The position numbers and the translations under genes are program-made. This document shows positions 1 through 64,000 of a stretch of DNA of 64,000 bases, in pieces. Location of the stretch: the NCBI GenBank assembly GCA_020354645.1, contig CP070652.1, positions 2,389,811 to 2,453,810 on the forward strand, read 5' to 3'. The notes below the pieces were generated by a model, which had not been told where the DNA came from, made no database searches, and saw nothing but the letters and a program-made list of their open reading frames with translations. Each line of letters opens with the position of its first letter. Positions within the stretch are counted from its first letter, which is position 1. Origin of the DNA: Deltaproteobacteria bacterium (lineage in GTDB: Bacteria > Desulfobacterota > Desulfobacteria > Desulfobacterales > G020354645).

Positions 1-1013
1 TCCTCTTGACGGCCACCGTGTTTGCCACGGCCACCGGCATTATCGGCGCCTCGGTGACGGTCATCGGGCTTTTGGCCGCTCCGGCCATGATGAAAAGCCG
101 CTACAATACGGCGCTCTCGGCCGGCGTGATTACCGCCGGTGGATGTCTGGGGATTCTGATTCCGCCCAGCGTCATGTTGGTTGTCCTCGGGCCGGTACTG
201 GGGGTTTCGGTGGTTCAACTGTTCATGGCGGCCATTGTTCCGGGTCTCGTCCTCTCGAGTCTTTTCATCGGCTATACCCTGCTCAGATGTTACATCAACC
301 CCAAGCTGGGTCCGCGTCTGCCTGAGGACCAGCGGCCGACGTCATATGGTCAGATCCTGAAAGAATTTTTCTCGGGCATCGTTCCGCTGGGGGCCATTAT
401 CTTCGCTTCCCTGGGAAGCATCATCGCAGGTCTGGCAACACCCACCGAAGGTGCTGCCATGGCGGCTACCGGGGCGGTAATTCTGACCGCATGTTACGGT
501 CGTTTGAACTTGACGAATCTGAAAGGCGCAGGCCTCAAGACCCTCCAGACCTCCAGTATGATCCTGTTTCTAGCGGTGGCCTCCAACATCTATGGATCGG
601 TATTTGCCCGGTTAGGGACAGCCACCCTGATCACCGACACCATGCTTGCGCTTCAGGTCTCACCAGTGGTCAGGCTGGTGATTTTGATGGCGGTGATCTT
701 CATTCTGGGCTGGCCACTGTAATGGCCAGCGATCATTCTGATTTTCGTTCCCATATTTTACCCCGTGGTCCAGAAACTGGGATTCAATCTGGTGTGGTTT
801 GCCACCCTAGTGGCGGTGAATTTGCAAACGGCCTTTCTCTCCCCGCCGGTGGCCATGGCCGCATACTATCTCAAAGGGGTCGCTCCCGAGTGGGATCTGA
901 CCCAGATCTATCGGGGAATGATGGAGTTTATGATCCTCCAATGTATCGGCCTCGCACTTCTGCTCTACTTTCCCCAGCTTGCCCTCTGGTTGCCGAGTTT
1001 ACTTTTTAAATAG
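1..1013 (+). pseudogene. TRAP transporter large permease (DctM family), 3' part, interrupted by an in-frame stop
   Basis: The gene enters from the left edge; its reading frame is already open at base 3. The product is a very hydrophobic multi-helix protein with glycine- and proline-rich loops (for example GGCLGILIPPS and TPTEGAA), typical of the large membrane subunit of TRAP transporters that import C4-dicarboxylates and other organic acids using a periplasmic binding protein. A TAA codon at 720-722 stops translation, yet the same frame continues without gap to a natural stop at 1011-1013, encoding WPAIILIFVPIFYP and the last helices. In the family a D or E normally sits at this position, so a single G-to-T change in GAA would explain the stop. 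Either a recent nonsense mutation or a sequencing error. The family call is firm; the loss of function is inferred. Confidence 0.85.
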
Positions 1014-1194
1014 CCTTCGGGCCTCATTTTATGTGCCCATAAAACTATAGGAGTTGAATCCCTGTTACGGTTTGCACCCGTAAGATCAAGAGGGGGCGGA
1101 AACTGAATCGCGGAGCCCTGCTGGTGGTGCTGGTGGGATGCAACTGTGAAATCTTGTTAGATTTCCATTACCGAATCATAGTATCATCTAATAT

Positions 1195-1248
1195 TGACCG
1201 GTCTGATTCCCTGCAAGCCCCGCTGTTTAAGGCGGGTTCAGGGGAAGC
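1195..1248. repeat. REP-like GC hairpin (member of the CCGGTC/GGGAAGC repeat family)
   Basis: On the minus strand this reads as a GC-rich hairpin (CCCGCC...AGCGGGG) followed by GCTTGCAGGGAA and ACCGGTC. The same order occurs at about 28.52 kb and 31.05 kb (GCGGGGCTTGC, GGGAAGC or GGAAGC, then ACCGGTC or ACCGATC). It lies in the 267-bp gap between the broken permease and the next gene. The rest of that gap shows no open frame or RNA that I recognise. Confidence 0.55.
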
Positions 1249-1280
1249 TAGCTGATTAAGAATCAGAAGCCTTCAAGAGC

Positions 1281-2087
1281 ATGGCCAAGCCAGTAAAAAA
1301 GCGAAAAAATCGCCAAGATAGTGCCTCCGGGATGAAAAAGCCTGTGCAAGATCCGGCCCATTTTGCGATGGAGAAAGCCTTCACGGTTTCCCGCAAGATC
1401 AAAAAGATTCTTAAACAGGCCCGGTCCGCAGAGGATCTGGCTGCCGGAATGCTGGAGATTCTTTCCTTAGCGGACAAGGCTTGTGAGGTCATTATCGATG
1501 ACTTTCCGCCACCGCACCCCATTGCCTGCAAGAAAGGGTGTGGATACTGCTGCCGGGTCAAAGTGGAAGCAACGATACCCGAAATACTGCACTTAGCGGA
1601 ATATATGAAGAAAACCCTGACCCCGCCGGCACTGGCTGTTGTGCGGGGACGAATCTCCAGCGTCAGTCTTAAAACATCAGCTAGAGAAGAAAATTACTGG
1701 GTTGAGCAGGGGATTATATGTCCCTTTTTAGTGGACGACAGCTGTCTGATCCATCCGGTCCGGCCATTTGCCTGCCGCTGTATCAATTCCATGGACATAG
1801 TTGGCTGCCGGAAGTTTTTTGAAACAAAAGATCCGGAGACTAAGATTCTTCAATATTCATATCAGAAGCAAGTATATACAGCCTGTGAAATGGGACTTCA
1901 ACTGGGAGTCGCCCAGGCGGGGCTGGAGGCGAGCTGGGTGGAACTGACCAGAGCTCTCCTCATCGCCCTGGATCTTAGAAAAGGGACCAAGGACTGGTTG
2001 GCCGGGAAAGTTCTATTCGCTTCAGCCTACGTGAAAGATCCGCTGCCGTGGTACATGGAAAAAGCGGGCCATCAATCTCACATTTGA
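1281..2087 (+). CDS. YkgJ-type cysteine-cluster protein
   Basis: Soluble protein of 268 residues. The centre and second half hold two cysteine groups: CKKGCGYCCR near residue 80, and CPFL..DSCLIHPVRPFACRC near residues 155-175. This is the arrangement of the YkgJ/CxxCxxCC family (UPF0153-like), thought to bind a zinc or iron-sulfur centre; no reaction is established for the family. The lysine-rich N-terminus (first 25 residues) has no signal peptide or membrane segment. The ribosome-binding site before ATG 1281 is weak. It stands alone between a broken transporter gene and a PilZ gene. The family call is confident, the function unknown. Confidence 0.8.
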   Translation: MAKPVKKRKNRQDSASGMKKPVQDPAHFAMEKAFTVSRKIKKILKQARSAEDLAAGMLEILSLADKACEVIIDDFPPPHPIACKKGCGYCCRVKVEATIPEILHLAEYMKKTLTPPALAVVRGRISSVSLKTSAREENYWVEQGIICPFLVDDSCLIHPVRPFACRCINSMDIVGCRKFFETKDPETKILQYSYQKQVYTACEMGLQLGVAQAGLEASWVELTRALLIALDLRKGTKDWLAGKVLFASAYVKDPLPWYMEKAGHQSHI

Positions 2088-2181
2088 CTCCCATCCGAAG
2101 CAGAACTTATTTGGCAAAATACTTATTGTACAATGAACCGGAATTATTCATAGAGTAAAGGGTTTTGAAAGGAGGGTTCCT

Positions 2182-2475
2182 ATGAATATTTCTGACAAGC
2201 AAGTTACATATAAAGAAAAAAGAAAAGACGTCCGGCACAGCTGCTCCAAAGTTGCCGAAATTTTTGTACAGGATCGGAAATATTTGGGTTGTATAAAAAA
2301 TGAAAGCAAAAGCGGCGTTTTTATCGAAACCACAGGGCGGTTTTCAGTCGGCCAAGATGTTTCGGTGTCATTTCAATCCCCAACCGGGCAAGAGCTTAAG
2401 AAGACCGCTACAATTGTCAAGGTCAATCCCGAGGGTATCGGCATAAAATATAACTGGCCGGGTTACAATCGATAA
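2182..2475 (+). CDS. PilZ domain protein (c-di-GMP binding)
   Basis: A 97-residue protein that is essentially one PilZ domain. It has the two c-di-GMP contact motifs of the family: an arginine pair in RKDVR near residue 15 and NESKSG (the D/NxSxxG motif) near residue 38, followed by the expected beta-strand pattern up to GIGIKYNW. Stand-alone PilZ proteins act as receptors that pass the c-di-GMP signal to motility, secretion or exopolysaccharide machinery; the partner cannot be seen here. The start is well supported by AAAGGAGG 7 bases upstream of ATG 2182. A second PilZ protein lies at 34648-35004. Confidence 0.87.
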   Translation: MNISDKQVTYKEKRKDVRHSCSKVAEIFVQDRKYLGCIKNESKSGVFIETTGRFSVGQDVSVSFQSPTGQELKKTATIVKVNPEGIGIKYNWPGYNR

Positions 2476-2746
2476 ACCAAGATTCTCTCCGGTTTCAGAG
2501 GCAATCATAGCCGGGCCAGCTTCAAATCCGCTTGCCGCCGTTGAGCCAAATTGCCTTCCAATATCTCATCTGCCAGCTTGCTGCCGAAGTCTGCCCAGTA
2601 TTTCCTGCCGGTATTGAATAGAAGCAGCAAAAATGATAGAATTAGCTTCAAGCAGGACAAGCATGCCTTTGTCGCTGGTATTCAATTTGTTCGTAAATAA
2701 TCTATTTTCAGATTGTTGCTGAAGAAGAAAATCAGGGTAAAATAAA
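2476..2746. other. Spacer with a possible gene relic on the minus strand
   Basis: On the minus strand, roughly 2506-2690, a frame of about 58 codons is open without a proper start. Its end (RKYWADFGSKLADEILEG, then a Q/R-rich tail ending LARL) looks like the C-terminus of a real protein rather than random translation. I could not assign a family. It may be the remains of a gene whose front part was lost. Nothing else is visible in the spacer. Confidence 0.25.
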
Positions 2747-3640
2747 TTGGAAAGAATATTTATTTATTTCCCAATAATTTTAGTACTGGTCATATTTATA
2801 GTATTAATGTCGGTTTTACAGTTCTACCGAAAAGTAAATCGATTTAAAAAACGCCGCTCACCCTTTACCCACAGTATTTTACGCAGTCCCGGGGAATCAC
2901 TTATAAAAAAATTAGACACGATTAATGTTGAAATCAATGCGTACATTTTTTCCCTGGTAATTATACCCGTTCTTATGTATTCCATTCCTTTTTCTATTTC
3001 TTATTATAAAGGTAAAAATCTTAGCGTTATTGAAGTCTATGCATCCGCAATTGCGGGGCTGGTCTTTATTACCTATTTACTATTCAGAATCGCAAAATTA
3101 CTCAATGAGCGTAAAGTCACCCGGCTCGGCTATGAAGGCGAGGTGGCGGTCGGTCAAGAGCTTAATCAGCTCATGCTGAAAGGCTATCATGTTTATCATG
3201 ACTTTCCGACAGATAATTTAAATATTGACCACATCATTGTCAGTCAATCAGGTGTTTTTGCCATCGAGACAAAGGCCCACTCAAAACCGACTGCCCGCAG
3301 TTTTGTTGAAAATGCCACCGTCTCATATAATGGCAGAATACTGCTATTTCCCCAAGGTCCAGACCTGCAGACGATCGAGCAGGCCAAGCGCCAGGCTTCC
3401 TGGCTTACAAACTGGTTATATCGAACTGTCGGTGAGCAAGTGATTGTTCGGCCGGTGGTCGCTTTACCCGGATGGTATGTGAAGCGGACATCTCCAGACG
3501 GCATTCCCGTGGTCAATCCAAAACAATTTGCTTCTTTGTTTAAACATATTTCTCCAAGGTTTCTGTCAGCAGAAATGATAACTCGCATCACCCAGCAGCT
3601 CGAACAAAAATGTCTTGATACAGAGCCATACCCCGTTTAA
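2747..3640 (+). CDS. Membrane protein with NERD (nuclease-related) domain
   Basis: Protein of 297 residues with an N-terminal membrane helix (about 5-25), two more hydrophobic segments (about 65-85 and 95-112), and a cytoplasmic NERD domain from about residue 124. The domain contains GYEGEVAVGQEL, the central D of NIDHIIV, and the GVFAIETK motif, which match the E...D...ExK core of restriction-endonuclease-like folds. NERD proteins are suspected DNA-processing or signalling nucleases, but few have been tested. The start is TTG at 2747 with a modest AGGG upstream, chosen because it precedes the first membrane helix. It overlaps slightly with the open frame that runs into the next gene. No defence-system partner (helicase, kinase, methylase) is nearby. 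Confidence 0.78.
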   Translation: MERIFIYFPIILVLVIFIVLMSVLQFYRKVNRFKKRRSPFTHSILRSPGESLIKKLDTINVEINAYIFSLVIIPVLMYSIPFSISYYKGKNLSVIEVYASAIAGLVFITYLLFRIAKLLNERKVTRLGYEGEVAVGQELNQLMLKGYHVYHDFPTDNLNIDHIIVSQSGVFAIETKAHSKPTARSFVENATVSYNGRILLFPQGPDLQTIEQAKRQASWLTNWLYRTVGEQVIVRPVVALPGWYVKRTSPDGIPVVNPKQFASLFKHISPRFLSAEMITRITQQLEQKCLDTEPYPV

Positions 3641-3689
3641 GCGAAACAAAGCGGTTACCTTTAGTGCTCAGAGCGAAAGGACTAAGTCC

Positions 3690-4382
3690 ATGATGAAATC
3701 CCGGAACAATTGGATGACGTCACGGCCGAAGGGCTGTTTAATAAGACATCGTGAGGGTTTTGCCAGCGGTTGCCTGATTGCCATAGTCGTTGTGGTTGTG
3801 ATTCTCGTTGGTGCAGGAATTTATGTTGCAACGAACTTTAAAGATTGGGCGGCTGAAGGAGTTGCGGTTGCTATGGCGCTGGTAATTGATGAATCCGCTT
3901 TACCCGAACAAGAAAAATCGGAGATTATTACTATTTTGGGGCGGTTAAAGGAAGACTTCAAAATGGACGCGATCACTTTAGAAGAGCTGGGATTAATTCT
4001 CCAGGCAATGGAGAACTGCCCGGCTCTAGCAATCGGGATGATGACCCAGTTCGAGGCCAGCTACGTTGAACCATCCGGCCTAAATGATGGGGAAAAGATT
4101 GAAGCAGCTCTGATCCTTAATCGTTTCGCCCAGGGTCTGGCAGGCGGATTAATAAGCTGGGAAGATACGGGTGCAGTTATTGAAGGGATCATGACCTTAA
4201 ATGATGAAGGCAATCAAACGATCAAGGAACCCAACGAGGTAACGGATGATGAGGTCCGCCAGGTGCTCGCTGCTGCCGAACAGACCGCCGATGATGCCGG
4301 AATCCCGGAAGAAAAAATCGATATCGACATATCAGACGAATTTCAGAAAACGATTGAGGAAGCGTTGGGACGTTCTCTCTGA
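3690..4382 (+). CDS. Single-span membrane protein of unknown function
   Basis: About 230 residues. A basic N-terminus is followed by one strong hydrophobic helix (CLIAIVVVVVILVGAGIYV, residues about 28-46) and then an acidic helical domain (EQEKSEIITILGRL, DDEVRQVLAAAEQTADDAG) that should lie outside the cytoplasm. ATG 3690 is chosen because GAAAGGA sits about 10 bases upstream; an earlier in-frame start would add 25 residues of poor character. It begins 50 bases after the NERD gene and is probably co-transcribed with it, since the terminator at about 4.53 kb follows. I do not recognise the family. Confidence 0.72.
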   Translation: MMKSRNNWMTSRPKGCLIRHREGFASGCLIAIVVVVVILVGAGIYVATNFKDWAAEGVAVAMALVIDESALPEQEKSEIITILGRLKEDFKMDAITLEELGLILQAMENCPALAIGMMTQFEASYVEPSGLNDGEKIEAALILNRFAQGLAGGLISWEDTGAVIEGIMTLNDEGNQTIKEPNEVTDDEVRQVLAAAEQTADDAGIPEEKIDIDISDEFQKTIEEALGRSL

Positions 4383-4525
4383 GAGTGATCTGATTAACAA
4401 GCACGCAAGGCGTAATTAATCTGAATATCAAAAGGGTTGACTAAAAATTTGATACTGTGATAAGCGGAAAAAGGCAAAATTCAATGTGCTCACCCCAACA
4501 GTGAGGTCGCCATGAAATCTACATG

Positions 4526-4566
4526 AAAACCCCGCTTCTCAAAAAAAGAGGTGGGGTTTTGTCTTT
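4526..4566 (+). terminator. Rho-independent terminator
   Basis: AAAACCCC and GGGGTTTT form the base of a stem around an A-rich loop, and a T run (GTCTTTTT) follows. It lies about 145 bases after the 3690-4382 gene and probably ends the NERD/membrane-protein transcript. Confidence 0.7.
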
Positions 4567-4663
4567 TTAGAAAAAAATTTTGGGCCATAGGTTTGGTTGC
4601 AGCGAGACTGATTTAAGGGTTCGCCGGGGGAGTATGAATCCAACCATAATGAGGAGGTGAAAC

Positions 4664-4840
4664 ATGTCTTATATCATGAAAGGTCTGGTCATTTTGTCAG
4701 CGGTGTCCTTTGTTTTGGCTGTCATCGGCTCCTTAACAACTTTTCAATTTATTAACGTTCCACCCGAAGGTTATTCAAGAGCCTGCAGCAATCTGGCACT
4801 GATTGCCATTGCGATGGCAGTGGGTCTCAAAAAAGATTAG
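4664..4840 (+). CDS. Small two-helix membrane protein
   Basis: A 58-residue open frame with an excellent ribosome-binding site (GAGGAGGTG, 5 bases before ATG 4664). It has two hydrophobic stretches: VILSAVSFVLAVIGSLTTF (about residues 9-27) and LALIAIAMAVGL (about 43-54), with a charged KKD end. The family is unknown to me, but the strong start signal and clean hydrophobic pattern argue for a real gene. It is alone between a terminator and a convergent gene. Confidence 0.62.
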   Translation: MSYIMKGLVILSAVSFVLAVIGSLTTFQFINVPPEGYSRACSNLALIAIAMAVGLKKD

Positions 4841-5001
4841 GCCCGTTATAGATTCGCAGGGACAGTTTCTGAATAAACATTCCCAGTGAAATACCAGGCT
4901 GACGTCACCGGCAGATGCGGTGAGTCAGAGAAAAATTGTATCCGATTGTTCCGATGTAATTCCTGCAAAAGGGGGACCGGGTGAATGCCCTCTTTTTATT
5001 T

Positions 5002-5334
5002 TTAGCTCGGTTTGTCAACACCTTTGATATCGTCCAACAGGTCAGTATCTGACTCATTTACCTGATCAGTTTCGGCTGGAATAGGGCCGCAATTTTTTTC
5101 AACATTTTTGATAAACTGATCAAAGTCCTCTAAGGCCGATTTCATTGCGTCATTTGGCGTCAACATTTTTAATTCGGCCACCTTGATGATCGCTGACAAA
5201 AACCAGGAAACTCTCTCAGATCCGTATTTTTTAATCACCTGTCTCTGAAACTCCATCAATACTTCGAACTCAACGTCGGCCAGTTGAATTTCTTTGTCCT
5301 TTTTCACCTCATCGCCAGATGATTTTTCGGGCAT
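5002..5334 (-). CDS. Small acidic soluble protein, unknown
   Basis: A 110-residue, predicted helical protein with no signal peptide or membrane segment. Charged ends (EKSSGDEVKKDKE at the front, DQVNESDTDLLDD near the back) flank a helical core (VLMEFQRQVIKKYG, WFLSAIIKVAELKML). AGGGAG lies about 9 bases upstream of the ATG at 5334, supporting this start. It points toward the small membrane protein gene. No family recognised. Confidence 0.6.
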   Translation of the reverse strand: MPEKSSGDEVKKDKEIQLADVEFEVLMEFQRQVIKKYGSERVSWFLSAIIKVAELKMLTPNDAMKSALEDFDQFIKNVEKNCGPIPAETDQVNESDTDLLDDIKGVDKPS

Positions 5335-5604
5335 TACGATTTTCTCCCTAATTTAAGTCTTCAGTAATATTATCAATTAAGTTTAAGGTATGTAAAGTGT
5401 TAAAGTGGGCGTTTCCTTAAATATTTAAAATTGTTTTTGTTAGCAAACCCAGTAACACGGTTGCCCGTGTTGACCGAAACAATGACCGTGTGATACTGGA
5501 AACATAGTCTTTAGAGTGATTCTCAAAAATATGTTCCGATTACTATCAATGAATCGGGGTTTCCAGGTTTTTTATGACCCCCATTTATGGGAGGAGATAT
5601 CTAA

Positions 5605-6027
5605 ATGCTTTCGAGAGATGACATTAAAAATGCCCTGACAAGTTGGAATCTGGCCTGGGACAATCATAACCTGGACGGTGTCATGGAACTTTTTCACGAT
5701 GACGTACTGTTTGAAAACTGGACCGGCGGCCGGGCGAGGGGAAAAGAAAATCTTCGGAAAGCCTGGGAGAACTGGTTTCAGAATCATGGTGGTTTTCGAT
5801 TCATCGAGGAAGAAACCTTTATCGATGTAGAAGAACAAAAAGCCCTTTACCGTTGGCAACTCGATTGGCCGTCATTTGAAGAGGGATTCGAGGGAAAGGC
5901 GGAAAAAAGGCGCGGGGTGGACGTGCTTCATTTCCGGGACGGGAAAATCATAAAAAAACTGACGTATTCCAAGACGACCATCGAAATCGACGGCGAGAGG
6001 GTGCAACTTTCTGCGTCTTCAACATAA
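5605..6027 (+). CDS. SnoaL-like / NTF2-fold protein
   Basis: A 140-residue protein with the pattern of the NTF2/SnoaL fold: an N-terminal helix pair (SWNLAWDNHNLDGVMELFHDDVLFENW), then RARGKENLRKAWENWF, then strands ending GVDVLHFRDGKIIKKLTY. Members include polyketide cyclases, ketosteroid isomerase-like enzymes and many small-ligand proteins, so the substrate cannot be deduced. GGAGGAG lies about 10 bases upstream of ATG 5605. The gene stands alone and is followed directly by a long palindromic element. Confidence 0.78.
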   Translation: MLSRDDIKNALTSWNLAWDNHNLDGVMELFHDDVLFENWTGGRARGKENLRKAWENWFQNHGGFRFIEEETFIDVEEQKALYRWQLDWPSFEEGFEGKAEKRRGVDVLHFRDGKIIKKLTYSKTTIEIDGERVQLSASST

Positions 6028-6046
6028 CTTGACAAGGGGTCAAGCT

Positions 6047-6250
6047 TTAACGGGTTGTTACCCAAATCCCTTTTGGCTTTGTCTAAAACTTTTTGGTTAA
6101 TCTAAAGCTCGTTTCAGGCGCTTTGAAAACTGGTCCCGCTTGAGAGCGGGACTCAAACAGGTTCAAAGCGCTGATCTTCCGCTTCGCTAAAATTGATGGA
6201 CAAAAACGTTTTAATGACCGCTCAAAATGATTTGGGCAACAGCCCGTTAA
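6047..6250. repeat. 204-bp imperfect palindrome with 22-bp terminal inverted repeats
   Basis: The ends 6047-6068 and 6229-6250 are inverted copies matching at 20 of 22 positions (TTAACGGG(T/C)TGTT(A/G)CCCAAATC). Similarity continues inward, through TAAAAC-TTTTTG and TAAAGC/TTTTAGC stretches, to a perfect 10-bp stem (GCGCTTTGAA at 6118-6127 with TTCAAAGCGC at 6162-6171). A perfect 8-bp hairpin sits at the centre (GTCCCGCT, loop TGAG, AGCGGGAC; 6133-6152). The element has no coding capacity and can fold end to end. Part of one arm recurs near 40.97 kb, so it is a family rather than a unique structure. A MITE-like or REP-like nature is inferred. Confidence 0.75.
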
Positions 6251-6299
6251 GAATTAAATTAACAATTATAACATATAGCCCCGGAGAAGGAGTTCTTGC

Positions 6300-7541
6300 A
6301 TGTCCAAAGATTTGATTACTGTATATGGTGCCCATTGGTGCCCGGATTGCAGGCGGAGTAAGCAATTTTTGGGGGAACATCAGATTCCCTATAGCTGGGT
6401 AGATATCGATGAAGATGAAGCAGCTGCCCAGTTTGTCATTGAGAAGAACAACGGCAAGCGCATTATTCCCACCATCGTTTTTAACGACGGCTCATTTCTG
6501 GCAGAGCCAACCAACGCCGAGCTGGCAGCCAAGCTTGGACTGAAAACCAAAGCCAGCCGCAGCCACTATGATTTGATCGTGCTCGGGGGCGGTCCGGCGG
6601 GTTTGACTGCGGCATTGTATACCGCCCGGGAAGCCATTGATACACTGGTCATCGAACGTGCCGCATTCGGAGGCCAGGCGGCCGGCACGGAAAAACTAGA
6701 CAACATGCCCGGATTTCCGGCGGGCGTAGCCGGCATCGAGTTTTCCCAGCGATTGCGTCAGCAGACCGAGCGTTTCGGTGTAGAGCTATTGCAGGCCCAG
6801 GAAGTTACGGAGGTTCATCAGTATAAAAATTATCATGGCGTCAGAACAAATGATGGAAGTCATTACAGTGCCTGTGCATTGTTGATTGCAACCGGGAGCC
6901 GTTACAAGCGCCTGAATGTTTCCGGTGAAACAGAATATTTAGGCGCCGGCGTCCATTTCTGTGCAACCTGCGATGGGCCTTTTTACAAGGGCAAGCAGGT
7001 GGCAGTAGTTGGCGGAGGCAACAGTGCCGCGGAAGAAAGCCTGCTGTTGACCAAGTTTGCCGACCATGTGACGATATTGGTTCGCGGTAACCAGTTTAAG
7101 GCAACTCAGATCATTCAGGAAAAAGTTCTGAGCCATTCCAAAATCGACGTTCGCTGGCAGACGGAAGTCAAAGAATTTATTGGTGAAAAATCCAAACTGA
7201 CCAGACTCCTCATTCAAAACAATCAATCCGGTATCCAGGAGGAACTGCCGATTGACGGGGCCTTCATCTTCATCGGCCTCGTTCCCAACACCGGTTTTTT
7301 AGCAAACAGTGGCATTTTGCTGGACCGCTGGGGATTTATCGTAACCGGCCATGCACTGCTGCATCAAGATCACCGGCCAACAGGCTTTGAAGAACGTGAT
7401 CCCTATTTGCTTGAAACCAGCCTGCCGGGTGTTTTCGCGGCCGGTGATGTCCGCGATACCAGCACCAAACAGGTGGTGAGTGCAGCAGGGGAGGGCAGTA
7501 CCGCCGCGCTGTTGATTCGCGAATATCTGAAACGCGTTTAA
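6300..7541 (+). CDS. Glutaredoxin-thioredoxin reductase fusion
   Basis: A flavoprotein of 413 residues made of two joined parts. Residues 1-80 are a glutaredoxin/mycoredoxin-like thioredoxin fold with active site CPDC (residues 14-17) and a cis-proline segment (RIIPTIVFNDG). Residues 90-413 are a thioredoxin reductase: FAD site GGGPAG (96-101), redox pair CATCDG (C221, C224), NADPH site GGGNSAAEE (238-246) and the C-terminal AAGDVRD. The reductase can thus pass electrons from NADPH through FAD to its own attached CPDC domain, which would act as the disulfide carrier. AAGGAG lies 9 bases before ATG 6300. An ATP-grasp gene follows after 48 bases, possibly co-transcribed. The assignment is strong; the final thiol target is unknown. 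Confidence 0.92.
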   Translation: MSKDLITVYGAHWCPDCRRSKQFLGEHQIPYSWVDIDEDEAAAQFVIEKNNGKRIIPTIVFNDGSFLAEPTNAELAAKLGLKTKASRSHYDLIVLGGGPAGLTAALYTAREAIDTLVIERAAFGGQAAGTEKLDNMPGFPAGVAGIEFSQRLRQQTERFGVELLQAQEVTEVHQYKNYHGVRTNDGSHYSACALLIATGSRYKRLNVSGETEYLGAGVHFCATCDGPFYKGKQVAVVGGGNSAAEESLLLTKFADHVTILVRGNQFKATQIIQEKVLSHSKIDVRWQTEVKEFIGEKSKLTRLLIQNNQSGIQEELPIDGAFIFIGLVPNTGFLANSGILLDRWGFIVTGHALLHQDHRPTGFEERDPYLLETSLPGVFAAGDVRDTSTKQVVSAAGEGSTAALLIREYLKRV

Positions 7542-7589
7542 ATTTTTAACCTTGCCTGGAGGCCATATTTTCCGAAAGGGGAACAGCCG

Positions 7590-8987
7590 ATGAGAATAGT
7601 TAAAGGTTATCATGGCGAGTGGAACATGGGCAGTCCCGGAGGATGGGAGTATCAGCGCATTGCCCAGATTTTAGGGAAAATGGCATGGGACCTGATTTCA
7701 GAAAGCGTTGAAGTCGGCGTTGAGGTGGGCTTTGAAAATTCACAGATCAATGCTGTTCCAGGATTTGCCCGCATGCTGTTAAGGGCTCACGAGAATCGCC
7801 ATGGCAGAAACCCGGTGCACGCCGTACTCCTTGCCGAATCGGAAACTCTTGATGTCGTGCTGGAGAACAAAAATTTTGTGGATTACCTGAATAGACTTGA
7901 AGGTGTTAAAGCTTGCCTGGCCGGACCCGGCCACCTTTCATTAAAGAACGGGAAGGTGTTCTGCAAAGGGGAGCAAGCCACGGTCATTTTTATGGATTTT
8001 AATATGAATACTTTGCTCAGAATCGCCGAGGAAGAAGACATTAATCCAATCAAAGAGGCGATTCGGCAGGGAATCTTAGTGAATCCCCGCGGCATGGAAC
8101 CGCTGGGAGCCAAAGGGATGTTTGAAGTGCTGACCGAAAAGTATCAGTTCCAACTCAGTGAAGACACGCAAATTCATACGCCTTGGACGCGGCAGTTTTA
8201 TCCCCGCAGTACCACAGGCCCTAAGGGAGAGCCCATTGAAGATCTGGTGGCCTGGACACATCAGCACTGGGAGGAACTTGTGCTCAAACCGGCTCACGGG
8301 TATTCAGGCCACGGTATTTTCGTGGGGTATATGAAAAAAAACCGGCAAAAACACATCTATACCGCCTTGGACACCGGAGATTATATCGTACAGCAGCTGG
8401 TTCCTTTGGGACTCTGGTCGGAACAAAGCATCTGGCCGATGATGGAAGAGAGAACCCTTTTTTTAAAAGAGTGGCAGACTGATTTTCGCTGTTTTATCAC
8501 CGATGAAGGGCTTCAAGGTTTTCTGGCCCGGTTTGGCAGTGTGCCCACCAATGTGGGTTCAGGGGGAGGTATCCAACCGCTAGCAATTCTAAAAAGTGAG
8601 ATGGCACCCAATGAGGCTGTAAACAGGATTAACCGGGCTCTCCTAAATCTAGGCTTTGATGGTTTTATTCAGATCCAGGAAGAAGTCAACAAAAGGGCGC
8701 TGGAAATGGGTTTTACGTATCTTTTGGGTCCGATTATGGTGATCCTCAGGCCCAGGTTATTGACAATGGATCATTTGACGGATCTCAGGCGTTATGCAAT
8801 AAATCTATGGCGGGATGCGGTCAAATTGGAGCAGCTGTGGCGCCGGAGACAACTGGACAATGTGGTGCGAATAGACAAAGAAGAGAAAGGGTTGGCCATG
8901 GCGCAACCCTGGCGGGGCAGTCCGGCGCTTATGGTTTCAGATGGACTTTTTAGCTTAGGGGCAGATTTGCTGGACAACAACGAATAA
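7590..8987 (+). CDS. ATP-grasp domain protein (glutamate-ligase/sugar-transfer-associated type)
   Basis: A soluble 465-residue protein. The central part carries an ATP-grasp signature: LVLKPAHGYSGHGIFVGY near residue 230-247, with the nucleotide-binding lysine and glycine loop, then DYIVQQLVP and DFRCFITDEG. Proteins of this superfamily make amide or ester bonds through acyl-phosphates; the acceptor here is unknown. The N-terminal 190 residues match no domain that I know. AAGGGG lies about 10 bases before ATG 7590. It follows the glutaredoxin-thioredoxin reductase gene by 48 bases, so a shared transcript is likely; a link to a low-molecular-weight thiol or peptide is speculation. Confidence 0.72.
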   Translation: MRIVKGYHGEWNMGSPGGWEYQRIAQILGKMAWDLISESVEVGVEVGFENSQINAVPGFARMLLRAHENRHGRNPVHAVLLAESETLDVVLENKNFVDYLNRLEGVKACLAGPGHLSLKNGKVFCKGEQATVIFMDFNMNTLLRIAEEEDINPIKEAIRQGILVNPRGMEPLGAKGMFEVLTEKYQFQLSEDTQIHTPWTRQFYPRSTTGPKGEPIEDLVAWTHQHWEELVLKPAHGYSGHGIFVGYMKKNRQKHIYTALDTGDYIVQQLVPLGLWSEQSIWPMMEERTLFLKEWQTDFRCFITDEGLQGFLARFGSVPTNVGSGGGIQPLAILKSEMAPNEAVNRINRALLNLGFDGFIQIQEEVNKRALEMGFTYLLGPIMVILRPRLLTMDHLTDLRRYAINLWRDAVKLEQLWRRRQLDNVVRIDKEEKGLAMAQPWRGSPALMVSDGLFSLGADLLDNNE

Positions 8988-9177
8988 ATGATAACCGCTT
9001 GATAATCCGATTCAATTTTTGCTCGCCAGTGGGTTTGGCCGAAGGATAAACCGGGATGCAGGGATGAAACACCGATTAAATTGTTGTTCTTAAATTCTAA
9101 AATACACAGGGAGATTATTATGGCCATTTTGAAATCTACGATATCGGGACGATACCCGAAAGGTAATCGAACAGTTC

Positions 9178-10245
9178 TTATTTTATTTCCATCTCCTCAA
9201 CCCAAACTACTTCACAAGCACCGCCGCCAGTATCCTTGCGGGTCAGGGAACTCTGCCACCACCAACCATCCTCGGCATTAACCTTCACCAGATAGCCTTC
9301 TATTTCAACAACATGGCCTTTGCGGATATTCTTCAGAACTTTTCTAATCTCTTGGTTCGCCGGGATGATATGCATATTGGCGCTGTTTTGTTCAATTTCC
9401 TTTCTGGGGATGGGTAAATGTTTGACCCTCCAATGATAAAAACGGTTTGACTGTCTGATTTGGATTTCTTCCAGCACGGTTTCATCGGACATGGGCCCCC
9501 AGCCAAGGGCGAGATCGACGGGTGATAGATCGGATTCACGACCGGATCGATATCGTTTTATGCTCAGCACGCGGGCCTCGAGTTGAAAGGTGGCCAAAGG
9601 GGTAATCTGATAATCTTTATAGGGGAATTGTTCTCCGGAAACGATTGTCTCCTGTTCGGGTGTATACGGGGCGACCATTCCCGGGCCATGAGTAATCTGA
9701 CTGCTGTTTTCCTCCCGGTTCAAGGTAAAATAAAGCAAAAGTAAAATAATCAGTGCCGCTGAAACCCAAAGCACTTTTGAATGTGATTTGGTTGACCTCG
9801 GTCTCGCGTGAGATGGGGCTGTCGTCGGCATGGGCACCGGAGGATTTTTTTCCTTTTCAAAGTACTTGCGAATAACTGTACCGCATTGAATGCATTCTTC
9901 AACTACTTCCTGTTCATGGTTGCACATGGGACATATCATCCGATTTTCTTCCGGGGCGTTGGAATCCGCAGTGTCAGCGGCCACAACGGACAGCGCCGGC
10001 TCTTGTGCCTTTTTATCCTGTACAATTCTGCACAGCGCTCCCGCCTTTTCAAATGCTTTTTGATACTTCAAAGCCGTCGCGTGATTGATTTCCCTTTTTA
10101 TTACAACTGGCGGATTGGAAAAAAGCCGCTCGATTTGCCGCGCATTTGACTTAAAAAGTGATATCAGATTTCTTTTAACATCCTCGGCCGTTTGTCCGCC
10201 GGCTATTTTTCCTTCAAATACAAGTTTGTAAGTTATGGACGACAT
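9178..10245 (-). CDS. Zinc-ribbon membrane protein with extracytoplasmic C-terminal domain
   Basis: About 355 residues. The N-terminal part (1-90) is a soluble domain (YKLVFEGKIAGGQTAEDV, ALKYQKAFEKAGALCRI) that resembles the small domain often attached to zinc-ribbon proteins in deltaproteobacteria. A zinc ribbon follows (CPMCNHEQE...CIQCG, about residues 105-125), then a proline-rich linker, one membrane helix (WVSAALIILLLLYFTL, about 160-175), and a 180-residue C-terminal domain with no family I know. I chose the ATG at 10245 because an upstream start at 10287 adds only an atypical leader. The gene converges on the ATP-grasp gene. Confidence 0.68.
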   Translation of the reverse strand: MSSITYKLVFEGKIAGGQTAEDVKRNLISLFKSNARQIERLFSNPPVVIKREINHATALKYQKAFEKAGALCRIVQDKKAQEPALSVVAADTADSNAPEENRMICPMCNHEQEVVEECIQCGTVIRKYFEKEKNPPVPMPTTAPSHARPRSTKSHSKVLWVSAALIILLLLYFTLNREENSSQITHGPGMVAPYTPEQETIVSGEQFPYKDYQITPLATFQLEARVLSIKRYRSGRESDLSPVDLALGWGPMSDETVLEEIQIRQSNRFYHWRVKHLPIPRKEIEQNSANMHIIPANQEIRKVLKNIRKGHVVEIEGYLVKVNAEDGWWWQSSLTRKDTGGGACEVVWVEEMEIK

Positions 10246-10467
10246 AATATCTCGAGTCCCGCGGAAATGTACCCGGTTGGTTTTCAATGAAACAAAAGGT
10301 CACAGATTCAGCTTTATTATACCAAATTTAAATGTGTCTGACACTTGAATTGTTGGTGTGCGACGAATACCATGGGAGATTGGATTGACTTTCACAGCAA
10401 ATTTCTTTAATCTGACCTAACGATACCGCCTTTATGCGTTAAGAATTCCTTAGTAACGTAAATCCCA

Positions 10468-11454
10468 ATGCCAACGAACCTGCCACCTGAATATTTTGAG
10501 GTCGAAAAACGCTATCGGGAAGCAAAAACGCCAACCGAAAAGATCGCCTGTCTCGAAGAATTACTCACCATCGTGCCCAAACACAAGGGCACGGATAAAC
10601 TAAGGGCTGATTTGCGCAGGCGTGTCTCCAAGGTGAAAGCGGCGTCTCAGACCAAAAAGACGCTCAGCAAGCGTGAGTCCGCCTTTCGCATCGACAAGGA
10701 AGGGGCCGCGCAAGTTGTCGTTGTTGGTCCGGCCAATGTGGGCAAATCCGCCTTGCTGGCAACACTTACCAATGCCGCTCCGGAAGTGGCGGATTTTCCG
10801 CATACCACCTGGAAACCCTCACCCGGTATGATGCCGGTGGAGAATATTCAGATTCAGCTGATCGACACGCCGCCACTCAGCAAAGAATACGTTGAACCCG
10901 AATTTATGGATTTGATCCGCAGGGCAGACCTTGTTTTGTTAATGGTTGATTTGCAAACGGATCCGCTGCAACAACTGGATGATTCAGTGTCATTATTGCA
11001 AGAGCACGGCATTGTGCCGCTGCGTTTGAAGGATCGCTATTTGGATCAACGCGGGCTCACCTTTATTCCTTATCTGGTGTTGGCCAACAAAAACGACAAT
11101 GCCGATACGGATGAAAATTTTGAAATCTTTCACGAATTGCTTGAGGACGAGTGGCCGGTGATCTCTGCTTCCGTAACGGCCGGCCGCAACCTGGAGCTTT
11201 TGAAGCAGACCCTGGTTGAACGCCTTAATATTATTCGCGTTTATTCCAAGTCGCCCGGCAAAAAGCCTGATCTCACCTCCCCCTTTGTACTGAAAAAAGG
11301 TAGCACCGTGGCGGATTTTGCCAGAAAGATTCACAAGGATTTTGTCCAGAATCTTAAAACCGCCAAGGTCTGGGGTGCTTCCGTGTATGACGGCCAGATG
11401 GTTCGACGGGACTATGTGCTTCAGGACGGTGACGTGGTGGAACTGCAGATCTAA
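10468..11454 (+). CDS. OBG/DRG-type GTPase with TGS domain
   Basis: A 328-residue P-loop GTPase. G1 is GPANVGKSALL (about residues 83-93), switch I has a conserved T in PHTTW, G3 is DTPP, and G4 is NKND. The last 65 residues form a TGS domain (GSTVADFARKIHKDF ... YVLQDGDVVEL), the RNA- or ligand-binding module also found in DRG, SpoT and threonyl-tRNA synthetase. This places it near the DRG/HSR1-related branch of the OBG family, which acts around ribosomes or stress signalling; the precise role is unknown. No clear ribosome-binding site precedes ATG 10468. The NUDIX gene begins 14 bases after the stop, so the two, and perhaps the dehydrogenase after them, form an operon. Confidence 0.87.
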   Translation: MPTNLPPEYFEVEKRYREAKTPTEKIACLEELLTIVPKHKGTDKLRADLRRRVSKVKAASQTKKTLSKRESAFRIDKEGAAQVVVVGPANVGKSALLATLTNAAPEVADFPHTTWKPSPGMMPVENIQIQLIDTPPLSKEYVEPEFMDLIRRADLVLLMVDLQTDPLQQLDDSVSLLQEHGIVPLRLKDRYLDQRGLTFIPYLVLANKNDNADTDENFEIFHELLEDEWPVISASVTAGRNLELLKQTLVERLNIIRVYSKSPGKKPDLTSPFVLKKGSTVADFARKIHKDFVQNLKTAKVWGASVYDGQMVRRDYVLQDGDVVELQI

Positions 11455-11468
11455 TTTATTAATTTTCC

Positions 11469-12371
11469 ATGAACAAAGATATAAAACAAAAATTTCCCGT
11501 CCCTGCTGCGACGGTGATCCTTACACGGCAGCACACCGGAGAGCTTCAGGTCTATCTGCTTAAAAGAAGTGTTAAAAGCGGATTTATGGCAGGAAAGTAT
11601 GTCTTTCCCGGTGGAACGGTGGACGGTGAAGACGCAAAATTCGACTTGTGGAAGGCGCATGTTGATTTGGATTCGAATGGACTTTTGCGACACCTGGGAG
11701 GGGATCTCACCGAGGCCGAGATCCTCGCTTACGCAGTAGCGGCCATTCGAGAGACCCTTGAAGAAGCCGGGGTGTTTTTGGCTCACAGGCACGAGGAAAC
11801 CAAACAACACCTGGAGCGGATTTGCAGGTTGCGAATGTCCGGGGATCTTCCCAAAGGGTGGTTCATAAGATCGGTGGCGTCGGAAGATTGGACTCTGGCC
11901 GTGTCTGCACTTTCAAGGTGGTCCCATTGGATTACGCCCGAGCTGATGAAGCGGCGATATGACACGCGGTTTTTTACAGCTTGCCTGCCCCCCGGCCAAC
12001 AGTGTCAGCCGGATACGCGAGAGACCACTGATGGACTTTGGGTCAGCCCCGAGAAGGGGCTGGCGGGCAACCTGGCAGGCCAGATCCCGCTAAGCCCTCC
12101 CACGCTGATTACGCTGCATGAGCTCTTGAAATATCCAAGCCTGCAAGATTTGGAAAGGGACACAGAAAACCGCCAGTGGGGGGAAACATATTTACCGCGT
12201 TTGATTCCGTTGGACAAAGGGGCGGTAATCATAGAGCCGTGGGATCCGCAATACAATCAGGAAGAAATTGAAATAAACATCGATGAACTCAAAAAATCCG
12301 TCTTGCCTGCAGGGAAATCTTTTTCCAGGATATGGTACCATGAGGGGCTATGGCGGCCCGTCGGATATTGA
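11469..12371 (+). CDS. NUDIX hydrolase, NUDT19-like
   Basis: A soluble 300-residue protein with the NUDIX fold near its start (VPAATVILTR...YLLKRS, FVFPGG-like FPGGTVDGED) and the catalytic helix RETLEEAG at about residue 98-105. The conserved GG and the RExxEExG helix are separated by about 40 residues instead of the usual short spacing. Such an enlarged Nudix box is typical of the NUDT19/RP2p branch, which cleaves CoA derivatives. Substrate is therefore inferred as a CoA ester or another nucleoside diphosphate compound. It starts 14 bases after the GTPase gene and its end overlaps or abuts the dehydrogenase gene, indicating one operon. Confidence 0.82.
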   Translation: MNKDIKQKFPVPAATVILTRQHTGELQVYLLKRSVKSGFMAGKYVFPGGTVDGEDAKFDLWKAHVDLDSNGLLRHLGGDLTEAEILAYAVAAIRETLEEAGVFLAHRHEETKQHLERICRLRMSGDLPKGWFIRSVASEDWTLAVSALSRWSHWITPELMKRRYDTRFFTACLPPGQQCQPDTRETTDGLWVSPEKGLAGNLAGQIPLSPPTLITLHELLKYPSLQDLERDTENRQWGETYLPRLIPLDKGAVIIEPWDPQYNQEEIEINIDELKKSVLPAGKSFSRIWYHEGLWRPVGY

Positions 12372-12379
12372 AAAATCGT

Positions 12380-13351
12380 ATGATTGGAATGCGAGCAATC
12401 TGGCTGGAAAACAATGCGTTGAGTCTTCGCAGCGATGTGCCCGTTCCTGAGCCCCTTGCCGGAGAGGCTCTGGTAAAGGTGCGGTCAGCCGGGATTTGTG
12501 CCACCGATCTGGAGCTGGTCAAAGGTTATTATCCGTTCACCGGCATACCGGGCCATGAGTTCGTGGGTGAAATCGTGCAAGCTCCTGATCGGCCGGAACG
12601 CGTGGGTGAGCGGGTTGTCGGGGAGATCAATGTGGGATGTGGATCGTGTGTGTCCTGTTTGGCAGGACGGTCCAATCATTGTGAACAGCGGACCGTATTG
12701 GGCATCCTAAATCGACATGGTGCCTTTGCCGAGTATTTGTGTCTCCCCATGAAAAATCTAATCAGCATACCGGAAGATGTTCCGGATGATGCGGCCGTTT
12801 TTGTAGAGCCATTAGCGGCTGCACTGGAAATTCAGCAGCAAATAAAAATTTTACCAACTGACCGTGTGCTGGTTCTCGGTGCCGGGCGACTGGGTCAACT
12901 CATCGCCCAAACACTGGTGCTCACCGGATGCGACCTGCAGGTTGCCGCCCGCTATAACAACCAGCGGGAACTGTTGGCCGCGTGCAACATTAATTGGATA
13001 GCTGAAAATGCCATAGCCGCGCAGTCATATGAGGTCGTGGTCGACGCAACCGGATCCGAAAAGGGTTTCGCAACGGCTCGAAGCGCCGTGCGGCCCCGCG
13101 GCACTGTCGTGTTAAAAAGTACCTACCGAAGTCACATACAGCTAAATATTTCATCCTTGATCGTGGATGAGATTACACTGGTGGGATCTCGTTGCGGTCC
13201 CTTTGCTCCCGCTTTGCGCTTGATTGAAAAAGGCCTGGTAGATCCGGCTATTCTGATTGAGGCACGTTATTTTCTGAAAAATATCCGCAGTGCCTTTGAG
13301 CGGGCGGCTCAGGCCGGGGTTCTCAAAGTGATTGTGCATATCGGCGAGTAA
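12380..13351 (+). CDS. Zinc-dependent alcohol dehydrogenase family (MDR) protein
   Basis: About 323 residues, medium-chain dehydrogenase/reductase. The catalytic zinc site is visible as C-A-T-D in SAGICATDLE, GHEFVGE and the later FVEPLA; the structural zinc site is GCGSCVSCLAGRSNHC. The Rossmann motif is VLGAGRLGQL. The enzyme should oxidise an alcohol or polyol with NAD(P)+. The Rossmann half is shorter than in typical 345-residue members. Start choice is uncertain: ATG 12380 or 12389 fits the family start (MRAIWLEN), whereas 12350 would overlap the NUDIX gene by 22 bases. There is no strong ribosome-binding site, so translation may be coupled to the gene upstream. Confidence 0.85.
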   Translation: MIGMRAIWLENNALSLRSDVPVPEPLAGEALVKVRSAGICATDLELVKGYYPFTGIPGHEFVGEIVQAPDRPERVGERVVGEINVGCGSCVSCLAGRSNHCEQRTVLGILNRHGAFAEYLCLPMKNLISIPEDVPDDAAVFVEPLAAALEIQQQIKILPTDRVLVLGAGRLGQLIAQTLVLTGCDLQVAARYNNQRELLAACNINWIAENAIAAQSYEVVVDATGSEKGFATARSAVRPRGTVVLKSTYRSHIQLNISSLIVDEITLVGSRCGPFAPALRLIEKGLVDPAILIEARYFLKNIRSAFERAAQAGVLKVIVHIGE

Positions 13352-13513
13352 AATTTCTGCTCGGATGAAAAAGTGCAAATGTTTCTTATGTCCATGCTAC
13401 CGGATAAAGATGCCGTCAAATTCCGATCGTCAAGCTCAGTTTCATGTTTTACTCTCCTTCGCCAGAATGCCCCACGGCTTGCCGCGGGGAGGCTTCACTT
13501 CGTATATAATATT

Positions 13514-13788
13514 TAGGGGACGGGGAGTTTTTTGACAAGGTCGCTGCATGAATCATCAGCGACTGCATCGTGCAAACTCATGCATAAGGGGTCGTAACGA
13601 AAGAACAGCGATTGAACATTAAAACAATAGGTTAGGGGTAAAATCAACGTCGTGTTCCGTAAAACACGTTTGGGTTACAGACTGTTCTTTCGCAACGCTC
13701 CCGAATGCATTCAAACAGTGCACGATTTCGCTGCTGATAATTCATTCCGCTATTATCAAAGGACGGGGGAAAAACTCCTCGACCTCTC
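13514..13788. mobile_element. MITE-like palindromic element, core type A (copy 1)
   Basis: A 275-bp non-coding element that begins AGGGGACGGGGAGTTTTTT and ends with AAAAACTCCTCGACCTCT. The two halves are imperfect inverted copies of each other: GCATCGTGCAAACT...AACGAAAGAACAG on the left mirrors CTGTTCTTTCGCAACG...AGTGCACGATTTCG on the right. It is flanked by an exact 10-bp direct repeat ATATAATATT (13504-13513 and 13789-13798), consistent with a target-site duplication. A second copy of the same core lies at 46003-46278 in the same orientation. It is located between the dehydrogenase and the convergent URO-D gene. Confidence 0.85.
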
Positions 13789-13837
13789 ATATAATATTCA
13801 GACCCGGTTCAGCGGTAATATATTTCGGATAATCCGT

Positions 13838-14776
13838 CTAGAGCTGGCCGTAGGCCTTGACAGCCGCTACGATTGTCTGAACTGCTCCGGGGTATACCCA
13901 GGAATCAATGCTGCAGCCGTTGGCCAGCAAAAACCTTTTGGAGCCGCCAAGTTCGATTCCCTGACGCACGTGGTTTCTCAAAAATGCCCGCGTGTTCCTG
14001 GATACAATCGTTTGATCTATGCCACCCATCACACATCCTTGGATTCTCTGCTTGACGTATTCAAGCGAAGGCCCGCTGGGTCCCCGATCCCACCAGTTAA
14101 AAATATCCACCGGAAAATCCAAAACATCGTCGAAAAACAAGTTTTCCCCATGAATGTGGGCCGTGTTCATTTTGCCCAGCCCTGATATGGCTTCAAAGAC
14201 TTTCATGGCAAAGGGCTTAACGAACCTCAGAAATTCCTCTCGCGTAACGATTTCAGCCGCAGCCGGGACCGACATAAATATACCTGCAGTACCGAAACTT
14301 AGAGATTTTTTACAATAGGCAATCAGGTTTTGGGTGACAATGTCTAAAGCTTTCATCAAGGCTTCAGGCTCTGTGGCCATCAAACCCTTTATGTTTTCCC
14401 CAACCATATTGCGTTTGATGCTTTGCCAGGGGTCAAAAACTGTATCGATAAAATAAGCCTTGCCGTCAAGTTCCTTGGCGATAAGCTCCAAAGCCGCAAA
14501 CTGTTCCTTCCAATCCGAGTTTTCCACCGCAAAGAGGATGATCTGTTTGAGGTCTTCTTTGGTTTTAACCGCATCCAGACCATGCGGCGGTGGGTAAAAG
14601 TAATCATTCATCACTTTTAGAAAATCAAAATCGTAGTAGTTGAAATATTCCAAAATAATCCTGGCAAACTGTTCGCCGTTGGAGTGTTGGACACCGAAAT
14701 GATACCACAGTGAAACCGGCGGTCTGTCGACCTCTGACCCATTTAGAACCCTGTCCACTCTTTCTATTTTATCCAT
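13838..14776 (-). CDS. Uroporphyrinogen decarboxylase (URO-D) family protein, MtaA-like
   Basis: A 312-residue protein with the URO-D family layout: DRPPVSLWYHFG near the start (where HemE has its RxPVW-like motif), a central FIDTVFDPW region, HIHGENLFFDD (metal or substrate histidine region), and a GGSKRFLLANGCSID segment. HemE itself has different key loops, so this is more likely one of the many anaerobe paralogs that act with corrinoid methyltransferases (MtaA/CmuA-like) or on unknown substrates. GAGGAAG precedes ATG 14776 at a good distance. It is flanked on both sides by MITE-like elements, and stands apart from any corrinoid protein in this window. Confidence 0.8.
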   Translation of the reverse strand: MDKIERVDRVLNGSEVDRPPVSLWYHFGVQHSNGEQFARIILEYFNYYDFDFLKVMNDYFYPPPHGLDAVKTKEDLKQIILFAVENSDWKEQFAALELIAKELDGKAYFIDTVFDPWQSIKRNMVGENIKGLMATEPEALMKALDIVTQNLIAYCKKSLSFGTAGIFMSVPAAAEIVTREEFLRFVKPFAMKVFEAISGLGKMNTAHIHGENLFFDDVLDFPVDIFNWWDRGPSGPSLEYVKQRIQGCVMGGIDQTIVSRNTRAFLRNHVRQGIELGGSKRFLLANGCSIDSWVYPGAVQTIVAAVKAYGQL

Positions 14777-14805
14777 TGCTGACTTCCTCGTTTAATTAAA
14801 TAAAT

Positions 14806-15017
14806 CAGGGATCGGGGTATTTTTTTCACGGCAAGATCATCGCCCGGTGCTTCTAAGGGGCAGAGGGCTATTGCCGCCGAGAAAGGCAAAACACGGCCTC
14901 GGTTCTTGTTGGCGTGAAAGTTTTAACTAGCCGGCAGTAAAATGCAAGGTAGTTGCCGCTGTCAGGCTTGGCAGGCAACAACCCGGCATCTTGCCGTGAA
15001 AAAAATGCCCCGACCCC
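14806..15017. mobile_element. MITE-like palindromic element, core type B (copy 1)
   Basis: A 212-bp non-coding element with about 31-bp terminal inverted repeats. The left end reads AGGGATCGGGGTATTTTTTT and continues CACGGCAAGAT; the right end is its complement (ATCTTGCCGTG, an A run, then CCCCGACCCC). It is bordered by an exact 14-bp direct repeat TTAATTAAATAAAT (14792-14805 and 15018-15031). The interior matches the element at 48845-49059 in inverted orientation along its whole length. It separates the URO-D gene from the aldo/keto reductase gene. Confidence 0.87.
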
Positions 15018-15046
15018 TTAATTAAATAAATATCAGGGGATAGCTT

Positions 15047-16063
15047 CTAGCCTCTTTCATCTAGCCATTTAAGATTCTCTTGAATGAGATCAGGAATGGG
15101 AAGGTTGTAGGGACAGCGCTCCATGCATTCTTCGCACGCCGAGCATTGCCTGGCCTTCTTTATACCGTCTTTCATCCAATTTTTTTCGAGAACTGCGTTG
15201 CCAAAACGTTTAACGGCATAACGCAAACCCAGAATCGACTGTATGGGAATATCTTCCGAACAGGGCTGACAATAATCGCAGCGCCGGCAGAAGATTTTAT
15301 CATATCGTTGGCGTATTATTTCGATTTCATTTTTTTCATCATTGTTGAGTTTCCAGCTGCTTTGAAATACTTTCCAATTCGCATCGAAAAGGTTTTTGTG
15401 CTCCACTCCGGGTATTAACGCAATTCCCGGGTATGAAAGAACATACTTTAACGCCAGTTGGGGATTATCGAGAACCCCCCCCGAAAAAGTCTTCATCGCG
15501 ATCACCCCCACTTGTTTATCAATTGCTTTGGGAATGATTTTATCTCCTGCGGCAGGTTCAAGTAAGCTGAAACACACCATGATTGTCTCGAAAATATTAT
15601 CATCGAGGGCGTGCTCGATAAGGTCCAGGCTGTGGCTGGTTAAGCCGATGTGGCCGATTAATCCTTCTTCTTTTGCTTTTACGAGCGCTTCAAGTGCGCC
15701 GCCGGACGAAATTATCTGCTGATAATCGTCCGCATTTTTGACGAAATGGCACTGATACAGGTCGATATACTCTCTTTGAAGATTCTTCAGGCTTGTCTCC
15801 AGATCCTTTCGAAGATCCTTTGCCGTTCTGCTTACAGACTTAGACGCCAGTATAATTCTCTTATTTGCATTTTTAAGCGCCAGACCGATACGCCGTTCGC
15901 TGGTGGTGTAGGCTCTGGAGGTGTCAATAAAATCAACGCCGCGTTTTACGGCATGCCTTACAGTTTCAACGGCTTGTTCTTCATCCACTCTCTGGATCGG
16001 AATGCCGCCAAAGCCAAGGCGAGTCACGCAAAGGCCTGTTTTGCCAAGTGTGATCTGCTTCAT
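15047..16063 (-). CDS. Aldo/keto reductase with C-terminal ferredoxin-like domain
   Basis: About 338 residues. The first 250 form an aldo/keto reductase barrel: LGKTGLCVTRLGFGG at the start, DTSRAYTTSE with the catalytic aspartate and tyrosine region, and YQCHFV in the middle. The C-terminal 80 residues carry cysteine groups CRRCDYCQPC and CSACEECMERCPYNLPI, the latter of the 4Fe-4S ferredoxin type. This fusion is common in anaerobes and suggests electron exchange with ferredoxin instead of, or as well as, NADPH. ATG 16063 is chosen because AAGGAG lies 7 bases upstream and it begins exactly at the family start. A MITE follows the gene directly. Confidence 0.9.
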   Translation of the reverse strand: MKQITLGKTGLCVTRLGFGGIPIQRVDEEQAVETVRHAVKRGVDFIDTSRAYTTSERRIGLALKNANKRIILASKSVSRTAKDLRKDLETSLKNLQREYIDLYQCHFVKNADDYQQIISSGGALEALVKAKEEGLIGHIGLTSHSLDLIEHALDDNIFETIMVCFSLLEPAAGDKIIPKAIDKQVGVIAMKTFSGGVLDNPQLALKYVLSYPGIALIPGVEHKNLFDANWKVFQSSWKLNNDEKNEIEIIRQRYDKIFCRRCDYCQPCSEDIPIQSILGLRYAVKRFGNAVLEKNWMKDGIKKARQCSACEECMERCPYNLPIPDLIQENLKWLDERG

Positions 16064-16215
16064 CCTGACTCCTTTTTCAATCGATGTATATTTCAGTTTG
16101 AACACAACAATTCAACGAAAAAAGATCTGAAACCCCGCCTAGCAGAGGCCGGACCATCGGACTTTCTAATTATTAATAGATGCGAAGTCCCGCTCTTTAT
16201 AGGGGGGGCTGGTTT

Positions 16216-17613
16216 TTACGATGGCTTCCCATTACTTTGTATTTCGAGACAGCTCAATTGCTCCAGAATCATGCCGTAAGCTTTTTGTCCGAGCTCAAAA
16301 CTGGTGAGCCTGAAAAATTCATCTGGTGCATGGGCATTTTCATCATTTAGACCGAAGGCGAAATTTACGGTGTATGCACCCAGGTGTTTCAACATGATGT
16401 TGCAGACGGGTATACTTCCCCCCATCCTTGTGTAGTAAGGCTCTTTACTGAAGAGTGATTTATGAACCGCTCGCGCCGCCTGGTTGCCCGGGTGATCATA
16501 GGGTATAAGATACGGCTCGGCTTTACTCGGTATGGGACTCGCCTTTACGGTTACGCCCGGTGGTGTATGTTTTTCTACATGGGAGCGAATTAATTCGATG
16601 ATTGGTTCGGGGTGCTGATCGGGCACCAATCGACAGCTTATCTTTGCATGGGCTTGGCTCGGTATCACGGTTTTGATCCCTTCATCCTGAAACCCGCCCC
16701 ATATTCCGTTAACTTCCAGCGTTGGTCGCGTCCATGCGCGTTGATAGGTTGTATGGCCAGGCTCACCAAATAGCTCGGTCACGCCGAGTTTGGCCATGTA
16801 ATCCGATTCATTGTATGGAATATCGGCGATTTGGGCTCGTTCGGTATCCGAAAGCGAACGGACGGTATCATAGAACCCTTCGACTAAAACCTTACCTTCA
16901 GGGCTATGCATCGAATCGATAAGGTGTGCCAAGGCATGAATCGGGTTCTGAAATGTCCCGCCGTAGGTGCCTGAATGAACATCGTGATCGGCTCCCCGCA
17001 CGTCAAGCTGGAGGGAGCAAAGCCCTCGCAGTCCGATGTGCAACGCTGGCTGATCCGCTTCCCATTGGCCGCCGTCGGCACTGAGCACCAAATCACAGGC
17101 CAGTAAGTCTTTATTGGAAGCAATGAATTCGGACAACTGTGGGCTGCCGATTTCTTCTTGTCCTTCGAAAAAAAATTTTAGATTAACCGGTAGCGTGCCA
17201 TGACATTTTAGCATTGCTTCGGTGGCCAGAATTGCCGTGAGCATGTTGCCCTTGTCGTCAGAAGCTCCCCGGGCGTAAACGCGGTCGTCTCTAACGATAG
17301 GTTCAAAGGGAGGATGGGTCCACTGTTCAATCGGATCCACGGGCTGGGTATCAAAATGTCCGTAGATCATAATGGTTGGTTTACCGGGGGTGTGCAACCA
17401 CTCACCGTAAACCACCGGATGTCCTCCTGTCGGTAATACACGGACACCCTCAAAACTTGCGGTCTCCAGGCGGGCAGCAACCCATTCGCCGGCACGTTTT
17501 ACATCATCGGCATACTCAGGGAGGCTGGAGATGCTGGGAATGCGAAGAAAGTCCAGCAACTCTTCCAGGTATTGAGATCGGCGGTCTTTTAAATAGTCTT
17601 GCCAAGCAGGCAT
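16216..17613 (-). CDS. M20-family dipeptidase
   Basis: A cytoplasmic 465-residue metallopeptidase of the M20 (carnosinase/DapE/ArgE) family. Metal ligands and catalytic residues are visible in order: YGHFDTQPVD, RGASDDKGN, EGQEEIGS (catalytic and metal glutamates), SADGG, and the late ENAHAPDEFF histidine. The lid domain (HSGTYGG ... NGIWGG) sits between. Length and motif order match dipeptidases that hydrolyse short peptides with unprotected ends; the exact specificity is not readable. AAAGGAG lies about 10 bases before ATG 17613. It has the same direction as the aldo/keto reductase gene, 152 bases away, so co-transcription is possible. Confidence 0.9.
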   Translation of the reverse strand: MPAWQDYLKDRRSQYLEELLDFLRIPSISSLPEYADDVKRAGEWVAARLETASFEGVRVLPTGGHPVVYGEWLHTPGKPTIMIYGHFDTQPVDPIEQWTHPPFEPIVRDDRVYARGASDDKGNMLTAILATEAMLKCHGTLPVNLKFFFEGQEEIGSPQLSEFIASNKDLLACDLVLSADGGQWEADQPALHIGLRGLCSLQLDVRGADHDVHSGTYGGTFQNPIHALAHLIDSMHSPEGKVLVEGFYDTVRSLSDTERAQIADIPYNESDYMAKLGVTELFGEPGHTTYQRAWTRPTLEVNGIWGGFQDEGIKTVIPSQAHAKISCRLVPDQHPEPIIELIRSHVEKHTPPGVTVKASPIPSKAEPYLIPYDHPGNQAARAVHKSLFSKEPYYTRMGGSIPVCNIMLKHLGAYTVNFAFGLNDENAHAPDEFFRLTSFELGQKAYGMILEQLSCLEIQSNGKPS

Positions 17614-17879
17614 GTGAGTTTTCTCCTTTCTGTAAGAATATAAAATATATAAAACAATGATAAATGATTGAACGCAAATCGCAACTAATTTTCAAGATAA
17701 AATTTCACTTTCCTGCCAAAAGTAAAGATCCTCCCTCAGGACCTACTTGACGATTTGATCAGGTTATGAGATATCGACGGAAACACGATTGATGTTACTT
17801 CACTTCAGGCCGGATGCACATGATAGGATTTTTAAGCAGTAACGGTTTTCCCGGACACCTCAGATAGGAGCGCTCCACG

Positions 17880-18566
17880 ATGCCCTTACAGTCTGTGTTT
17901 TGGGCTATCGCCCTGACGCTCTTTGTCGGAGCACTGGGTTTCCCGATTCCGGAAAATCCCATCCTCATGGGTGGCGGATACGCCATTTTCAAACAGATCA
18001 GCCCTTTTACGGCGAGCTTAGCTTTTTGGTATTTGGCCATCCTGAGCGGGGATACCATCCTTTTTGCTCTTTCATACTGGTTCTTCAATCGTCCGTCCCT
18101 GTCAGCCTTTTTGAAGCGATATGTCGGTGCCAAGCGGCTTGCATCTTATGAAAAGGCGTTCACATCACGGGGTGGTTGGACGCTTTTTCTGGCCCGCTTT
18201 ACCTTCGGCATCCGCGCGGTCGCATATATAGCTGCCGGTGCGGCACATTATCCGTGGCGACGATTTCTAGTGATAGATGGTCTGTCGGTAGCAATCCAGG
18301 TGTTTCTATTCGTCGGGATAGGGTATTTTGCCGGCGAGAGAGTAGAATGGGCGGGTAAAACAGGAGAAAAAATTCTTATTCTCATCGGTATATTTGCTTT
18401 TATCAGTCTTATAATGACTTGGATGTCTATACTTCTGCAACGCAAAATATCTTTGCGGAATCAGCCCCCCAGGGATACCGCGACGTCAGATAAGGTCAGC
18501 TGTTCTGGGCTATCTGAAAAAGCAAGTTGTGAAGAAAGCCGGGGACCGCCGCGGGCACAAAAATAA
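17880..18566 (+). CDS. DedA-family membrane protein
   Basis: A 228-residue integral membrane protein with the DedA/SNARE-associated (VTT) domain: FPIPENPILMGGGY near the front (reentrant loop), the acidic GDTILF helix, and the signature FLARFTFGIRAVAYIAAGAAHYPWRRFL (split here by glycines and prolines), followed by two more helices. DedA proteins help to flip or transport phospholipids such as undecaprenyl phosphate and maintain proton motive force. The last 45 residues are a hydrophilic, disordered-looking tail with little conservation expected. AGGAG lies about 10 bases upstream of ATG 17880. Confidence 0.87.
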   Translation: MPLQSVFWAIALTLFVGALGFPIPENPILMGGGYAIFKQISPFTASLAFWYLAILSGDTILFALSYWFFNRPSLSAFLKRYVGAKRLASYEKAFTSRGGWTLFLARFTFGIRAVAYIAAGAAHYPWRRFLVIDGLSVAIQVFLFVGIGYFAGERVEWAGKTGEKILILIGIFAFISLIMTWMSILLQRKISLRNQPPRDTATSDKVSCSGLSEKASCEESRGPPRAQK

Positions 18567-18982
18567 AAATTTTAAGGATTGAAAGCTGGTGTGGTGCCCC
18601 ATAATACCAGGAAGGACCGGAAGATCCACAATGAGGCAATATCGGCCGCTTATAACAACGAAAATAGCCGGCTTCTACCTTTGAATATTGGATTTCGCCA
18701 AAACACCCCTTCTAAAGCCCAATCTATACAAGTTCAAGTTTCACCGTTACTGATACCTTTTCGTAATTCCCCTTACACTTTGGTCGATTGCTTTTACACA
18801 ATTAATTGCGGGTGGTGGCAGTTTATTTAAAATAGCCGGCCTTAGCAAAGACAATGTAAAAATATTCAATAAAAATTCAATAAGTTATATCAACATTTAA
18901 AAACGTGGCAAGGATGTTGCTTCTTGAAAACTGCCGACCAAATGAAACCACGGTCACGGAACAACACCCTGAAGTCAACGAC
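18567..18982. other. Gene-poor spacer
   Basis: About 415 bases with no convincing gene. One frame is open (18579-18830), but its start is TTG without a ribosome-binding site and its composition is not protein-like. The right half is A/T-rich. The spacer leads into the hairpin cluster before the OmpA gene, and the promoter of that gene probably lies here or just beyond. Confidence 0.4.
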
Positions 18983-19110
18983 CACCCCGTGCGCAGCACG
19001 GGATGGCTAGAGTTTCTCCGCTCCTGGCCAAGAAAGGCAAAAGCACATCTGTGCTTTTAACGGTGCACTTGCAGCCGGGTGCGGAGCACCCGGCTGGTAT
19101 GGCAAGAAAT
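18983..19110. repeat. Hairpin cluster with the GGTATGGCAAGAAAT repeat tail
   Basis: Three hairpins in 128 bases: CCGTGC/GCACGG near 18.99 kb; a perfect 9-bp stem AAAAGCACA/TGTGCTTTT at 19039-19058; and a perfect 10-bp stem AGCCGGGTGC/GCACCCGGCT at 19073-19095. The cluster ends with GGTATGGCAAGAAAT. The second hairpin and the tail recur at 19969-20033, on the other side of the OmpA gene and in the same orientation. Confidence 0.65.
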
Positions 19111-19221
19111 GAATATTCACCGACATGAGCCCGGGCAACTGCCTGATCCCTTTCGAAATTTTATACGGGTAAAAATTTTTATTCATGGCATCACCATATG
19201 CCATAGCAATTGGAGGGATTC

Positions 19222-19800
19222 ATGAAATCAATATTTTATACGCTGGCTGCAATCGTTTTAGGCGGCACCCTGATCATGGGGGGATGTATCAAGACCCCCT
19301 TTATACGTAATAACAATTTCAGTGATTCAACCACCGAGGTTGAAGCGGCCGAGATTCAGCATGCGCCCGAGGTCAATCTGGATGCCCAGGAAGTTCGGCT
19401 TCGAAAAAGTCTGGATCAAACCGGCGTCGATGTGACTCGAAAAGGGGAAAGTATCCGCTTGAATATTCCCGGCAACCTCACCTTTTCCTCAGGCTCTTAC
19501 AATATTAAGCCTGGATTTCATGAGGTGCTGAATTCGCTGGTTTTTGTTCTTAAAGATTACAGAGATACTCGAATCAATATTTGGGGGCATACCGACAGTG
19601 TGGGCAACGCCGACTATAATCAGGCGCTTTCAAAGAGACGTGCCCAAAGCGTTGCCAAATATCTGGCTGTCAAAGGGGTTAACACCGAGCGGCTTTCGGT
19701 TGAGGGGTTAGGCGAAACACAGCCGATTGCTACCAACAAGACTAAAGTCGGCCGGGCCAAGAACCGGCGGATTGAAATCGATATTTCACCCCTGAGATAA
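19222..19800 (+). CDS. OmpA-family lipoprotein (Pal-like)
   Basis: About 192 residues. A signal peptide ends in a lipobox-like LIMGGC (cysteine near residue 19), so the mature protein should be lipid-anchored in the outer membrane. After a 60-residue linker comes an OmpA C-terminal domain: LTFSSGSYNIKP, INIWGHTDSVGN, NQALSKRRAQSVAKYL and GRAKNRRIEI, the residues that hold peptidoglycan diaminopimelate. It should tie the outer membrane to the cell wall. GGAGGG stands 6 bases before ATG 19222; an ATG 12 bases upstream is less likely. Hairpin repeats flank the gene on both sides. Confidence 0.88.
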   Translation: MKSIFYTLAAIVLGGTLIMGGCIKTPFIRNNNFSDSTTEVEAAEIQHAPEVNLDAQEVRLRKSLDQTGVDVTRKGESIRLNIPGNLTFSSGSYNIKPGFHEVLNSLVFVLKDYRDTRINIWGHTDSVGNADYNQALSKRRAQSVAKYLAVKGVNTERLSVEGLGETQPIATNKTKVGRAKNRRIEIDISPLR

Positions 19801-19829
19801 CCCGGACATTATACTATTCTCCCTCCTCC

Positions 19830-19946
19830 GGAAAAAGGCGCCTCCGGCGAAGATTTGCATAGGTGACAATTCTTCACCGGAGGCTCCGAGGGGTAAAACA
19901 GGTGCTAAATCGCAACGAGGTAAAATACCCTGACCCCTGATTTTGA
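19830..19946. repeat. Palindrome and possible MITE end relic
   Basis: An imperfect palindrome (GCCTCCGGCGAAGAT near 19850 with TTCTTCACCGGAGGCTC near 19874-19890) is followed by TACCCTGACCCCTGA at 19927-19941. That last string resembles the right end of the MITE family (CCCCGACCCCTCA). No flanking direct repeat is evident, so this is at best a decayed copy. Confidence 0.4.
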
Positions 19947-19965
19947 TCCACCCAATGATCATTGG

Positions 19966-20040
19966 TGTCAAAAGCACATGTGTGCTTTTGTCGCTGCATC
20001 TGCAACTATCACTCGGTTGGTATGGCAAGAAATCAGAGGT
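19966..20040. repeat. Hairpin repeat, downstream partner of the 19.0-kb cluster
   Basis: Contains the near-perfect palindrome CAAAAGCACATGTGTGCTTTTG (19969-19990, given here as one 11-bp inverted pair) and the tail GGTATGGCAAGAAAT shared with the cluster at 18983-19110. The remaining bases up to the next gene at 20318 hold no gene that I can support. Confidence 0.55.
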
Positions 20041-20317
20041 GACCTCTCGCTGCATTGGCGGACTTTTACAGCCAATATAAGTTGTATGCATTGAGATATC
20101 TTCTAATCCCAGAACTTCCTGCCGGGTCTCATCTATAATCAGACCGATCAAAAGCTATCTATCTGTCTGGCCTATTTCGGAGAAGAGTTTTCAAACTATA
20201 TGCGCTTATAAAGCAATAAATGTTAGCTTGACCCATACGGTTTAATTCATTATGTTTCGCTTTTAGGGAGCCGACGCGGTTCGAGGCCCCAGTTTACAGA
20301 CCTTTAAGGATGCAAAA

Positions 20318-21406
20318 ATGCTCGAACTCGACAACCTAATCCGTCAGGTACTTAAAAACTGCGATATATCCGATTCACAAAATGCCGGGCTTTATAGTGT
20401 CTGTGGCCTGGCACTGCGCCTGCGTGACCTCTACAAGTGGGAAAAGGGATTAAACCCCTGGGAAGAAAGAGATTCCTCAGCAGTCCTGGAGTGGATTGGC
20501 GATAAAGAACAGACCTGGGACCAAATTGCTGAAAAGGAATTCCTGGAATTAGCCATTTTGGACAACGCTTACGACCCTTTTAATACCAGCCGTATTAATG
20601 CGTTGTTGGAACCCCATGGCTTCTTTTACGGAGCCGGCTATGCGCACAGCCTAAAGCCCACGTTTTTTCTTGCCCCCATTGAGGACAAGGAGAGAATAAA
20701 TGAATTTACGGTAATCACCCTTGGCCGTGAACTGGCGCGTGATTTGTTGACCATCCCGGCGCTTTCACAGGACAATTGTATTCTCTTACGCAGAGAATCG
20801 GGTACGTTTTTCCTCTGGGATCAGATATTTTATATAAAAAAATCAGGGCGCCCTGCCCTTGGTTTTGCTCTGGAAACCTGTGGGATCAATGACCTGGATC
20901 CCAAAGCACTGAAGCACAGTTTGCCGGCAATTTATAGGATCCAAAGGGAAACCTACATTTACCACGAGATTGGCGAGATTCGAGATACTGTTTTTGATGC
21001 CGATATCTGGCGTCAGCTAATCGCTGCCTTTCCCCACACGCCAGTAGAGATTCTTGCGCGGGCTGTCAAGGATCTCCTGGCGGATACGAACAAATACGGA
21101 ACGCTTCATTACATAACAAAAGAACGCAAGACAGCATTACTGGGATTTTATGTGGCATTTATAGACGGTATGATCAAAGCGCTTTTTCCCGAATTGAGAT
21201 TAGCCTTTTCAGACTTCACCAAAACCCGCAACTGGCAGGGCATTGAACAAGCCGTCTCCATCGGTTACGAAAACGCCAGGCGTTATGCAGAAGAGATTAT
21301 CGATATCTTCCGGACCGGTAAGCAAAATAAAGATATGAAATGGATCCAATATGAGATAGAAAAACGCGTGCTGCCGAAAGTAAATTCTGCGCCCAAGACG
21401 CCGTAA
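20318..21406 (+). CDS. Conserved-looking soluble protein, unknown
   Basis: A 362-residue protein with an even, globular composition and no signal peptide or membrane helix. Visible features are a tryptophan-rich early part (KWEKGLNPWEERDSSAVLEW) and, near residues 215-222, YHEIGEIRD, followed by a long helical C-terminal half. YHEIGE loosely resembles an HExxx metal-site pattern, but no full zinc motif is present. AAGGA lies 9 bases upstream of ATG 20318. It stands alone, convergent with the HypD gene. I do not recognise the family. Confidence 0.68.
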   Translation: MLELDNLIRQVLKNCDISDSQNAGLYSVCGLALRLRDLYKWEKGLNPWEERDSSAVLEWIGDKEQTWDQIAEKEFLELAILDNAYDPFNTSRINALLEPHGFFYGAGYAHSLKPTFFLAPIEDKERINEFTVITLGRELARDLLTIPALSQDNCILLRRESGTFFLWDQIFYIKKSGRPALGFALETCGINDLDPKALKHSLPAIYRIQRETYIYHEIGEIRDTVFDADIWRQLIAAFPHTPVEILARAVKDLLADTNKYGTLHYITKERKTALLGFYVAFIDGMIKALFPELRLAFSDFTKTRNWQGIEQAVSIGYENARRYAEEIIDIFRTGKQNKDMKWIQYEIEKRVLPKVNSAPKTP

Positions 21407-21476
21407 CGAATGCGTTTCGGAATCAATTGACGACCTTCAATCATAAAATCGTTTCATACTGATTATCACACCCGTC

Positions 21477-23837
21477 TCAAAAGGATTCATGCGCGGTTCG
21501 GTCGATGATTTCCTGCTGGATAGACTGGTCTAAATCGACAAAGTAATCACTATAACCTGCTACACGGACAAGCAAATCCCGGTATTCGGCTGGATTTGTT
21601 TGAGCGTGTCGCAGCGTTTCGGTATCGACGACGTTGAACTGAATATGGTGGCCGTTGAGTCTAAAGTAGGTGCGGATAAGGCGCACCAGCTTTTCAAGAT
21701 CAGCGTCCTTTTCCAGGATGCTGGGCAGAAACCGCTGATTCAGGAGTGTCCCGCCGGATTTGATCTGGTCCATTTTGCTCAATGAATTAACGACCGCCGT
21801 AGGGCCGTTACGGTCGGCACCATGAGAAGGGGATGTGCCGTCGGATTCAGGGTGTCCGGCCAACCTGCCGTTGGCTGAGGCACCCAGCATTCTACCGAAA
21901 TATACGTGACAGGTGGTGGAGAGCATGTTTAGATGGTATTCACCACCTTTTGTGTTGGGTTTCCCATCGATGGCTTCATACAGTGATTGATACACTTTCT
22001 GCATGATAGTATCGGCTGCATCGTCATCATTTCCAAAAAAGGGGGTTTTGTTTTGAAGTAGCAGACGCAGCGCCTTTTGGTTTTCAAAATTCGTGGCCAG
22101 CGCATGCAACAGTTTTTCCATGGTTACCGTAGGGTCTTCAAATACATGCTTTTTGATGGCGGAAAGGCTGTCTGTAATCGTGCCGATACCGCAGCATTGG
22201 ATGTAATTTGTGTTATAGCGGGGACCGCCATTATGGTAGTCTTTACCGTTGGCAATGCAATCACGGATGACCACTGAAAGAAAAGGAGCCGGGACATTTA
22301 GCGCGAACAGGCGCTCGATATAATTGTTAACGCGGATCTTCAGATCCACAATGTAATGCAATTGTTTCTTGAAAGCCGCATATAATTCTTCGAAGTCTTT
22401 GAATTCACGGGGATCACCGGTTTCTAACCCCACCTTTTCCCCACTCAACGGATCAACGCCGTTGTTGAGGGCCAGTTCAAGCAGCTTGGGAACATTGAGA
22501 TAACCGGTCAAGATATAAGCCTCCTTGCCAAAGGCCCCTGTTTCAATGCAACCGCTGCAGCCTCCTTCGCGGGCATCTTCGATTGACTTTCCAACCCGGA
22601 TCTGTTCCATAACAACCGCATCGACGTTAAAAACCGAGGGGTAACCATATCCCTTACGAATTACACGGCAGGCAGTTTTTAGGAAATGATCGGGTGTTTT
22701 ATCGCTGATCTGGACACTACTGCCCGGTTGAAGCAGGTGCAGTTCATCCATTATTTCTAAGATTAGATATGAAACTTGATTTACACCGTCTGACCCGTCA
22801 CGCTTGAGGCCACCGAGGTTAATATTGGTAAAGTCATTGTAAGTACCGCTTTCCTGGGCTGTAACGCCGACTTTGGGAGGCGCCGGGTGGTTGTTAAACT
22901 TTATCCAGAAGCAGCTGAGAAGCTCTTTTGCTTTTTCCCGATCGAGCGTTCCCTCAACCAACCCTTTTTCGTAAAATGGAAGCAAATGCTGGTCCAGGTG
23001 TCCCGGATTCATAGCATCCCATCCGTTGAGTTCGGTAATCGTTCCCAGATGCACAAACCAGTACATTTGGATGGCTTCCCAGAAATCCCGAGGAGCATGG
23101 GCCGGCACCCAACGGCAGTTTGCAGCAATCCTTAACAGTTCTTCTTTGCGGGGGGAATGTTTTCCTCCAGCAGCCATTTGATCGGCCAGACTGGCATGAC
23201 GTTCGGCAAATAGGATTGCCGCATCACAGGCAATATCCATGGCTTTGAGTTGTTCGGCTTTGTCGGCGGCCTCCGGATCATTTTGATAATCAAGGCCGGC
23301 CAGACCTTTGGCAATTTCACCCTTAAAATCAAGCAACCCCTTTTGATAGATGATGCCGTCGAGTGTCGTGTGCCCCGGAGCACGTTGTTCCATAAACTCG
23401 GTAAACAGACCGGCCTTGTAAGCAAGCTTCCATTGTTGAGGGACATGTTTCAAAATGCGCTCACGCATGGATCTGCCTCGCCAAAAAGGAATAATCTTTT
23501 CCTGATAGGTTTTTATATCTTCTTCGGAGATCTTGTATCGGGTCATCGGCCTGGTTTTTAAAATTTTAAGGTCCGCCACTGTATGACACGTCAATTCGGG
23601 ATACGTCGGAACTGCCTTGGGCCAAGGACCGCGCTCGCCGACGATAAGCTCGTCTTCTCCTATATAGATGGTTTTATTCTCGCAGAGATACTTGAAAAAT
23701 AGTGCGCGCATTACAGGCATTGAATATTTCCCGAAATTTTCCTGATAAAACTCGGTTTCCAGAATAGCCCGTTCAATCGAAATCAAGGGTTCAGCTTCAA
23801 AACTCGCTTTGCGAAGTCGCTGGATTCTCTCGTTCAT
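21477..23837 (-). CDS. hypD: trans-4-hydroxy-L-proline dehydratase (glycyl-radical enzyme)
   Basis: A 786-residue glycyl-radical enzyme. It should dehydrate trans-4-hydroxy-L-proline to 1-pyrroline-5-carboxylate under anaerobic conditions. The radical glycine is G761 in RVAGYSDYF and the catalytic cysteine C430 in CSGCIETG, with E432. The active-site residues that I recall for Clostridioides difficile HypD (F152, H160, D278, S334, C434, E436, Y450, T645, G765) all reappear with a constant shift of four: F148, H156, D274, S330, C430, E432, Y446, T641, G761. Length also fits (789 in that enzyme). This separates it from pyruvate formate-lyase, glycerol and choline enzymes. AGGAGG precedes ATG 23837. 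The activase gene ends 5 bases upstream, so the pair is co-translated. No proC gene, the usual partner, is nearby. Confidence 0.9.
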   Translation of the reverse strand: MNERIQRLRKASFEAEPLISIERAILETEFYQENFGKYSMPVMRALFFKYLCENKTIYIGEDELIVGERGPWPKAVPTYPELTCHTVADLKILKTRPMTRYKISEEDIKTYQEKIIPFWRGRSMRERILKHVPQQWKLAYKAGLFTEFMEQRAPGHTTLDGIIYQKGLLDFKGEIAKGLAGLDYQNDPEAADKAEQLKAMDIACDAAILFAERHASLADQMAAGGKHSPRKEELLRIAANCRWVPAHAPRDFWEAIQMYWFVHLGTITELNGWDAMNPGHLDQHLLPFYEKGLVEGTLDREKAKELLSCFWIKFNNHPAPPKVGVTAQESGTYNDFTNINLGGLKRDGSDGVNQVSYLILEIMDELHLLQPGSSVQISDKTPDHFLKTACRVIRKGYGYPSVFNVDAVVMEQIRVGKSIEDAREGGCSGCIETGAFGKEAYILTGYLNVPKLLELALNNGVDPLSGEKVGLETGDPREFKDFEELYAAFKKQLHYIVDLKIRVNNYIERLFALNVPAPFLSVVIRDCIANGKDYHNGGPRYNTNYIQCCGIGTITDSLSAIKKHVFEDPTVTMEKLLHALATNFENQKALRLLLQNKTPFFGNDDDAADTIMQKVYQSLYEAIDGKPNTKGGEYHLNMLSTTCHVYFGRMLGASANGRLAGHPESDGTSPSHGADRNGPTAVVNSLSKMDQIKSGGTLLNQRFLPSILEKDADLEKLVRLIRTYFRLNGHHIQFNVVDTETLRHAQTNPAEYRDLLVRVAGYSDYFVDLDQSIQQEIIDRTAHESF

Positions 23838-23842
23838 TGCTT

Positions 23843-24748
23843 TTAGCCTCCTATTTTAACCTTCAAGCCAAAGCGTTTTAACCGTTGTGCTGCTCTGGAT
23901 AATTGTTCCTCACTGGGCGGCAGCATCTTTTCTCCACTATAATTTGTGCGGAGTTTTAAGTATTTATATCTTGCCGCTTCATGATAGGGTAAAATGTCAA
24001 CATGTTTAATTCCCGGCAACTTGGAAATAAATTTACCGGTAGTGTGGATATTTTCATCGTTATCGTTGATTCCCGGAAGCAGAGGAACGCGAATCGTTAT
24101 GGATGCACCCTGCCGGGCAAGGAGCTCCAGGTTGCTGAGAATTTTCCGATTGGAAACACCGGTATATTTTTTGTGTTTATCCGAGTCCATCAGCTTGAGG
24201 TCAAATAGAAATAGCTCTGTTTCTCGCGCAATTGCCATGAGTACGTCTTCATCGGCGTAACCGGTGGTATCGATCGCGCGATGGATATCGCGCCGGCCGC
24301 AAGCTTTAAGTAATTCCAGGAGAAAGTCCGCCTGCATCAGCGGTTCGCCGCCGGAGAAGGTAGCGCCACCGCCGGATTCATCGTAAAAAATCACATCTTT
24401 CTCGATAATCCTCATCAGGTTTTCTACACCAATGTATATTCCTGCAAGTTCCCGCGCCTCAGCGGGGCAGACCTTGGCGCAGGTGCCGCAGAGCTGGCAG
24501 AGAGATTGTTTCGTGACCACTCCCTGGGAGGAAATTTTTAAAGCAGCGTTCGGGCATATGCTGACGCATTCACCACAACTGATACACCGCTCTTGGCTGT
24601 ACAACCCCTGGGGTGCCATTTCAAGACCCTCGGGATTGTGGCACCACCAGCATGAAAAGGGGCAGCCCTTGAAAAACACCGTTGTGCGGATGCCCGGACC
24701 GTCATGAATAGCATATCTTTTGATATCAAAAATTAGACCGGTTTGCAT
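23843..24748 (-). CDS. Glycyl-radical enzyme activase (radical SAM), for HypD
   Basis: A 301-residue radical-SAM protein. The CxxxCxxC motif is CPFSCWWC near residue 29, preceded by AIHDGPGIRTTVF, the activase signature. Two extra 4Fe-4S clusters follow (CISCGECVSICP and CQLCGTCAKVCP), as in the longer class of glycyl-radical activases, and FSGGEPLMQ marks the SAM-binding GGE segment. It generates the 5'-deoxyadenosyl radical that abstracts hydrogen from the glycine of the neighbouring dehydratase. A GGAG precedes ATG 24748. The dehydratase gene starts 5 bases after its stop. Confidence 0.92.
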   Translation of the reverse strand: MQTGLIFDIKRYAIHDGPGIRTTVFFKGCPFSCWWCHNPEGLEMAPQGLYSQERCISCGECVSICPNAALKISSQGVVTKQSLCQLCGTCAKVCPAEARELAGIYIGVENLMRIIEKDVIFYDESGGGATFSGGEPLMQADFLLELLKACGRRDIHRAIDTTGYADEDVLMAIARETELFLFDLKLMDSDKHKKYTGVSNRKILSNLELLARQGASITIRVPLLPGINDNDENIHTTGKFISKLPGIKHVDILPYHEAARYKYLKLRTNYSGEKMLPPSEEQLSRAAQRLKRFGLKVKIGG

Positions 24749-24805
24749 TGCTCTCCATTGACCACCTTATTTGCTGGACAAAACACTGCTTCCGTTAAGT
24801 TCAGA

Positions 24806-26605
24806 TTAAGATTGTTTGATAAGATCATCAACCACCTGCTCAGCAATATCCGCAGTTGCCAGCGCACTTGCATATGACATACTCGCGTCTATGATTTGGC
24901 CTCGCGTCATTGCACCAACTGCATACAATTTAGACGAAATGGCAGTATTACCGTCTGGACCCAATGACAAAACTTGCTGCGTCTCCGGATCTATCCACAC
25001 AGCACCAGTTCTGTATATATACCGCTGTGCCTGACTATTTTCTGCCATATTTATTTTTTGCAGAGATCTTTTTTTTGCATCTATCCTGCTACGGGGAGCT
25101 TCGACCGTGTCGTAGGCCAGTTCTTCTATCTGCACTAGACCGCTTCGCAGTAAATTTTTTGCCAATTCTGCTGGACAGGTTTCGAAGGACGTTTTCTGTC
25201 CAGTAGCATTAACAACATAATTATAGAAATCTTTTCGTTCCAGTCCATTATCATCGAGATAGATGAATTCAAATCCTCCGCTGGCATTTTCTCGAGACAA
25301 ACTGTATTCGGACCCCAGTTTTACTACGTTCACCAACCCGGCCTTCATGAGTGTTATAAGTTTTTGGGCAATTACTGGCGGCAGTGTCGCAGCATAGCAG
25401 AAAAATAGCGTACTTAATTGTCTATCAAAGTGCTGTCGGTCCTGGGGAGCCAGATTGAGATAAAGATGCCTTAACATGGCAAAGGACTGATGTAACACTG
25501 TCTGCCACAGCAGTTCACCGTGAAGCCCATCACCTTTTTGGGCCTCCCGAATAGCACTCTCCATAATTTCTGTCGGCGATTTTTTGGGTGCCATAACTTC
25601 TTGCCAGTTTATTGGATGACCGTAGGCAGCTTCCAGATCTGCATTCAGTAGACTGAAAACCTTTTCAAGCCCTAAAAACTTATTATTAGCGGTCAGAAGC
25701 CGGTCGATATTTTCTCTGGTAAAATAAACATTTTGATAAAGACCCATTCTGCCGTGCACTTTAGGTAAAAGCCCGTGCCTCGAATACAGAGTGACTTTCC
25801 GTGGTGCATTTGAAGGTATATATTTAATCGCGCCATTTTTGTTTCGAGCAAATTTTCCATCGGATAACAGGGTCAATACGGCATCGCAGGCGCTTAAACT
25901 TGTGCCGAGAACGGCAACATGCTCCCCGGGTGCAATTTTTTCTAATAGTTTTCCCGCCGGCCAAGGCGACATGAAATAATTTCCTGCCGCTATGCCTTCT
26001 GCTTCGACACGAGATGTCGGCTCAACCGTCCAGTGTCCGGTGGCTAACAGTATCCGGCTTGCATTGATTTTGTGGGTTCCACCCGATCGAACCGATCTCA
26101 GCGTAAGTTGTATTCCAATATTTGTGTTTGCTAAGGCGATGACTTCATTTTCTGGGTAGAGGTCGACTTGTAATCCCAGTTTTTGGATAATCTCGACAGC
26201 TTCGTTAAACCGAGCCTTTAGATACTTACCCATTACAATCCGTGGATAGAAATCGCAGTTTCCGTTGCCCAAAACCGGTTTTGAGTGCTCGGCACTCAAA
26301 TCAGGGATGCGCCTCCGGAGTTTGGTCCAGTTGCTATGCAGCCACTTTATAAAATCTTCTGGGTTTCCGGCGACGATTCCCATATCCTGGGCACACATAC
26401 TGATAAGATGAATCGGTAATGCCTGTTTTGCACTGAAAGGATACCCCGGACCAAACTCATTTGTTTTTTCGACAACCTGAATCGTAATCTTTGGAAGGAA
26501 AGCGCCGCATTTGCCGGCATTTTGTTTTAACTTTGTTGCGAGATGATAGAGCATGGCAGTTCCCGTTAACCCACCGCCGATGATTGCAAAACTAAAATTT
26601 TTCAT
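24806..26605 (-). CDS. FAD/NAD(P)-binding protein (NAD_binding_9-like)
   Basis: A 599-residue soluble flavoprotein. The FAD-binding dinucleotide motif is at the N-terminus (AIIGGGLTGTAMLYHL, residues 6-21), an ATGHW segment follows near residue 192, and VAVLGTSLSACDAV around residue 235 forms a second nucleotide-binding motif. NATGQ and VGAMTRG occur late. This layout is that of the FAD-NAD(P)-binding family related to HpaO/SidA-type proteins; the substrate is unknown. It lies 57 bases upstream of the HypD activase in the same direction. The two may be co-transcribed, but a role with hydroxyproline is only suggested by position. No clear ribosome-binding site is seen. Confidence 0.8.
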   Translation of the reverse strand: MKNFSFAIIGGGLTGTAMLYHLATKLKQNAGKCGAFLPKITIQVVEKTNEFGPGYPFSAKQALPIHLISMCAQDMGIVAGNPEDFIKWLHSNWTKLRRRIPDLSAEHSKPVLGNGNCDFYPRIVMGKYLKARFNEAVEIIQKLGLQVDLYPENEVIALANTNIGIQLTLRSVRSGGTHKINASRILLATGHWTVEPTSRVEAEGIAAGNYFMSPWPAGKLLEKIAPGEHVAVLGTSLSACDAVLTLLSDGKFARNKNGAIKYIPSNAPRKVTLYSRHGLLPKVHGRMGLYQNVYFTRENIDRLLTANNKFLGLEKVFSLLNADLEAAYGHPINWQEVMAPKKSPTEIMESAIREAQKGDGLHGELLWQTVLHQSFAMLRHLYLNLAPQDRQHFDRQLSTLFFCYAATLPPVIAQKLITLMKAGLVNVVKLGSEYSLSRENASGGFEFIYLDDNGLERKDFYNYVVNATGQKTSFETCPAELAKNLLRSGLVQIEELAYDTVEAPRSRIDAKKRSLQKINMAENSQAQRYIYRTGAVWIDPETQQVLSLGPDGNTAISSKLYAVGAMTRGQIIDASMSYASALATADIAEQVVDDLIKQS

Positions 26606-26895
26606 TTTAGTAACTGGTTTCCGAAATATCTCAATTTATATAAATTATTAGCACACGTGCAAAGCTGTTTCGAGGAGAAAAATAAGAAAATCTATGGTCA
26701 CCATCATAAAATCCGATCAAAACCGCAGATCAAAGCATGATGCCGTAAACATGCTGATCAGAGCAGGCTATATTTTAATTGAAAAAAATCGAATGTGGTT
26801 TTATTGCATGATATCATCTTTTAATCATCCATATTCATATTTATGTGAACTTCTTTAAATTAAAGATGAAAGTCCAGTAATACAATCTATCCGTC

Positions 26896-27471
26896 ATGAG
26901 AGAAAAATCAGATATGCGGTCGAGATTCCGGTTGATTCAGGGGGGCCTTCGGTGCCAAACATCGTTTGGCCCAATCCGGATTGTTGCTGCACCGGAAGAT
27001 TCACCGCCGTTTGGTATTGATGCGCTGGTTGTGGAAGAGGATACCTGGCTGATAATGAGTGCCGAACCAAAAATTGGTGAGCCCGAAGAACACCCGGTTC
27101 GGTTGATGGCCGATTTGCTGAAGGCCCGGCCCAAATCCGTCGGCAGTGTATTGGTCAAAGGCCAAAATCCCATGCACTTTATGGCCGTCGTGCATGACGT
27201 AAACCAAGACCCAACCTGGAGGGAAGAATGGATTGAAAGTGCACTCAAGGAGATATTTCGCCAGGCCGAGCGACGAAAGCTTCGAGCGATCGGCCTTCCG
27301 TTACTCGGCACTATTCACGGCAAGTTAGCAAACCAACGTTTTGGTGAGTTGCTTACCCGGGCATTGGTGCAGACGCCCTTCAAGCATCTACGGTGCTTGT
27401 GGCTGATTGCGCCCACACCGATCAATTCTGAAATCATCGAGTTGCTGCAATCTATGCTAATCGATACTTGA
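26896..27471 (+). CDS. Macro-domain-like protein
   Basis: A 191-residue protein that looks like a divergent macro domain, a fold that binds ADP-ribose. Supporting segments are GSVLVKGQNPMHFMAVVHDV (strand and loop before the phosphate site), WIESALKEIFRQAERRKLRAI (the long helix) and GLPLLGTIHGKL, which corresponds to the conserved PALGTG loop. The usual N-terminal NAAN motif is not visible, so catalytic activity is doubtful. Start is ATG 26896, with ATG 26914 as an alternative; neither has a clear ribosome-binding site. It is followed by the lipid-kinase-like gene in the same direction. Confidence 0.62.
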   Translation: MREKSDMRSRFRLIQGGLRCQTSFGPIRIVAAPEDSPPFGIDALVVEEDTWLIMSAEPKIGEPEEHPVRLMADLLKARPKSVGSVLVKGQNPMHFMAVVHDVNQDPTWREEWIESALKEIFRQAERRKLRAIGLPLLGTIHGKLANQRFGELLTRALVQTPFKHLRCLWLIAPTPINSEIIELLQSMLIDT

Positions 27472-27603
27472 CCAAATGATACGCAACTGAAGCGGTTTGG
27501 CTCCTTTGCCAAAGGTGATGCTTGGGAAAACTATACCCTGATCCCTGATAGCGTTATACAGGTGTCAGAACAACGTTGCGGTTGTTGGGAAGGTTTGGGA
27601 AAT

Positions 27604-28500
27604 GTGAAGATTGTTCTCATCGCAAATCCGCATTCAGGTCAGGCAAAAGCGAAGAAATTCATTGCGGTGGTTGAAAAAAAATTGAAGGCGAACAGAATCC
27701 GTTTTGATCTGTTTCTGACCGGCTACCATGAACACGCGATCGAAATAGTAAGACAGGTATCTGTCAGGGAATATGATGCAGTGGTTTCGATGGGTGGAGA
27801 CGGTACCAATTATCAGGTGCTGAACGGGTTATTGAAATATCACGGCGAGGGAGATTTACCGCCCCTGGGGATCATCCCGATTGGCCGCGGCAATTCTTTC
27901 TGCAAAGATTTGCAATTGTTTAATATCGAAGACGGGATATCGGCCTTATCCCGGTGTACGGTAAAAGAAGTTGATGTTTGTTGCTTTGCGCAGAAAAGCG
28001 AAGTTTATTATTTCGTCAACCTCATGGGGATGGGTTTTGTTACTGATGTGGCCAAAACGGCAGCGATTTTCAGATGGGCGGGCGACTTCAGCTATGTTAT
28101 CGGTGTCCTCTATCATACTCTGGGTCTGAAATATCACCAAATGATGCTGGAAATCGACGGGGAAGCTGTCTCAGGGGCAAACTGCTTTGTCGAAATCTGC
28201 AACTCGCGGTATACGGGCGGTGACATGCTGATGGCGCCTGACGCTGAAATTGATGATGGGTTGTTTGATGCGGTTATTGTTTCGCCGTTAGGTCGCATAA
28301 GTCTTATTTCAACTTTCCCGAAAATTTTTAAAGGGACGCACGGAGAGAATCCGGCCGTTCGATTCGTGAGGGGAAAGTCAGCAAAAATTTACACCGTACC
28401 TGAAAAAGCGCTGCTTCCGGATGGGGAAATGTTTGGCACGACCCCCACCCGGGTCGATGTGTTGCCCAGAATCGTCCGATATTTCAGTTTGGGTATTTAA
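27604..28500 (+). CDS. Diacylglycerol kinase-like lipid kinase (DAGK catalytic domain)
   Basis: About 298 residues. The catalytic domain shows KIVLIANPHSGQAKA at the start, MGGDGTNYQVLNGL (the GGDGT nucleotide motif) and IPIGRGNSFCKDL, where family members normally have PxGTGNDxA. A C-terminal beta-rich domain with DGEMFGTTPTRVDVLP follows, as in YegS/DgkB proteins. It probably phosphorylates diacylglycerol or a related lipid using ATP. The start is uncertain: GTG 27604 matches the family start, while GTG 27562 adds 14 residues. The R in place of T in the GRGN loop is a small departure from consensus. Confidence 0.83.
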   Translation: MKIVLIANPHSGQAKAKKFIAVVEKKLKANRIRFDLFLTGYHEHAIEIVRQVSVREYDAVVSMGGDGTNYQVLNGLLKYHGEGDLPPLGIIPIGRGNSFCKDLQLFNIEDGISALSRCTVKEVDVCCFAQKSEVYYFVNLMGMGFVTDVAKTAAIFRWAGDFSYVIGVLYHTLGLKYHQMMLEIDGEAVSGANCFVEICNSRYTGGDMLMAPDAEIDDGLFDAVIVSPLGRISLISTFPKIFKGTHGENPAVRFVRGKSAKIYTVPEKALLPDGEMFGTTPTRVDVLPRIVRYFSLGI

Positions 28501-28514
28501 CCCCAAAGTTTTAT

Positions 28515-28570
28515 GTGAAGCTCCCCGTCCTGAAGAGCGGGGCTTGCAAGGAAGCCAACCGGTCAAGAAT
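28515..28570. repeat. REP-like hairpin, CCGGTC family
   Basis: GAAGCTCCCCG and GCGGGGCTT form a hairpin, then GCAAGGAAGCCAACCGGTCAA follows. This is the plus-strand form of the element at 1195-1248. Immediately after the lipid-kinase gene, it could also serve as its terminator. Confidence 0.6.
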
Positions 28571-28727
28571 GCATGGATTTAGGGATAAAGTTCACCGGAA
28601 TAAACGCCGAGCATACCACATTATTTCAGGTCGGAATAAAAGGGGATAATTTTGTAATAAAACGAAAGTCTTATCGACCATTATAAAAAATAAAATTTGC
28701 ATTTTTGCTTTAATGAGTTACATTCAT

Positions 28728-28872
28728 TTGGCATCTGGTCGGCAAAAAATTGCCCCTGGCCCGGGCCGGCACAACCGTAGCGGTAATCGGAACAGTTTTT
28801 GTAAATCACGATATCGGAAATAGATATTTTCATTTCCGGGAAGCCCCGCCCTTCAGGGCGGAAAGCTTTACC
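28728..28872. repeat. REP-like element, TCTGGTCGGC type with GC hairpin
   Basis: Starts CATCTGGTCGGCAAAAAAT, continues CCCCTGGCCCGGGCCGGCACAA, and ends in a hairpin GAAGCCCCGCCCTTCAGGGCGG (shown here as consecutive pieces). The same beginning occurs at about 51.47 kb and, inverted, at 52.65 kb. Between this and the ferritin gene at 29003 there is a normal A/T-rich leader. Confidence 0.6.
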
Positions 28873-29002
28873 ACATTCGATTGGCCGCATCACAGCTGCG
28901 CTGAGCGTTATGATCGGTTGAATGTTGGTTAAATTGTTTCAGAAGATAAGATTTTTTTCCACCGGGGATTTGGGTGAATAAAAAGACTACGAAAGGAGAT
29001 TG

Positions 29003-29539
29003 ATGATGATAGGAGAAAGGCTGTGTAAGGCATTGAACGATCAGATTAAAAACGAATTGGAGTCATATTATATCTATCTTTCGATGGCCGCGTATTTTCA
29101 TTCACTCAGCCTGGACGGCATGGGACAATGGATGCGCTGCCAGGCTCACGAAGAAATGATTCATGCCACGAAATTTTTCGACCATATCATCGACAGGGGC
29201 GGAAAGGTTGTGCTGCAAGATGTCAAACAGCTGAAAACCGAATGGTCCTCTCCGCTGGAAGCCTTCCGGGATGCCTATGAGCATGAAAAGTTCATCACCG
29301 GCAAGATCAACGAACTGACAACGATTGCGCGCGAAGAAAAAGATTATGCATCCGAACCGATTCTGGCATGGTTTTCCGATGAGCAGATCGAGGAGGAAGC
29401 GTCCACTGGAAAAATAGCCGATGAACTGGAAATGGTCGGCGAGGATAAATCGGGCCTATTATTGATTGACCGCGAACTCGGTACCAGGACTTATCCGCCG
29501 GGATCACCTTTTGACCCTGCCGCAGCTTCAGGGGAATAA
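29003..29539 (+). CDS. Ferritin (non-heme, FtnA-like)
   Basis: A 178-residue ferritin. The ferroxidase ligands are visible in order: E in NELESYYIYL, HEEMIHATKF (ExxH), and later E residues in YEHEKFIT and WFSDEQIEEEAS. It stores iron as ferric mineral inside a 24-subunit shell and protects against iron-driven oxygen damage, useful in an anaerobe exposed to air. AAGGAG lies 4 bases before a TTG and 7 before the second ATG; I place the start at ATG 29003. It is monocistronic, followed by a spacer and an opposing small gene. The C-terminal tail (YPPGSPFDPAAASGE) is longer than in E. coli FtnA. Confidence 0.93.
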   Translation: MMIGERLCKALNDQIKNELESYYIYLSMAAYFHSLSLDGMGQWMRCQAHEEMIHATKFFDHIIDRGGKVVLQDVKQLKTEWSSPLEAFRDAYEHEKFITGKINELTTIAREEKDYASEPILAWFSDEQIEEEASTGKIADELEMVGEDKSGLLLIDRELGTRTYPPGSPFDPAAASGE

Positions 29540-29678
29540 GCCTTGCTCGGAATCTGATTGGTATTCTATGGGAACACCGGGGCATTTGTAATTATCGGAA
29601 GCCTTGGTGTTATCAAAGAGACGCATTGAACCAAACACGGGTGGTATTCGGGCAATCATCCAAAATTATGATCAGGTA

Positions 29679-29951
29679 TCAAAAGTTATACGGACGACTT
29701 TGCGAATGGCACCCGTAAAATCCCGTAATCTCATCCCCGAGTGACTCCAGATAATCCGCCAGTTCTTGTTCATTATCAAAGCTAAGGATACCAACATGAC
29801 CGGTTGTGGGGTTGAACGCTTCACCCGAACGCTGCCGACACATAGCTCGCAGAAATTCATCGGGGTCATTGTGGTAGGTTTGCGCCAGTTGCTCTTGATT
29901 GACAACCCGCCTTGCGTGCCCGTAGGCATCGAAATAAACGAAAAATTTCAT
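29679..29951 (-). CDS. Small soluble protein, unknown
   Basis: A 90-residue protein with regular secondary structure: a strand start (MKFFVYFDAYGHARRVV), a helix (QEQLAQTYHNDPDEFLRAMC) and a LSFDNEQELADYLESLGDEI helix near the end, closing with CHSQSRPYNF. Its composition argues for a real gene although the ribosome-binding site is weak. It faces the ferritin gene. No family known to me. Confidence 0.58.
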   Translation of the reverse strand: MKFFVYFDAYGHARRVVNQEQLAQTYHNDPDEFLRAMCRQRSGEAFNPTTGHVGILSFDNEQELADYLESLGDEITGFYGCHSQSRPYNF

Positions 29952-29999
29952 TTAGCTTCTATTTTGGTGCTTGATCCGCCCGGTTCCCGGTAAGCTCCC

Positions 30000-30170
30000 C
30001 CTTGTAAAGGCGGATCAAGGGAGGTTATCATAGTTGCCAAAATAAGATTCCTAAAAGGTATTATAATTAAGCCGAACCCTTGATGGGGTCGGCGCAACCG
30101 TGGCGGCAATTGGAACATCTTTTTGACCGGCCTGCTTCCCGACAGATTACGCCATTAAGGGCGGGTTGCT
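30000..30170. repeat. REP-like composite element overlapping a gene end
   Basis: Shares TAGTTGCCAAAATA and GGTATTATAATTAAGCCG with the element at 52545-52660, and the CCGGTC/GGGAAGC hairpin end with 28.52 kb (inverted here: GACCGGCCTGCTTCCC, then CGCCATTAAGGGCGGG). Its right end runs into the last codons of the 30155-30865 gene. Confidence 0.55.
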
Positions 30171-30865
30171 TCCCTTTCTTCTTTTGCTACTTTTTCAATG
30201 GCCTTATCCAAATATTTTAATTCAACCACCTCTTTGCCCAATCTCAACGCGACGTTTCCATTTTTATTAATATGCCAACTAATGATCGTGTTAAATATTT
30301 TGGTTTCTTCTTTTGCGGGTTTGCCATAACGGTCAAAAAGATTCGACATCAACTTATTAGAGAATTCAGCACTCACATGATCTTGAAGATCGGTCCAGTG
30401 TATCGACAACGTATAAAGCTTTTGGGTTACCGGCGTAAATAACAATTCGATGGTCGCCAGTTTACCGAGTAGTTGCTCTTTATAGAGAATTTTTCTGCCG
30501 GTTTTGCTGTTGGCTGAATCATTCGGGTCTTTGTGATCGCGATTCAATTCATCCCGAACCAGTGTGATGTTATTTTTTTCGGCAGCACGCTGAACATCGT
30601 CTAGGGTCATTCCGGAATACCACACATCAAACTTAAAACCTTCATGTTGAATCGACGGATCCTCAACCACTGACCTTTCAATTCTTTCAACTTCACTTTT
30701 GGGATAGCTAAGATTTGCACCGGATAGGGAACCTTTTACTCGGTCATTTTCCTCCCAGGCCATATCAACTTCAACTCTCTTTCCATTCTTTAACACAATG
30801 GTATCGGCAGCAGCAGAAAAGGCTATCAGAAGCAATATCAAAATAATTAGGTATTTTTTATACAT
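30155..30865 (-). CDS. Exported protein of unknown function
   Basis: About 236 residues with a clear signal peptide (YKKYLIILILLLIAFSAAAD), so it is exported. The mature start (TIVLKNGKRVEVDMAWEEND...KGSL, then YPKSEVERIER) is a small beta domain that is common in exported proteins of deltaproteobacteria. The central part (GMTLDDVQRAAEKNNITLV) could be a helical domain; the function is unknown. The last residues (REATRP) and the stop codon are encoded by repeat sequence, suggesting the original C-terminus was replaced when the element inserted. The ATG at 30865 is chosen for the signal peptide; upstream starts would add 26 unlikely residues. Confidence 0.72.
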   Translation of the reverse strand: MYKKYLIILILLLIAFSAAADTIVLKNGKRVEVDMAWEENDRVKGSLSGANLSYPKSEVERIERSVVEDPSIQHEGFKFDVWYSGMTLDDVQRAAEKNNITLVRDELNRDHKDPNDSANSKTGRKILYKEQLLGKLATIELLFTPVTQKLYTLSIHWTDLQDHVSAEFSNKLMSNLFDRYGKPAKEETKIFNTIISWHINKNGNVALRLGKEVVELKYLDKAIEKVAKEEREATRP

Positions 30866-31044
30866 GGCTGCACAGAACCTCATTATCAATGTGCTAACTA
30901 TTCCAAATAAAATTACGGCGTTTGGTTCTAGCTCTGGAACCATTCAATTGTATTTTATGAATTTTACTGATAAAATACCATTTTCGCAATTTAAAAATGA
31001 ATAAAAACTACCTGAAAAAACAAATTAAGGAAAATACCTATTTC

Positions 31045-31096
31045 AGATAGCTTCCCTTAAAGAAAAGGCGGGGCTTGCTGGGAAGCGAACCGATCA
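31045..31096. repeat. REP-like hairpin, CCGGTC family
   Basis: GCTTCCCTTAAAG and GGCGGGGCTTGCTGGGAAGC, followed by GAACCGATCAAAG, a variant of the CCGGTC tail. It ends 15 bases before the start of the large zinc-ribbon gene, so the leader of that gene is made of repeat sequence. Confidence 0.55.
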
Positions 31097-31110
31097 AAGA
31101 AAAACCTGCA

Positions 31111-34100
31111 ATGATAGTTACCTGTCCTCAATGTCAAAAAAAATATCACGTTGATCAGAGCCAGTTCCATGAGGCCATAAAGTATTTACGCTGCCAAGCC
31201 TGCGGAAGAACATTTCAATTGGCACCAACCCCACCGGAAACACCCTCACCTGAATCAGGGTTGCTGGAATTGACATGTCCCGGATGTAAAAAGGTATACA
31301 AGATTGATAAAAATCTGGTTACACCGGAGATGTCCACAATCCCCTGTAAAACCTGCGGCCTCCTGGTACCTATAGAAGTGGATCTCAGTTCCGAGCCGGA
31401 AGAAAAACCCAGCGATGATCAAAAGGATGACGCCCAACCTGAAATTTTATCCTGGACAGCCGCATCCGGCAGGCGGCGCGAGATAGCGCAAAAGCGAAAA
31501 AAAACAATTATCTTCTGTGCGGCGGCCGGTATCTTTCTCCTGATCGTCACCGCGGCATATCTGGGGTTTAAGTTATTCTACAAAAAGGAAGCTTTGCCGC
31601 AGCAATCAGGCCAAATGCCGTCAAAAGACCTCGAAGTGCTGTCCAGTGCCGGCCTCCAACCATGGATTTACATGGATGTCGATCTTGCGTTGCTACAAAG
31701 GGTCATTGAGAATCAAGTTTCTGCAGAACAAAAGAATCTCGGGTACCGGATCGCAACTGCAATTTACGATTCTTTCAGTCCGGAGCGAGGTCATTTGTTT
31801 CTATACCCCGATCCTGAATATCAATTTCTTCCGGTGCTGCTGGTGCAAAGCAAAGAAAAGTCCGATCCGAAAGAATCACTTATTAAAAAGGGAATTTTAA
31901 ACCAGTTCTTGGACCCCTCGACACAAGGAACTTATCGGATCAAAAGGCAGGCAGCTGCTTCGGTGGCCGCTGGCGGCTTTCCTGTTGATATATATCGGGT
32001 CTGGTTTTTTGAAAAATCAGTAGTACTTGGGCCCAAGACCCTGAGCCCCTTATGGGCAATGGGAGAAAAAACGCTGTTATCTTCAGGGCTCGTGCGATTC
32101 GCGGATTTTGCCAGAAAATCCGGAAACCTGGCAGTGATTTCATTTCGAACCGCCGATATCCGCGATGGCTGGGAAAAGACTATAACGGAACCTCTGGTGC
32201 AAGACTCTGATCCACAGGTTGCCGTGATTGCCCGCATGGTTGGCAACGTCCTGTCCAAACTGACCAAACCGTTTAAGGAGATCAACTTTCTGGCAATCGG
32301 GTTTAAGTTTTCCGGAGAAAAAGAACGCATCCTGAGCTATATTCAAGAATTCCGTGATGGGGTCAAAGGTGCTCAAATCTACGAGCATCTTAAAAATGGA
32401 TCCTGGGAGGACCCGGACACAGAAGGCCTTGTCTTGAATTTGGTGGAATTGCTCAATGATGAACGATTGGGTCGCAATATCAGTTTTGAGAAAAATCGAT
32501 TGTCTATCGATTTAATCTGGTCTGAAGAAGATGATGAAAGTGTGTTTCAGTCATTGGCGGATGCCACCGTGGGTTATATGCTCACGCAAAGCCTAAGCAG
32601 CGGGGAACCAACTGCAGGACCCATTGAACCCCAATATGTACCCGCACCGCAACTGGTTTCGCCAGTCAATGTTTCAAAAATAAAAGGTACAATTCCAGAA
32701 GCCGTTAAAAACAGTCTGTTTCCGAGCCATTACTGGCGGTTAGGAGACAAACCCCGCATGAATCTGGAGCTTGATCCCATCGCTTTGCCCAATGACGCCA
32801 TCGCTGAGCTTAGTTATGAAATTCTCTCGATCGGGGTTCCGGGTGGCAAGAATGTTTTGCGCAAAGAAGACAGCCCCCTCAACCGGGCAAGTGGGAGTTT
32901 TATAACTTTACCTGTTTTGAAAGGTACCCGCGGTGAAGACCTTGGAATTGCCCACATTCGCTTGCATATGACCTTGCCCGTAAAATTGAAGATATTCAAG
33001 TTCAGGTCAGATGCTGGAAAAGGAACGGTAAAAGAAGCAGATGGCATTTCGGTCAAGCTCGATCGACTTGAAAAAGATGTGGCCAGCGTCGCGTTTCGTG
33101 GCGGGAAAGGCTGCCATCTTTATGCCTTGGATAAAACCGGCCGGACACTGGCGAGCCTGGAATCCTTGGGATCACCATCACATACATTTTCCCGATTTCA
33201 AGGAATCATCGATACCCTTGAAGCGGTAGTCGTCAGTGAAGTATTGGAGCACTCTTTTGACATAAAAGTGGATCTGAACAATGGCAAAGAACTTGAGTTG
33301 CCCGAAAAGCCCGATCGTTCGGTTCCGGTACGTCATGACCGCAAGGCGTTGCTTAGCTACGCCGATTTTAGCCGGCAGGACCTCAATGGGCTGGCGGTAA
33401 AGTGGAGCAAGGAGAAAACGTTGTCGCTGGATTTACCCAAAAGCCCTTTTTATGGAGATGCGATATGGGAGACCCATTTTTTCGATGAAAACAAACCGGC
33501 GCTTCTCGCCTGGGATCCCATGGAAATGGGGGGAAAATTTGTAGTTTATTTCAGAAAGCCCCTGAAGAAGATACCTGATGCGGCCTTTGGCAGGGTTCGA
33601 TTGGAACTGTCAACCGGGATTCAGCGCGTTACGTTTTCAAAAAAAAGCGGAAACGGTCGGACGGTAAAACGCCTGCCTTCTGGGCAAAAGGTTGCGGTAA
33701 CTTTTGATAAAAACCAAATTACCTATAGCGCCGGTAAAAGCAAAATTCTCCAATTCGCCGCATATGATTCCACCGGCAAGCAGCTGAAAATAGGAAAGTA
33801 TACAAGCAGTAGCAAAGCCGGTATAATTCGCCGCTTCTGGGGCCAGCCCACAACGGTTGTTTTAGATATCGCCACCCAAAAAATCGTGAAAACAATCCCT
33901 TTTGATTTGCAATATGCGTCGGTAGATCGTGCCAGCTATCAGGATTACAAAAAGAAAATCGATCGCCAGAGAGAAATCGTCAGTGTTCTTAAGGCCATCG
34001 ATCATTCCAGAAAAAAATATCACCAAGTGTACGGGGAGACGCTGGCCGGTCTTTTTTATATCCACCATAAAAATCAACAACCCTTGATGCTTATCGACAA

Positions 34101-34452
34101 GGCTGTTGCCCACTCTGATCCAGCAGGCAGGGCGCGGTATGGTTACACCCTTAAGCCTTACAAAGGCTATCGGTTTTCTTATTTAACCGGAACGGAAGAA
34201 AACGGCATCAAAACGGATTATCAACGACAAGCGCAAGAAAAAACTTTTACCTGGCAAAAAGGATCTTTTAAGATAAATCCCTATTATCAGCAACCGGACA
34301 TCGCAGCCATTCCGGTTGACAGCACCCAACCGGCCTTTGTTCTATTTTGGGGCGAAATATTCATGAAATATCTGGAAGGTTCGAACCTGAAATATATACC
34401 GCGAAATATCCATACGAGCGAATGGGCCAAAGCTCGTTTCGTGAACGGCTGA
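31111..34452 (+). CDS. Large zinc-ribbon membrane protein (MJ0042-type) with long exported domain
   Basis: About 1113 residues. It begins with an MJ0042-type zinc ribbon (MIVTCPQCQKKYHVD ... LRCQACGRTF, residues 1-35) and a second one (CPGCKKVYKID ... CKTCGLLV, about 55-85). A charged linker and one membrane helix (IIFCAAAGIFLLIVTAAYLG, about 134-153) follow, and some 950 residues should lie outside the cytoplasm. The exported part has many beta-rich segments but no enzyme motif that I can identify. ATG 31111 is preferred because it begins the zinc ribbon. The family is widespread in deltaproteobacteria, yet the giant exported domain is unusual. It stands alone; no partner is evident. Confidence 0.75.
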   Translation: MIVTCPQCQKKYHVDQSQFHEAIKYLRCQACGRTFQLAPTPPETPSPESGLLELTCPGCKKVYKIDKNLVTPEMSTIPCKTCGLLVPIEVDLSSEPEEKPSDDQKDDAQPEILSWTAASGRRREIAQKRKKTIIFCAAAGIFLLIVTAAYLGFKLFYKKEALPQQSGQMPSKDLEVLSSAGLQPWIYMDVDLALLQRVIENQVSAEQKNLGYRIATAIYDSFSPERGHLFLYPDPEYQFLPVLLVQSKEKSDPKESLIKKGILNQFLDPSTQGTYRIKRQAAASVAAGGFPVDIYRVWFFEKSVVLGPKTLSPLWAMGEKTLLSSGLVRFADFARKSGNLAVISFRTADIRDGWEKTITEPLVQDSDPQVAVIARMVGNVLSKLTKPFKEINFLAIGFKFSGEKERILSYIQEFRDGVKGAQIYEHLKNGSWEDPDTEGLVLNLVELLNDERLGRNISFEKNRLSIDLIWSEEDDESVFQSLADATVGYMLTQSLSSGEPTAGPIEPQYVPAPQLVSPVNVSKIKGTIPEAVKNSLFPSHYWRLGDKPRMNLELDPIALPNDAIAELSYEILSIGVPGGKNVLRKEDSPLNRASGSFITLPVLKGTRGEDLGIAHIRLHMTLPVKLKIFKFRSDAGKGTVKEADGISVKLDRLEKDVASVAFRGGKGCHLYALDKTGRTLASLESLGSPSHTFSRFQGIIDTLEAVVVSEVLEHSFDIKVDLNNGKELELPEKPDRSVPVRHDRKALLSYADFSRQDLNGLAVKWSKEKTLSLDLPKSPFYGDAIWETHFFDENKPALLAWDPMEMGGKFVVYFRKPLKKIPDAAFGRVRLELSTGIQRVTFSKKSGNGRTVKRLPSGQKVAVTFDKNQITYSAGKSKILQFAAYDSTGKQLKIGKYTSSSKAGIIRRFWGQPTTVVLDIATQKIVKTIPFDLQYASVDRASYQDYKKKIDRQREIVSVLKAIDHSRKKYHQVYGETLAGLFYIHHKNQQPLMLIDKAVAHSDPAGRARYGYTLKPYKGYRFSYLTGTEENGIKTDYQRQAQEKTFTWQKGSFKINPYYQQPDIAAIPVDSTQPAFVLFWGEIFMKYLEGSNLKYIPRNIHTSEWAKARFVNG

Positions 34453-34647
34453 TGTCGATTTGCACCTTCCTTGTTTAGAACCGTTTTCAAGCCCAACACC
34501 TGCTGCAACGGAGATAGAAACGCAGCATTCGAGCATTATGGACAGCACGTCAACAATTATCATTAGAAAAGAAGTCCCGCATTGGTGAGTGGGCAGATTG
34601 AATTTTGAAATCAGACCTAATCACTTCATTACCCGAAGAGGGGGCGT

Positions 34648-35004
34648 ATGGCGAAAGGTGAGCCCAAAAACCGTTCTGGTGAAAGAAGGTCAGAGCCACG
34701 AACATTAACGGAAGGCTTATATAGCGTCGAAATAAATTTAGGAGGTTCCATACCTATTTATCAATTCAAATTAAGGGATATATCTGCAAATGGGGCATGT
34801 ATCCTTGTTAAAAATGATTCTTCCATATTAAATTACCTGAAAGTCGGCCAGGTGCTGAATATGAAATACTATTCAACGGATAGATCCAATCCCACCGAAT
34901 TTTTAGCATCGGAAATACGGCATATTACCAAAGCTGAACCTGGGAGGTTCGAAGGACATTATTTGGTTGGTGTATTGGTGCTGGAAAGACAGCGCTCTTC
35001 TTAG
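34648..35004 (+). CDS. PilZ domain protein
   Basis: A 118-residue PilZ protein. The c-di-GMP motifs are RRSEPR near residue 13 and DISANGACI near residue 44, with beta strands to YLVGVLVLE at the end. GAGGGGG lies about 7 bases upstream of ATG 34648. The DUF1285-like gene begins 14 bases after its stop, so they are probably one operon. It presumably senses c-di-GMP and passes on the signal; the target is unknown. Confidence 0.85.
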   Translation: MAKGEPKNRSGERRSEPRTLTEGLYSVEINLGGSIPIYQFKLRDISANGACILVKNDSSILNYLKVGQVLNMKYYSTDRSNPTEFLASEIRHITKAEPGRFEGHYLVGVLVLERQRSS

Positions 35005-35018
35005 ATCATATTAATAGG

Positions 35019-35480
35019 ATGCCAAAAAAAATTAAAGAAATTGTCATCTTAAAAGAACAAGCGGTCTTCTGGCTCGACCGAAACGGTCGCTGGCATAACC
35101 AATTCGGTGAATTTCAGCATAAAAAGATAATAGATTTCTTCCATTCCTCAATAAGGAAAGACAAAGATGGCTACTTTGTTACGCAGACGCGGGAAAATCT
35201 GAGGGAAAAAGTCTATTTTCACTGTGAGGACGGTGCTCTGTTCGTTTTTGATGTTGTAAAGGATCAAGATATTTTCCTTACCCTGAACACCGGGAAAAAA
35301 ATAAAGCTGAAGCCGAAAAAACTTTGGATTGAAGATGACAGTTTATACATGCAGGAAAGCGGTGAGCAGGTTAAGTTCACGGAGCGGAGCCTGATGAAAA
35401 TATCTGATCTTATCGAATTTGATGGCGATCACTATTTCATTCGGTTAAGGAACAGAAAATATAAAATACATCAATTATAG
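35019..35480 (+). CDS. DUF1285-like protein
   Basis: A 153-residue soluble protein. The central region resembles DUF1285: a strand pair (FWLDRNGRWHNQFGEF), helix KIIDFFHSSIRKDKDGYFV, then ENLREKVYFHCEDGALFVFDVV and LTLNTGKKIKL. The C-terminal part (DSLYMQESGEQVKFTERSLMKI) completes a beta-rich fold. DUF1285 has no established function. It lies 14 bases after the PilZ gene; a start without a strong ribosome-binding site suggests translation coupled to it. The domain link is by pattern only. Confidence 0.6.
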   Translation: MPKKIKEIVILKEQAVFWLDRNGRWHNQFGEFQHKKIIDFFHSSIRKDKDGYFVTQTRENLREKVYFHCEDGALFVFDVVKDQDIFLTLNTGKKIKLKPKKLWIEDDSLYMQESGEQVKFTERSLMKISDLIEFDGDHYFIRLRNRKYKIHQL

Positions 35481-35517
35481 ATTACATATTATCTTTTGTT
35501 TCAACTAATCCCGACTT

Positions 35518-36003
35518 TTAGGAATTGTCCGGGGTTGCTTCGACTTCCTTTTCCAAGAATTCTTTCAACCGCTCAATATGACGGTTCTCCTCAGCAATGA
35601 TTTCCTTTAATTGCCGCAGAGTTTCTTCATTCTCGATAAACGACTCAAGCATCTCATAAAAAAGCACGGTGTCTTTTTCAAATTCAATAAAGATGGCGAT
35701 CAAATCATTGATTCGGTAAACCTGAGAGAAATCTGTGTCTTGCAAAGAGAAACTTTGTTCACCCAGCAAGTCTTTGAATAACTTGCGGCTCATCTCTTCG
35801 CCAATGGGGTTTTGGGGCCTTGCTGCAAGCTTTTTTTTCAATTCAGAAAACCACTCAGCATGCTGAACCTCTTCATCTGCCATCCATTTCAATAACGACA
35901 CAAGCTGCGGTTCTGAAATTTGCCTGATGGCGTTGCGATAAACCGCTTCACCGTTTCTTTCCAATCGGATGGCCATATCCAATATTTCGTTTATTGAAAA
36001 CAT
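35518..36003 (-). CDS. Rubrerythrin-like ferritin-family protein
   Basis: A 161-residue four-helix bundle of the ferritin/rubrerythrin group. Diiron ligands appear as E in RLERNGEAVY, EEVQHAEWF (ExxH), the E residues of IEFEKDTVLFYEML, and EENRHIERL (ExxH). The rubredoxin domain of classical rubrerythrin is missing. Such proteins reduce peroxide or serve in iron handling in anaerobes. It is on the minus strand, convergent with the DUF1285-like gene, and 91 bases downstream of a coiled-coil gene in the same direction. Confidence 0.85.
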   Translation of the reverse strand: MFSINEILDMAIRLERNGEAVYRNAIRQISEPQLVSLLKWMADEEVQHAEWFSELKKKLAARPQNPIGEEMSRKLFKDLLGEQSFSLQDTDFSQVYRINDLIAIFIEFEKDTVLFYEMLESFIENEETLRQLKEIIAEENRHIERLKEFLEKEVEATPDNS

Positions 36004-36094
36004 GGGATCTCAGTTTTTCTGTTAACAATTAATTATATACGGTTCGTCGTTGCATTCAGACTATCCTTGCGGGCTCATAAAAGTTTTTAACTCA

Positions 36095-36412
36095 TCACTC
36101 GATACCGCCATTTCTGCTTTTTGTTTGGTTTGCCATTCTGCGCGCCAATATTTTTGAGTGTTCTTCCAACCTCGCTTTCGTTTCTTCCAGTTCTCCAATG
36201 GTTTGCTTCAATCGGTATTCCCGAGCCTCAACTTTGACCAGCATCATACCAAAGGATTCTGCCAATTCACAGAGGATACTTGGATATCTGCCCTTCTTTG
36301 CGAGTTCAAATAACTTCTCAGCGTCTGATTTGTCGTATTTTCCTGATGCGATCTTCTTACAGGAGGCGTTAAGCATTTCAAACAAATCCAAATAATAGCG
36401 TTCAAAGTCCAT
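36095..36412 (-). CDS. Coiled-coil protein, probably sensor-associated
   Basis: A 105-residue, fully helical protein. The first half has an amphipathic bundle (YYLDLFEMLNASCKKIASG, DKSDAEKLFELAKKG) and the second half a coiled coil (VEAREYRLKQTIGELEETKARLEEH). The segment LAESFGMMLVKVEAREYRL resembles the linker before PAS or kinase domains in deltaproteobacterial sensors, so this may be a detached signalling fragment. It lies 112 bases downstream of the hybrid kinase gene, in the same direction, and may share its transcript. Function unknown. Confidence 0.62.
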   Translation of the reverse strand: MDFERYYLDLFEMLNASCKKIASGKYDKSDAEKLFELAKKGRYPSILCELAESFGMMLVKVEAREYRLKQTIGELEETKARLEEHSKILARRMANQTKSRNGGIE

Positions 36413-36524
36413 TGGTGCTACCTTTCGTTATATAAACAGTGGATTTTAATATAGAAAATTTTTGAGGGATAATTCTTGTTGCCCATCGTGTGCCGAAGGT
36501 CAACATTAACAAGCTTTGCAACGT

Positions 36525-38516
36525 CTAATTTGTCTTAGGTGGCTGCGGCTGCGGACATTCGTTTTCCAGGACTTTGCGGATCATCATGGAAAGCTGCTCT
36601 ATTTTAAACGGTTTCTGGATAAATGCATTGCATCCACTGTCCAAAATTTCTTTGGCCTGCCCTTCCACCGTGTACCCGCTTGCCAACAGAACCTTAACAT
36701 CAGGGTTGATCTGTTTCAGGAGGTCGTAAGTATCTTTGCCGCTAAGGCCCGGCATGATCATGTCCAACACAACCACATCTATTGCCTTCGCCTTTTTTTT
36801 GTAAATTTCAACAGCCTTGGCGCCACTGTCTGCAGTAATAACGGAATATCCCAAAAGTTTCAAATTTTCCGTACAGATATTTCGTATCTTTGCCTCATCA
36901 TCGACCACTAAAACGGTCTCCTGGCCGGCCATTCGTTTCAAGGAAGGTTTCTCCGCTCTTGAAATTGCTTTGTCTGAGGCCGGGATGTATACGCAGAAAG
37001 TTGATCCTTTCCCGAGTTCGCTAAAAGCTTCAATATGACCACCATGATTTCTGATGATACCGTAGGTGGAGTATAGTCCGAGTCCGCTGCCTTTTCCGAC
37101 CCCTTTCGTAGTAAAAAAGGGATCAAAAATACGCTGGAGGGTTTTTTCGTCCATACCGACACCACTGTCGGAAACCGACATTTTTACATACCGCCCCGGT
37201 CTTAGCTGATCGGAGCGTGTCAGCACGTCACTTTCTCCCAGGTAGGTATTTTCCGTCCGGATTATAAGCCTGCCGCCTTTGGGCATTGCATGGCCGGCAT
37301 TGACATAAAGGTTCAAAAGCACCTGCTCTATTTGCACCGGATCCACTTCCGCCGGCCAGATATTGGGCTCAAGTTCTTCGAAAATCTTGATCTCCTTTCG
37401 GGTTCTGCCGAACATGTCATTCTGCTTTTTTATCAAATAGTTCATATTGGTCGGCAAAATTTCGAAAGTTCCCCCCTTCACAAAAGCGAGTAGTTGCCGG
37501 GTAAGCCCGGCGCCGTCCTGGACGCACTGTTCCAATGTTTTTATCCGTTCGTAAAATGGATTATCCGGCCCCATTTTGATAAGCAGCAGGGAGACAATTC
37601 CCTGGATTCCCATCAAAAGGTTGTTAAAATCATGGGCAATCCCACCGGCCAGGTTACCGATGGCTTCCGCCTTTTTTGCCTGGAGAAGCTGGGTTTCAAG
37701 AATTTTTCTGTAAGTGATATCCCGGGCCACACCATAGGTCCCGAGAAGTTTTTTGGGTGCGCCGGGCATTTCCCGGTGATACATTCCGGTGGCATTCAGT
37801 TCGATAATAGAATATCCGTTGCCGTTTAGTTCTCCGTTTTTCTTTGCTGGACCGGATTTCAAGCGTAATTCATAGCCGGCGGTGGCCCGCTCTCCAGTTC
37901 GTCTCTCGTTTAACCGCCACTGGGCTTTTGGAATGTCTTCCTCATTTAATAGCGTATGGTAGTGCTTACCGACCAGGTCCTTGGCACTGTATCCGAAGAG
38001 TTTTTCAGCTGCTACATTTACGAATGTAAATTTTCCTGTATTATCGAGGGTATAAATCATATCCGGGGAATTCTGTACCATAAAACGATAGCGCCGCTCC
38101 GACATTCGAAGGCGGTTTTGTATAGATCGATTTTCCTCCAGGAGCTTTTTCTGTCGGAGCGCATTTTTGATGGTTTTTTCCAGATCTTCCGGTTCAAAAG
38201 GCTTCTTTAGGTAATCGTAAGCTCCTTTTTTCAGCGCTTTCACAGCTGAATCGATCGAAGCATCCCCCGTCATCATAACCACGGGAGCATCCGGTGAACG
38301 GGAAAATATACGCTCCATGAGGTAAAATCCATCCAGGTCCGGGATACAGACATCTAGCAGGAAAAGGTCGAAATTTTTTATTGCAATTTCATCCAGGGCA
38401 TCTTTTCCGGAGGTGGCGATCGCCACATTGAAGCCGCGATGCTCCAGAAGATATTTCAAACTTTCACACATTCTTTTTTCATCGTCGACGATGAAAACCT
38501 CAGGACGTTCTTTCAT
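36525..38516 (-). CDS. Hybrid histidine kinase, REC-PAS-HisKA-HATPase-REC
   Basis: A 663-residue cytoplasmic kinase with no membrane helix. Domain order: receiver 1 (about 6-120, phospho-acceptor D55 in LLDVCIPDLDG), PAS with PAC (about 140-265), dimerisation/H-box ([15 protein letters not shown], near residue 295), ATPase domain (N box LLNLYVNAGHAMP, G box GSGLGLYSTYG), and receiver 2 (about 545-655, D in VVLDMIMPGLSG). It is likely a relay node: receiver 1 may take a phosphoryl group from the upstream kinase. AGGAGG lies 6 bases before ATG 38516, and the HDOD kinase gene ends 19 bases upstream, so they form an operon. Confidence 0.9.
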   Translation of the reverse strand: MKERPEVFIVDDEKRMCESLKYLLEHRGFNVAIATSGKDALDEIAIKNFDLFLLDVCIPDLDGFYLMERIFSRSPDAPVVMMTGDASIDSAVKALKKGAYDYLKKPFEPEDLEKTIKNALRQKKLLEENRSIQNRLRMSERRYRFMVQNSPDMIYTLDNTGKFTFVNVAAEKLFGYSAKDLVGKHYHTLLNEEDIPKAQWRLNERRTGERATAGYELRLKSGPAKKNGELNGNGYSIIELNATGMYHREMPGAPKKLLGTYGVARDITYRKILETQLLQAKKAEAIGNLAGGIAHDFNNLLMGIQGIVSLLLIKMGPDNPFYERIKTLEQCVQDGAGLTRQLLAFVKGGTFEILPTNMNYLIKKQNDMFGRTRKEIKIFEELEPNIWPAEVDPVQIEQVLLNLYVNAGHAMPKGGRLIIRTENTYLGESDVLTRSDQLRPGRYVKMSVSDSGVGMDEKTLQRIFDPFFTTKGVGKGSGLGLYSTYGIIRNHGGHIEAFSELGKGSTFCVYIPASDKAISRAEKPSLKRMAGQETVLVVDDEAKIRNICTENLKLLGYSVITADSGAKAVEIYKKKAKAIDVVVLDMIMPGLSGKDTYDLLKQINPDVKVLLASGYTVEGQAKEILDSGCNAFIQKPFKIEQLSMMIRKVLENECPQPQPPKTN

Positions 38517-38535
38517 CTGTCCCTCCTACGCGCTA

Positions 38536-40731
38536 TCATGCGTCATAATCTGACACCGGTAATGAGATCCTTAAAATTGTGCCTTCACCTTTACGGCTTT
38601 TGCAGGTAATCCTTCCATTATATCTTGTTATGATATCTTTGCTGATGGACAGACCCAGACCAAAATTTTCGGGGCCTTTGGTGCTGGTGCCCGGCTCGAA
38701 GAGTTTATCCATGATACGATCCGGTATGCCCGGGCCGTCATCGCGAACCGTAACGACGATGTTATCTGCTGTTTTATGGTTAATATGTTGTTCGTAAACC
38801 GTTTCAACAAAAACATTGCCGCCTTTGGGCATAGCTTCTACCGAATTTTTCAGCAGATTGATAAATACCTGTATCAAACTGTTTCTGTTGCCCGGAAACA
38901 GGGGCAGGGAAGGATCTAATGCCAGATGCAGGTTGATGTTAAATGGTTCGAGTTCCGATTTTCTAAACATCGTGGAGAGGTTGCGAATAACATCGTTAAT
39001 GTCAACATGTTCATTATCCCCGTCCTTTTTTTGACCGGGTTTTGAAAGTTGCCCGATGATTCGGGAGACTCTTTCAATTTCTTCACCGATGACCGCAATA
39101 TCGTTTGTCGCCGAGGAATCTTCACCAAACCTTGTGCCCAGAATTTTTAAATAATTTTTGATAATTCCCAGCGGGTTTTTTACCTCGTGGATAATCTTTC
39201 GCAGAGACTCGGTTTCAATGTTATTGATTGATTTGTCAGGTAAAAATCTCTGGCTGCCCTCGAGAAAACGCTCATCTATAAACAAAGCCGCATGATCTGC
39301 AAATTTTTTAAGTAATTCCAGTTGCTCCGAGAGCAGCGGAAACTGAGATTCATCTATGCCTGCAACAATAACGCCGATTTGTTTTTGTCGACACGTCAGC
39401 GGGATACAAAGCATTCCTTCTGTGCCCAAAAGACGAATCAGTTGTTCGTCCGCAATGGTTAATAGTTGGTCGCTAAGATATCCGAAAGAGTCAACGATTT
39501 CACGATTCAGCAAAGCCAAGGCCGGAAAGCTCCCATTATTTCCCACCGATAATTCAATCCCCTCAACGATATCATCCCACCCGATTTCGGCTGTTGAGCT
39601 TCCTAAGAGAACATTATGTGACGGATCGTAATAGAAGAAGAAGGCACATTTGATTTCGAAGTGGATTTGGAGTATAAAAAGCAGCTCTTTTTGAATCGCA
39701 TCCTTGCTGGTGGCTGATATCAGGTTGCCGGTGGCTCCATGAATCAGAGACATCTCCCTGACTTCGAGCGACATTTCCTTGCCCGGGAACTCGCCATTGG
39801 ACAATTCGATCCCAGGAGTTCCGGCAAGCGCTGCCGGGGTTAAACCCAGAGAGTGAATAATTTCATCGGTTTCACTTTTTGTTTCTTTTGTGATGTGCTT
39901 AATTTGAGAATGATTCAGGTCTAGCTCTATATTATCTATAAAAGTCAAATCGTCAGAAGATTCTGATTCTCGGCCGCAGATGGTGTTTGCGGCATAAATG
40001 ATTTTGACCAAAGGCAAGGCCTTGGCAATTTCTTTAGCCGGCCAATGGTGATAGAGAATCGCATCCGCCACAAAGGATCGCGTGCCCAACGAACTGATTA
40101 AACTCCAGCCCACCTCGCAATGGGTAGCCCCAATTTTCTTTTTCTCGGTGATCAGCACCTCATCAGTAATGCGGGCGCCTTCCATTATGGGACCATAGTC
40201 TCTGCTGAAGTTTGCCCACAGAACCAGTTTGCCGATATCGTGAAGCAAGCCTGCCAGATAGGCATCCTCCGGGTAATCATACCGGATCTCTTCGGCCAAT
40301 TTCCGGGCCATAATTGCGCAACCCAGTGAATGCAGCCAGAATTGATTAAAATTAAATGATGGGTTTCTGAACAGAGGGTTTGTCGCCATTGTCAACGATG
40401 TGGTTACCGCTATATTTTTGAGAGTGTTTGGACCCAGAGCCGAAACTGCCTGCTCAAGCATCGCTGTATTGACCAGCCGTAATAGCCTGAGGCTGATTGA
40501 GGGATCGAGAGATGTTATCCTGGCGATATCTTTTTCGCTGTGGGGTGGATCCTTACAGACCTTAACGAGCTTGAAGAGAACCTGTGGAAAACTGGGAAGC
40601 GGGATTGCGGTGTTAATTCTTTTGATTATTTTGGGTGGCTTTTTCAAAATAAAATCGATTTTTAACCAATGATTTCCATAATTGCCGTCGGCGAACCTCT
40701 CAAAAAGTTCCCAGGAATAACCTGTGGACAT
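38536..40731 (-). CDS. HDOD-GAF histidine kinase
   Basis: A 731-residue cytoplasmic protein. Residues about 45-240 are an HDOD domain (PLPSFPQVLFKL, LLRLVNTAM, YLAGLLHDIGKLVLW), in which the HD metal site is partly retained (LLHDIGK). About 330-490 is a GAF-like sensor region (GTEGMLCIPLTCRQKQIGVIV). HisKA follows (KIIHEVKNPLGIIKNYL, H near 519), then an ATPase domain (INLLKNSVEAMP, GFGLGLSISKDI-like). HDOD domains usually sit in separate signalling proteins, so fusion to a full kinase is noteworthy. It starts the operon; the REC-PAS-kinase-REC gene follows after 19 bases, suggesting a joint phosphorelay. Confidence 0.87.
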   Translation of the reverse strand: MSTGYSWELFERFADGNYGNHWLKIDFILKKPPKIIKRINTAIPLPSFPQVLFKLVKVCKDPPHSEKDIARITSLDPSISLRLLRLVNTAMLEQAVSALGPNTLKNIAVTTSLTMATNPLFRNPSFNFNQFWLHSLGCAIMARKLAEEIRYDYPEDAYLAGLLHDIGKLVLWANFSRDYGPIMEGARITDEVLITEKKKIGATHCEVGWSLISSLGTRSFVADAILYHHWPAKEIAKALPLVKIIYAANTICGRESESSDDLTFIDNIELDLNHSQIKHITKETKSETDEIIHSLGLTPAALAGTPGIELSNGEFPGKEMSLEVREMSLIHGATGNLISATSKDAIQKELLFILQIHFEIKCAFFFYYDPSHNVLLGSSTAEIGWDDIVEGIELSVGNNGSFPALALLNREIVDSFGYLSDQLLTIADEQLIRLLGTEGMLCIPLTCRQKQIGVIVAGIDESQFPLLSEQLELLKKFADHAALFIDERFLEGSQRFLPDKSINNIETESLRKIIHEVKNPLGIIKNYLKILGTRFGEDSSATNDIAVIGEEIERVSRIIGQLSKPGQKKDGDNEHVDINDVIRNLSTMFRKSELEPFNINLHLALDPSLPLFPGNRNSLIQVFINLLKNSVEAMPKGGNVFVETVYEQHINHKTADNIVVTVRDDGPGIPDRIMDKLFEPGTSTKGPENFGLGLSISKDIITRYNGRITCKSRKGEGTILRISLPVSDYDA

Positions 40732-41142
40732 AAAAATGGCATAATAACATTCCCTCTAATACAATACATCTTGTATGTCAAAGAAAAAATTATACATTAT
40801 ATAGTGGTTTAATAAAAAAAAATGAATGGATGTCTGGGATTTTACGGGGACGATGGGAGGTTATCGAGGGATTATATATGGATGACCGTTTACAATAATA
40901 GTAATTCAGAACAATTCCAATATAATAGTACCGCAAGGGTGTAAAAAGAGTTGCCACTTAATTCCAGGCTTCTTTGAGCGGTCACTAAAACGGTTTTTAC
41001 CAAAAAATTGTGAGGGTTTGTAAAAATTAATAAAGGGTGTGCAAAGTTATAAGTTTTCTTCAGTTTTGAGATATGGTATGGCAAGCGGGAACATCGTGTT
41101 TGCGAGGTATTTATTCTTATAGGTAATTTAAAGGAGGCATCG
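40732..41142. other. A/T-rich spacer with palindrome relic
   Basis: A 411-bp divergent spacer between the HDOD kinase and the cupin gene; both promoters must lie here. At about 40971-41000, TTTGAGCGGTCACTAAAACGG and TTTTT match one arm of the 6047-6250 palindrome (TTTGAGCGGTCATTAAAACG), shown here as separate pieces. No gene is visible. AAAGGAGG at the right end is the cupin ribosome-binding site. Confidence 0.5.
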
Positions 41143-41502
41143 ATGAAAATAGTTAAAACAAGCCAAGTGATAAAAAAGCCGTTTGAGAAATCAATATTTA
41201 CGGGTTCAGATGTGACAATTCAGGAGCTGCTTGCGGATAGCCAGGAGTATCGTATTAATATTGTAAATTTTGGCAAAGGCGTGCGCAATAAATTTCACAC
41301 CCACAGCACCGAACAGGTCCTGATAATTACCGCCGGTAAGGGAATCGTAGCCACCGAGAAGGAGGAAAGGGTTGTAACTGAAGGAGATATTGTCCTCATT
41401 CCGGCCGAAGAGAAACACTGGCACGGTGCAACGCAGGACTCGGATTTTTCTCACATCTATGTGATGCGGAAAGAAAGTGTTTTATCACAGGTAGAAGATT
41501 AG
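41143..41502 (+). CDS. Cupin-domain protein
   Basis: A 119-residue single-domain cupin. The two cupin motifs are visible: FGKGVRNKFHTHSTEQVLIITAG region with H-T-H and E ligands (split by residues), and GDIVLIPAEEKHWHGA with its histidine. These four residues hold a divalent metal. The family is functionally broad (dioxygenases, isomerases, sensors), so the substrate is not predictable. AAAGGAGG lies 6 bases before ATG 41143. It is followed by its own terminator and then a MITE. Confidence 0.87.
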   Translation: MKIVKTSQVIKKPFEKSIFTGSDVTIQELLADSQEYRINIVNFGKGVRNKFHTHSTEQVLIITAGKGIVATEKEERVVTEGDIVLIPAEEKHWHGATQDSDFSHIYVMRKESVLSQVED

Positions 41503-41563
41503 ATCGCTAACTGGACATTCCATAAAATTCCATACCTTAACAGGCAAGTTAGCTCATACCCTG

Positions 41564-41603
41564 AACCACCGAACTTTACCGTAAGGAAAATCGGTGGGGT
41601 TTT
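41564..41603 (+). terminator. Rho-independent terminator of the cupin gene
   Basis: AACCACCGA and TCGGTGGGGTTTT form a stem with a short A-rich loop between them; the T run closes the signal. It lies about 60 bases after the cupin stop. Confidence 0.65.
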
Positions 41604-41628
41604 CGGATTGCAGACGTTTTAACTAAAT

Positions 41629-41810
41629 GAGGGGTCGGGGTGTTTTTTTGACCCTGTGCCTCCGGTCTTTGTTTTTCTAGACAATTTGGCCGCAGGCGAT
41701 ACTTGCCCCCTCCGCATTCCACCTTCGCTGGCTGCGGTCTCCCCCGCTGCCAAATTGCAGAAAAACAAAAGACTTACGACAATGGACCCCAAAAACACCC
41801 CGACCCCTCG
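41629..41810. mobile_element. MITE-like palindromic element, core type C
   Basis: A 182-bp element with ends GAGGGGTCGGGGTGTTTTTT and AAAAACACCCCGACCCCTCG. The interior is palindromic too: GTCTTTGTTTTTCTAGACAA on the left corresponds to TTGCAGAAAAACAAAAGAC on the right. It is flanked by the 7-bp direct repeat ACTAAAT (41622-41628, 41811-41817). Its core is unrelated to types A and B although the ends are the same. No reading frame of interest. Confidence 0.83.
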
Positions 41811-41998
41811 ACTAAATAATCACTTTTTCTGCAGTTGACAAACCACAAACTGAGAACATATTATTGCAATATTGAGAAAACTTCTCCCCAGGGAATTTTG
41901 TCTAACACTGTTATCGACCAAATAGGTTATTTCATTCTTCATCAGCGTGTCTTGTCATCACAAATCGTGTCCCCAAATCATATCAAGGGGTGTGTTCC

Positions 41999-42982
41999 GT
42001 GAAAAACGTTTGCATGTCAATAATTATTGCCATTTTACTTGCCTTTTGGGTGTCTGCCCACGCCGATTATAACGCCGAAGATACGCTAGAAGCGGTTCTT
42101 AAAATACGGGCCACAGTTCCAGACAATGCCTATACGGCTGGCTCGCTCGGAACGGTACGGGAGGGAAACGGCATCGTCATTGATTCGAAGGGCCATATTT
42201 TAACGATAGGTTATCTTATTCTAGAAGCCGAAACCATAGAAGTCTATTCCCCCAAAGGTCATCCGGTAAAAGCAACCTTTGTTGGTTATGACCATAAAAC
42301 CGGCTTTGGTCTATTGCGGGCAAAGGAGCCTCTCAAGGTTGCGCCGATGAAACTCGGGCGGTCTTCAACCGTCGGCGAAGGGGACCCGGTTCTGATCGTC
42401 AGCCATGGGGGATCAGATTCTGTTCAAGGTGCCCATGTTGTTGCCCGCAGGGAGTTTACAGGCTATTGGGAATATCTTCTTGAAGATGCACTTTATGTTT
42501 CCCCACCGCATCCGAATTATGGCGGCGCTGCCCTCATCGGGCGCGATGGCCAACTGTTGGGTATCGGGTCCATTTTTACCCAGATCATGGTTCCTGAATT
42601 CGGTGTGATCCCTTGCAATATGTTTGTTCCAATCGACCGCCTGAAACCGATACTGACCGACCTAATTTCCATCGGACGCGCCCATGATCCGCCCCAGCCC
42701 TGGCTGGGTTTGCATGTGGATGAATCCCATGGACGCGTCATTGTCATTCGGGTTTCCGCTGAAGGTCCCGCCGCGCGCGCGGGCCTCAATTCCGGCGATA
42801 TTATTCTTACAGTGAACCAAAGCGCAGTGAAGGGAGTTGCTGATTTTTACCGTAAGGTCTGGGCTCTTGGCAGAGCAGGGGTAGAGGTGCCTTTGAGCAT
42901 TCTCCAGGGCACTCGAATTCGTGATGTAAAGGTTCGCTCTGGCGATCGTTATGAATTACTGAGACTTACTCCCAGGCGCTAA
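41999..42982 (+). CDS. HtrA/DegP-like pseudoprotease with PDZ domain
   Basis: About 327 residues. A signal peptide (residues 1-22, ending SAHA) sends it to the periplasm. Residues 45-215 are a trypsin-like HtrA domain and 230-315 a PDZ domain (PWLGLHVD, GPAARAGLNSGDIILTVN). All three catalytic residues appear replaced: histidine by Y72 (ILTIGYLI where HtrA has LTNNHVV), aspartate by G102 (KTGFGLLRA for TDLALLK), and serine by Y174 (PNYGGAAL for GNSGGAL). It can hardly be a protease and may bind or chaperone exported proteins. GTG 41999 is preferred since AAGGGG lies 8 bases upstream; GTG 41990 is the alternative. A MITE lies upstream. Confidence 0.85.
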   Translation: MKNVCMSIIIAILLAFWVSAHADYNAEDTLEAVLKIRATVPDNAYTAGSLGTVREGNGIVIDSKGHILTIGYLILEAETIEVYSPKGHPVKATFVGYDHKTGFGLLRAKEPLKVAPMKLGRSSTVGEGDPVLIVSHGGSDSVQGAHVVARREFTGYWEYLLEDALYVSPPHPNYGGAALIGRDGQLLGIGSIFTQIMVPEFGVIPCNMFVPIDRLKPILTDLISIGRAHDPPQPWLGLHVDESHGRVIVIRVSAEGPAARAGLNSGDIILTVNQSAVKGVADFYRKVWALGRAGVEVPLSILQGTRIRDVKVRSGDRYELLRLTPRR

Positions 42983-43178
42983 ACAAGGTCTCGGTATTTC
43001 CGGGAAATACAAATAAATTTCCCTTTTTGACAGCCGGGCCTGGAACGGGTTCTCCTTTCTACTATCATTGGTTTACAGCGAGGCGCTTAAATATTTCGGA
43101 TACCTCGCGATACTAAATAGTTGTAATTCATTCTTCATTTTGGTTATGCACAATTGAGGGAATATTACAAACGCAGGC

Positions 43179-44039
43179 TTATTCCGATTTCAGGGCAGCG
43201 TTTAAGGAACCGCTCTTAAAACCGTCCAGATCCAGTGAAACATAACCAAATCCCAGTTCATGAAATTTCTTACTTATTTTTTTCCGATACTTTAACAAGA
43301 CCTCGCAGTCCCGAAGCGGAATCTCAATTCTAGCTGTATCTCCGTGATGCCGAACTCTCAGCACCTGAAAACCGAGGCTATAGAGAAAATTTTCGGCCTT
43401 TTCAACCTGATTTAGTTTTTCGGTAGTCACTTTTTCCCCGTAGGCAATCCTGCTGGCCAAACACGGCATGGCGGGTTTCTCGGCAATTTCGAGGCCGAAG
43501 TAAGCACATATCGAGCGAATAGTCTTCTTGTTAAAGCCCAGTTCAATGTAGGGCGCCAGGATTGATGCTTCCCGGGCGGCTTGCATTCCGGGCCGAAAAT
43601 CATCGAGATCGTCCAGGTTGGCGCCGTAAAAAATCGGCCCGGATGATATTCCTCGCGGATTCCGCAGTTGACTGCGGAGGTTCTCGATTCTTTCGAAAAG
43701 CGCTTTTTTGCAAAAGTAACATCGATTTGCCGGGTTGGCCAGGTATTGCGGATTTTGCATCTCTCGCGTTTGGACAATTTGAAGGGGAATATTATGTTGT
43801 TCTGCAAATTTGAGGGCGAGACGATGTTCCCGGCGTGAAAGCGAAGGGCTGTCGGCCAGAACGGCAACCATCTTTTTACCCAGGGCCAAATGCGCGACAT
43901 GTGCCAGCAAAGAACTGTCCACTCCGCCGCTATATGCCACAATACCATGTGTATAACGGGAAAAATAGTCTTTCAATTTCTTTGAATTGATGTCCGTTAC
44001 AGTTCGGTTTTCCGGAATATCTTTAATATTTTCAGCCAT
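43179..44039 (-). CDS. larE: LarE-family ATP-dependent sulfur transferase
   Basis: About 286 residues. The PP-loop is SGGVDSS (residues 37-43). CYFCKK (C107, C110) and the sacrificial-cysteine position PCLASR (C193) match the LarE family. LarE adenylates and then thiolates pyridinium-dicarboxylate mononucleotide during synthesis of the nickel-pincer cofactor of lactate racemase, giving up its cysteine sulfur in the L. plantarum enzyme. Several cysteines here could instead hold an iron-sulfur cluster, as proposed for other LarE types. LarB and LarC are not in the window. The ATG at 44039 fits the family; a TTG at 44090 is possible. It follows mnmA by 65 bases, in the same direction. Confidence 0.85.
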   Translation of the reverse strand: MAENIKDIPENRTVTDINSKKLKDYFSRYTHGIVAYSGGVDSSLLAHVAHLALGKKMVAVLADSPSLSRREHRLALKFAEQHNIPLQIVQTREMQNPQYLANPANRCYFCKKALFERIENLRSQLRNPRGISSGPIFYGANLDDLDDFRPGMQAAREASILAPYIELGFNKKTIRSICAYFGLEIAEKPAMPCLASRIAYGEKVTTEKLNQVEKAENFLYSLGFQVLRVRHHGDTARIEIPLRDCEVLLKYRKKISKKFHELGFGYVSLDLDGFKSGSLNAALKSE

Positions 44040-44104
44040 TTTCTGATTCTCTGATAGGCGCGGGCGGATTCTGATGTTTGTTTGTCGCAAGTTATACGCC
44101 GGGG

Positions 44105-45208
44105 CTACTTGAGCGCTTCCTGAATTACGCCGCCGCCGAGCACGGTATCTTCCGTATAAAAAACGGCGTGTTGTCCCGGAGTGACCGCCATCTGTGGCTC
44201 ATCGAACAAAATTTTAAGTTTGCCCTTTTCATCTGGAAACACAGTTGCATCAACCGGACTGGAGTTCAAGCGGATTTTGACAGTTACCCGATGCGGCCGG
44301 TCAAGTTTTTCAATGGCGACAAGATTAATGTCTTTGACGATAAGGCCCTTGGAGAAAAGTTTCTCTCTGTCGCCCACTACAATGCGATTGTTCTTGGCAT
44401 CCACTCTCACAACATAAAGCGGACGGTCGGAAGTGATACCGAGGCCCCGGCGTTGCCCCACGGTATAGTAGATAATGCCTCGATGTTCTCCCAAAACCTT
44501 ACCGTTTTCGTCCACGATTTTACCCGCTTTTACTTCTTCTTTGTTGAAAAGCAGAGAGTAATCACCGCCGGCTATAAAGTCCTGACTTTCGGTGCGGTTT
44601 GCTGTTGTCAGTCCAAGAGAACGGGCAATTTTTCTTACCTGCTTTTTTTTGTAGACGCCGAGCGGAAAAATTGTATGCGACAGTTGTTCGATGGTTAGAG
44701 CGTACAAAAAATAACTTTGATCTTTTGCCAAATCGATTGCTCTTTTCAGCAGAAAGCGTTTTCCGGCGTTTACTATCCTGGCATAGTGACCGGTTGCAAA
44801 GAATTCAAAATCTACACCGGTTTTTTTTGCTTTTTCTAGAAGAAAGCCGAACTTGAGCCTTTGGTTGCATATAATACACGGATTGGGTGTTTTCCCCGCC
44901 AGATATTCATTTCTGAAATGATCGATGACACATGATCTGTATTCTTTCCGCAGGTCTACCGTTTGATAGGGAATATTGAGTTTTTCACACACCGATCTTG
45001 CGGCGTCAAGATCCTCCATTTCACCGGGCCCATAGCAGGCATGTTTTTGAGTTTCCTTCAATTCCAAAGAGCCGTCAAATATCTGCATGGTAATCCCGTG
45101 AACGGCATATCCGTTTTCTTTAAGCAAAGCTGCAGCCACGGATGAATCCACACCGCCGCTGAGCCCAATGGCAACCCTTATTCCGCTATATGCCTTCTTC
45201 GTTTTCAT
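44105..45208 (-). CDS. mnmA: tRNA-specific 2-thiouridylase (MnmA), variant lacking the second catalytic cysteine
   Basis: A 367-residue PP-loop enzyme that thiolates uridine 34 of Lys, Glu and Gln tRNAs. SGGVDSS begins at residue 17, GKTPNPCIICN holds the first catalytic cysteine C111 with an additional C114, and FATGHYARI, KDQSYFLYAL, TVGQRRGLGI are typical. In standard MnmA a second catalytic cysteine sits in a SQxxCFI segment. Here the segment is TESQDFIAGGDY (207-216), two residues shorter and without cysteine. An additional C58 lies in HACYGPGE. This is either a cluster-using variant or a paralog. It is upstream of larE, another PP-loop sulfur transferase. Confidence 0.85.
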   Translation of the reverse strand: MKTKKAYSGIRVAIGLSGGVDSSVAAALLKENGYAVHGITMQIFDGSLELKETQKHACYGPGEMEDLDAARSVCEKLNIPYQTVDLRKEYRSCVIDHFRNEYLAGKTPNPCIICNQRLKFGFLLEKAKKTGVDFEFFATGHYARIVNAGKRFLLKRAIDLAKDQSYFLYALTIEQLSHTIFPLGVYKKKQVRKIARSLGLTTANRTESQDFIAGGDYSLLFNKEEVKAGKIVDENGKVLGEHRGIIYYTVGQRRGLGITSDRPLYVVRVDAKNNRIVVGDREKLFSKGLIVKDINLVAIEKLDRPHRVTVKIRLNSSPVDATVFPDEKGKLKILFDEPQMAVTPGQHAVFYTEDTVLGGGVIQEALK

Positions 45209-45429
45209 TCCTAATATCGTTATCGTGTCCGTCCTTCTTACCGGTGTTCGTCTCTAAAGCACCTTCAATGAATAACCATCCGGTGCTATACCGTCAAGCC
45301 AAAACGCCATCACGATAATAAAGCTCAATTTTAACTTGATGCCCATTCAATACAAGTATAAAAAGAGATTGGAATCCTGATCGCTCAATACGTAATTTTA
45401 AGGATAAAATTCTTTTATCGGATTGAATT

Positions 45430-45573
45430 ATGAGTGGCAGATTTGGTAAATACGGTGATATCAAAAGAAAGGCCAGGGTCCGACCAAACAGACCACTGAG
45501 AAAAAAATTGGAAAACCCCAAAAGAATCGAGCGTCGGAAGCGCCGTTCCACCAAAAAAGAGGCGCCGGCCTAA
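45430..45573 (+). CDS. Small basic protein (47 residues)
   Basis: A 47-residue, lysine- and arginine-rich frame: MSGRFGKYGDIKRKARV at the start and RIERRKRRSTKKEAPA at the end. Such composition could indicate RNA or ribosome binding. The start GRFGKYGD looks like a conserved motif rather than random sequence. The ribosome-binding site is weak. The opposite strand also has an open frame (45294-45554), but with poor composition. Confidence 0.45.
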   Translation: MSGRFGKYGDIKRKARVRPNRPLRKKLENPKRIERRKRRSTKKEAPA

Positions 45574-45636
45574 CCTTCAGGGGGCCTGTATTTATTCACA
45601 GAATCGACGACCGGCAACACCTGGGGAGTGGCTGCT

Positions 45637-45996
45637 ATGACAGATAATACAAATTTCGGCTCAGATTCCTTCACGAAGGCTTGTCAGAAAATCTTGGCAG
45701 AGCACCCGACAGCAATTGGAGTGGCTTATAAAGGGTTGGATTGCGGTTGCGCGCTGATCTGTGGTGTTTCTGCCAAAGGTGACCCCATCGGATCATTGAT
45801 TTACGTCTCGGGGCAGCCGGCCCCAAAAGGTCAAAGGGCGACGATATGTCTGAAGTGTAAAAAAAATAACGGATTAAACCGGGTAGTCAAGGAGGGCATC
45901 AGCTGGCCGGGCGATGAGAGTGAACTGCCTGATATAGAATTGAGACTTTTAATCGGCAGGAAAGTTTTTGGCCCCTATTATGTGGAACCGCAGTAA
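45637..45996 (+). CDS. Small cysteine-containing soluble protein, unknown
   Basis: About 119 residues. Cysteines cluster in LDCGCALICGV (near residue 47) and CLKCKKNNG (near 80), suggesting a metal or cluster site, with a DIELRLLIGRKVFGPYYV strand region at the end. GGGAG lies about 8 bases before ATG 45637. Its stop codon overlaps the left direct repeat of MITE copy A2, so the element inserted exactly at the end of the gene. No family recognised. Confidence 0.65.
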   Translation: MTDNTNFGSDSFTKACQKILAEHPTAIGVAYKGLDCGCALICGVSAKGDPIGSLIYVSGQPAPKGQRATICLKCKKNNGLNRVVKEGISWPGDESELPDIELRLLIGRKVFGPYYVEPQ

Positions 45997-46002
45997 CTAA
46001 TT

Positions 46003-46278
46003 GAGGAGTCGGGGAATTTTTTAGCTTAGGTCGCTACATGAATCATCAGCGACTGCATCGTGCAAACTCACGCATAAGGGATCGTAGCCAAAGAACAGTG
46101 CTTTGACATCAAAATAATGGATTCGGGATTAAATCAGCATCACGGGCATAAGCCATATTCAGGTTGCTGTCTGTTCTTTGGCAACGTTCCCTAATGCCTT
46201 CAAACAGTGCACGATTTCGCTGCTGATAATTCATTCCGCCATCATCAAAGGCTGGGTGGAAAAACTCCCCGACTCCTC
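46003..46278. mobile_element. MITE-like palindromic element, core type A (copy 2)
   Basis: A 276-bp element with ends GAGGAGTCGGGGAATTTTTT and AAAAACTCCCCGACTCCTC. It is the second copy of the core found at 13514-13788 (for example AATCATCAGCGACTGCATCG and CGATTTCGCTGCTGATAATT, both shared), same orientation. Flanking direct repeat: AACTAATT (45995-46002 and 46279-46286). The left repeat overlaps the stop codon of the upstream gene, and the right end lies 33 bases before the DinB-family gene. Confidence 0.85.
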
Positions 46279-46311
46279 AACTAATTATAGATTATATGAG
46301 GAAAAAATAAA

Positions 46312-46797
46312 ATGGATAAAGAACAGGCATTACGAGAACATCTGTTGTACCTTTTAGACGGCGGTGGTGCCCATATCAGCTTTGCTTCCGCCTTAAAAGA
46401 TTTTCCTGTAGATCTTGCTGGGCAAAAAATTCCCAAGCTTGACCACACCGCCTGGCAGCTTGTCGATCATTTACGGATTGCCCAGTGGGATATCCTGAAG
46501 TTTATCAAGAATCCAGATCATACTTCACCTGATTATCCTCACGGCTACTGGCCGAAGAAAAATGCCCCGGCGGATGCCCAAGCATGGTATGATGCCATAT
46601 CTGCGTTTTCAAATGATTTGGAAGAAATCAAAACCCTGGTTGCCGATCCTGAGGCAGACTTGCTTTCTCCATTCCCCCATGGCAGCGGCCAGACCTTATT
46701 GCGGGAAGCACTTCTGGTTGCGGATCATAACTCCTACCACATTGGCCAGCTCGTCGATCTGCGTATGTTGCTGGGTGTTCCGGTTCGCGATTACTAA
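46312..46797 (+). CDS. DinB-family protein
   Basis: A 161-residue four-helix bundle of the DinB/YfiT type. Metal-binding histidines appear in TAWQLVDHLRIAQWDIL (near residue 52) and in VADHNSYHIGQLVDLR (near residues 137-141), where the DHxxYHxGQ signature is clear. Related enzymes transfer small thiols or groups in detoxification (bacillithiol, mycothiol); this member could act on an unknown thiol conjugate. GAGG lies 11 bases upstream of ATG 46312, close to the MITE end. Confidence 0.83.
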   Translation: MDKEQALREHLLYLLDGGGAHISFASALKDFPVDLAGQKIPKLDHTAWQLVDHLRIAQWDILKFIKNPDHTSPDYPHGYWPKKNAPADAQAWYDAISAFSNDLEEIKTLVADPEADLLSPFPHGSGQTLLREALLVADHNSYHIGQLVDLRMLLGVPVRDY

Positions 46798-46907
46798 GGA
46801 ATGGATTCGATCAGCGGGGTAGAGACAGAGAGTTGAAAAAATAGATTTTTTAACCCGGTCGCGGATTACATGGGCAATTTTCGGTTTGGGTTTACAAAAA
46901 ATTAATT

Positions 46908-47173
46908 TTAAATCATTTCGATTCCAAGGTTCGGAAACTGCTTTTTGAACTCCCCGGTGAGGGCTTCCAGGGTAGTGGACAGCAGCAGGGCGGAAATTAC
47001 GGTGCAGCCGCACTTGCCGGGATGGATCGTGTTAATAAAAACCGACAATTTTCTGCGCACTTTATTGTAACACACTTTTTTAACGGACCTAATTGGGCAA
47101 TCGTAAGCTGACTTTCAGGCTCTTTGACCCGATCGAGAACCGCCTCTATTTTTTGTAACATTTCAGCATCCAT
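46908..47173 (-). pseudogene. DUF59/MIP18-like iron-sulfur assembly protein, frameshifted
   Basis: The first half (MDAEMLQKIEAVLDRVKEPE, then SQLTIAQLG) matches the start of DUF59 proteins, which assist Fe-S cluster assembly. Translation then runs into an unrelated frame and stops at 46997. In the next frame, the expected continuation appears: SVKKVCYNKVRRKLSVF, HPGKCGCTVISALLLSTTLEA and KKQFPNLGIEMI, ending with TAA at 46908. One base lost near 47085-47090 (in GGTCC before the A run) restores a protein of about 88 residues. Either a real frameshift or a sequencing error. Confidence 0.65.
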
Positions 47174-47376
47174 CCTTTTTTTGTAAACTTGCTTTATCAA
47201 GCTGTCAATTCGCAATTTGTCTGTCGAGAATTTTTGTCCTCCATTGATTAAATTCGAGTAAATCTATATAATACTTTGATTAATAGCCAAATATTTCCTG
47301 GCAACAGACTGGCATTGAAATAAAGAAATTTTTTGTGAGCGGTTTAAGCAATAAATTAATTTTGAAAAGTATCCCA

Positions 47377-48744
47377 ATGAAAAAACTTAAATTCGCAACG
47401 CCCTGCGGGGCTGCCTGGGTTTTAGCTATTTTTCTATCTTTGACTCCTGTTAAAGGTTTTGCTTACACGCCCGTATGGATTCAGACCCATATGGACGGAA
47501 CCCTCCAAATTCCGGGAGTTTACCATGGTGTAAGCTTTGCGACGTACAAGGGGAATGCGCCGGATTATGCAGCCATGAGGCTTGCCAAAGATCGTGCTTT
47601 AGACGAACTTTGCTACGGACTTTCGGTTTCTTTAAAATCACAATTTGAGAATCGGATTGTGGAAAAAGGAGATTACGAAGAACAGCAGATTTCATCCTCC
47701 CTATTCGTTAGCACCCGAAAAGTCTTATCCGGCGTTGAGGAAAAGGAAAATTGGCGTGATTCCAAACAGCATCGGTACTGGGTGATGGTGACCATCGACA
47801 AAATAAATGCTGATCGACAATTACAGGAACAGAAATTCATCAATGAAGTTGTTGATCGATTGGAAAACAAACAGGAAGAGATCCTAAAAGGAATAAAGAA
47901 GATATCATTGTTACTGAATCAGAATATGAAACTTTATGCAGATCGGATGCAGCATTTCGAGAAACTGCTTGTGACAATTGATAAAAAGGTCAGTGCCGCG
48001 GGTGCTGAGACCCAAAATGAGTATGCCTACATCCAGGAAGAAATCAAAAAGCTTGAGCAGAACCGGCGGAAACAGTCTGAACGCATGGAGAGCATACAAC
48101 ACGTTCAGGGTCAACAACTAGCGGAACTCATGTATCAGAATAAAATGCTGCAGGATCTTTTAAGTCAAATCTCCGGCAAAATACAGCAGGATTATTTTCT
48201 AGCTCTCACCGATGACGATGTAAAGCGCAAAGAAACTACCTCAAAACTGTGGGTGGAAATAAAGCCCCAAAAAGGGCAGGGTGCAGATTACTATTCAGGT
48301 GAAAAAATCCGTTTTCGCGTGCGGGCATCCAGAGGGTGTTATATCAAAGTGATCTATCTCACTTCGTTGGAAAAAAATCGTTCTAATGAAAGAAGAATGA
48401 ATATTCTTCTTTTCCCAAACGAACACGACCGAGACAACTGGATCCAGGCCGGTGAAACCAAGGTCATCGGAAAGCATGGCGAACTTGAGATCCAACCACC
48501 ATTCGGTAAAGATGTCATTACGGTGGTTGCCTCTGAAAAACAGTTTACGGACGTTGAAGAGAATCTGAAGCAGGCCGCGGGCACTTATTATTCGATAGTT
48601 ACCGGAAACACGCGCGATGCCATCCGGGTCCGCGGCATGGGTGTGGTTACGCCCGCCACAAGTGCGGATACTGGATCTGGGCATCTCTCTGTTTCCGGCA
48701 CCGTCGCCACCGACACCTGTTTCATCGTCAGCCATTCGAGGTAA
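47377..48744 (+). CDS. Exported protein with coiled coil and DUF4384 domain
   Basis: About 455 residues. A signal peptide (KLKFATPCGAAWVLAIFLSL) is followed by a domain like the N-terminal part of LPP20-type proteins (RLAKDRALDELCYGLSVSLKS), then a long coiled coil (about 150-280), and a beta-sandwich of DUF4384 type (WVEIKPQKGQGADYYSGEKI, YIKVIYLTS, LLFPNEHDRDN, TVVASEKQF). DUF4384 occurs in exported proteins near peptidases and kinases but has no defined activity. ATG 47377 gives a normal signal peptide; GTG 47335 would lengthen it by 14. A MITE follows 100 bases downstream. Confidence 0.75.
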   Translation: MKKLKFATPCGAAWVLAIFLSLTPVKGFAYTPVWIQTHMDGTLQIPGVYHGVSFATYKGNAPDYAAMRLAKDRALDELCYGLSVSLKSQFENRIVEKGDYEEQQISSSLFVSTRKVLSGVEEKENWRDSKQHRYWVMVTIDKINADRQLQEQKFINEVVDRLENKQEEILKGIKKISLLLNQNMKLYADRMQHFEKLLVTIDKKVSAAGAETQNEYAYIQEEIKKLEQNRRKQSERMESIQHVQGQQLAELMYQNKMLQDLLSQISGKIQQDYFLALTDDDVKRKETTSKLWVEIKPQKGQGADYYSGEKIRFRVRASRGCYIKVIYLTSLEKNRSNERRMNILLFPNEHDRDNWIQAGETKVIGKHGELEIQPPFGKDVITVVASEKQFTDVEENLKQAAGTYYSIVTGNTRDAIRVRGMGVVTPATSADTGSGHLSVSGTVATDTCFIVSHSR

Positions 48745-48844
48745 ACGCACCAACCGCTGGAAACGATACCCCAAGGTTTGTTAGTTATTCACTTGGGGTC
48801 GTAGTAACATCGCCTGGGAGAGATCATTTTAAATTATCTAAATT

Positions 48845-49059
48845 CAGGGGTCGGGGTATTTTTTTCACGGCAAGATGCCGGGTTGTTGCCTGTCAAGCCT
48901 GACAGCGGCAACTGCCTTGCATTTTACTGCCGGCTAGTTAAAACTTTCGCGCCAACAAGAATCGAGGCCGTGTTTTGCCTTTCTCGGCGGCAATAGCCCT
49001 CTGCCCATTAGAAGCACCGGGGCGATCATCTTGTCGTGAAAAAAACACCCCGACCCCTC
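48845..49059. mobile_element. MITE-like palindromic element, core type B (copy 2)
   Basis: A 215-bp element that is the inverted twin of the element at 14806-15017 over its full length, with ends CAGGGGTCGGGGTATTTTTTT and AAAAAAACACCCCGACCCCTC given here as separate ends. Flanking direct repeat ATCTAAATT (48836-48844 and 49060-49068). The right end lies 19 bases before the zinc-ribbon/SUMF1 start codon, so the element displaced the normal leader of that gene. Confidence 0.87.
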
Positions 49060-49078
49060 ATCTAAATTAGAACAACAT

Positions 49079-50023
49079 ATGGCAAAGAATTATGACGTCT
49101 GCCCGGGATGCGGGGAGCCGGTTCAAAAGAATTGGAAGGTTTGTCCTGCCTGTGAAACTGTACTAAGCCGGATTATCTGTCCTCAATGTGGCCTGGCAGT
49201 CAAAGAAAACTGGAAACGCTGTCCCGAATGCGAGACCAGGCTGATCTGTCCTTCCTGTGGCAGCCGAATTTCCGGTGGCTATTCCCGATGCCCGCAATGT
49301 CAATCAAACACCATTCAAAAAATTGATTCGGAATCCAATTTCTCGGATCCTATTATCGGAATCGAGTTTGTACGTGTTTCCGGTGGATTGTTTATGATGG
49401 GCGATACCTTTGATGACGGGGCTGAAAATGAGCGCCCGGTTCATGAAGTACAGCTAGAAGATTTCTATATCGGCAAATACCCTGTCACTCAGCGCCAATG
49501 GCAGCAGGTGATGAATCATAATCCGTCCCACTTTCAGGGCAACTTACACCCGGTGGAAAAGGTCACGTGGCATGATGTTCAAATTTTTATCGATAAATTA
49601 ATTGTTTTGAATGAGGACAAATTAAAATACCGTCTCCCTTCAGAAGCAGAGTGGGAGTACGCCGCCAGAAGCTGCGGCGGAAATGAGAGATATGCCGGGG
49701 GTGGAAATGTTGACACGGTAGCGTGGTATGCTGAAAACGCAGATGAATCCACCCACCCGGTGGGAGAAAAAGCACCCAACGGCTGCGGCTTATATGATAT
49801 GAGCGGCAATGCTTGGGAATGGTGTCAGGACAAATATCGTGAGAATGCCTATGAATTTCATCTGAGAGAGAATCCCGTTTGCCTTGAAGGCGGATTAGAC
49901 CGGGTGATCCGCGGCGGCAGTTGGAACCTGGACGCGTGGAGCGTTCGCTGTGCCAGACGCTTTGGGTTTCCAACCGATTACTATGGTCCGGGACTGGGTT
50001 TTCGTTTGGTGAGGGTTATTTGA
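49079..50023 (+). CDS. Zinc-ribbon protein with SUMF1/FGE-like domain
   Basis: A 314-residue soluble protein. Three tandem zinc ribbons occupy residues 8-80 (CPGCGEPVQKNWKVCPAC, CPQCGLAVKENWKRCPEC, CPSCGSRISGGYSRCPQC). From about residue 95 comes a formylglycine-generating-enzyme-like (SUMF1) domain: FVRVSGGLFMMGD, FYIGKYPVTQRQWQQV, RLPSEAEWEYAAR, GLYDMSGNAWEWC, RGGSWNL and GFRLVR. Of the two catalytic cysteines of true FGE only one is apparent (SVRCARR); the position before it holds W/S, so the domain is probably non-enzymatic or acts otherwise. There is no ribosome-binding site before ATG 49079; the MITE ends just upstream. Confidence 0.83.
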   Translation: MAKNYDVCPGCGEPVQKNWKVCPACETVLSRIICPQCGLAVKENWKRCPECETRLICPSCGSRISGGYSRCPQCQSNTIQKIDSESNFSDPIIGIEFVRVSGGLFMMGDTFDDGAENERPVHEVQLEDFYIGKYPVTQRQWQQVMNHNPSHFQGNLHPVEKVTWHDVQIFIDKLIVLNEDKLKYRLPSEAEWEYAARSCGGNERYAGGGNVDTVAWYAENADESTHPVGEKAPNGCGLYDMSGNAWEWCQDKYRENAYEFHLRENPVCLEGGLDRVIRGGSWNLDAWSVRCARRFGFPTDYYGPGLGFRLVRVI

Positions 50024-50084
50024 TATCAATCAAATAAACGATTGTCTTATAAACGCTGAACGGTTTTATTCGCCTTGTCTGAAT

Positions 50085-50145
50085 ACCCCGTTTCGCGACT
50101 CGACTGAACTCGTCGAAGTCTGCAGCGTGACTGCGGGGAGCTCCA
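50085..50145. repeat. Dispersed repeat, ACTCGACTGA...CGTCGAAGTCTG
   Basis: CGACTCGACTGAACTCGTCG and AAGTCTG are shared with 54059-54086, followed in both by a GC stretch and GGGGAGCTC. This forms an imperfect hairpin (CGACTCGA against the following TCGTCG). It lies in the 190-bp convergent gap after the zinc-ribbon/SUMF1 gene. Confidence 0.5.
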
Positions 50146-50213
50146 TTTGTGAAGAAAAAACTCTCGCAAGCGGCAGCGTTGGGAGTCCCCTTTGCCGTAG
50201 GAATCTTTTAAAA

Positions 50214-51005
50214 TTAATCTTTTCCAAAGATCTGGTCGAAAAAGATTTTCATATGCTGCCAGGATCGCTGATCCGCAGATTTGTTATAGCCTAAGGCGGG
50301 TATATCCACTTTGTCTGCATCCGGATTGGTAAAACTGTGTTTTGCACCGCCGTAAAAAATCATTTGCCAATCTAAGCCGGACTTCTCCATAGTGGCCAAA
50401 TAATGCTGAACCTGTGCCGGTTTCGCAAAAGGATCGGCAGAACCATGGCAGATTAAAATCTTTGCCTTGACATCGTTTGCTTGCACATTTGCTGGGGAAA
50501 TGAGTGATCCGTGAAAGCTGACTACGCCGCTGATATGTGCTCCGCCATAAGCCAGTTGTTGGACCGTCGATCCGCCAAAGCAATATCCAATTGCTGCGAT
50601 CCGGTTTTTATCTGTTAGCGGTTCTCTGTTCAGTACTTGTAAACCCGCCATGGCACGCCGGCGCCATGTTTGAATATTTTGATTTATCTGATTCATCCAC
50701 TCGACGGCCTGGTTTGGATGCGGGGTTACTTTCCCTTTTCCGTACATGTCCAGGGCGAATGCTATGTACCCCATCATTGCCAGTTGTTCCGCCCGCCGGC
50801 GAGCATAATCGTTCAGTCCCCACCATTCGTGAACAATCAGCACCCCGGGGCGCTTTCCTTTAAATGAATCGTCATAAGCCAAATAACCTTCAAGGGTCAC
50901 ATCATTATGCTGGTAGGGCACACTCTTTGTTACAACCGCAGCCTGTACGGCAGTTCCGCTTACAAAAATTGCCAATATACACAATAATGTCATTCGTATT
51001 TTCAC
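50214..51005 (-). CDS. Exported dienelactone hydrolase-family protein
   Basis: An alpha/beta hydrolase of about 264 residues with an N-terminal signal peptide (MTLLCILAIFVSGTAVQAAV). The catalytic triad is readable: nucleophile cysteine in GYCFGGS, aspartate in HGSADPF, and histidine in GGAKHSFTNP. HEWWGLN is the dienelactone-hydrolase signature near the N-terminus. The protein should hydrolyse esters or lactones outside the cytoplasm. GTG 51005 is chosen since GGAG stands 8 bases upstream; a start at 51053 would place charged residues before the signal peptide. No partner genes suggest its substrate. Confidence 0.87.
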   Translation of the reverse strand: MKIRMTLLCILAIFVSGTAVQAAVVTKSVPYQHNDVTLEGYLAYDDSFKGKRPGVLIVHEWWGLNDYARRRAEQLAMMGYIAFALDMYGKGKVTPHPNQAVEWMNQINQNIQTWRRRAMAGLQVLNREPLTDKNRIAAIGYCFGGSTVQQLAYGGAHISGVVSFHGSLISPANVQANDVKAKILICHGSADPFAKPAQVQHYLATMEKSGLDWQMIFYGGAKHSFTNPDADKVDIPALGYNKSADQRSWQHMKIFFDQIFGKD

Positions 51006-51074
51006 AGTGTACTCCGGGTATAGACGCCTAGTTTCCAGATAATATATCACCAATCGATGAAAGTAATTACGAAG

Positions 51075-51278
51075 TCATTCCGCAATTCGACACTCTCTGT
51101 TGAGATGGGCTCGAATGAAATAACTGGAAGCCAGTAAAACAGGTGCTGCCAGTACCAATCCGAAAACCGGGATTATCGTTAAACCGATAATTACCAATCC
51201 CAAACCAAACATCAGTAAGGTTATGCCAATCCCTAACTTTGACAGCCTTTCAAAAAAACAGCTTGATTCAGACGTTAT
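51075..51278 (-). CDS. Small two-helix membrane protein with ATA at the start position
   Basis: A 67-residue product if translation begins at the ATA codon at 51278-51276, which has AAAGGAG 6 bases upstream. The protein has two hydrophobic helices (LGIGITLLMFGLGLVIIGL and IPVFGLVLAAPVLLASSYFI) and a basic, cysteine-containing end (RAHLNRECRIAE). In-frame ATG or GTG is absent at the front; the next ATG lies inside the first helix. ATG changed to ATA, a rare initiation codon, or a sequencing error would all explain this. It lies downstream of another open frame whose stop overlaps the start, hinting at translational coupling. Small membrane-protein family not identified. Confidence 0.5.
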   Translation of the reverse strand: MTSESSCFFERLSKLGIGITLLMFGLGLVIIGLTIIPVFGLVLAAPVLLASSYFIRAHLNRECRIAE

Positions 51279-51471
51279 ACGATTCTCCTTTCAGGATGAA
51301 ATTTTTAGATTCAAATGATTCTTTAAAAATTTTAAAGCCATTTTTATAGAAGTCAACAATAGACGTGCCATCATGTTCAGGCGATCCGGATGAGAGCAGT
51401 TTTTTCGCTACGAGATGCCCAATCAGCGCCGGTTGAGCTTCCAGAAGGCGACTGCCTGTCAGTTTAAGTCT

Positions 51472-51565
51472 GGTCGGCAAAAAAATCACCCCGCGCCCGG
51501 GCCCAGAACAACCGGGGGGAGACATTATTGGCCGGTTGGCTTCCCTTTCCAAATAAAGCCAATCG
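51472..51565. repeat. REP-like element, TCTGGTCGGC type
   Basis: Begins GTCTGGTCGGCAAAAAAAT and CACCCCGCGCCCGGGCCC, and ends GGCCGGTTGGCTTCCCTTTCC, the complement of the GGGAAGCCAACCGG tail seen at 28.52 kb. It carries both end types of the family. A long open frame on the minus strand runs through it and is not trusted. Confidence 0.55.
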
Positions 51566-51605
51566 GGGAGGAAAAGCAAATATCAGGAGTGTATCAATTT
51601 CGGCG

Positions 51606-52322
51606 CTAGTTGCTTTCTTTATCTATGTAATACAAAGTAGCTCCGATTGGCGCGAAAGAGAGAAACAGAATATTTAATCCCGGGATTAAGAAAAGAATCC
51701 CAAAGCCCAGGTGGAAAAGAAGATTTTTCAATAAAAAATTGAATCGCGATTTGAAAGGCTCCAATCTTCTGGCAGGCACAAGGTCTGTATTATCCCAGCT
51801 GAGCAAAATAGCGGCAATTGCCGAAGTTATAATTGCTACCACCGGCCCCAGGGGGGTAAGCCAGCCCAGGATCATTATGATAAGGGTCAGCAGCACCGGA
51901 ATCGTGGCCCTCGGTATTTCCTGTCTGATCAGATACAAAAACAGCTTTAAAAAAGGCATTTTTCTCGGATCTTTTTCCCGACCGGACACCAGCTGCTCGG
52001 TAATGCGAGACATCTTGTCCATGATGATAACGCTGAAAAGAATCTGTGAAATCAGATAGGAAATGATCGCTGCCACGCCGACCAGCAAAATAGAAAGGAG
52101 CCAGGATACCGCATGCCATAGCCATACGATCCACTGGCTTTCTGGTTTGGCCCAGACCAGATTTAATATCTCCTGGTGAAACAGCAAAATAAGGCTTGCA
52201 CTGAGAATTGTTATGAAAACGACTATGACAAAACGCGTCAGGCCCAGCAGGAACAGCCGGGGTGTCTTCAGGCCTAATTTTACTCCCTTTAGGTTGTAGG
52301 CGATTCCTTTAAAGAGATTCAT
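51606..52322 (-). CDS. EI24-domain (CysZ-like) membrane protein
   Basis: About 238 residues with some six hydrophobic segments (FVIVVFITILSASLILLF, WLLSILLVGVAAIISYLI, TIPVLLTLIIMILGWL, IITSAIAAILLSW, LLFHLGFGILFLIPGLNI). The final PIGATLYYI and the GRE-like loop are typical of the EI24/DUF540 family to which CysZ (sulfate uptake) and related inner-membrane proteins belong. A sulfate role would fit the suspected physiology but cannot be shown. ATG 52322 is chosen as the family start; an upstream start at 52349 adds 9 residues. Confidence 0.78.
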   Translation of the reverse strand: MNLFKGIAYNLKGVKLGLKTPRLFLLGLTRFVIVVFITILSASLILLFHQEILNLVWAKPESQWIVWLWHAVSWLLSILLVGVAAIISYLISQILFSVIIMDKMSRITEQLVSGREKDPRKMPFLKLFLYLIRQEIPRATIPVLLTLIIMILGWLTPLGPVVAIITSAIAAILLSWDNTDLVPARRLEPFKSRFNFLLKNLLFHLGFGILFLIPGLNILFLSFAPIGATLYYIDKESN

Positions 52323-52544
52323 TTTCAAGTCACAAATTCTAAATGACAATCGTTAATATATTTCGCCCTCTATTATCTGGTTATACGGAATAAGGCAAGG
52401 CAATCTTATCGCGATTCTTTGTTTAGACATCATAAAAAATGAATTCTTTCCTGTAAGTATCTCAAAATCGGTTGACTTTATTAGAACGCTTACGATAATC
52501 CGCATTAGAAGTAGATTTTAAGCCTGATCAATCTACTTCCCTTT

Positions 52545-52662
52545 ACTCCGCCCTTAAGGTCGGGGCCAAAGGTGGTTAACCTAGTTGCCAAAATACAGTT
52601 GCGAAAAGATATTATAATTGTGCCGGCCCCGGCGAGGGGTAATTTTTTGCCGACCAGATGAT
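52545..52662. repeat. REP-like composite element
   Basis: Contains CTCCGCCCTTAAGG, TAGTTGCCAAAATACAG and GATATTATAATTGTGCCGGC, then GGGGTAATTTTTTGCCGACC and AGATG. In reverse it starts like 28.73 kb and 51.47 kb, and its middle matches 30.03-30.09 kb. It lies just upstream of the flavin reductase gene. Confidence 0.6.
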
Positions 52663-52732
52663 CACCAAATATTTTGAGTGGGGCTCGGGCCTCGCATGCC
52701 CAACCTTATTTTCTTTAGGAGCATATCAAAAA

Positions 52733-53341
52733 ATGGAAATAAACCCCAATAACCTATCAAGCCAGGAGATCTATAAAATTCTTATTGGCACCGTATTACC
52801 CCGACCCATTGCCTGGGTCTCAACCGTTGATAAATCGGGCAACATAAATCTCGCTCCGTTTTCTTTCTTCACGGTTGCAAGTGTTAATCCGCCGATTGTG
52901 TGTTTTTGCCCGCTGCTGAAAGAAAATTCAACAGCGAAAGATACCCTGGTAAACATCAAACAGACCCGCGAATTTGTCATAAACATTGTGAGCTACGATT
53001 TGGCCCAGACAATGAACCGAACAAGTGCCCCATATCCGTCTGAGGTCAATGAATTTGCTGCCGCCGGAGTTGCCGCCAAGCAATCGAAATTTGTTAAGCC
53101 TCCCTGCGTTGCAGACTCACGGGTAAATTTTGAGTGTAAACTTCAACAAATCATTCCATTGGGCTCAGGGCCAATGGCGGGAAACCTGGTATTGGGCAAA
53201 GTTTGTAACATTCATATTCATCCGGACATTTTTAGGAATGGTCAAGTAGACCACCAATCCTTGGACGCTATTGGACGGATGGGAGGCAATATGTATGCAA
53301 CCATCAGGGATTGCTTCGAGATGGAAAGACCTGAAATATAA
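52733..53341 (+). CDS. Flavin reductase-family protein (FMN-binding split barrel)
   Basis: About 202 residues. The split-barrel motif is LPRPIAWVSTVDKSGNIN and NLAPFSFFTVASVNPPIVCF near the start, where FMN binds; later REFVINIVS and GGNMYATI complete the family pattern. Such proteins reduce or bind flavin, or act on NAD(P)H-dependent substrates such as quinones; the partner is unknown. ATG 52733 has AGGAG about 12 bases upstream; the open frame continues upstream through repeat sequence and is not used. It is monocistronic. Confidence 0.87.
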   Translation: MEINPNNLSSQEIYKILIGTVLPRPIAWVSTVDKSGNINLAPFSFFTVASVNPPIVCFCPLLKENSTAKDTLVNIKQTREFVINIVSYDLAQTMNRTSAPYPSEVNEFAAAGVAAKQSKFVKPPCVADSRVNFECKLQQIIPLGSGPMAGNLVLGKVCNIHIHPDIFRNGQVDHQSLDAIGRMGGNMYATIRDCFEMERPEI

Positions 53342-53837
53342 ACTGCAGCCAATTGGTTAACAGCTTCGCTGTTTCTCCTGCGGCTGAGATTAGCGGTCAC
53401 CTATTTGATTCAACAGTTTCCTACCATACGGTTTGGTGGCTTTCCGTCGCCTTGGAGCTAATGGCCGCCACACTGCATTTACCCATTGACGAACAGGCGG
53501 TGTCTCCGAATGAGGCGAAATAATGGGATGTCAGCCCGTATCGAGGTGTTGTCCAAAGATATTTGGGTAACAGCCCGCAGCAATCCGCCCCACCGTCGAA
53601 ACCATCAAACTTATTGACTTTACAAGTCTTTTCAGTCATAATTTATCTAAATCCATGATTCTTTTTGCGGGAGAAGCGGGATCATTCCCTCAGTTTGGAA
53701 AATCTGGTGTAATTATAGACCCGGATGTTTTGAGCGGTGAGGGCAAATGGACGCTGCTATTAACTGATTCGCCATTGCATTTTACCGGCTTCTGCAAAAA
53801 AATGTTTAGGCGGTAAAAAACCGAAAGGGGGTCAACG
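53342..53837. other. Spacer with possible repeat relic
   Basis: About 495 bases without a trusted gene. ATTTGGGTAACAGCCCG at about 53564 resembles the end of the 6047-6250 palindrome family (ATTTGGGCAACAGCCCG). An open frame on the minus strand (53421-53639) has poor composition. Near 53820-53835, GAAAGGGGG is the ribosome-binding site of the DUF5679 gene. Confidence 0.4.
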
Positions 53838-53978
53838 ATGAAAGCCTATTGTGTGAAATGTCGCGCTAAAAAAGAAATGAAGGACGCCAAGAGTATAACG
53901 ATGAAAAACGGCCGACCCGCAACTCAAGGTGTGTGCCCGACCTGTGGCACGAAGATGTTCAGAATAGGAAAGGGCTAA
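53838..53978 (+). CDS. DUF5679 zinc-ribbon micro-protein
   Basis: A 46-residue protein with two cysteine pairs, YCVKCRAKKEM and CPTCGTKMFRI, linked by TMKNGRPATQGV. This is the DUF5679 pattern, a single small zinc-ribbon module whose function is unknown. GAAAGGGGG lies 8 bases upstream of ATG 53838. It is monocistronic. Confidence 0.82.
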   Translation: MKAYCVKCRAKKEMKDAKSITMKNGRPATQGVCPTCGTKMFRIGKG

Positions 53979-54029
53979 TCTGAAAGAAGGAAACACACAC
54001 CCATTGGTTTTTAAATATTTGGTTTCTTT

Positions 54030-54155
54030 CGCCGGAATGTCGAACGGCGATTCGACGACTCGACTGAGCGCGTCGAAGTCTGTCATCGATCCCGAGCTTG
54101 CTGAGGGGAGCTCGCCGAGGTCTTGCCGCGTGGAGGCTTCACTTTCCAATCGGTT
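54030..54155. repeat. Dispersed repeat, CTTTCGCC...GGAGGCTTCACTT
   Basis: Shares ACTCGACTGAGC..CGTCGAAGTCTG with 50.1 kb, and CTTGCCGCG, GGAGGCTTCACTT with 13455-13500, where CTTCGCCAGAATG also matches TTTCGCCGGAATG here. Short intergenic repeats of unclear origin, not palindromic overall. Confidence 0.45.
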
Positions 54156-54345
54156 ATAAACTTTTCACCCAATTAGATATGCAAGAGAAAAAGACGAGTT
54201 CACCTCGCTGGGAATTTTATCGGAACCATAACGGGTGTAGCTTGTTGCGTTAATGATCAACGGGATCAACTTTTAAAAATGGCTGCCAACAGAGACGGGC
54301 CTGAGCACAATTACGATGAATGGAAACCGATAGCAATAGAGGAAG

Positions 54346-54867
54346 ATGATGCTTCGCCCCTGCAACAACCATGATTTTGAAAGCATTTACGCTGTTGTTA
54401 ATGATGCTGCAAAAGCCTATAAGGGCGTTATACCCGAGGATCGTTGGAAAGCGCCTTACATGTCCAGAGATGAATTGAAGAATGAAATAGAGGAAGGCGT
54501 GGTATTTTGGGGTTGCCAGGAAGATAATGAATTGATTGGCGTAATGGGCATCCAATACCTTCAAGATGTAACGCTGATCAGACATGCCTATGTCCGGCCG
54601 GCGAACCAAAATCAGGGCGTTGGCGGGAAATTGTTGTCTGAACTTCGCAAAAAAACCAAACACCCCATCTTAATCGGCACTTGGGCAGATGCGGTCTGGG
54701 CAATTCGTTTCTATGAAAAGCATGGCTTTCACCTTGTTTCCGCAGGGGACAAGAATCAACTATTAAAAAAGTATTGGTCGATCCCCAAGCGCCAGATCGA
54801 ATCTTCGGTGGTACTAGCGGATCAAAAATGGTTCGATACCTATCCAGCAAAACCAAACAACACCTGA
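54346..54867 (+). CDS. GNAT-family N-acetyltransferase
   Basis: A 173-residue acetyltransferase. The acetyl-CoA motif is YVRPANQNQGVGGKLLSEL near residues 84-102 (R/QxxGxG/A), preceded by the strand LIGVMGIQYLQDVTLIRHA and followed by FYEKHGFHLV, all standard GNAT features. It probably acetylates a small molecule or peptide amine. GAGGAAG overlaps the start region; ATG 54346 or 54349 can be used. It is alone; the substrate is not predictable. Confidence 0.85.
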   Translation: MMLRPCNNHDFESIYAVVNDAAKAYKGVIPEDRWKAPYMSRDELKNEIEEGVVFWGCQEDNELIGVMGIQYLQDVTLIRHAYVRPANQNQGVGGKLLSELRKKTKHPILIGTWADAVWAIRFYEKHGFHLVSAGDKNQLLKKYWSIPKRQIESSVVLADQKWFDTYPAKPNNT

Positions 54868-55104
54868 TCTCAAAATCAAAGGGACATTTTTTGTAGCATA
54901 TTCATCAGTCGCAGCGGAAACGTGTTTGCTGTTTATGAAGCACCTTGACTAATTTTTAATCCCGGGATTAAATCTTTTTCGACTAATCTAGTATCGGTCT
55001 GGTGAAAGCCTATATGTGGCTGGGATTAATGCTTTTCCTCCTCAACCATAACCAAATAAATTAAATAAGTTAAGGCCTTCCTATAAATTCGCCCGCTCTT
55101 ATTT
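54868..55104. other. A/T-rich spacer
   Basis: A 237-bp stretch without a gene, starting a nearly 1-kb low-coding region that goes on, past the truncated copy at 55105-55278, to the receiver relic at 55.79 kb. TTTAATCCCGGGATTAAA at about 54956-54972 is a perfect inverted repeat, possibly an operator or terminator hairpin. Confidence 0.4.
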
Positions 55105-55278
55105 TTAGGCCTGATCTGTACAAAATCTTTTGAAAACATACACCCTATAATTCTTGGAATCAAACAGGCCAAAATAAACTTGACCATCCAGGGACCAGGA
55201 TCTTGCGGGAATCAAAAAAATTGCGATGGTAATGAGAGTTAAAAAAAAGATTTGTTTGATATAATCGGTTTTTTTCAT
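55105..55278 (-). pseudogene. Truncated duplicate of the exported protein gene at 59665-60075
   Basis: A 57-residue frame begins with MKKTDYIKQIFFLTLI, a signal peptide nearly identical to that of the full gene, and continues to SWSLDGQVYFGLFDS. After NYR the sequence departs (VYVFKRFCTDQA, stop). The upstream region is also duplicated. The copy is thus the 5' part of a gene, cut off at about 55143. Probably non-functional, though it could still yield a short secreted peptide. Confidence 0.8.
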
Positions 55279-55405
55279 TAGAAAACCCCCTTAATGAATT
55301 AGCCGATCGATGTTTTTTGACCATACTGACTATACTAATGTATAGCTAACATTAACGCTTGCGAATGCAAAACAATTAACACTTTACACAATAAAGTTGC
55401 CCTAT
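55143..55405. repeat. Direct repeat, copy 1 (about 260 bp)
   Basis: Nearly the same as 59940-60201 in the same orientation, from CCCTATAATT to AGTTGCC. It contains the first 45 codons and the whole upstream region of the exported-protein gene. The two copies lie 4.8 kb apart and flank the receiver relic, a small membrane protein and the mosaic kinase. Confidence 0.87.
55330..55345. promoter_or_regulatory. Inverted repeat CTATAC-N4-GTATAG (copy 1)
   Basis: Perfect 6-bp arms around four bases, in the leader of the truncated gene copy. The same site is retained at 60127-60142. It could be an operator or part of the -10 region; only its position and symmetry support this. Confidence 0.4.
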
Positions 55406-55784
55406 ACGATGATACGACTAAAAGCAAAATCATACCGCTTAATATATCAATTCATATCTTCAAGACGTTCTCTTGCAGGCGACTTTGCTTTTTTCTGATA
55501 ATTTGAACTTATTGACCCTTCCTTCTCCTCTGCACTTTTGAAAATTCCCCATATTACTAATAAATATGTTTTTGGGTCTTATGACCCAAATATGTGAGGT
55601 ATTTTCCTCAACATGACCTTGGGAACAAAAATAATAGTTTTCATTTTGTTTTAGATAATTTGCTGAAATATAAGAATATTTTTACTATCTATTCCTGTGG
55701 CACAAATTTTGCTGAACAACAGAAGATTGACTTCTATTTTCATTAATACACCTAAAAATAAACAACTTATCAAATTTTCAGAAT

Positions 55785-56182
55785 TTAAAAATACTTTTAG
55801 CTGAACACGCCTCGTTCATTCGGCATGCATTTGAGATATTTTTTCAAAGCATGGGTTGCTCGTTTGTCGTAGTCGAATCGGCTGAAGAAGGGATTCGTTT
55901 TTTGGAAAAGGAGAATTTTGATGTAATTGTGAGCGAATACGGGCTACCTGCAATCGATGGGATAAAATTTTTTTTAAGAGGGTGACAATTGCGAATCCCG
56001 ATGCCGTTAAACTATTGATCACAAATTACGGTGATATAGATCTGGTATCAGAGTTTTTAAAATCCCATGTCGATGATATCATCGAAAAACCATTTTCATT
56101 TGAAATGCTTTTAAAAATACCGCAGAGCATATTGAAAGAAAAAATTGAGATCAAACTTAAAACTGCAGGACTAGTAACATAG
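55785..56182 (+). pseudogene. Relic of a response-regulator receiver domain
   Basis: The first frame reads ILLAEHASFIRHAFEIFFQS, MGCSFVVVESAEEGIRFLEK, ENFDVIVSEYGLPAIDGIKF and stops with TGA at 55983. After an 8-T run at 55968-55975 the next frame continues TIANPDAVKLLITNYGDIDL and IIEKPFSFEMLLKIPQSIL. Together they match a CheY-like receiver. The acidic pocket (normally DD) is AEH, and the phospho-aspartate is replaced by E in VSEYGLP. No start codon is found before the middle of the domain. Hence a decayed gene with a homopolymer frameshift. Confidence 0.72.
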
Positions 56183-56195
56183 TAAGGATGAACGT

Positions 56196-56405
56196 ATGGT
56201 AAAATTCATATTCTTTGGGGCCTTGTTTCTGGGGATAGTCGTTCTGTTGTTAGCCATCATACGTCAGAGTTCAAAAAAATACATAAAAAACTCTATTGAA
56301 AATAATGAGTTTGAAATTGGAAATAAGGATAAATCTAGCGGATATTTTGCAAATATCGAAAAAAAAGGCTCTGGAATTCTTTCTAAAAAGTGGACACAAA
56401 GTTAA
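56196..56405 (+). CDS. Small single-span membrane protein
   Basis: A 69-residue protein with an N-terminal membrane helix (FIFFGALFLGIVVLLLAII, residues 4-22) and a polar, lysine-rich tail (SSKKYIKNSIENNEFEIG...). AAGGATG lies 6 bases before ATG 56196. It follows the receiver relic by 13 bases and may have been co-transcribed with it. No known family. A/T-rich spacer follows up to the kinase gene. Confidence 0.5.
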   Translation: MVKFIFFGALFLGIVVLLLAIIRQSSKKYIKNSIENNEFEIGNKDKSSGYFANIEKKGSGILSKKWTQS

Positions 56406-56593
56406 GCGAAATTGTTACTTTGTTCAAACTGATTTGGGGATAAACCGCCATGCGCAGAATTTTTCCATTAAGAATATATTTAATAAATCTTTTCAAAAAA
56501 ATAAATTCAGCGGCTTATCAGAAAGCTGTTTACGAAACTAACTTGATTCACCATGCATTCCTTAAAAAAATAGTTTTTTTAATAACTTAAACA

Positions 56594-59551
56594 ATGATGG
56601 ACTATCGAATACTCTACTGCTTTCCATTTTTTCTATCGGCCGCTCTAATTTTCATCACAGGCCTTTTTGCCTTTAAGCGGGTCAATGCGAGAGGAGGTTG
56701 GTATCTGGTTTATGCTTGCCTGGCCGCCACAGCTTGGGCGACAAGCGAAGGAATGCTCTATCTAAGGCTTGATATCGAAACCAACATACTCATAACCAAG
56801 CTTCAATATTTTGGGATCGCTTCGCTGCCGCCATTAACTCTTTTATTTAGTTTGTCGGCTTTTGGTTTTAATTTCAGAATCAATAGAATAACGCCTTTTC
56901 TGCTTTTTCTAATTGCTATTATCATTGTCCTTCTTGTTTGGACCAATCCCCTGCATAAGAGCTTTTTCACCGGATATTATACCATCCAATCCGGTCCTTT
57001 TCCGATGCTCGGATTAAAACATGGCCCATTGTGGTGGGCTGTGATTTTGTATCACTATTTTTTAATTGCCGTTTTGAGCATCATCCTGCTGTACAAGGTG
57101 GCCACATCTTCGGGCTATCACCGTTCTCAAGCAGGGGTAATCTTGGTTGCGGTCGCATTCGTCTGGCTCATCAACGCTGTTTATGTTTCCGGAAACAGCC
57201 CGGTGCCCAATATGGATATTAGCCCTATAGCCTTTGTATGGGTGGCTGGCGCAATGGCATGGGGGTTTTTTCGTTATGGATTGCTCGATATTTTGCCGGT
57301 GGCTAAGGCAGAAATCTTTCGGGGATTGGACGATATTATTTTAGTGATAGACGAAAAAGATCGCATCCTTGACATTAACCCTGCAGCCGAGTCTACATTT
57401 ATGGTTAAGGCATCTGAAATTATCGGTCAAGGGGCTTCAAATGCTTTCCATAAATACCCGCAGCTTCAGCGAGTCTTTGGTGGGCAGCAAGCATCAGAAA
57501 TCTGTTTGATACAAGATGGGCAGGAACATGTGTACGATCTTCGTATCTCTTTTATAACTGATAAGAAGGGATTGAAGATCGGGAAGGTAATTGCCCTGCG
57601 AGACATTACTGATCGCAAGCGGGCCGATGATGCGCTGCGGGAAAGCGAAGAGAAATACCGGACCATATTCCATAGCGGGAGCCAGGGCTTCTACCTCATG
57701 AACGACGTTTTCCTGGACTGCAACCAGCAGGCCTGCCGAATCTGGGCCTGCGCGCGGGAGGACATTATCGGCCATTCGCCGGTCGAGTTTTCTCCACCTG
57801 TGCAGCCGGATGGCCGCAGTTCGGAAGCCGCAGCCCGCACCTATATCGCCGCCGCCCAGGCGGGCAAATCCCAGAGGTTCTACTGGCAGCACCGGCGCAA
57901 AGACGGGGTGCTCATCGATTGCGAAGTCACGTTGGACGCCCTCACCCTCGCCGGGCAGTCGCTCCTTCTCGCCACGCTTACGGACATCACCAAGCGCAAG
58001 CAAGCAGAGAATGCGCTACGGGAGAGTGAGGAACGTTTTAGAGTATTGTTTGAATGGGCGCCGGATCCATTTTACATATACAAAATGGATGGTGCCCTGC
58101 TTGAGGTCAATAAAGCGACAGAAAAATTAATTGGCTATAAGAAACAAGAATTAATAGGAAACAATTTTTCTGAAATAGGGATTTTCTCTGGTGAAGATCT
58201 TCCCAAAGCGCTCAGCTTTTCAGAAAAGAACCAGAAAGGTGAGCCAACCGAACCGAATAAATTCAAGTTGTACCGGAAAAATGGTGAGGCAGCTTATGCT
58301 GTAATATCAACGCATCCGGTGACCATTAGAGGCGAAAAATTAGTGTTGGGGATTGCAAGAGATATCACCGATCGAAAAAAGGCAGAAGAAGGAAGCAAAA
58401 AGCTGGAAGCTCAACTTCGCCAGGCCCAGAAAATGGAGGCCATCGGCACATTTGCCGGCGGTATTGCACATGATTTTAACAACATTTTATCGGCCATTGT
58501 GGGCTACACCGAACTGGCAATGGACAAAACTTCAAAGAACACCCCGCTGCATGATTACCTGCAGGAGGTATTTCATGCCGGCCTGCGGGCGCGCGACCTG
58601 GTCAAGCAGATATTGACCTTCAGCCGCCAGGCAGAGCTGGACCTGAAGCCGGTGCAGGTCCAGCTGATCGTCAATCAGGCCTTGAAGTTTTTGCGCTCCT
58701 CTTTGCCTAGCAGCATTGAGATCCGCCACAACATCGCCAGTGATGCCTGTGTATTGGCCGACCCCTCGCAGATATACCAGGTGTTGATGAACCTGTGTGC
58801 CAATGCCAAACATGCCATGCGAGAGACCGGCGGGCAGCTGGAAGTCTCCCTGGCCGAAGTGCAGCTGGATGACGGCTTTGCAACAGGCAATCCGGGGGCG
58901 AGGGTTGGTCCGCATCTGAAGCTGACGGTGTCCGACAGCGGCGAGGGAATGTCTGCCGAAGTGCGGGAAAAAATGTTTGATCCCTTTTTTACCACAAAGG
59001 GCAAAGAGGAGGGAACGGGTTTGGGACTTGCGGTGGTGCACGGTATCGTCAAAAGCTGTGGAGGTTTTATCACCGTTTCCAGCGAGCCGGGCCGTGGTTC
59101 CTCTTTCAATGTGTTTTTACCGGTGATTGAACCCCAGCACGAGCCCCGGGCTAAAATCAAAGGTCCGCTGCCAACGGGTAGCGAACAGGTGCTGTTTGTG
59201 GATGACGAAAAGCTTTTGGTCGAGATCGGCAAGAAAATGCTGGAGCGCTACGGATATCAGGTAACCTCTCGCACCAGCTCTGTGGAGGCGCTGGAATTGT
59301 TTAAAGCCAAACCGGAGAAATTCGATCTGGTGATCACCGACATGACCATGCCCAATATGAACGGTCTGGAGCTGGCTTCCGAAATGATCAGGCTGCGGCC
59401 GGAGATGCCTGTTATTTTGTGCACTGGTTTCAGTGAGAAGATCACCCAGGCCGTTGTTGAAGCCGCAGGCATCAAAGCCTTTATGTTGAAACCGCTTTCC
59501 TTGGATGATCTAATGCGCACCGCACGCAAGGTGTTGGATGAGCAAAATTGA
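56594..59551 (+). CDS. Membrane hybrid histidine kinase, 7TM-PAS3-HisKA-HATPase-REC
   Basis: A 985-residue sensor kinase. The N-terminal 230 residues form about seven membrane helices of the 7TM_HK type. Three PAS/PAC units follow (about 240-345, 350-470, 475-595), then the H-box [17 protein letters not shown] (H near 625), ATPase domain ([23 protein letters not shown]) and a C-terminal receiver (D in [13 protein letters not shown]). The PAS linkers repeat a motif ([26 protein letters not shown]). Base composition shifts from unit to unit: PAS2 and the kinase core are G/C-rich, PAS1 and PAS3 A/T-rich, suggesting domain shuffling. It starts ATG ATG without a clear ribosome-binding site. Confidence 0.9.
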
Positions 59552-59664
59552 AAGTTGACGATCGTATTTTTTAGCGATTGGCAATTGAAGACTAAATCTC
59601 GCATTCGCAATGCTGATAGCAAGGATACAGTATAGTATGGATCAAAATCTCATTTTTCAATTAA

Positions 59665-60075
59665 TCAAAATTTCCAACCAACCATAAGTAAATTATATAT
59701 TTCCACAGTTCCATTATTATCAACCGGATGCCAGCACATATGTTTCACTTTTGCGAAGGTTCCCTTCCATATATCCGCATAAAGGCCTACCTTATAGATT
59801 ACACTGGATGGATGAAATGTCGCACCATGGCGATCATCAATCAACGTATCGATAACGATATATGGCCTTAAAAATTTCCATTTATGACCCAATTTAACGC
59901 CGGCCAAGTCTTCAGCTTGGCCGCCGCCGTCAGGAAAAGCCCTATAATTTTCGGAATCAAACAGGCCAAAATAAACTTGACCATCCAGGGACCAGGATCT
60001 TGCGGGAATTAAAAAAATTACGATGTGAATGAGAGTTAAAAAAAGGATGCGTTTGACATAATCGGCTTTTTTCAT
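59665..60075 (-). CDS. Small exported protein, unknown
   Basis: A 136-residue protein with a signal peptide (YVKRILFLTLIHIVIFLIPA, cleavage after RSWS). The mature part (LDGQVYFGLFDSENYRAFP, HKWKFLRPYIVIDTLIDD, GTVEIYNLLMVGWKF) is beta-rich and aromatic, reminiscent of a small outer-membrane barrel. GGGGG lies about 9 bases upstream of ATG 60075. Its 5' half and leader are duplicated at 55143-55405. An IR site (60127-60142) lies in the leader. The function is unknown. Confidence 0.7.
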   Translation of the reverse strand: MKKADYVKRILFLTLIHIVIFLIPARSWSLDGQVYFGLFDSENYRAFPDGGGQAEDLAGVKLGHKWKFLRPYIVIDTLIDDRHGATFHPSSVIYKVGLYADIWKGTFAKVKHMCWHPVDNNGTVEIYNLLMVGWKF

Positions 60076-60201
60076 TAGAAAACCCCCTTAATGAATTAGC
60101 CGATCGATGTTTTTTGACCATACTGACTATACTAATGTATAGCTAACATTAACGCTTGCGAATGCAAAACAATCAACACTTTACACAATACAGTTGCCTA
60201 T
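59940..60201. repeat. Direct repeat, copy 2 (about 260 bp)
   Basis: The intact copy of the segment at 55143-55405; it covers the start of the exported-protein gene and its leader, up to the last codon of the neighbouring NUDIX gene. Only scattered base changes separate the two. Recombination between them would delete the mosaic kinase. Confidence 0.87.
60127..60142. promoter_or_regulatory. Inverted repeat CTATAC-N4-GTATAG (copy 2)
   Basis: Same site as at 55330-55345, here in the leader of the intact gene, about 52-67 bases upstream of its ATG. Possible operator or promoter part. Confidence 0.4.
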
Positions 60202-60773
60202 ATATGGCCGCTTTCAGCAAAGTTTGAGAGAACCAGCCAGGCTTTAGCATCAAATTTAAATAAATCTTCATCGCAGAACCGAGAAGCTTCCGCCGCAGAG
60301 ACAAAAATAACCTCGATGTCCTCGCTGCGTTCATTTCCCGCCGTTGATGGCACACCCTCGCATTCAACGTATACCATAGAAACCGATTCGTCGGTCATTC
60401 CGGCAGAGGAATAGATGGGTGGACCGGTCTTTATCAAACGCGTGAGCACGAGTCCTGTTTCTTCTGCTAATTCACGACGAGCCGCCTCCAGAACTGTTTC
60501 GCCCTCATCAACCAAGCCGGCTGGAAATCCATATTCATAATCCGCCAGGGGAATCCGGTATTCTTTGGTAAGGACTATTTTTTCTTCGGCTGTGTGATAG
60601 GGCACGATGACCACGGCATCCGGTTTGCTGAATTTACCGGTTACGCATTTCGGTTCTTTTTTTCTGGAGGCAACTTGCCAGACCTTATTCTTCCCGGTTC
60701 TGTCTGTATATTCGACATTAAACATGTTCAACCATTTCAAATTGGTAATTTTTTGGGAGTGGATAATTTTCAT
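60198..60773 (-). CDS. NUDIX hydrolase, ADP-ribose pyrophosphatase-like
   Basis: A 191-residue NUDIX protein with a complete Nudix box: GLVDEGETVLEAARRELAEE, followed by TGL (near residues 88-110). The preceding EYRIPLADYEYGFPAG segment and PPIYSSAGMTDE are typical of the ADP-sugar pyrophosphatase branch (NudF/NUDT5). It should hydrolyse ADP-ribose or a related nucleotide sugar, recycling or detoxifying it. On the minus strand, upstream of the exported-protein gene; the gene's stop touches the direct repeat. Confidence 0.88.
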   Translation of the reverse strand: MKIIHSQKITNLKWLNMFNVEYTDRTGKNKVWQVASRKKEPKCVTGKFSKPDAVVIVPYHTAEEKIVLTKEYRIPLADYEYGFPAGLVDEGETVLEAARRELAEETGLVLTRLIKTGPPIYSSAGMTDESVSMVYVECEGVPSTAGNERSEDIEVIFVSAAEASRFCDEDLFKFDAKAWLVLSNFAESGHI

Positions 60774-61271
60774 CAGCCCAATTCCTATTCTATAAAAAAT
60801 AAACAGTTAAGTAGACTTTCTCCATTTGATGAGAAATTATTTCATATAGGTTCGGCCAAACTGATTATTATCAATAGTTGTATTACTTTGTTTATTAGCA
60901 AAGTCAGCGAACAGTTTCAAACGCTATAAGTGATTCCGCGCCATTCAAACAGCCTGTTAATAATCGAAATTTATATTGCTGGTATCTTCAAAAGTCCCTG
61001 CTTTAGCAGCGATAACGAGGCATTTATGATATGTCATCTCATCGATTACCTTTGGGTGTGAAAAAATTTTCATAAAAACTGTGAAATTATTTTCATATCC
61101 GATGGACGCTGACCAATCCAGTCTCACATAAGTTGTTGCAATAAATAGTAATTTGTGCGAATATTTAATCTTGCATGAATTTTGCAAAACTCTTTCTCAT
61201 TGTGCCGCTATTGGATTAACAGCTTTGGATTCGGGCACAATAAATTCTTTAATCTATTTTTAGGAGTTGCC
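60774..61271. other. Spacer with an inverted repeat
   Basis: About 500 bases. An open frame on the minus strand (60957-61187, 76 codons) may or may not be real; I could not link it to any family. ATTGTGCC (61199-61206) and GGCACAAT (61234-61241) form an inverted repeat near the next gene, perhaps a regulatory site. AGGAG near 61262 is the ribosome-binding site of the arginine-rich gene. Confidence 0.4.
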
Positions 61272-61484
61272 ATGGATTCTGCAGACGAGGAAATATTATC
61301 CGTTAAAGACAGAGGCGGCAGACGCTCAATAACAGACAGACGACAACATGCTTCCCAAAAACATTTTCCCGAGCGAAGGTGGCTGAGACATCGCAGAAGC
61401 GGAATCGATCGCAGAAGACCCTTTCAACAAAGATTGAAAAGAAGACTGGAACGAAGGCGCGCGTTTCAAGACTCAACCGAATAA
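61272..61484 (+). CDS. Small arginine-rich protein
   Basis: A 70-residue protein with repeated RR motifs: GGRRSITDRRQ, PERRWLRHRRSGIDRRRP, RLKRRLERRR. The GRR..DRR pattern is frequent in short proteins and linkers of deltaproteobacteria, function unknown; nucleic-acid or lipid-headgroup binding is possible. AGGAG lies 6 bases before ATG 61272. A good terminator follows 19 bases after the stop, so it is a single-gene unit. Confidence 0.7.
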   Translation: MDSADEEILSVKDRGGRRSITDRRQHASQKHFPERRWLRHRRSGIDRRRPFQQRLKRRLERRRAFQDSTE

Positions 61485-61502
61485 ATTGACCCCCCTCCTC
61501 TT

Positions 61503-61533
61503 AAAACAGAGTCATTATTGGCTCTGTTTTTTT
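61503..61533 (+). terminator. Rho-independent terminator
   Basis: AACAGAG and CTCTGTT form a stem, with loop TCATTATTGG and a following T run, just after the arginine-rich gene. Confidence 0.8.
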
Positions 61534-61670
61534 CTTGTCGAATCCCATATAATCCATTAGGTAATTGAGGGGTCGCAGGGCAATTAATTTCGGAAATCTT
61601 GTGGCAGCGAAGCGGAGAATCCGTTTAAAAGAGGCTTCAGGGAACCTTCAACTCCGTCTCTGTATGGAAC

Positions 61671-63245
61671 ATGTTAATCGATCGATTATCGGTAGAAAAT
61701 ACCGGCGCTAAAATTTTCGAGACTGTCGCTGGAAATTTTCCATTGGCATCAGCCAGTGACGAATTTTATTTTTTCCCGCAGGTGCAATCGAACCGCCCAA
61801 AGCGCAAGCGCTGGGACAGCTTCACTGAAGATACTATTTCGGATGTAATTAAAAAGCTGGCCGTCAACGTACGAAAACTGGACATCCTCACTCCTAAAGA
61901 CTCCGAATCGGAGTTAACTGATCTGGAAACGCGTATTGACTTATCGCTTTTGAAAAGGATCACCCGCACGCTGATCGAACAGTTGACAGAAGTTAGGGCT
62001 TGGGAAACTCAGCCAACCTGGCATCTAACGATTGCTTGTGTGGGAATGGCTCAAGCCATGGGTTCACGAGATCCCGCTGCCAAACATGAGCAGGCCAAGG
62101 AGTTGCCGGTTTTTTTCGATCAAGCCGGTCTTGCACTCAGACAGGTTCCGGTTTTATTTCGAGAGCTTGGCCTTGAGATGGTTGCAGCAACTCGTGAGTA
62201 CTTGGTTCTATTGGAGCAGCGGGTGCCAGAGGTGAAAGCTGCGCTGGTTGCCCTGGATCGCTTTGAAGAAAAGGTTCGTCAGGTTACCACCCGCAGCAAT
62301 TTTCTCTTACCGGCGGAACTGTTGGAGCGAATCGTACGTTTTCATCTGAATTGCAATGCAAGCCTCCAGGACATGAATCAAGAGTTGGACCAAGAAATCC
62401 AAGAGATGCAGGTTACAATTAAAGACTTGATCGGAAGCTCAACGAGCGACCTATGCCGGTGCCGGTCAAAAGCTTTTGATAAAATTCCTTTGCCCGAAGC
62501 GGACAGTAACGGATTATTAGGGGTTTATCGCAAAGAAGTCCGCCGATTGGCCGAGCATTGCCTTGCAAATGAGCTGGTTTCTCGCGATATCTATCACGCC
62601 TGCCCAGTCCGGGTCGAGCCGGTACCGTCTTTTCTTTCAGCAATCAGAACCGCTTCGAGTTACAGCATATCTCCCAGGTATCCGCCAACCGGCGGAGTAT
62701 TCTATATTATTAATGCCAATGATCCTGCTGAGGCCCGCAAAGGTTATCAGCGGGAGTACAGAATTCTTTCTGCCCATGAGACCTACCCGGGACACCACCT
62801 ACTGGATTCTTTGCGCTGGAGTCTTAAGCGACCAATCCGTCGTGGCATCGAACAGCCTTTATATTATGAAGGGTGGGCCTGTTTTGCTGAGGAGATCATG
62901 CACCAGACAGGCTATTTTACCACCTCCAGTGATCGACTTCTTTTGGCGCGTCGCCGGCTCTGGCGGGCAATAAGAGGGAAAGTGGATTTGGGCCTGCAGA
63001 CCGGCGCCATGGATTTAAAAATGGCTGCCAGCTATCTCTCCAAAGCCGGAATACGCATTAAGGATGCGATTTCAGCGGCACGCAAATATACGCTGAATCC
63101 GGGATACCAGCTGTGTTACACGATAGGTCTGCGCCGTTTTCTAGATCTTTTCCAACGTTACGGACAACAAAATCTCAAGGATTTTGTTGCGGTCGTATTG
63201 AGCCAGGGGGAAATCGATTTCCAAGACTTAAATCTAATTCTCTAA
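61671..63245 (+). CDS. DUF885-family protein (putative metallopeptidase)
   Basis: A 524-residue soluble protein. The C-terminal half shows the DUF885 signature: HETYPGHHLL (zinc-type HExxxGHH near residue 370) and YYEGWACFAEEIM (near 400), where the glutamate would complete the metal site. The N-terminal half is helical. DUF885 proteins are suspected to be metallopeptidases or carboxypeptidases, rarely tested. There is no signal peptide. The methyltransferase gene begins 50 bases after its stop in the same direction. An upstream GAGGGGTCG near 61566 resembles a MITE end, without the remaining element. Confidence 0.8.
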   Translation: MLIDRLSVENTGAKIFETVAGNFPLASASDEFYFFPQVQSNRPKRKRWDSFTEDTISDVIKKLAVNVRKLDILTPKDSESELTDLETRIDLSLLKRITRTLIEQLTEVRAWETQPTWHLTIACVGMAQAMGSRDPAAKHEQAKELPVFFDQAGLALRQVPVLFRELGLEMVAATREYLVLLEQRVPEVKAALVALDRFEEKVRQVTTRSNFLLPAELLERIVRFHLNCNASLQDMNQELDQEIQEMQVTIKDLIGSSTSDLCRCRSKAFDKIPLPEADSNGLLGVYRKEVRRLAEHCLANELVSRDIYHACPVRVEPVPSFLSAIRTASSYSISPRYPPTGGVFYIINANDPAEARKGYQREYRILSAHETYPGHHLLDSLRWSLKRPIRRGIEQPLYYEGWACFAEEIMHQTGYFTTSSDRLLLARRRLWRAIRGKVDLGLQTGAMDLKMAASYLSKAGIRIKDAISAARKYTLNPGYQLCYTIGLRRFLDLFQRYGQQNLKDFVAVVLSQGEIDFQDLNLIL

Positions 63246-63295
63246 CAAGCGTTTGGTGATCATTCGTAAATTCTTTCCTTTGAAAATCTGTATAT

Positions 63296-64000
63296 ATGAT
63301 TATTCAAGTTAATAAAAATTGGTGGAAGGATCTTTTTGACGAAACCTATCTGCTGACCGATGCCCGTTCGGTGTGCGATGAAGAGCTGACTGTTCGGGAA
63401 GTCAATTTCTTGGAAAAGATCCTGAAATTGGAAAAGGCATGGCCTATCTTGGATCTATGCGGTGGCCACGGACGTCATGCCCTGGAACTTTCAAGACGGG
63501 GATTTTTGAGGGTAACCACCCTCGATTATTCGAAATATCTCCTTTATCTGGGAAAACAAAGAGCCGGACAAGAAAACCTCAATACCCTTTTCATTCTCGG
63601 CGATGCCAGGTGCACGGGTCTGTGTGATGAGAGTTTCCAGGTTATCATTATCATGGGTAGTTCTTTCGGTTATTTTGTTCAGGAAGAAGAAAATCAAAAA
63701 ATTCTAACCGAAGCGTTCAGGCTTCTTGTACCCGCGGGCAAGTTGTTTTTGGATATTCCCGACCGCGATTACGTTTTGCGCGAGTTTAAATGTTTTACCA
63801 GGCACAAGATTCGGGATGATATTGAAATTTTTCGGACGAGAGAGCTGGAGCAGAATATAATTTATTGCCGGGAAAGAGTAACTTCAGCATCAAAAGGATT
63901 TATCCGTGAAAAAAACTATTGCACCCGATTGTATGGACCGGAAAAAATATCACGTCTGCTTCTTAATGTTGGGTTTTCAAAAATTACCTATAAAAATGAC
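63296..64000 (+). CDS. Class I SAM-dependent methyltransferase, 3' end outside the window
   Basis: The frame is open from ATG 63296 to the right edge (235 codons). The SAM site is clear: ILDLCGGHGRHALELSRRG (motif I, near residues 48-66), VTTLDYS (motif II aspartate), LGDARCTGL, then VIIIMGSSFGYF and FRLLVPAGKLFLDIP (motif post I and III). It methylates an unknown small molecule or protein. The gene could be co-transcribed with the DUF885 gene, 50 bases upstream. The right end and the stop are not in the window. Confidence 0.85.
   Translation, partial: MIIQVNKNWWKDLFDETYLLTDARSVCDEELTVREVNFLEKILKLEKAWPILDLCGGHGRHALELSRRGFLRVTTLDYSKYLLYLGKQRAGQENLNTLFILGDARCTGLCDESFQVIIIMGSSFGYFVQEEENQKILTEAFRLLVPAGKLFLDIPDRDYVLREFKCFTRHKIRDDIEIFRTRELEQNIIYCRERVTSASKGFIREKNYCTRLYGPEKISRLLLNVGFSKITYKND

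Follow-up and report, generated by a model that had tools for sequence, protein, structure and literature searches.

DegP, DegQ and DegS are exported HtrA proteases in which a trypsin-like domain is followed by PDZ. HtrA scaffolds with altered catalytic sites are known from MamO, a metal-binding, HtrA-derived pseudoprotease of magnetosomes by which MamE is activated (PMC4794232), and from plant Deg7 (AtDeg7), whose inactive protease domain takes part in trimerisation (PMC3473262). The window, the whole 64,000-nucleotide stretch of DNA analysed, encodes a 327-amino-acid protein with one trypsin-like domain, and the family to which it belongs shares with DegP, DegQ and DegS the fold, the domain order, probable export and the LT(x)2[H/Y] and GG(x)L motif frames. 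The family differs from these proteases in lacking the triad His, Asp and Ser, in having a WEY strand, one PDZ domain and an invariant helix of the FYRKVW type, and in being only 20-24% identical to them. MamO is its nearest described analogue. Both are HtrA-derived, with a degenerate triad, an aromatic residue in loop L1 and a residue other than Gly at 193, whereas the family has neither a conserved His pair for metal nor a TauE-like domain and keeps a single PDZ domain. Deg7 likewise has an HtrA domain whose mutated triad was kept in evolution, but there the inactive domain shares one chain with an active one and with four PDZs, whereas the protein studied here is stand-alone and bacterial.

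The full-text literature searched, which mostly excluded subscription papers, holds no description of such a family, and no NCBIfam model covers it. The window protein scores 78.9 bits with the HtrA model TIGR02037 (cut-off 416), and all its other NCBIfam matches are also far under their cut-offs. We conclude that it belongs to a real and conserved, apparently undescribed family of HtrA pseudoproteases. Members with an annotation bear the PGAP-style label 'S1C family serine protease', and a wrong protease assignment is therefore probably present in many genomes.

The gene, its surroundings and its fold

The reading frame had been described as intact, and it is open from 41999 to 42982. The features of the gene, its flanks and its terminal domains are as follows:

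41999..42982, + strand: HtrA pseudoprotease gene, 327 amino acids, intact open frame with GTG start; Trypsin_2 and PDZ_2, HtrA fold
41985..41990, + strand: AAGGGG, a ribosome-binding-site-like sequence 8 nucleotides 5' of the GTG at 41999
41835..41864, + strand: promoter-like site TTGACA-18-TATTAT, matching the consensus at 11 of 12 positions, which is not proof
43002..43023, + strand: terminator-like hairpin, then TTTTT, directly 3' of the stop; the hairpin count in the scan was not above that of shuffles
41999..42064, + strand: putative signal-peptide-like N terminus MKNVCMSIIIAILLAFWVSAHA with an AxA-type end, called from a hydrophobic core score of 3.08 rather than by a dedicated predictor
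42695..42937, + strand: PDZ domain (Pfam PDZ_2, and conservation) with the kept carboxylate-loop motif PWLG and the conserved helix DFYRKVW

A second in-frame GTG at 41990 was also listed by the ORF caller. Flanked by these promoter-like and terminator-like elements, the gene probably forms a single-gene transcript, although such consensus matches are not proof; an Rfam scan of the window gave no match. The neighbouring genes encode a cupin and LarE-like and MnmA-like proteins, the last two named by reading their sequences. Elsewhere in the window, 47335-48744 (+) encodes a 469-amino-acid protein with a C-terminal DUF4384 and no Pfam match in the rest. A 122-amino-acid protein without a Pfam match is encoded at 45628-45996 (+), 2.6 kb from the pseudoprotease gene, and a counterpart with 67% identity to it lies directly beside the second pseudoprotease copy of the genome (L002 915-1343, -); at the third copy and in the remaining loci no counterpart was found. 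No gene neighbour is conserved across the family loci, and two annotated plasmid loci share none. With no partner gene conserved, the ligand and role discussed below are ones that we infer.

The protease fold and PDZ domain, which the preliminary description had called recognisable, are evident from several sides. Pfam matches to Trypsin_2 (3e-14) and PDZ_2 (4.7e-12) are both above cut-off, and an AlphaFold model built with 59 family sequences has a mean pLDDT of 91.8. The top Foldseek matches of this model are DegQ, DegP, Deg1 and HtrA1 (20-24% identity), and the structures of DegP, DegQ and DegS are matched by sequence as well as by fold. Pfam, model and Foldseek thus agree on the trypsin-like double barrel followed by PDZ that defines the HtrA/Deg fold superfamily. 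A signal-peptide-like core is present in 86% of family members, and the hydrophobic core score suggests that the protein is probably exported.

Catalytic columns and selection

We compared 124 non-redundant family members with 34 active HtrAs, all 34 of which keep H, D and S; column counts were made with hmmalign. The following positions bear on catalysis:

42212..42214, + strand: Y72, catalytic His column; Y in 113 and F in 11 of 124 relatives
42302..42304, + strand: G102, catalytic Asp column; G in 124 of 124 relatives
42518..42520, + strand: Y174, Asn column preceding the catalytic Ser; F, W or Y in 123 of 124 relatives, N in 34 of 34 active HtrAs
42521..42523, + strand: G175, catalytic Ser column; G in 74, S in 27, A in 13, N in 8 and others in 2 of 124 relatives
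42467..42475, + strand: WEY157-159, family signature; invariant in 124 of 124

The His motif reads ILTNNHVV in active HtrAs and ILTIGYLI here, and the Asp motif reads DPxTDLALIK and DHKTGFGLLR, respectively. Both align gap-free in MAFFT and hhalign, and these motifs place Y72 at H and G102 at D, as had been proposed. The third replacement, given earlier as Ser to Tyr at 174, is one position off. The Ser motif is NPGNSGGPL in active HtrAs and HPNYGGAAL here, and in the MAFFT, hmmalign and hhalign alignments alike Y174 faces the Asn of GNSGG, while G175 takes the place of the Ser. The doubt whether the true triad lies elsewhere is thus justified to the extent that the Ser column lies one position beyond the one given, and unjustified in that this column holds Gly. 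Complete loss of the triad still holds for the window protein, in which Ser is absent under either assignment. With Y72, G102 and G175 it lacks the triad of the HtrA/Deg serine proteases (S1C), and the sequence gives solid grounds to consider catalysis lost. The Ser column is G, S, A, N, P or T across the 124 members, against S in all 34 active HtrAs, and the 27 relatives that keep Ser do so with neither His nor Asp in the other two columns.

Could the gene be decaying and without function? The loss of all three catalytic residues and a patchy distribution (4 of the 117 genomes sampled from the source genome's class) would fit such a view. Against it, the same replacements are found in all relatives, dN/dS is 0.14, and the source genome carries three intact copies, the other two 67 and 62% identical to the window copy. 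Decay is already refuted for the family and hardly credible here, and a pseudogene was rejected because the replacements are common to all 124 members at that dN/dS. In a simple Nei-Gojobori count on close pairs, the median dN/dS was 0.137; over the first 70% of codons, which roughly cover what was once the protease domain, it was 0.155. Ratios lie far below 1 in that domain and in the PDZ alike. These values point clearly to purifying selection on the family. Nor is this a single decayed copy among orthologs with intact triads, since all 124 members lack His and Asp. Together with their grouping in one clade and the low dN/dS, this supports well the suggestion, made earlier from the window alone, of selection for a non-proteolytic role. 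It is almost certain, as far as sequence can tell, that the protein is under selection and does not work as an HtrA serine protease.

A further possibility is that the trypsin-like domain has acquired a new catalytic activity on other residues. The alignment offers invariant polar residues (R54, T69, D98, E158, Y159, N207 and R285), along with invariant P234, W235 and G237. However, none of the invariant residues is a His, Cys, Ser or Lys, the Ser column varies, and T69 and D98 are conserved in active HtrAs too; we therefore regard a new activity as improbable. Metal binding as in MamO is very improbable. The family does show MamO-like changes, in that its triad is degenerate, loop L1 carries a bulky aromatic residue and position 193 is not Gly (PMC4794232), but no column of the family alignment holds His at 90% or more, so that the di-His metal site of MamO has no counterpart among conserved columns, and the MamO model NF040961 gave weak matches in 6 of 59 members (best 5e-5), the window protein not among them. 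Membership of MamO was itself rejected: NF040961 gave no match to the window protein at E<=1 or at 0.001, and the family is separate by profile. In the source genome, neither MamE nor any magnetosome gene was found over cut-off.

Distribution and a sister clan

Related stretches were found in 226 cases in other GTDB genomes, and the best 80 of the 226, which were fetched, come from records named Desulfobacterales/Deltaproteobacteria, Alpha-, Beta- and Gammaproteobacteria. The family is present in 41 of 190 genomes sampled from the class of one alphaproteobacterial member, often in two copies. Azospirillum brasilense Sp7 carries a copy on its plasmid ABSP7_p1. In another class of the same phylum, 135 of 145 sampled genomes have a sister clan with the motifs LTVNY and NPGLGGGPL (loci L182-L200 and L201-L230, class of G195); among the 95 genomes of best quality in that sample the count is 93. 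Being near-universal in one class, it points to a core function, of which the literature searched holds no description. As 92% of its members have no hydrophobic signal-like core, export of the sister clan seems unlikely. Genes like pabB and pabC, named by reading their sequences, adjoin about 15 of its loci in divergent orientation.

Three loci (L232 in G175:C227, L204 and L218) have frames of 780-1012 amino acids that end in the sister-clan domain. A Deg7-like fusion to an active HtrA was considered from these frames and rejected, as the upstream part has no HtrA sequence and no second HtrA-like stretch was found on reading. The upstream parts look like antisense read-through of GC-rich DNA, and such frames are a trap for automatic gene calling.

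In a tree built without the catalytic columns, the family forms one clade and the sister clan another. Both clans group with an HtrA-like protein, L133 (1501-2391, -), in one clade apart from the active HtrAs (SH-aLRT support 100). L133 branches near the base, although the same tree gives no firm base order among the exported family, the sister clan and L133. It keeps His and Ser and has Gly in place of Asp, and is the only relative found to have lost Asp alone. A relative with only one triad residue lost makes the order of loss testable, and a stepwise loss in which Asp went first would fit this single sequence. It is a tentative reading, somewhat short of even odds, that all of these form an undescribed HtrA pseudoprotease superfamily, with an exported clan marked by aromatic replacements, an apparently cytosolic near-universal clan, a core PDZ-ligand function and stepwise, Asp-first loss.

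Proposed role

Sequence entropy changed in opposite directions in different parts of the protein. Compared with active HtrAs, the family shows higher entropy in the Ser loop (1.25 vs 0.27 bits) and lower entropy in the WEY strand (0.86 vs 1.37) and the groove helix of the PDZ domain (1.05 vs 2.39). The relaxed Ser loop and the tightened strand and helix, with the PDZ carboxylate loop retained (W235 and G237 invariant), lead us to infer that the protein binds a conserved PDZ ligand. Ligand binding, a chaperone or decoy function and partnership with HtrA are all candidate roles. This conservation pattern would favour specific ligand binding, although conservation of the PDZ helix could also serve folding or oligomer contacts. 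We propose that the gene product, as a member of an old HtrA pseudoprotease family, would be exported to the periplasm, cut nothing and serve as a binding module. A single conserved type of peptide, probably a C terminus, would be recognised by the PDZ groove, and the WEY strand together with the changed face where the active site once lay would offer a second surface for contacts, so that the protein would sense, hold or relay a specific partner rather than degrade substrates. Weighing against this proposal are the Ser kept in the Ser column by 27 of 124 relatives and the finding of no conserved gene neighbour. We give it as a whole a probability of about 0.55, while the role of specific PDZ-ligand binder or adaptor, taken by itself, has roughly an even chance.

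Active HtrAs that keep H, D and S are also encoded in the source genome (L004-L006), and the role of the pseudoprotease is therefore probably separate from bulk proteolysis. Their presence also allows the protein to be seen as a regulatory subunit or decoy of active HtrAs in the same cell, acting in mixed trimers or by competition for substrates or activating peptides, for which the activation of MamE by MamO (PMC4794232) and the inactive domain of AtDeg7 in trimerisation (PMC3473262) are precedents. Such an arrangement is a serious contender, though less likely than the binding module: neither linkage to an active HtrA gene nor fusion was found at the loci studied, identity to active HtrAs is only 20-30%, and the sister clan, seemingly not exported, would not meet a periplasmic HtrA. 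The family is a widespread natural case of the HtrA scaffold being kept for a non-cutting purpose.
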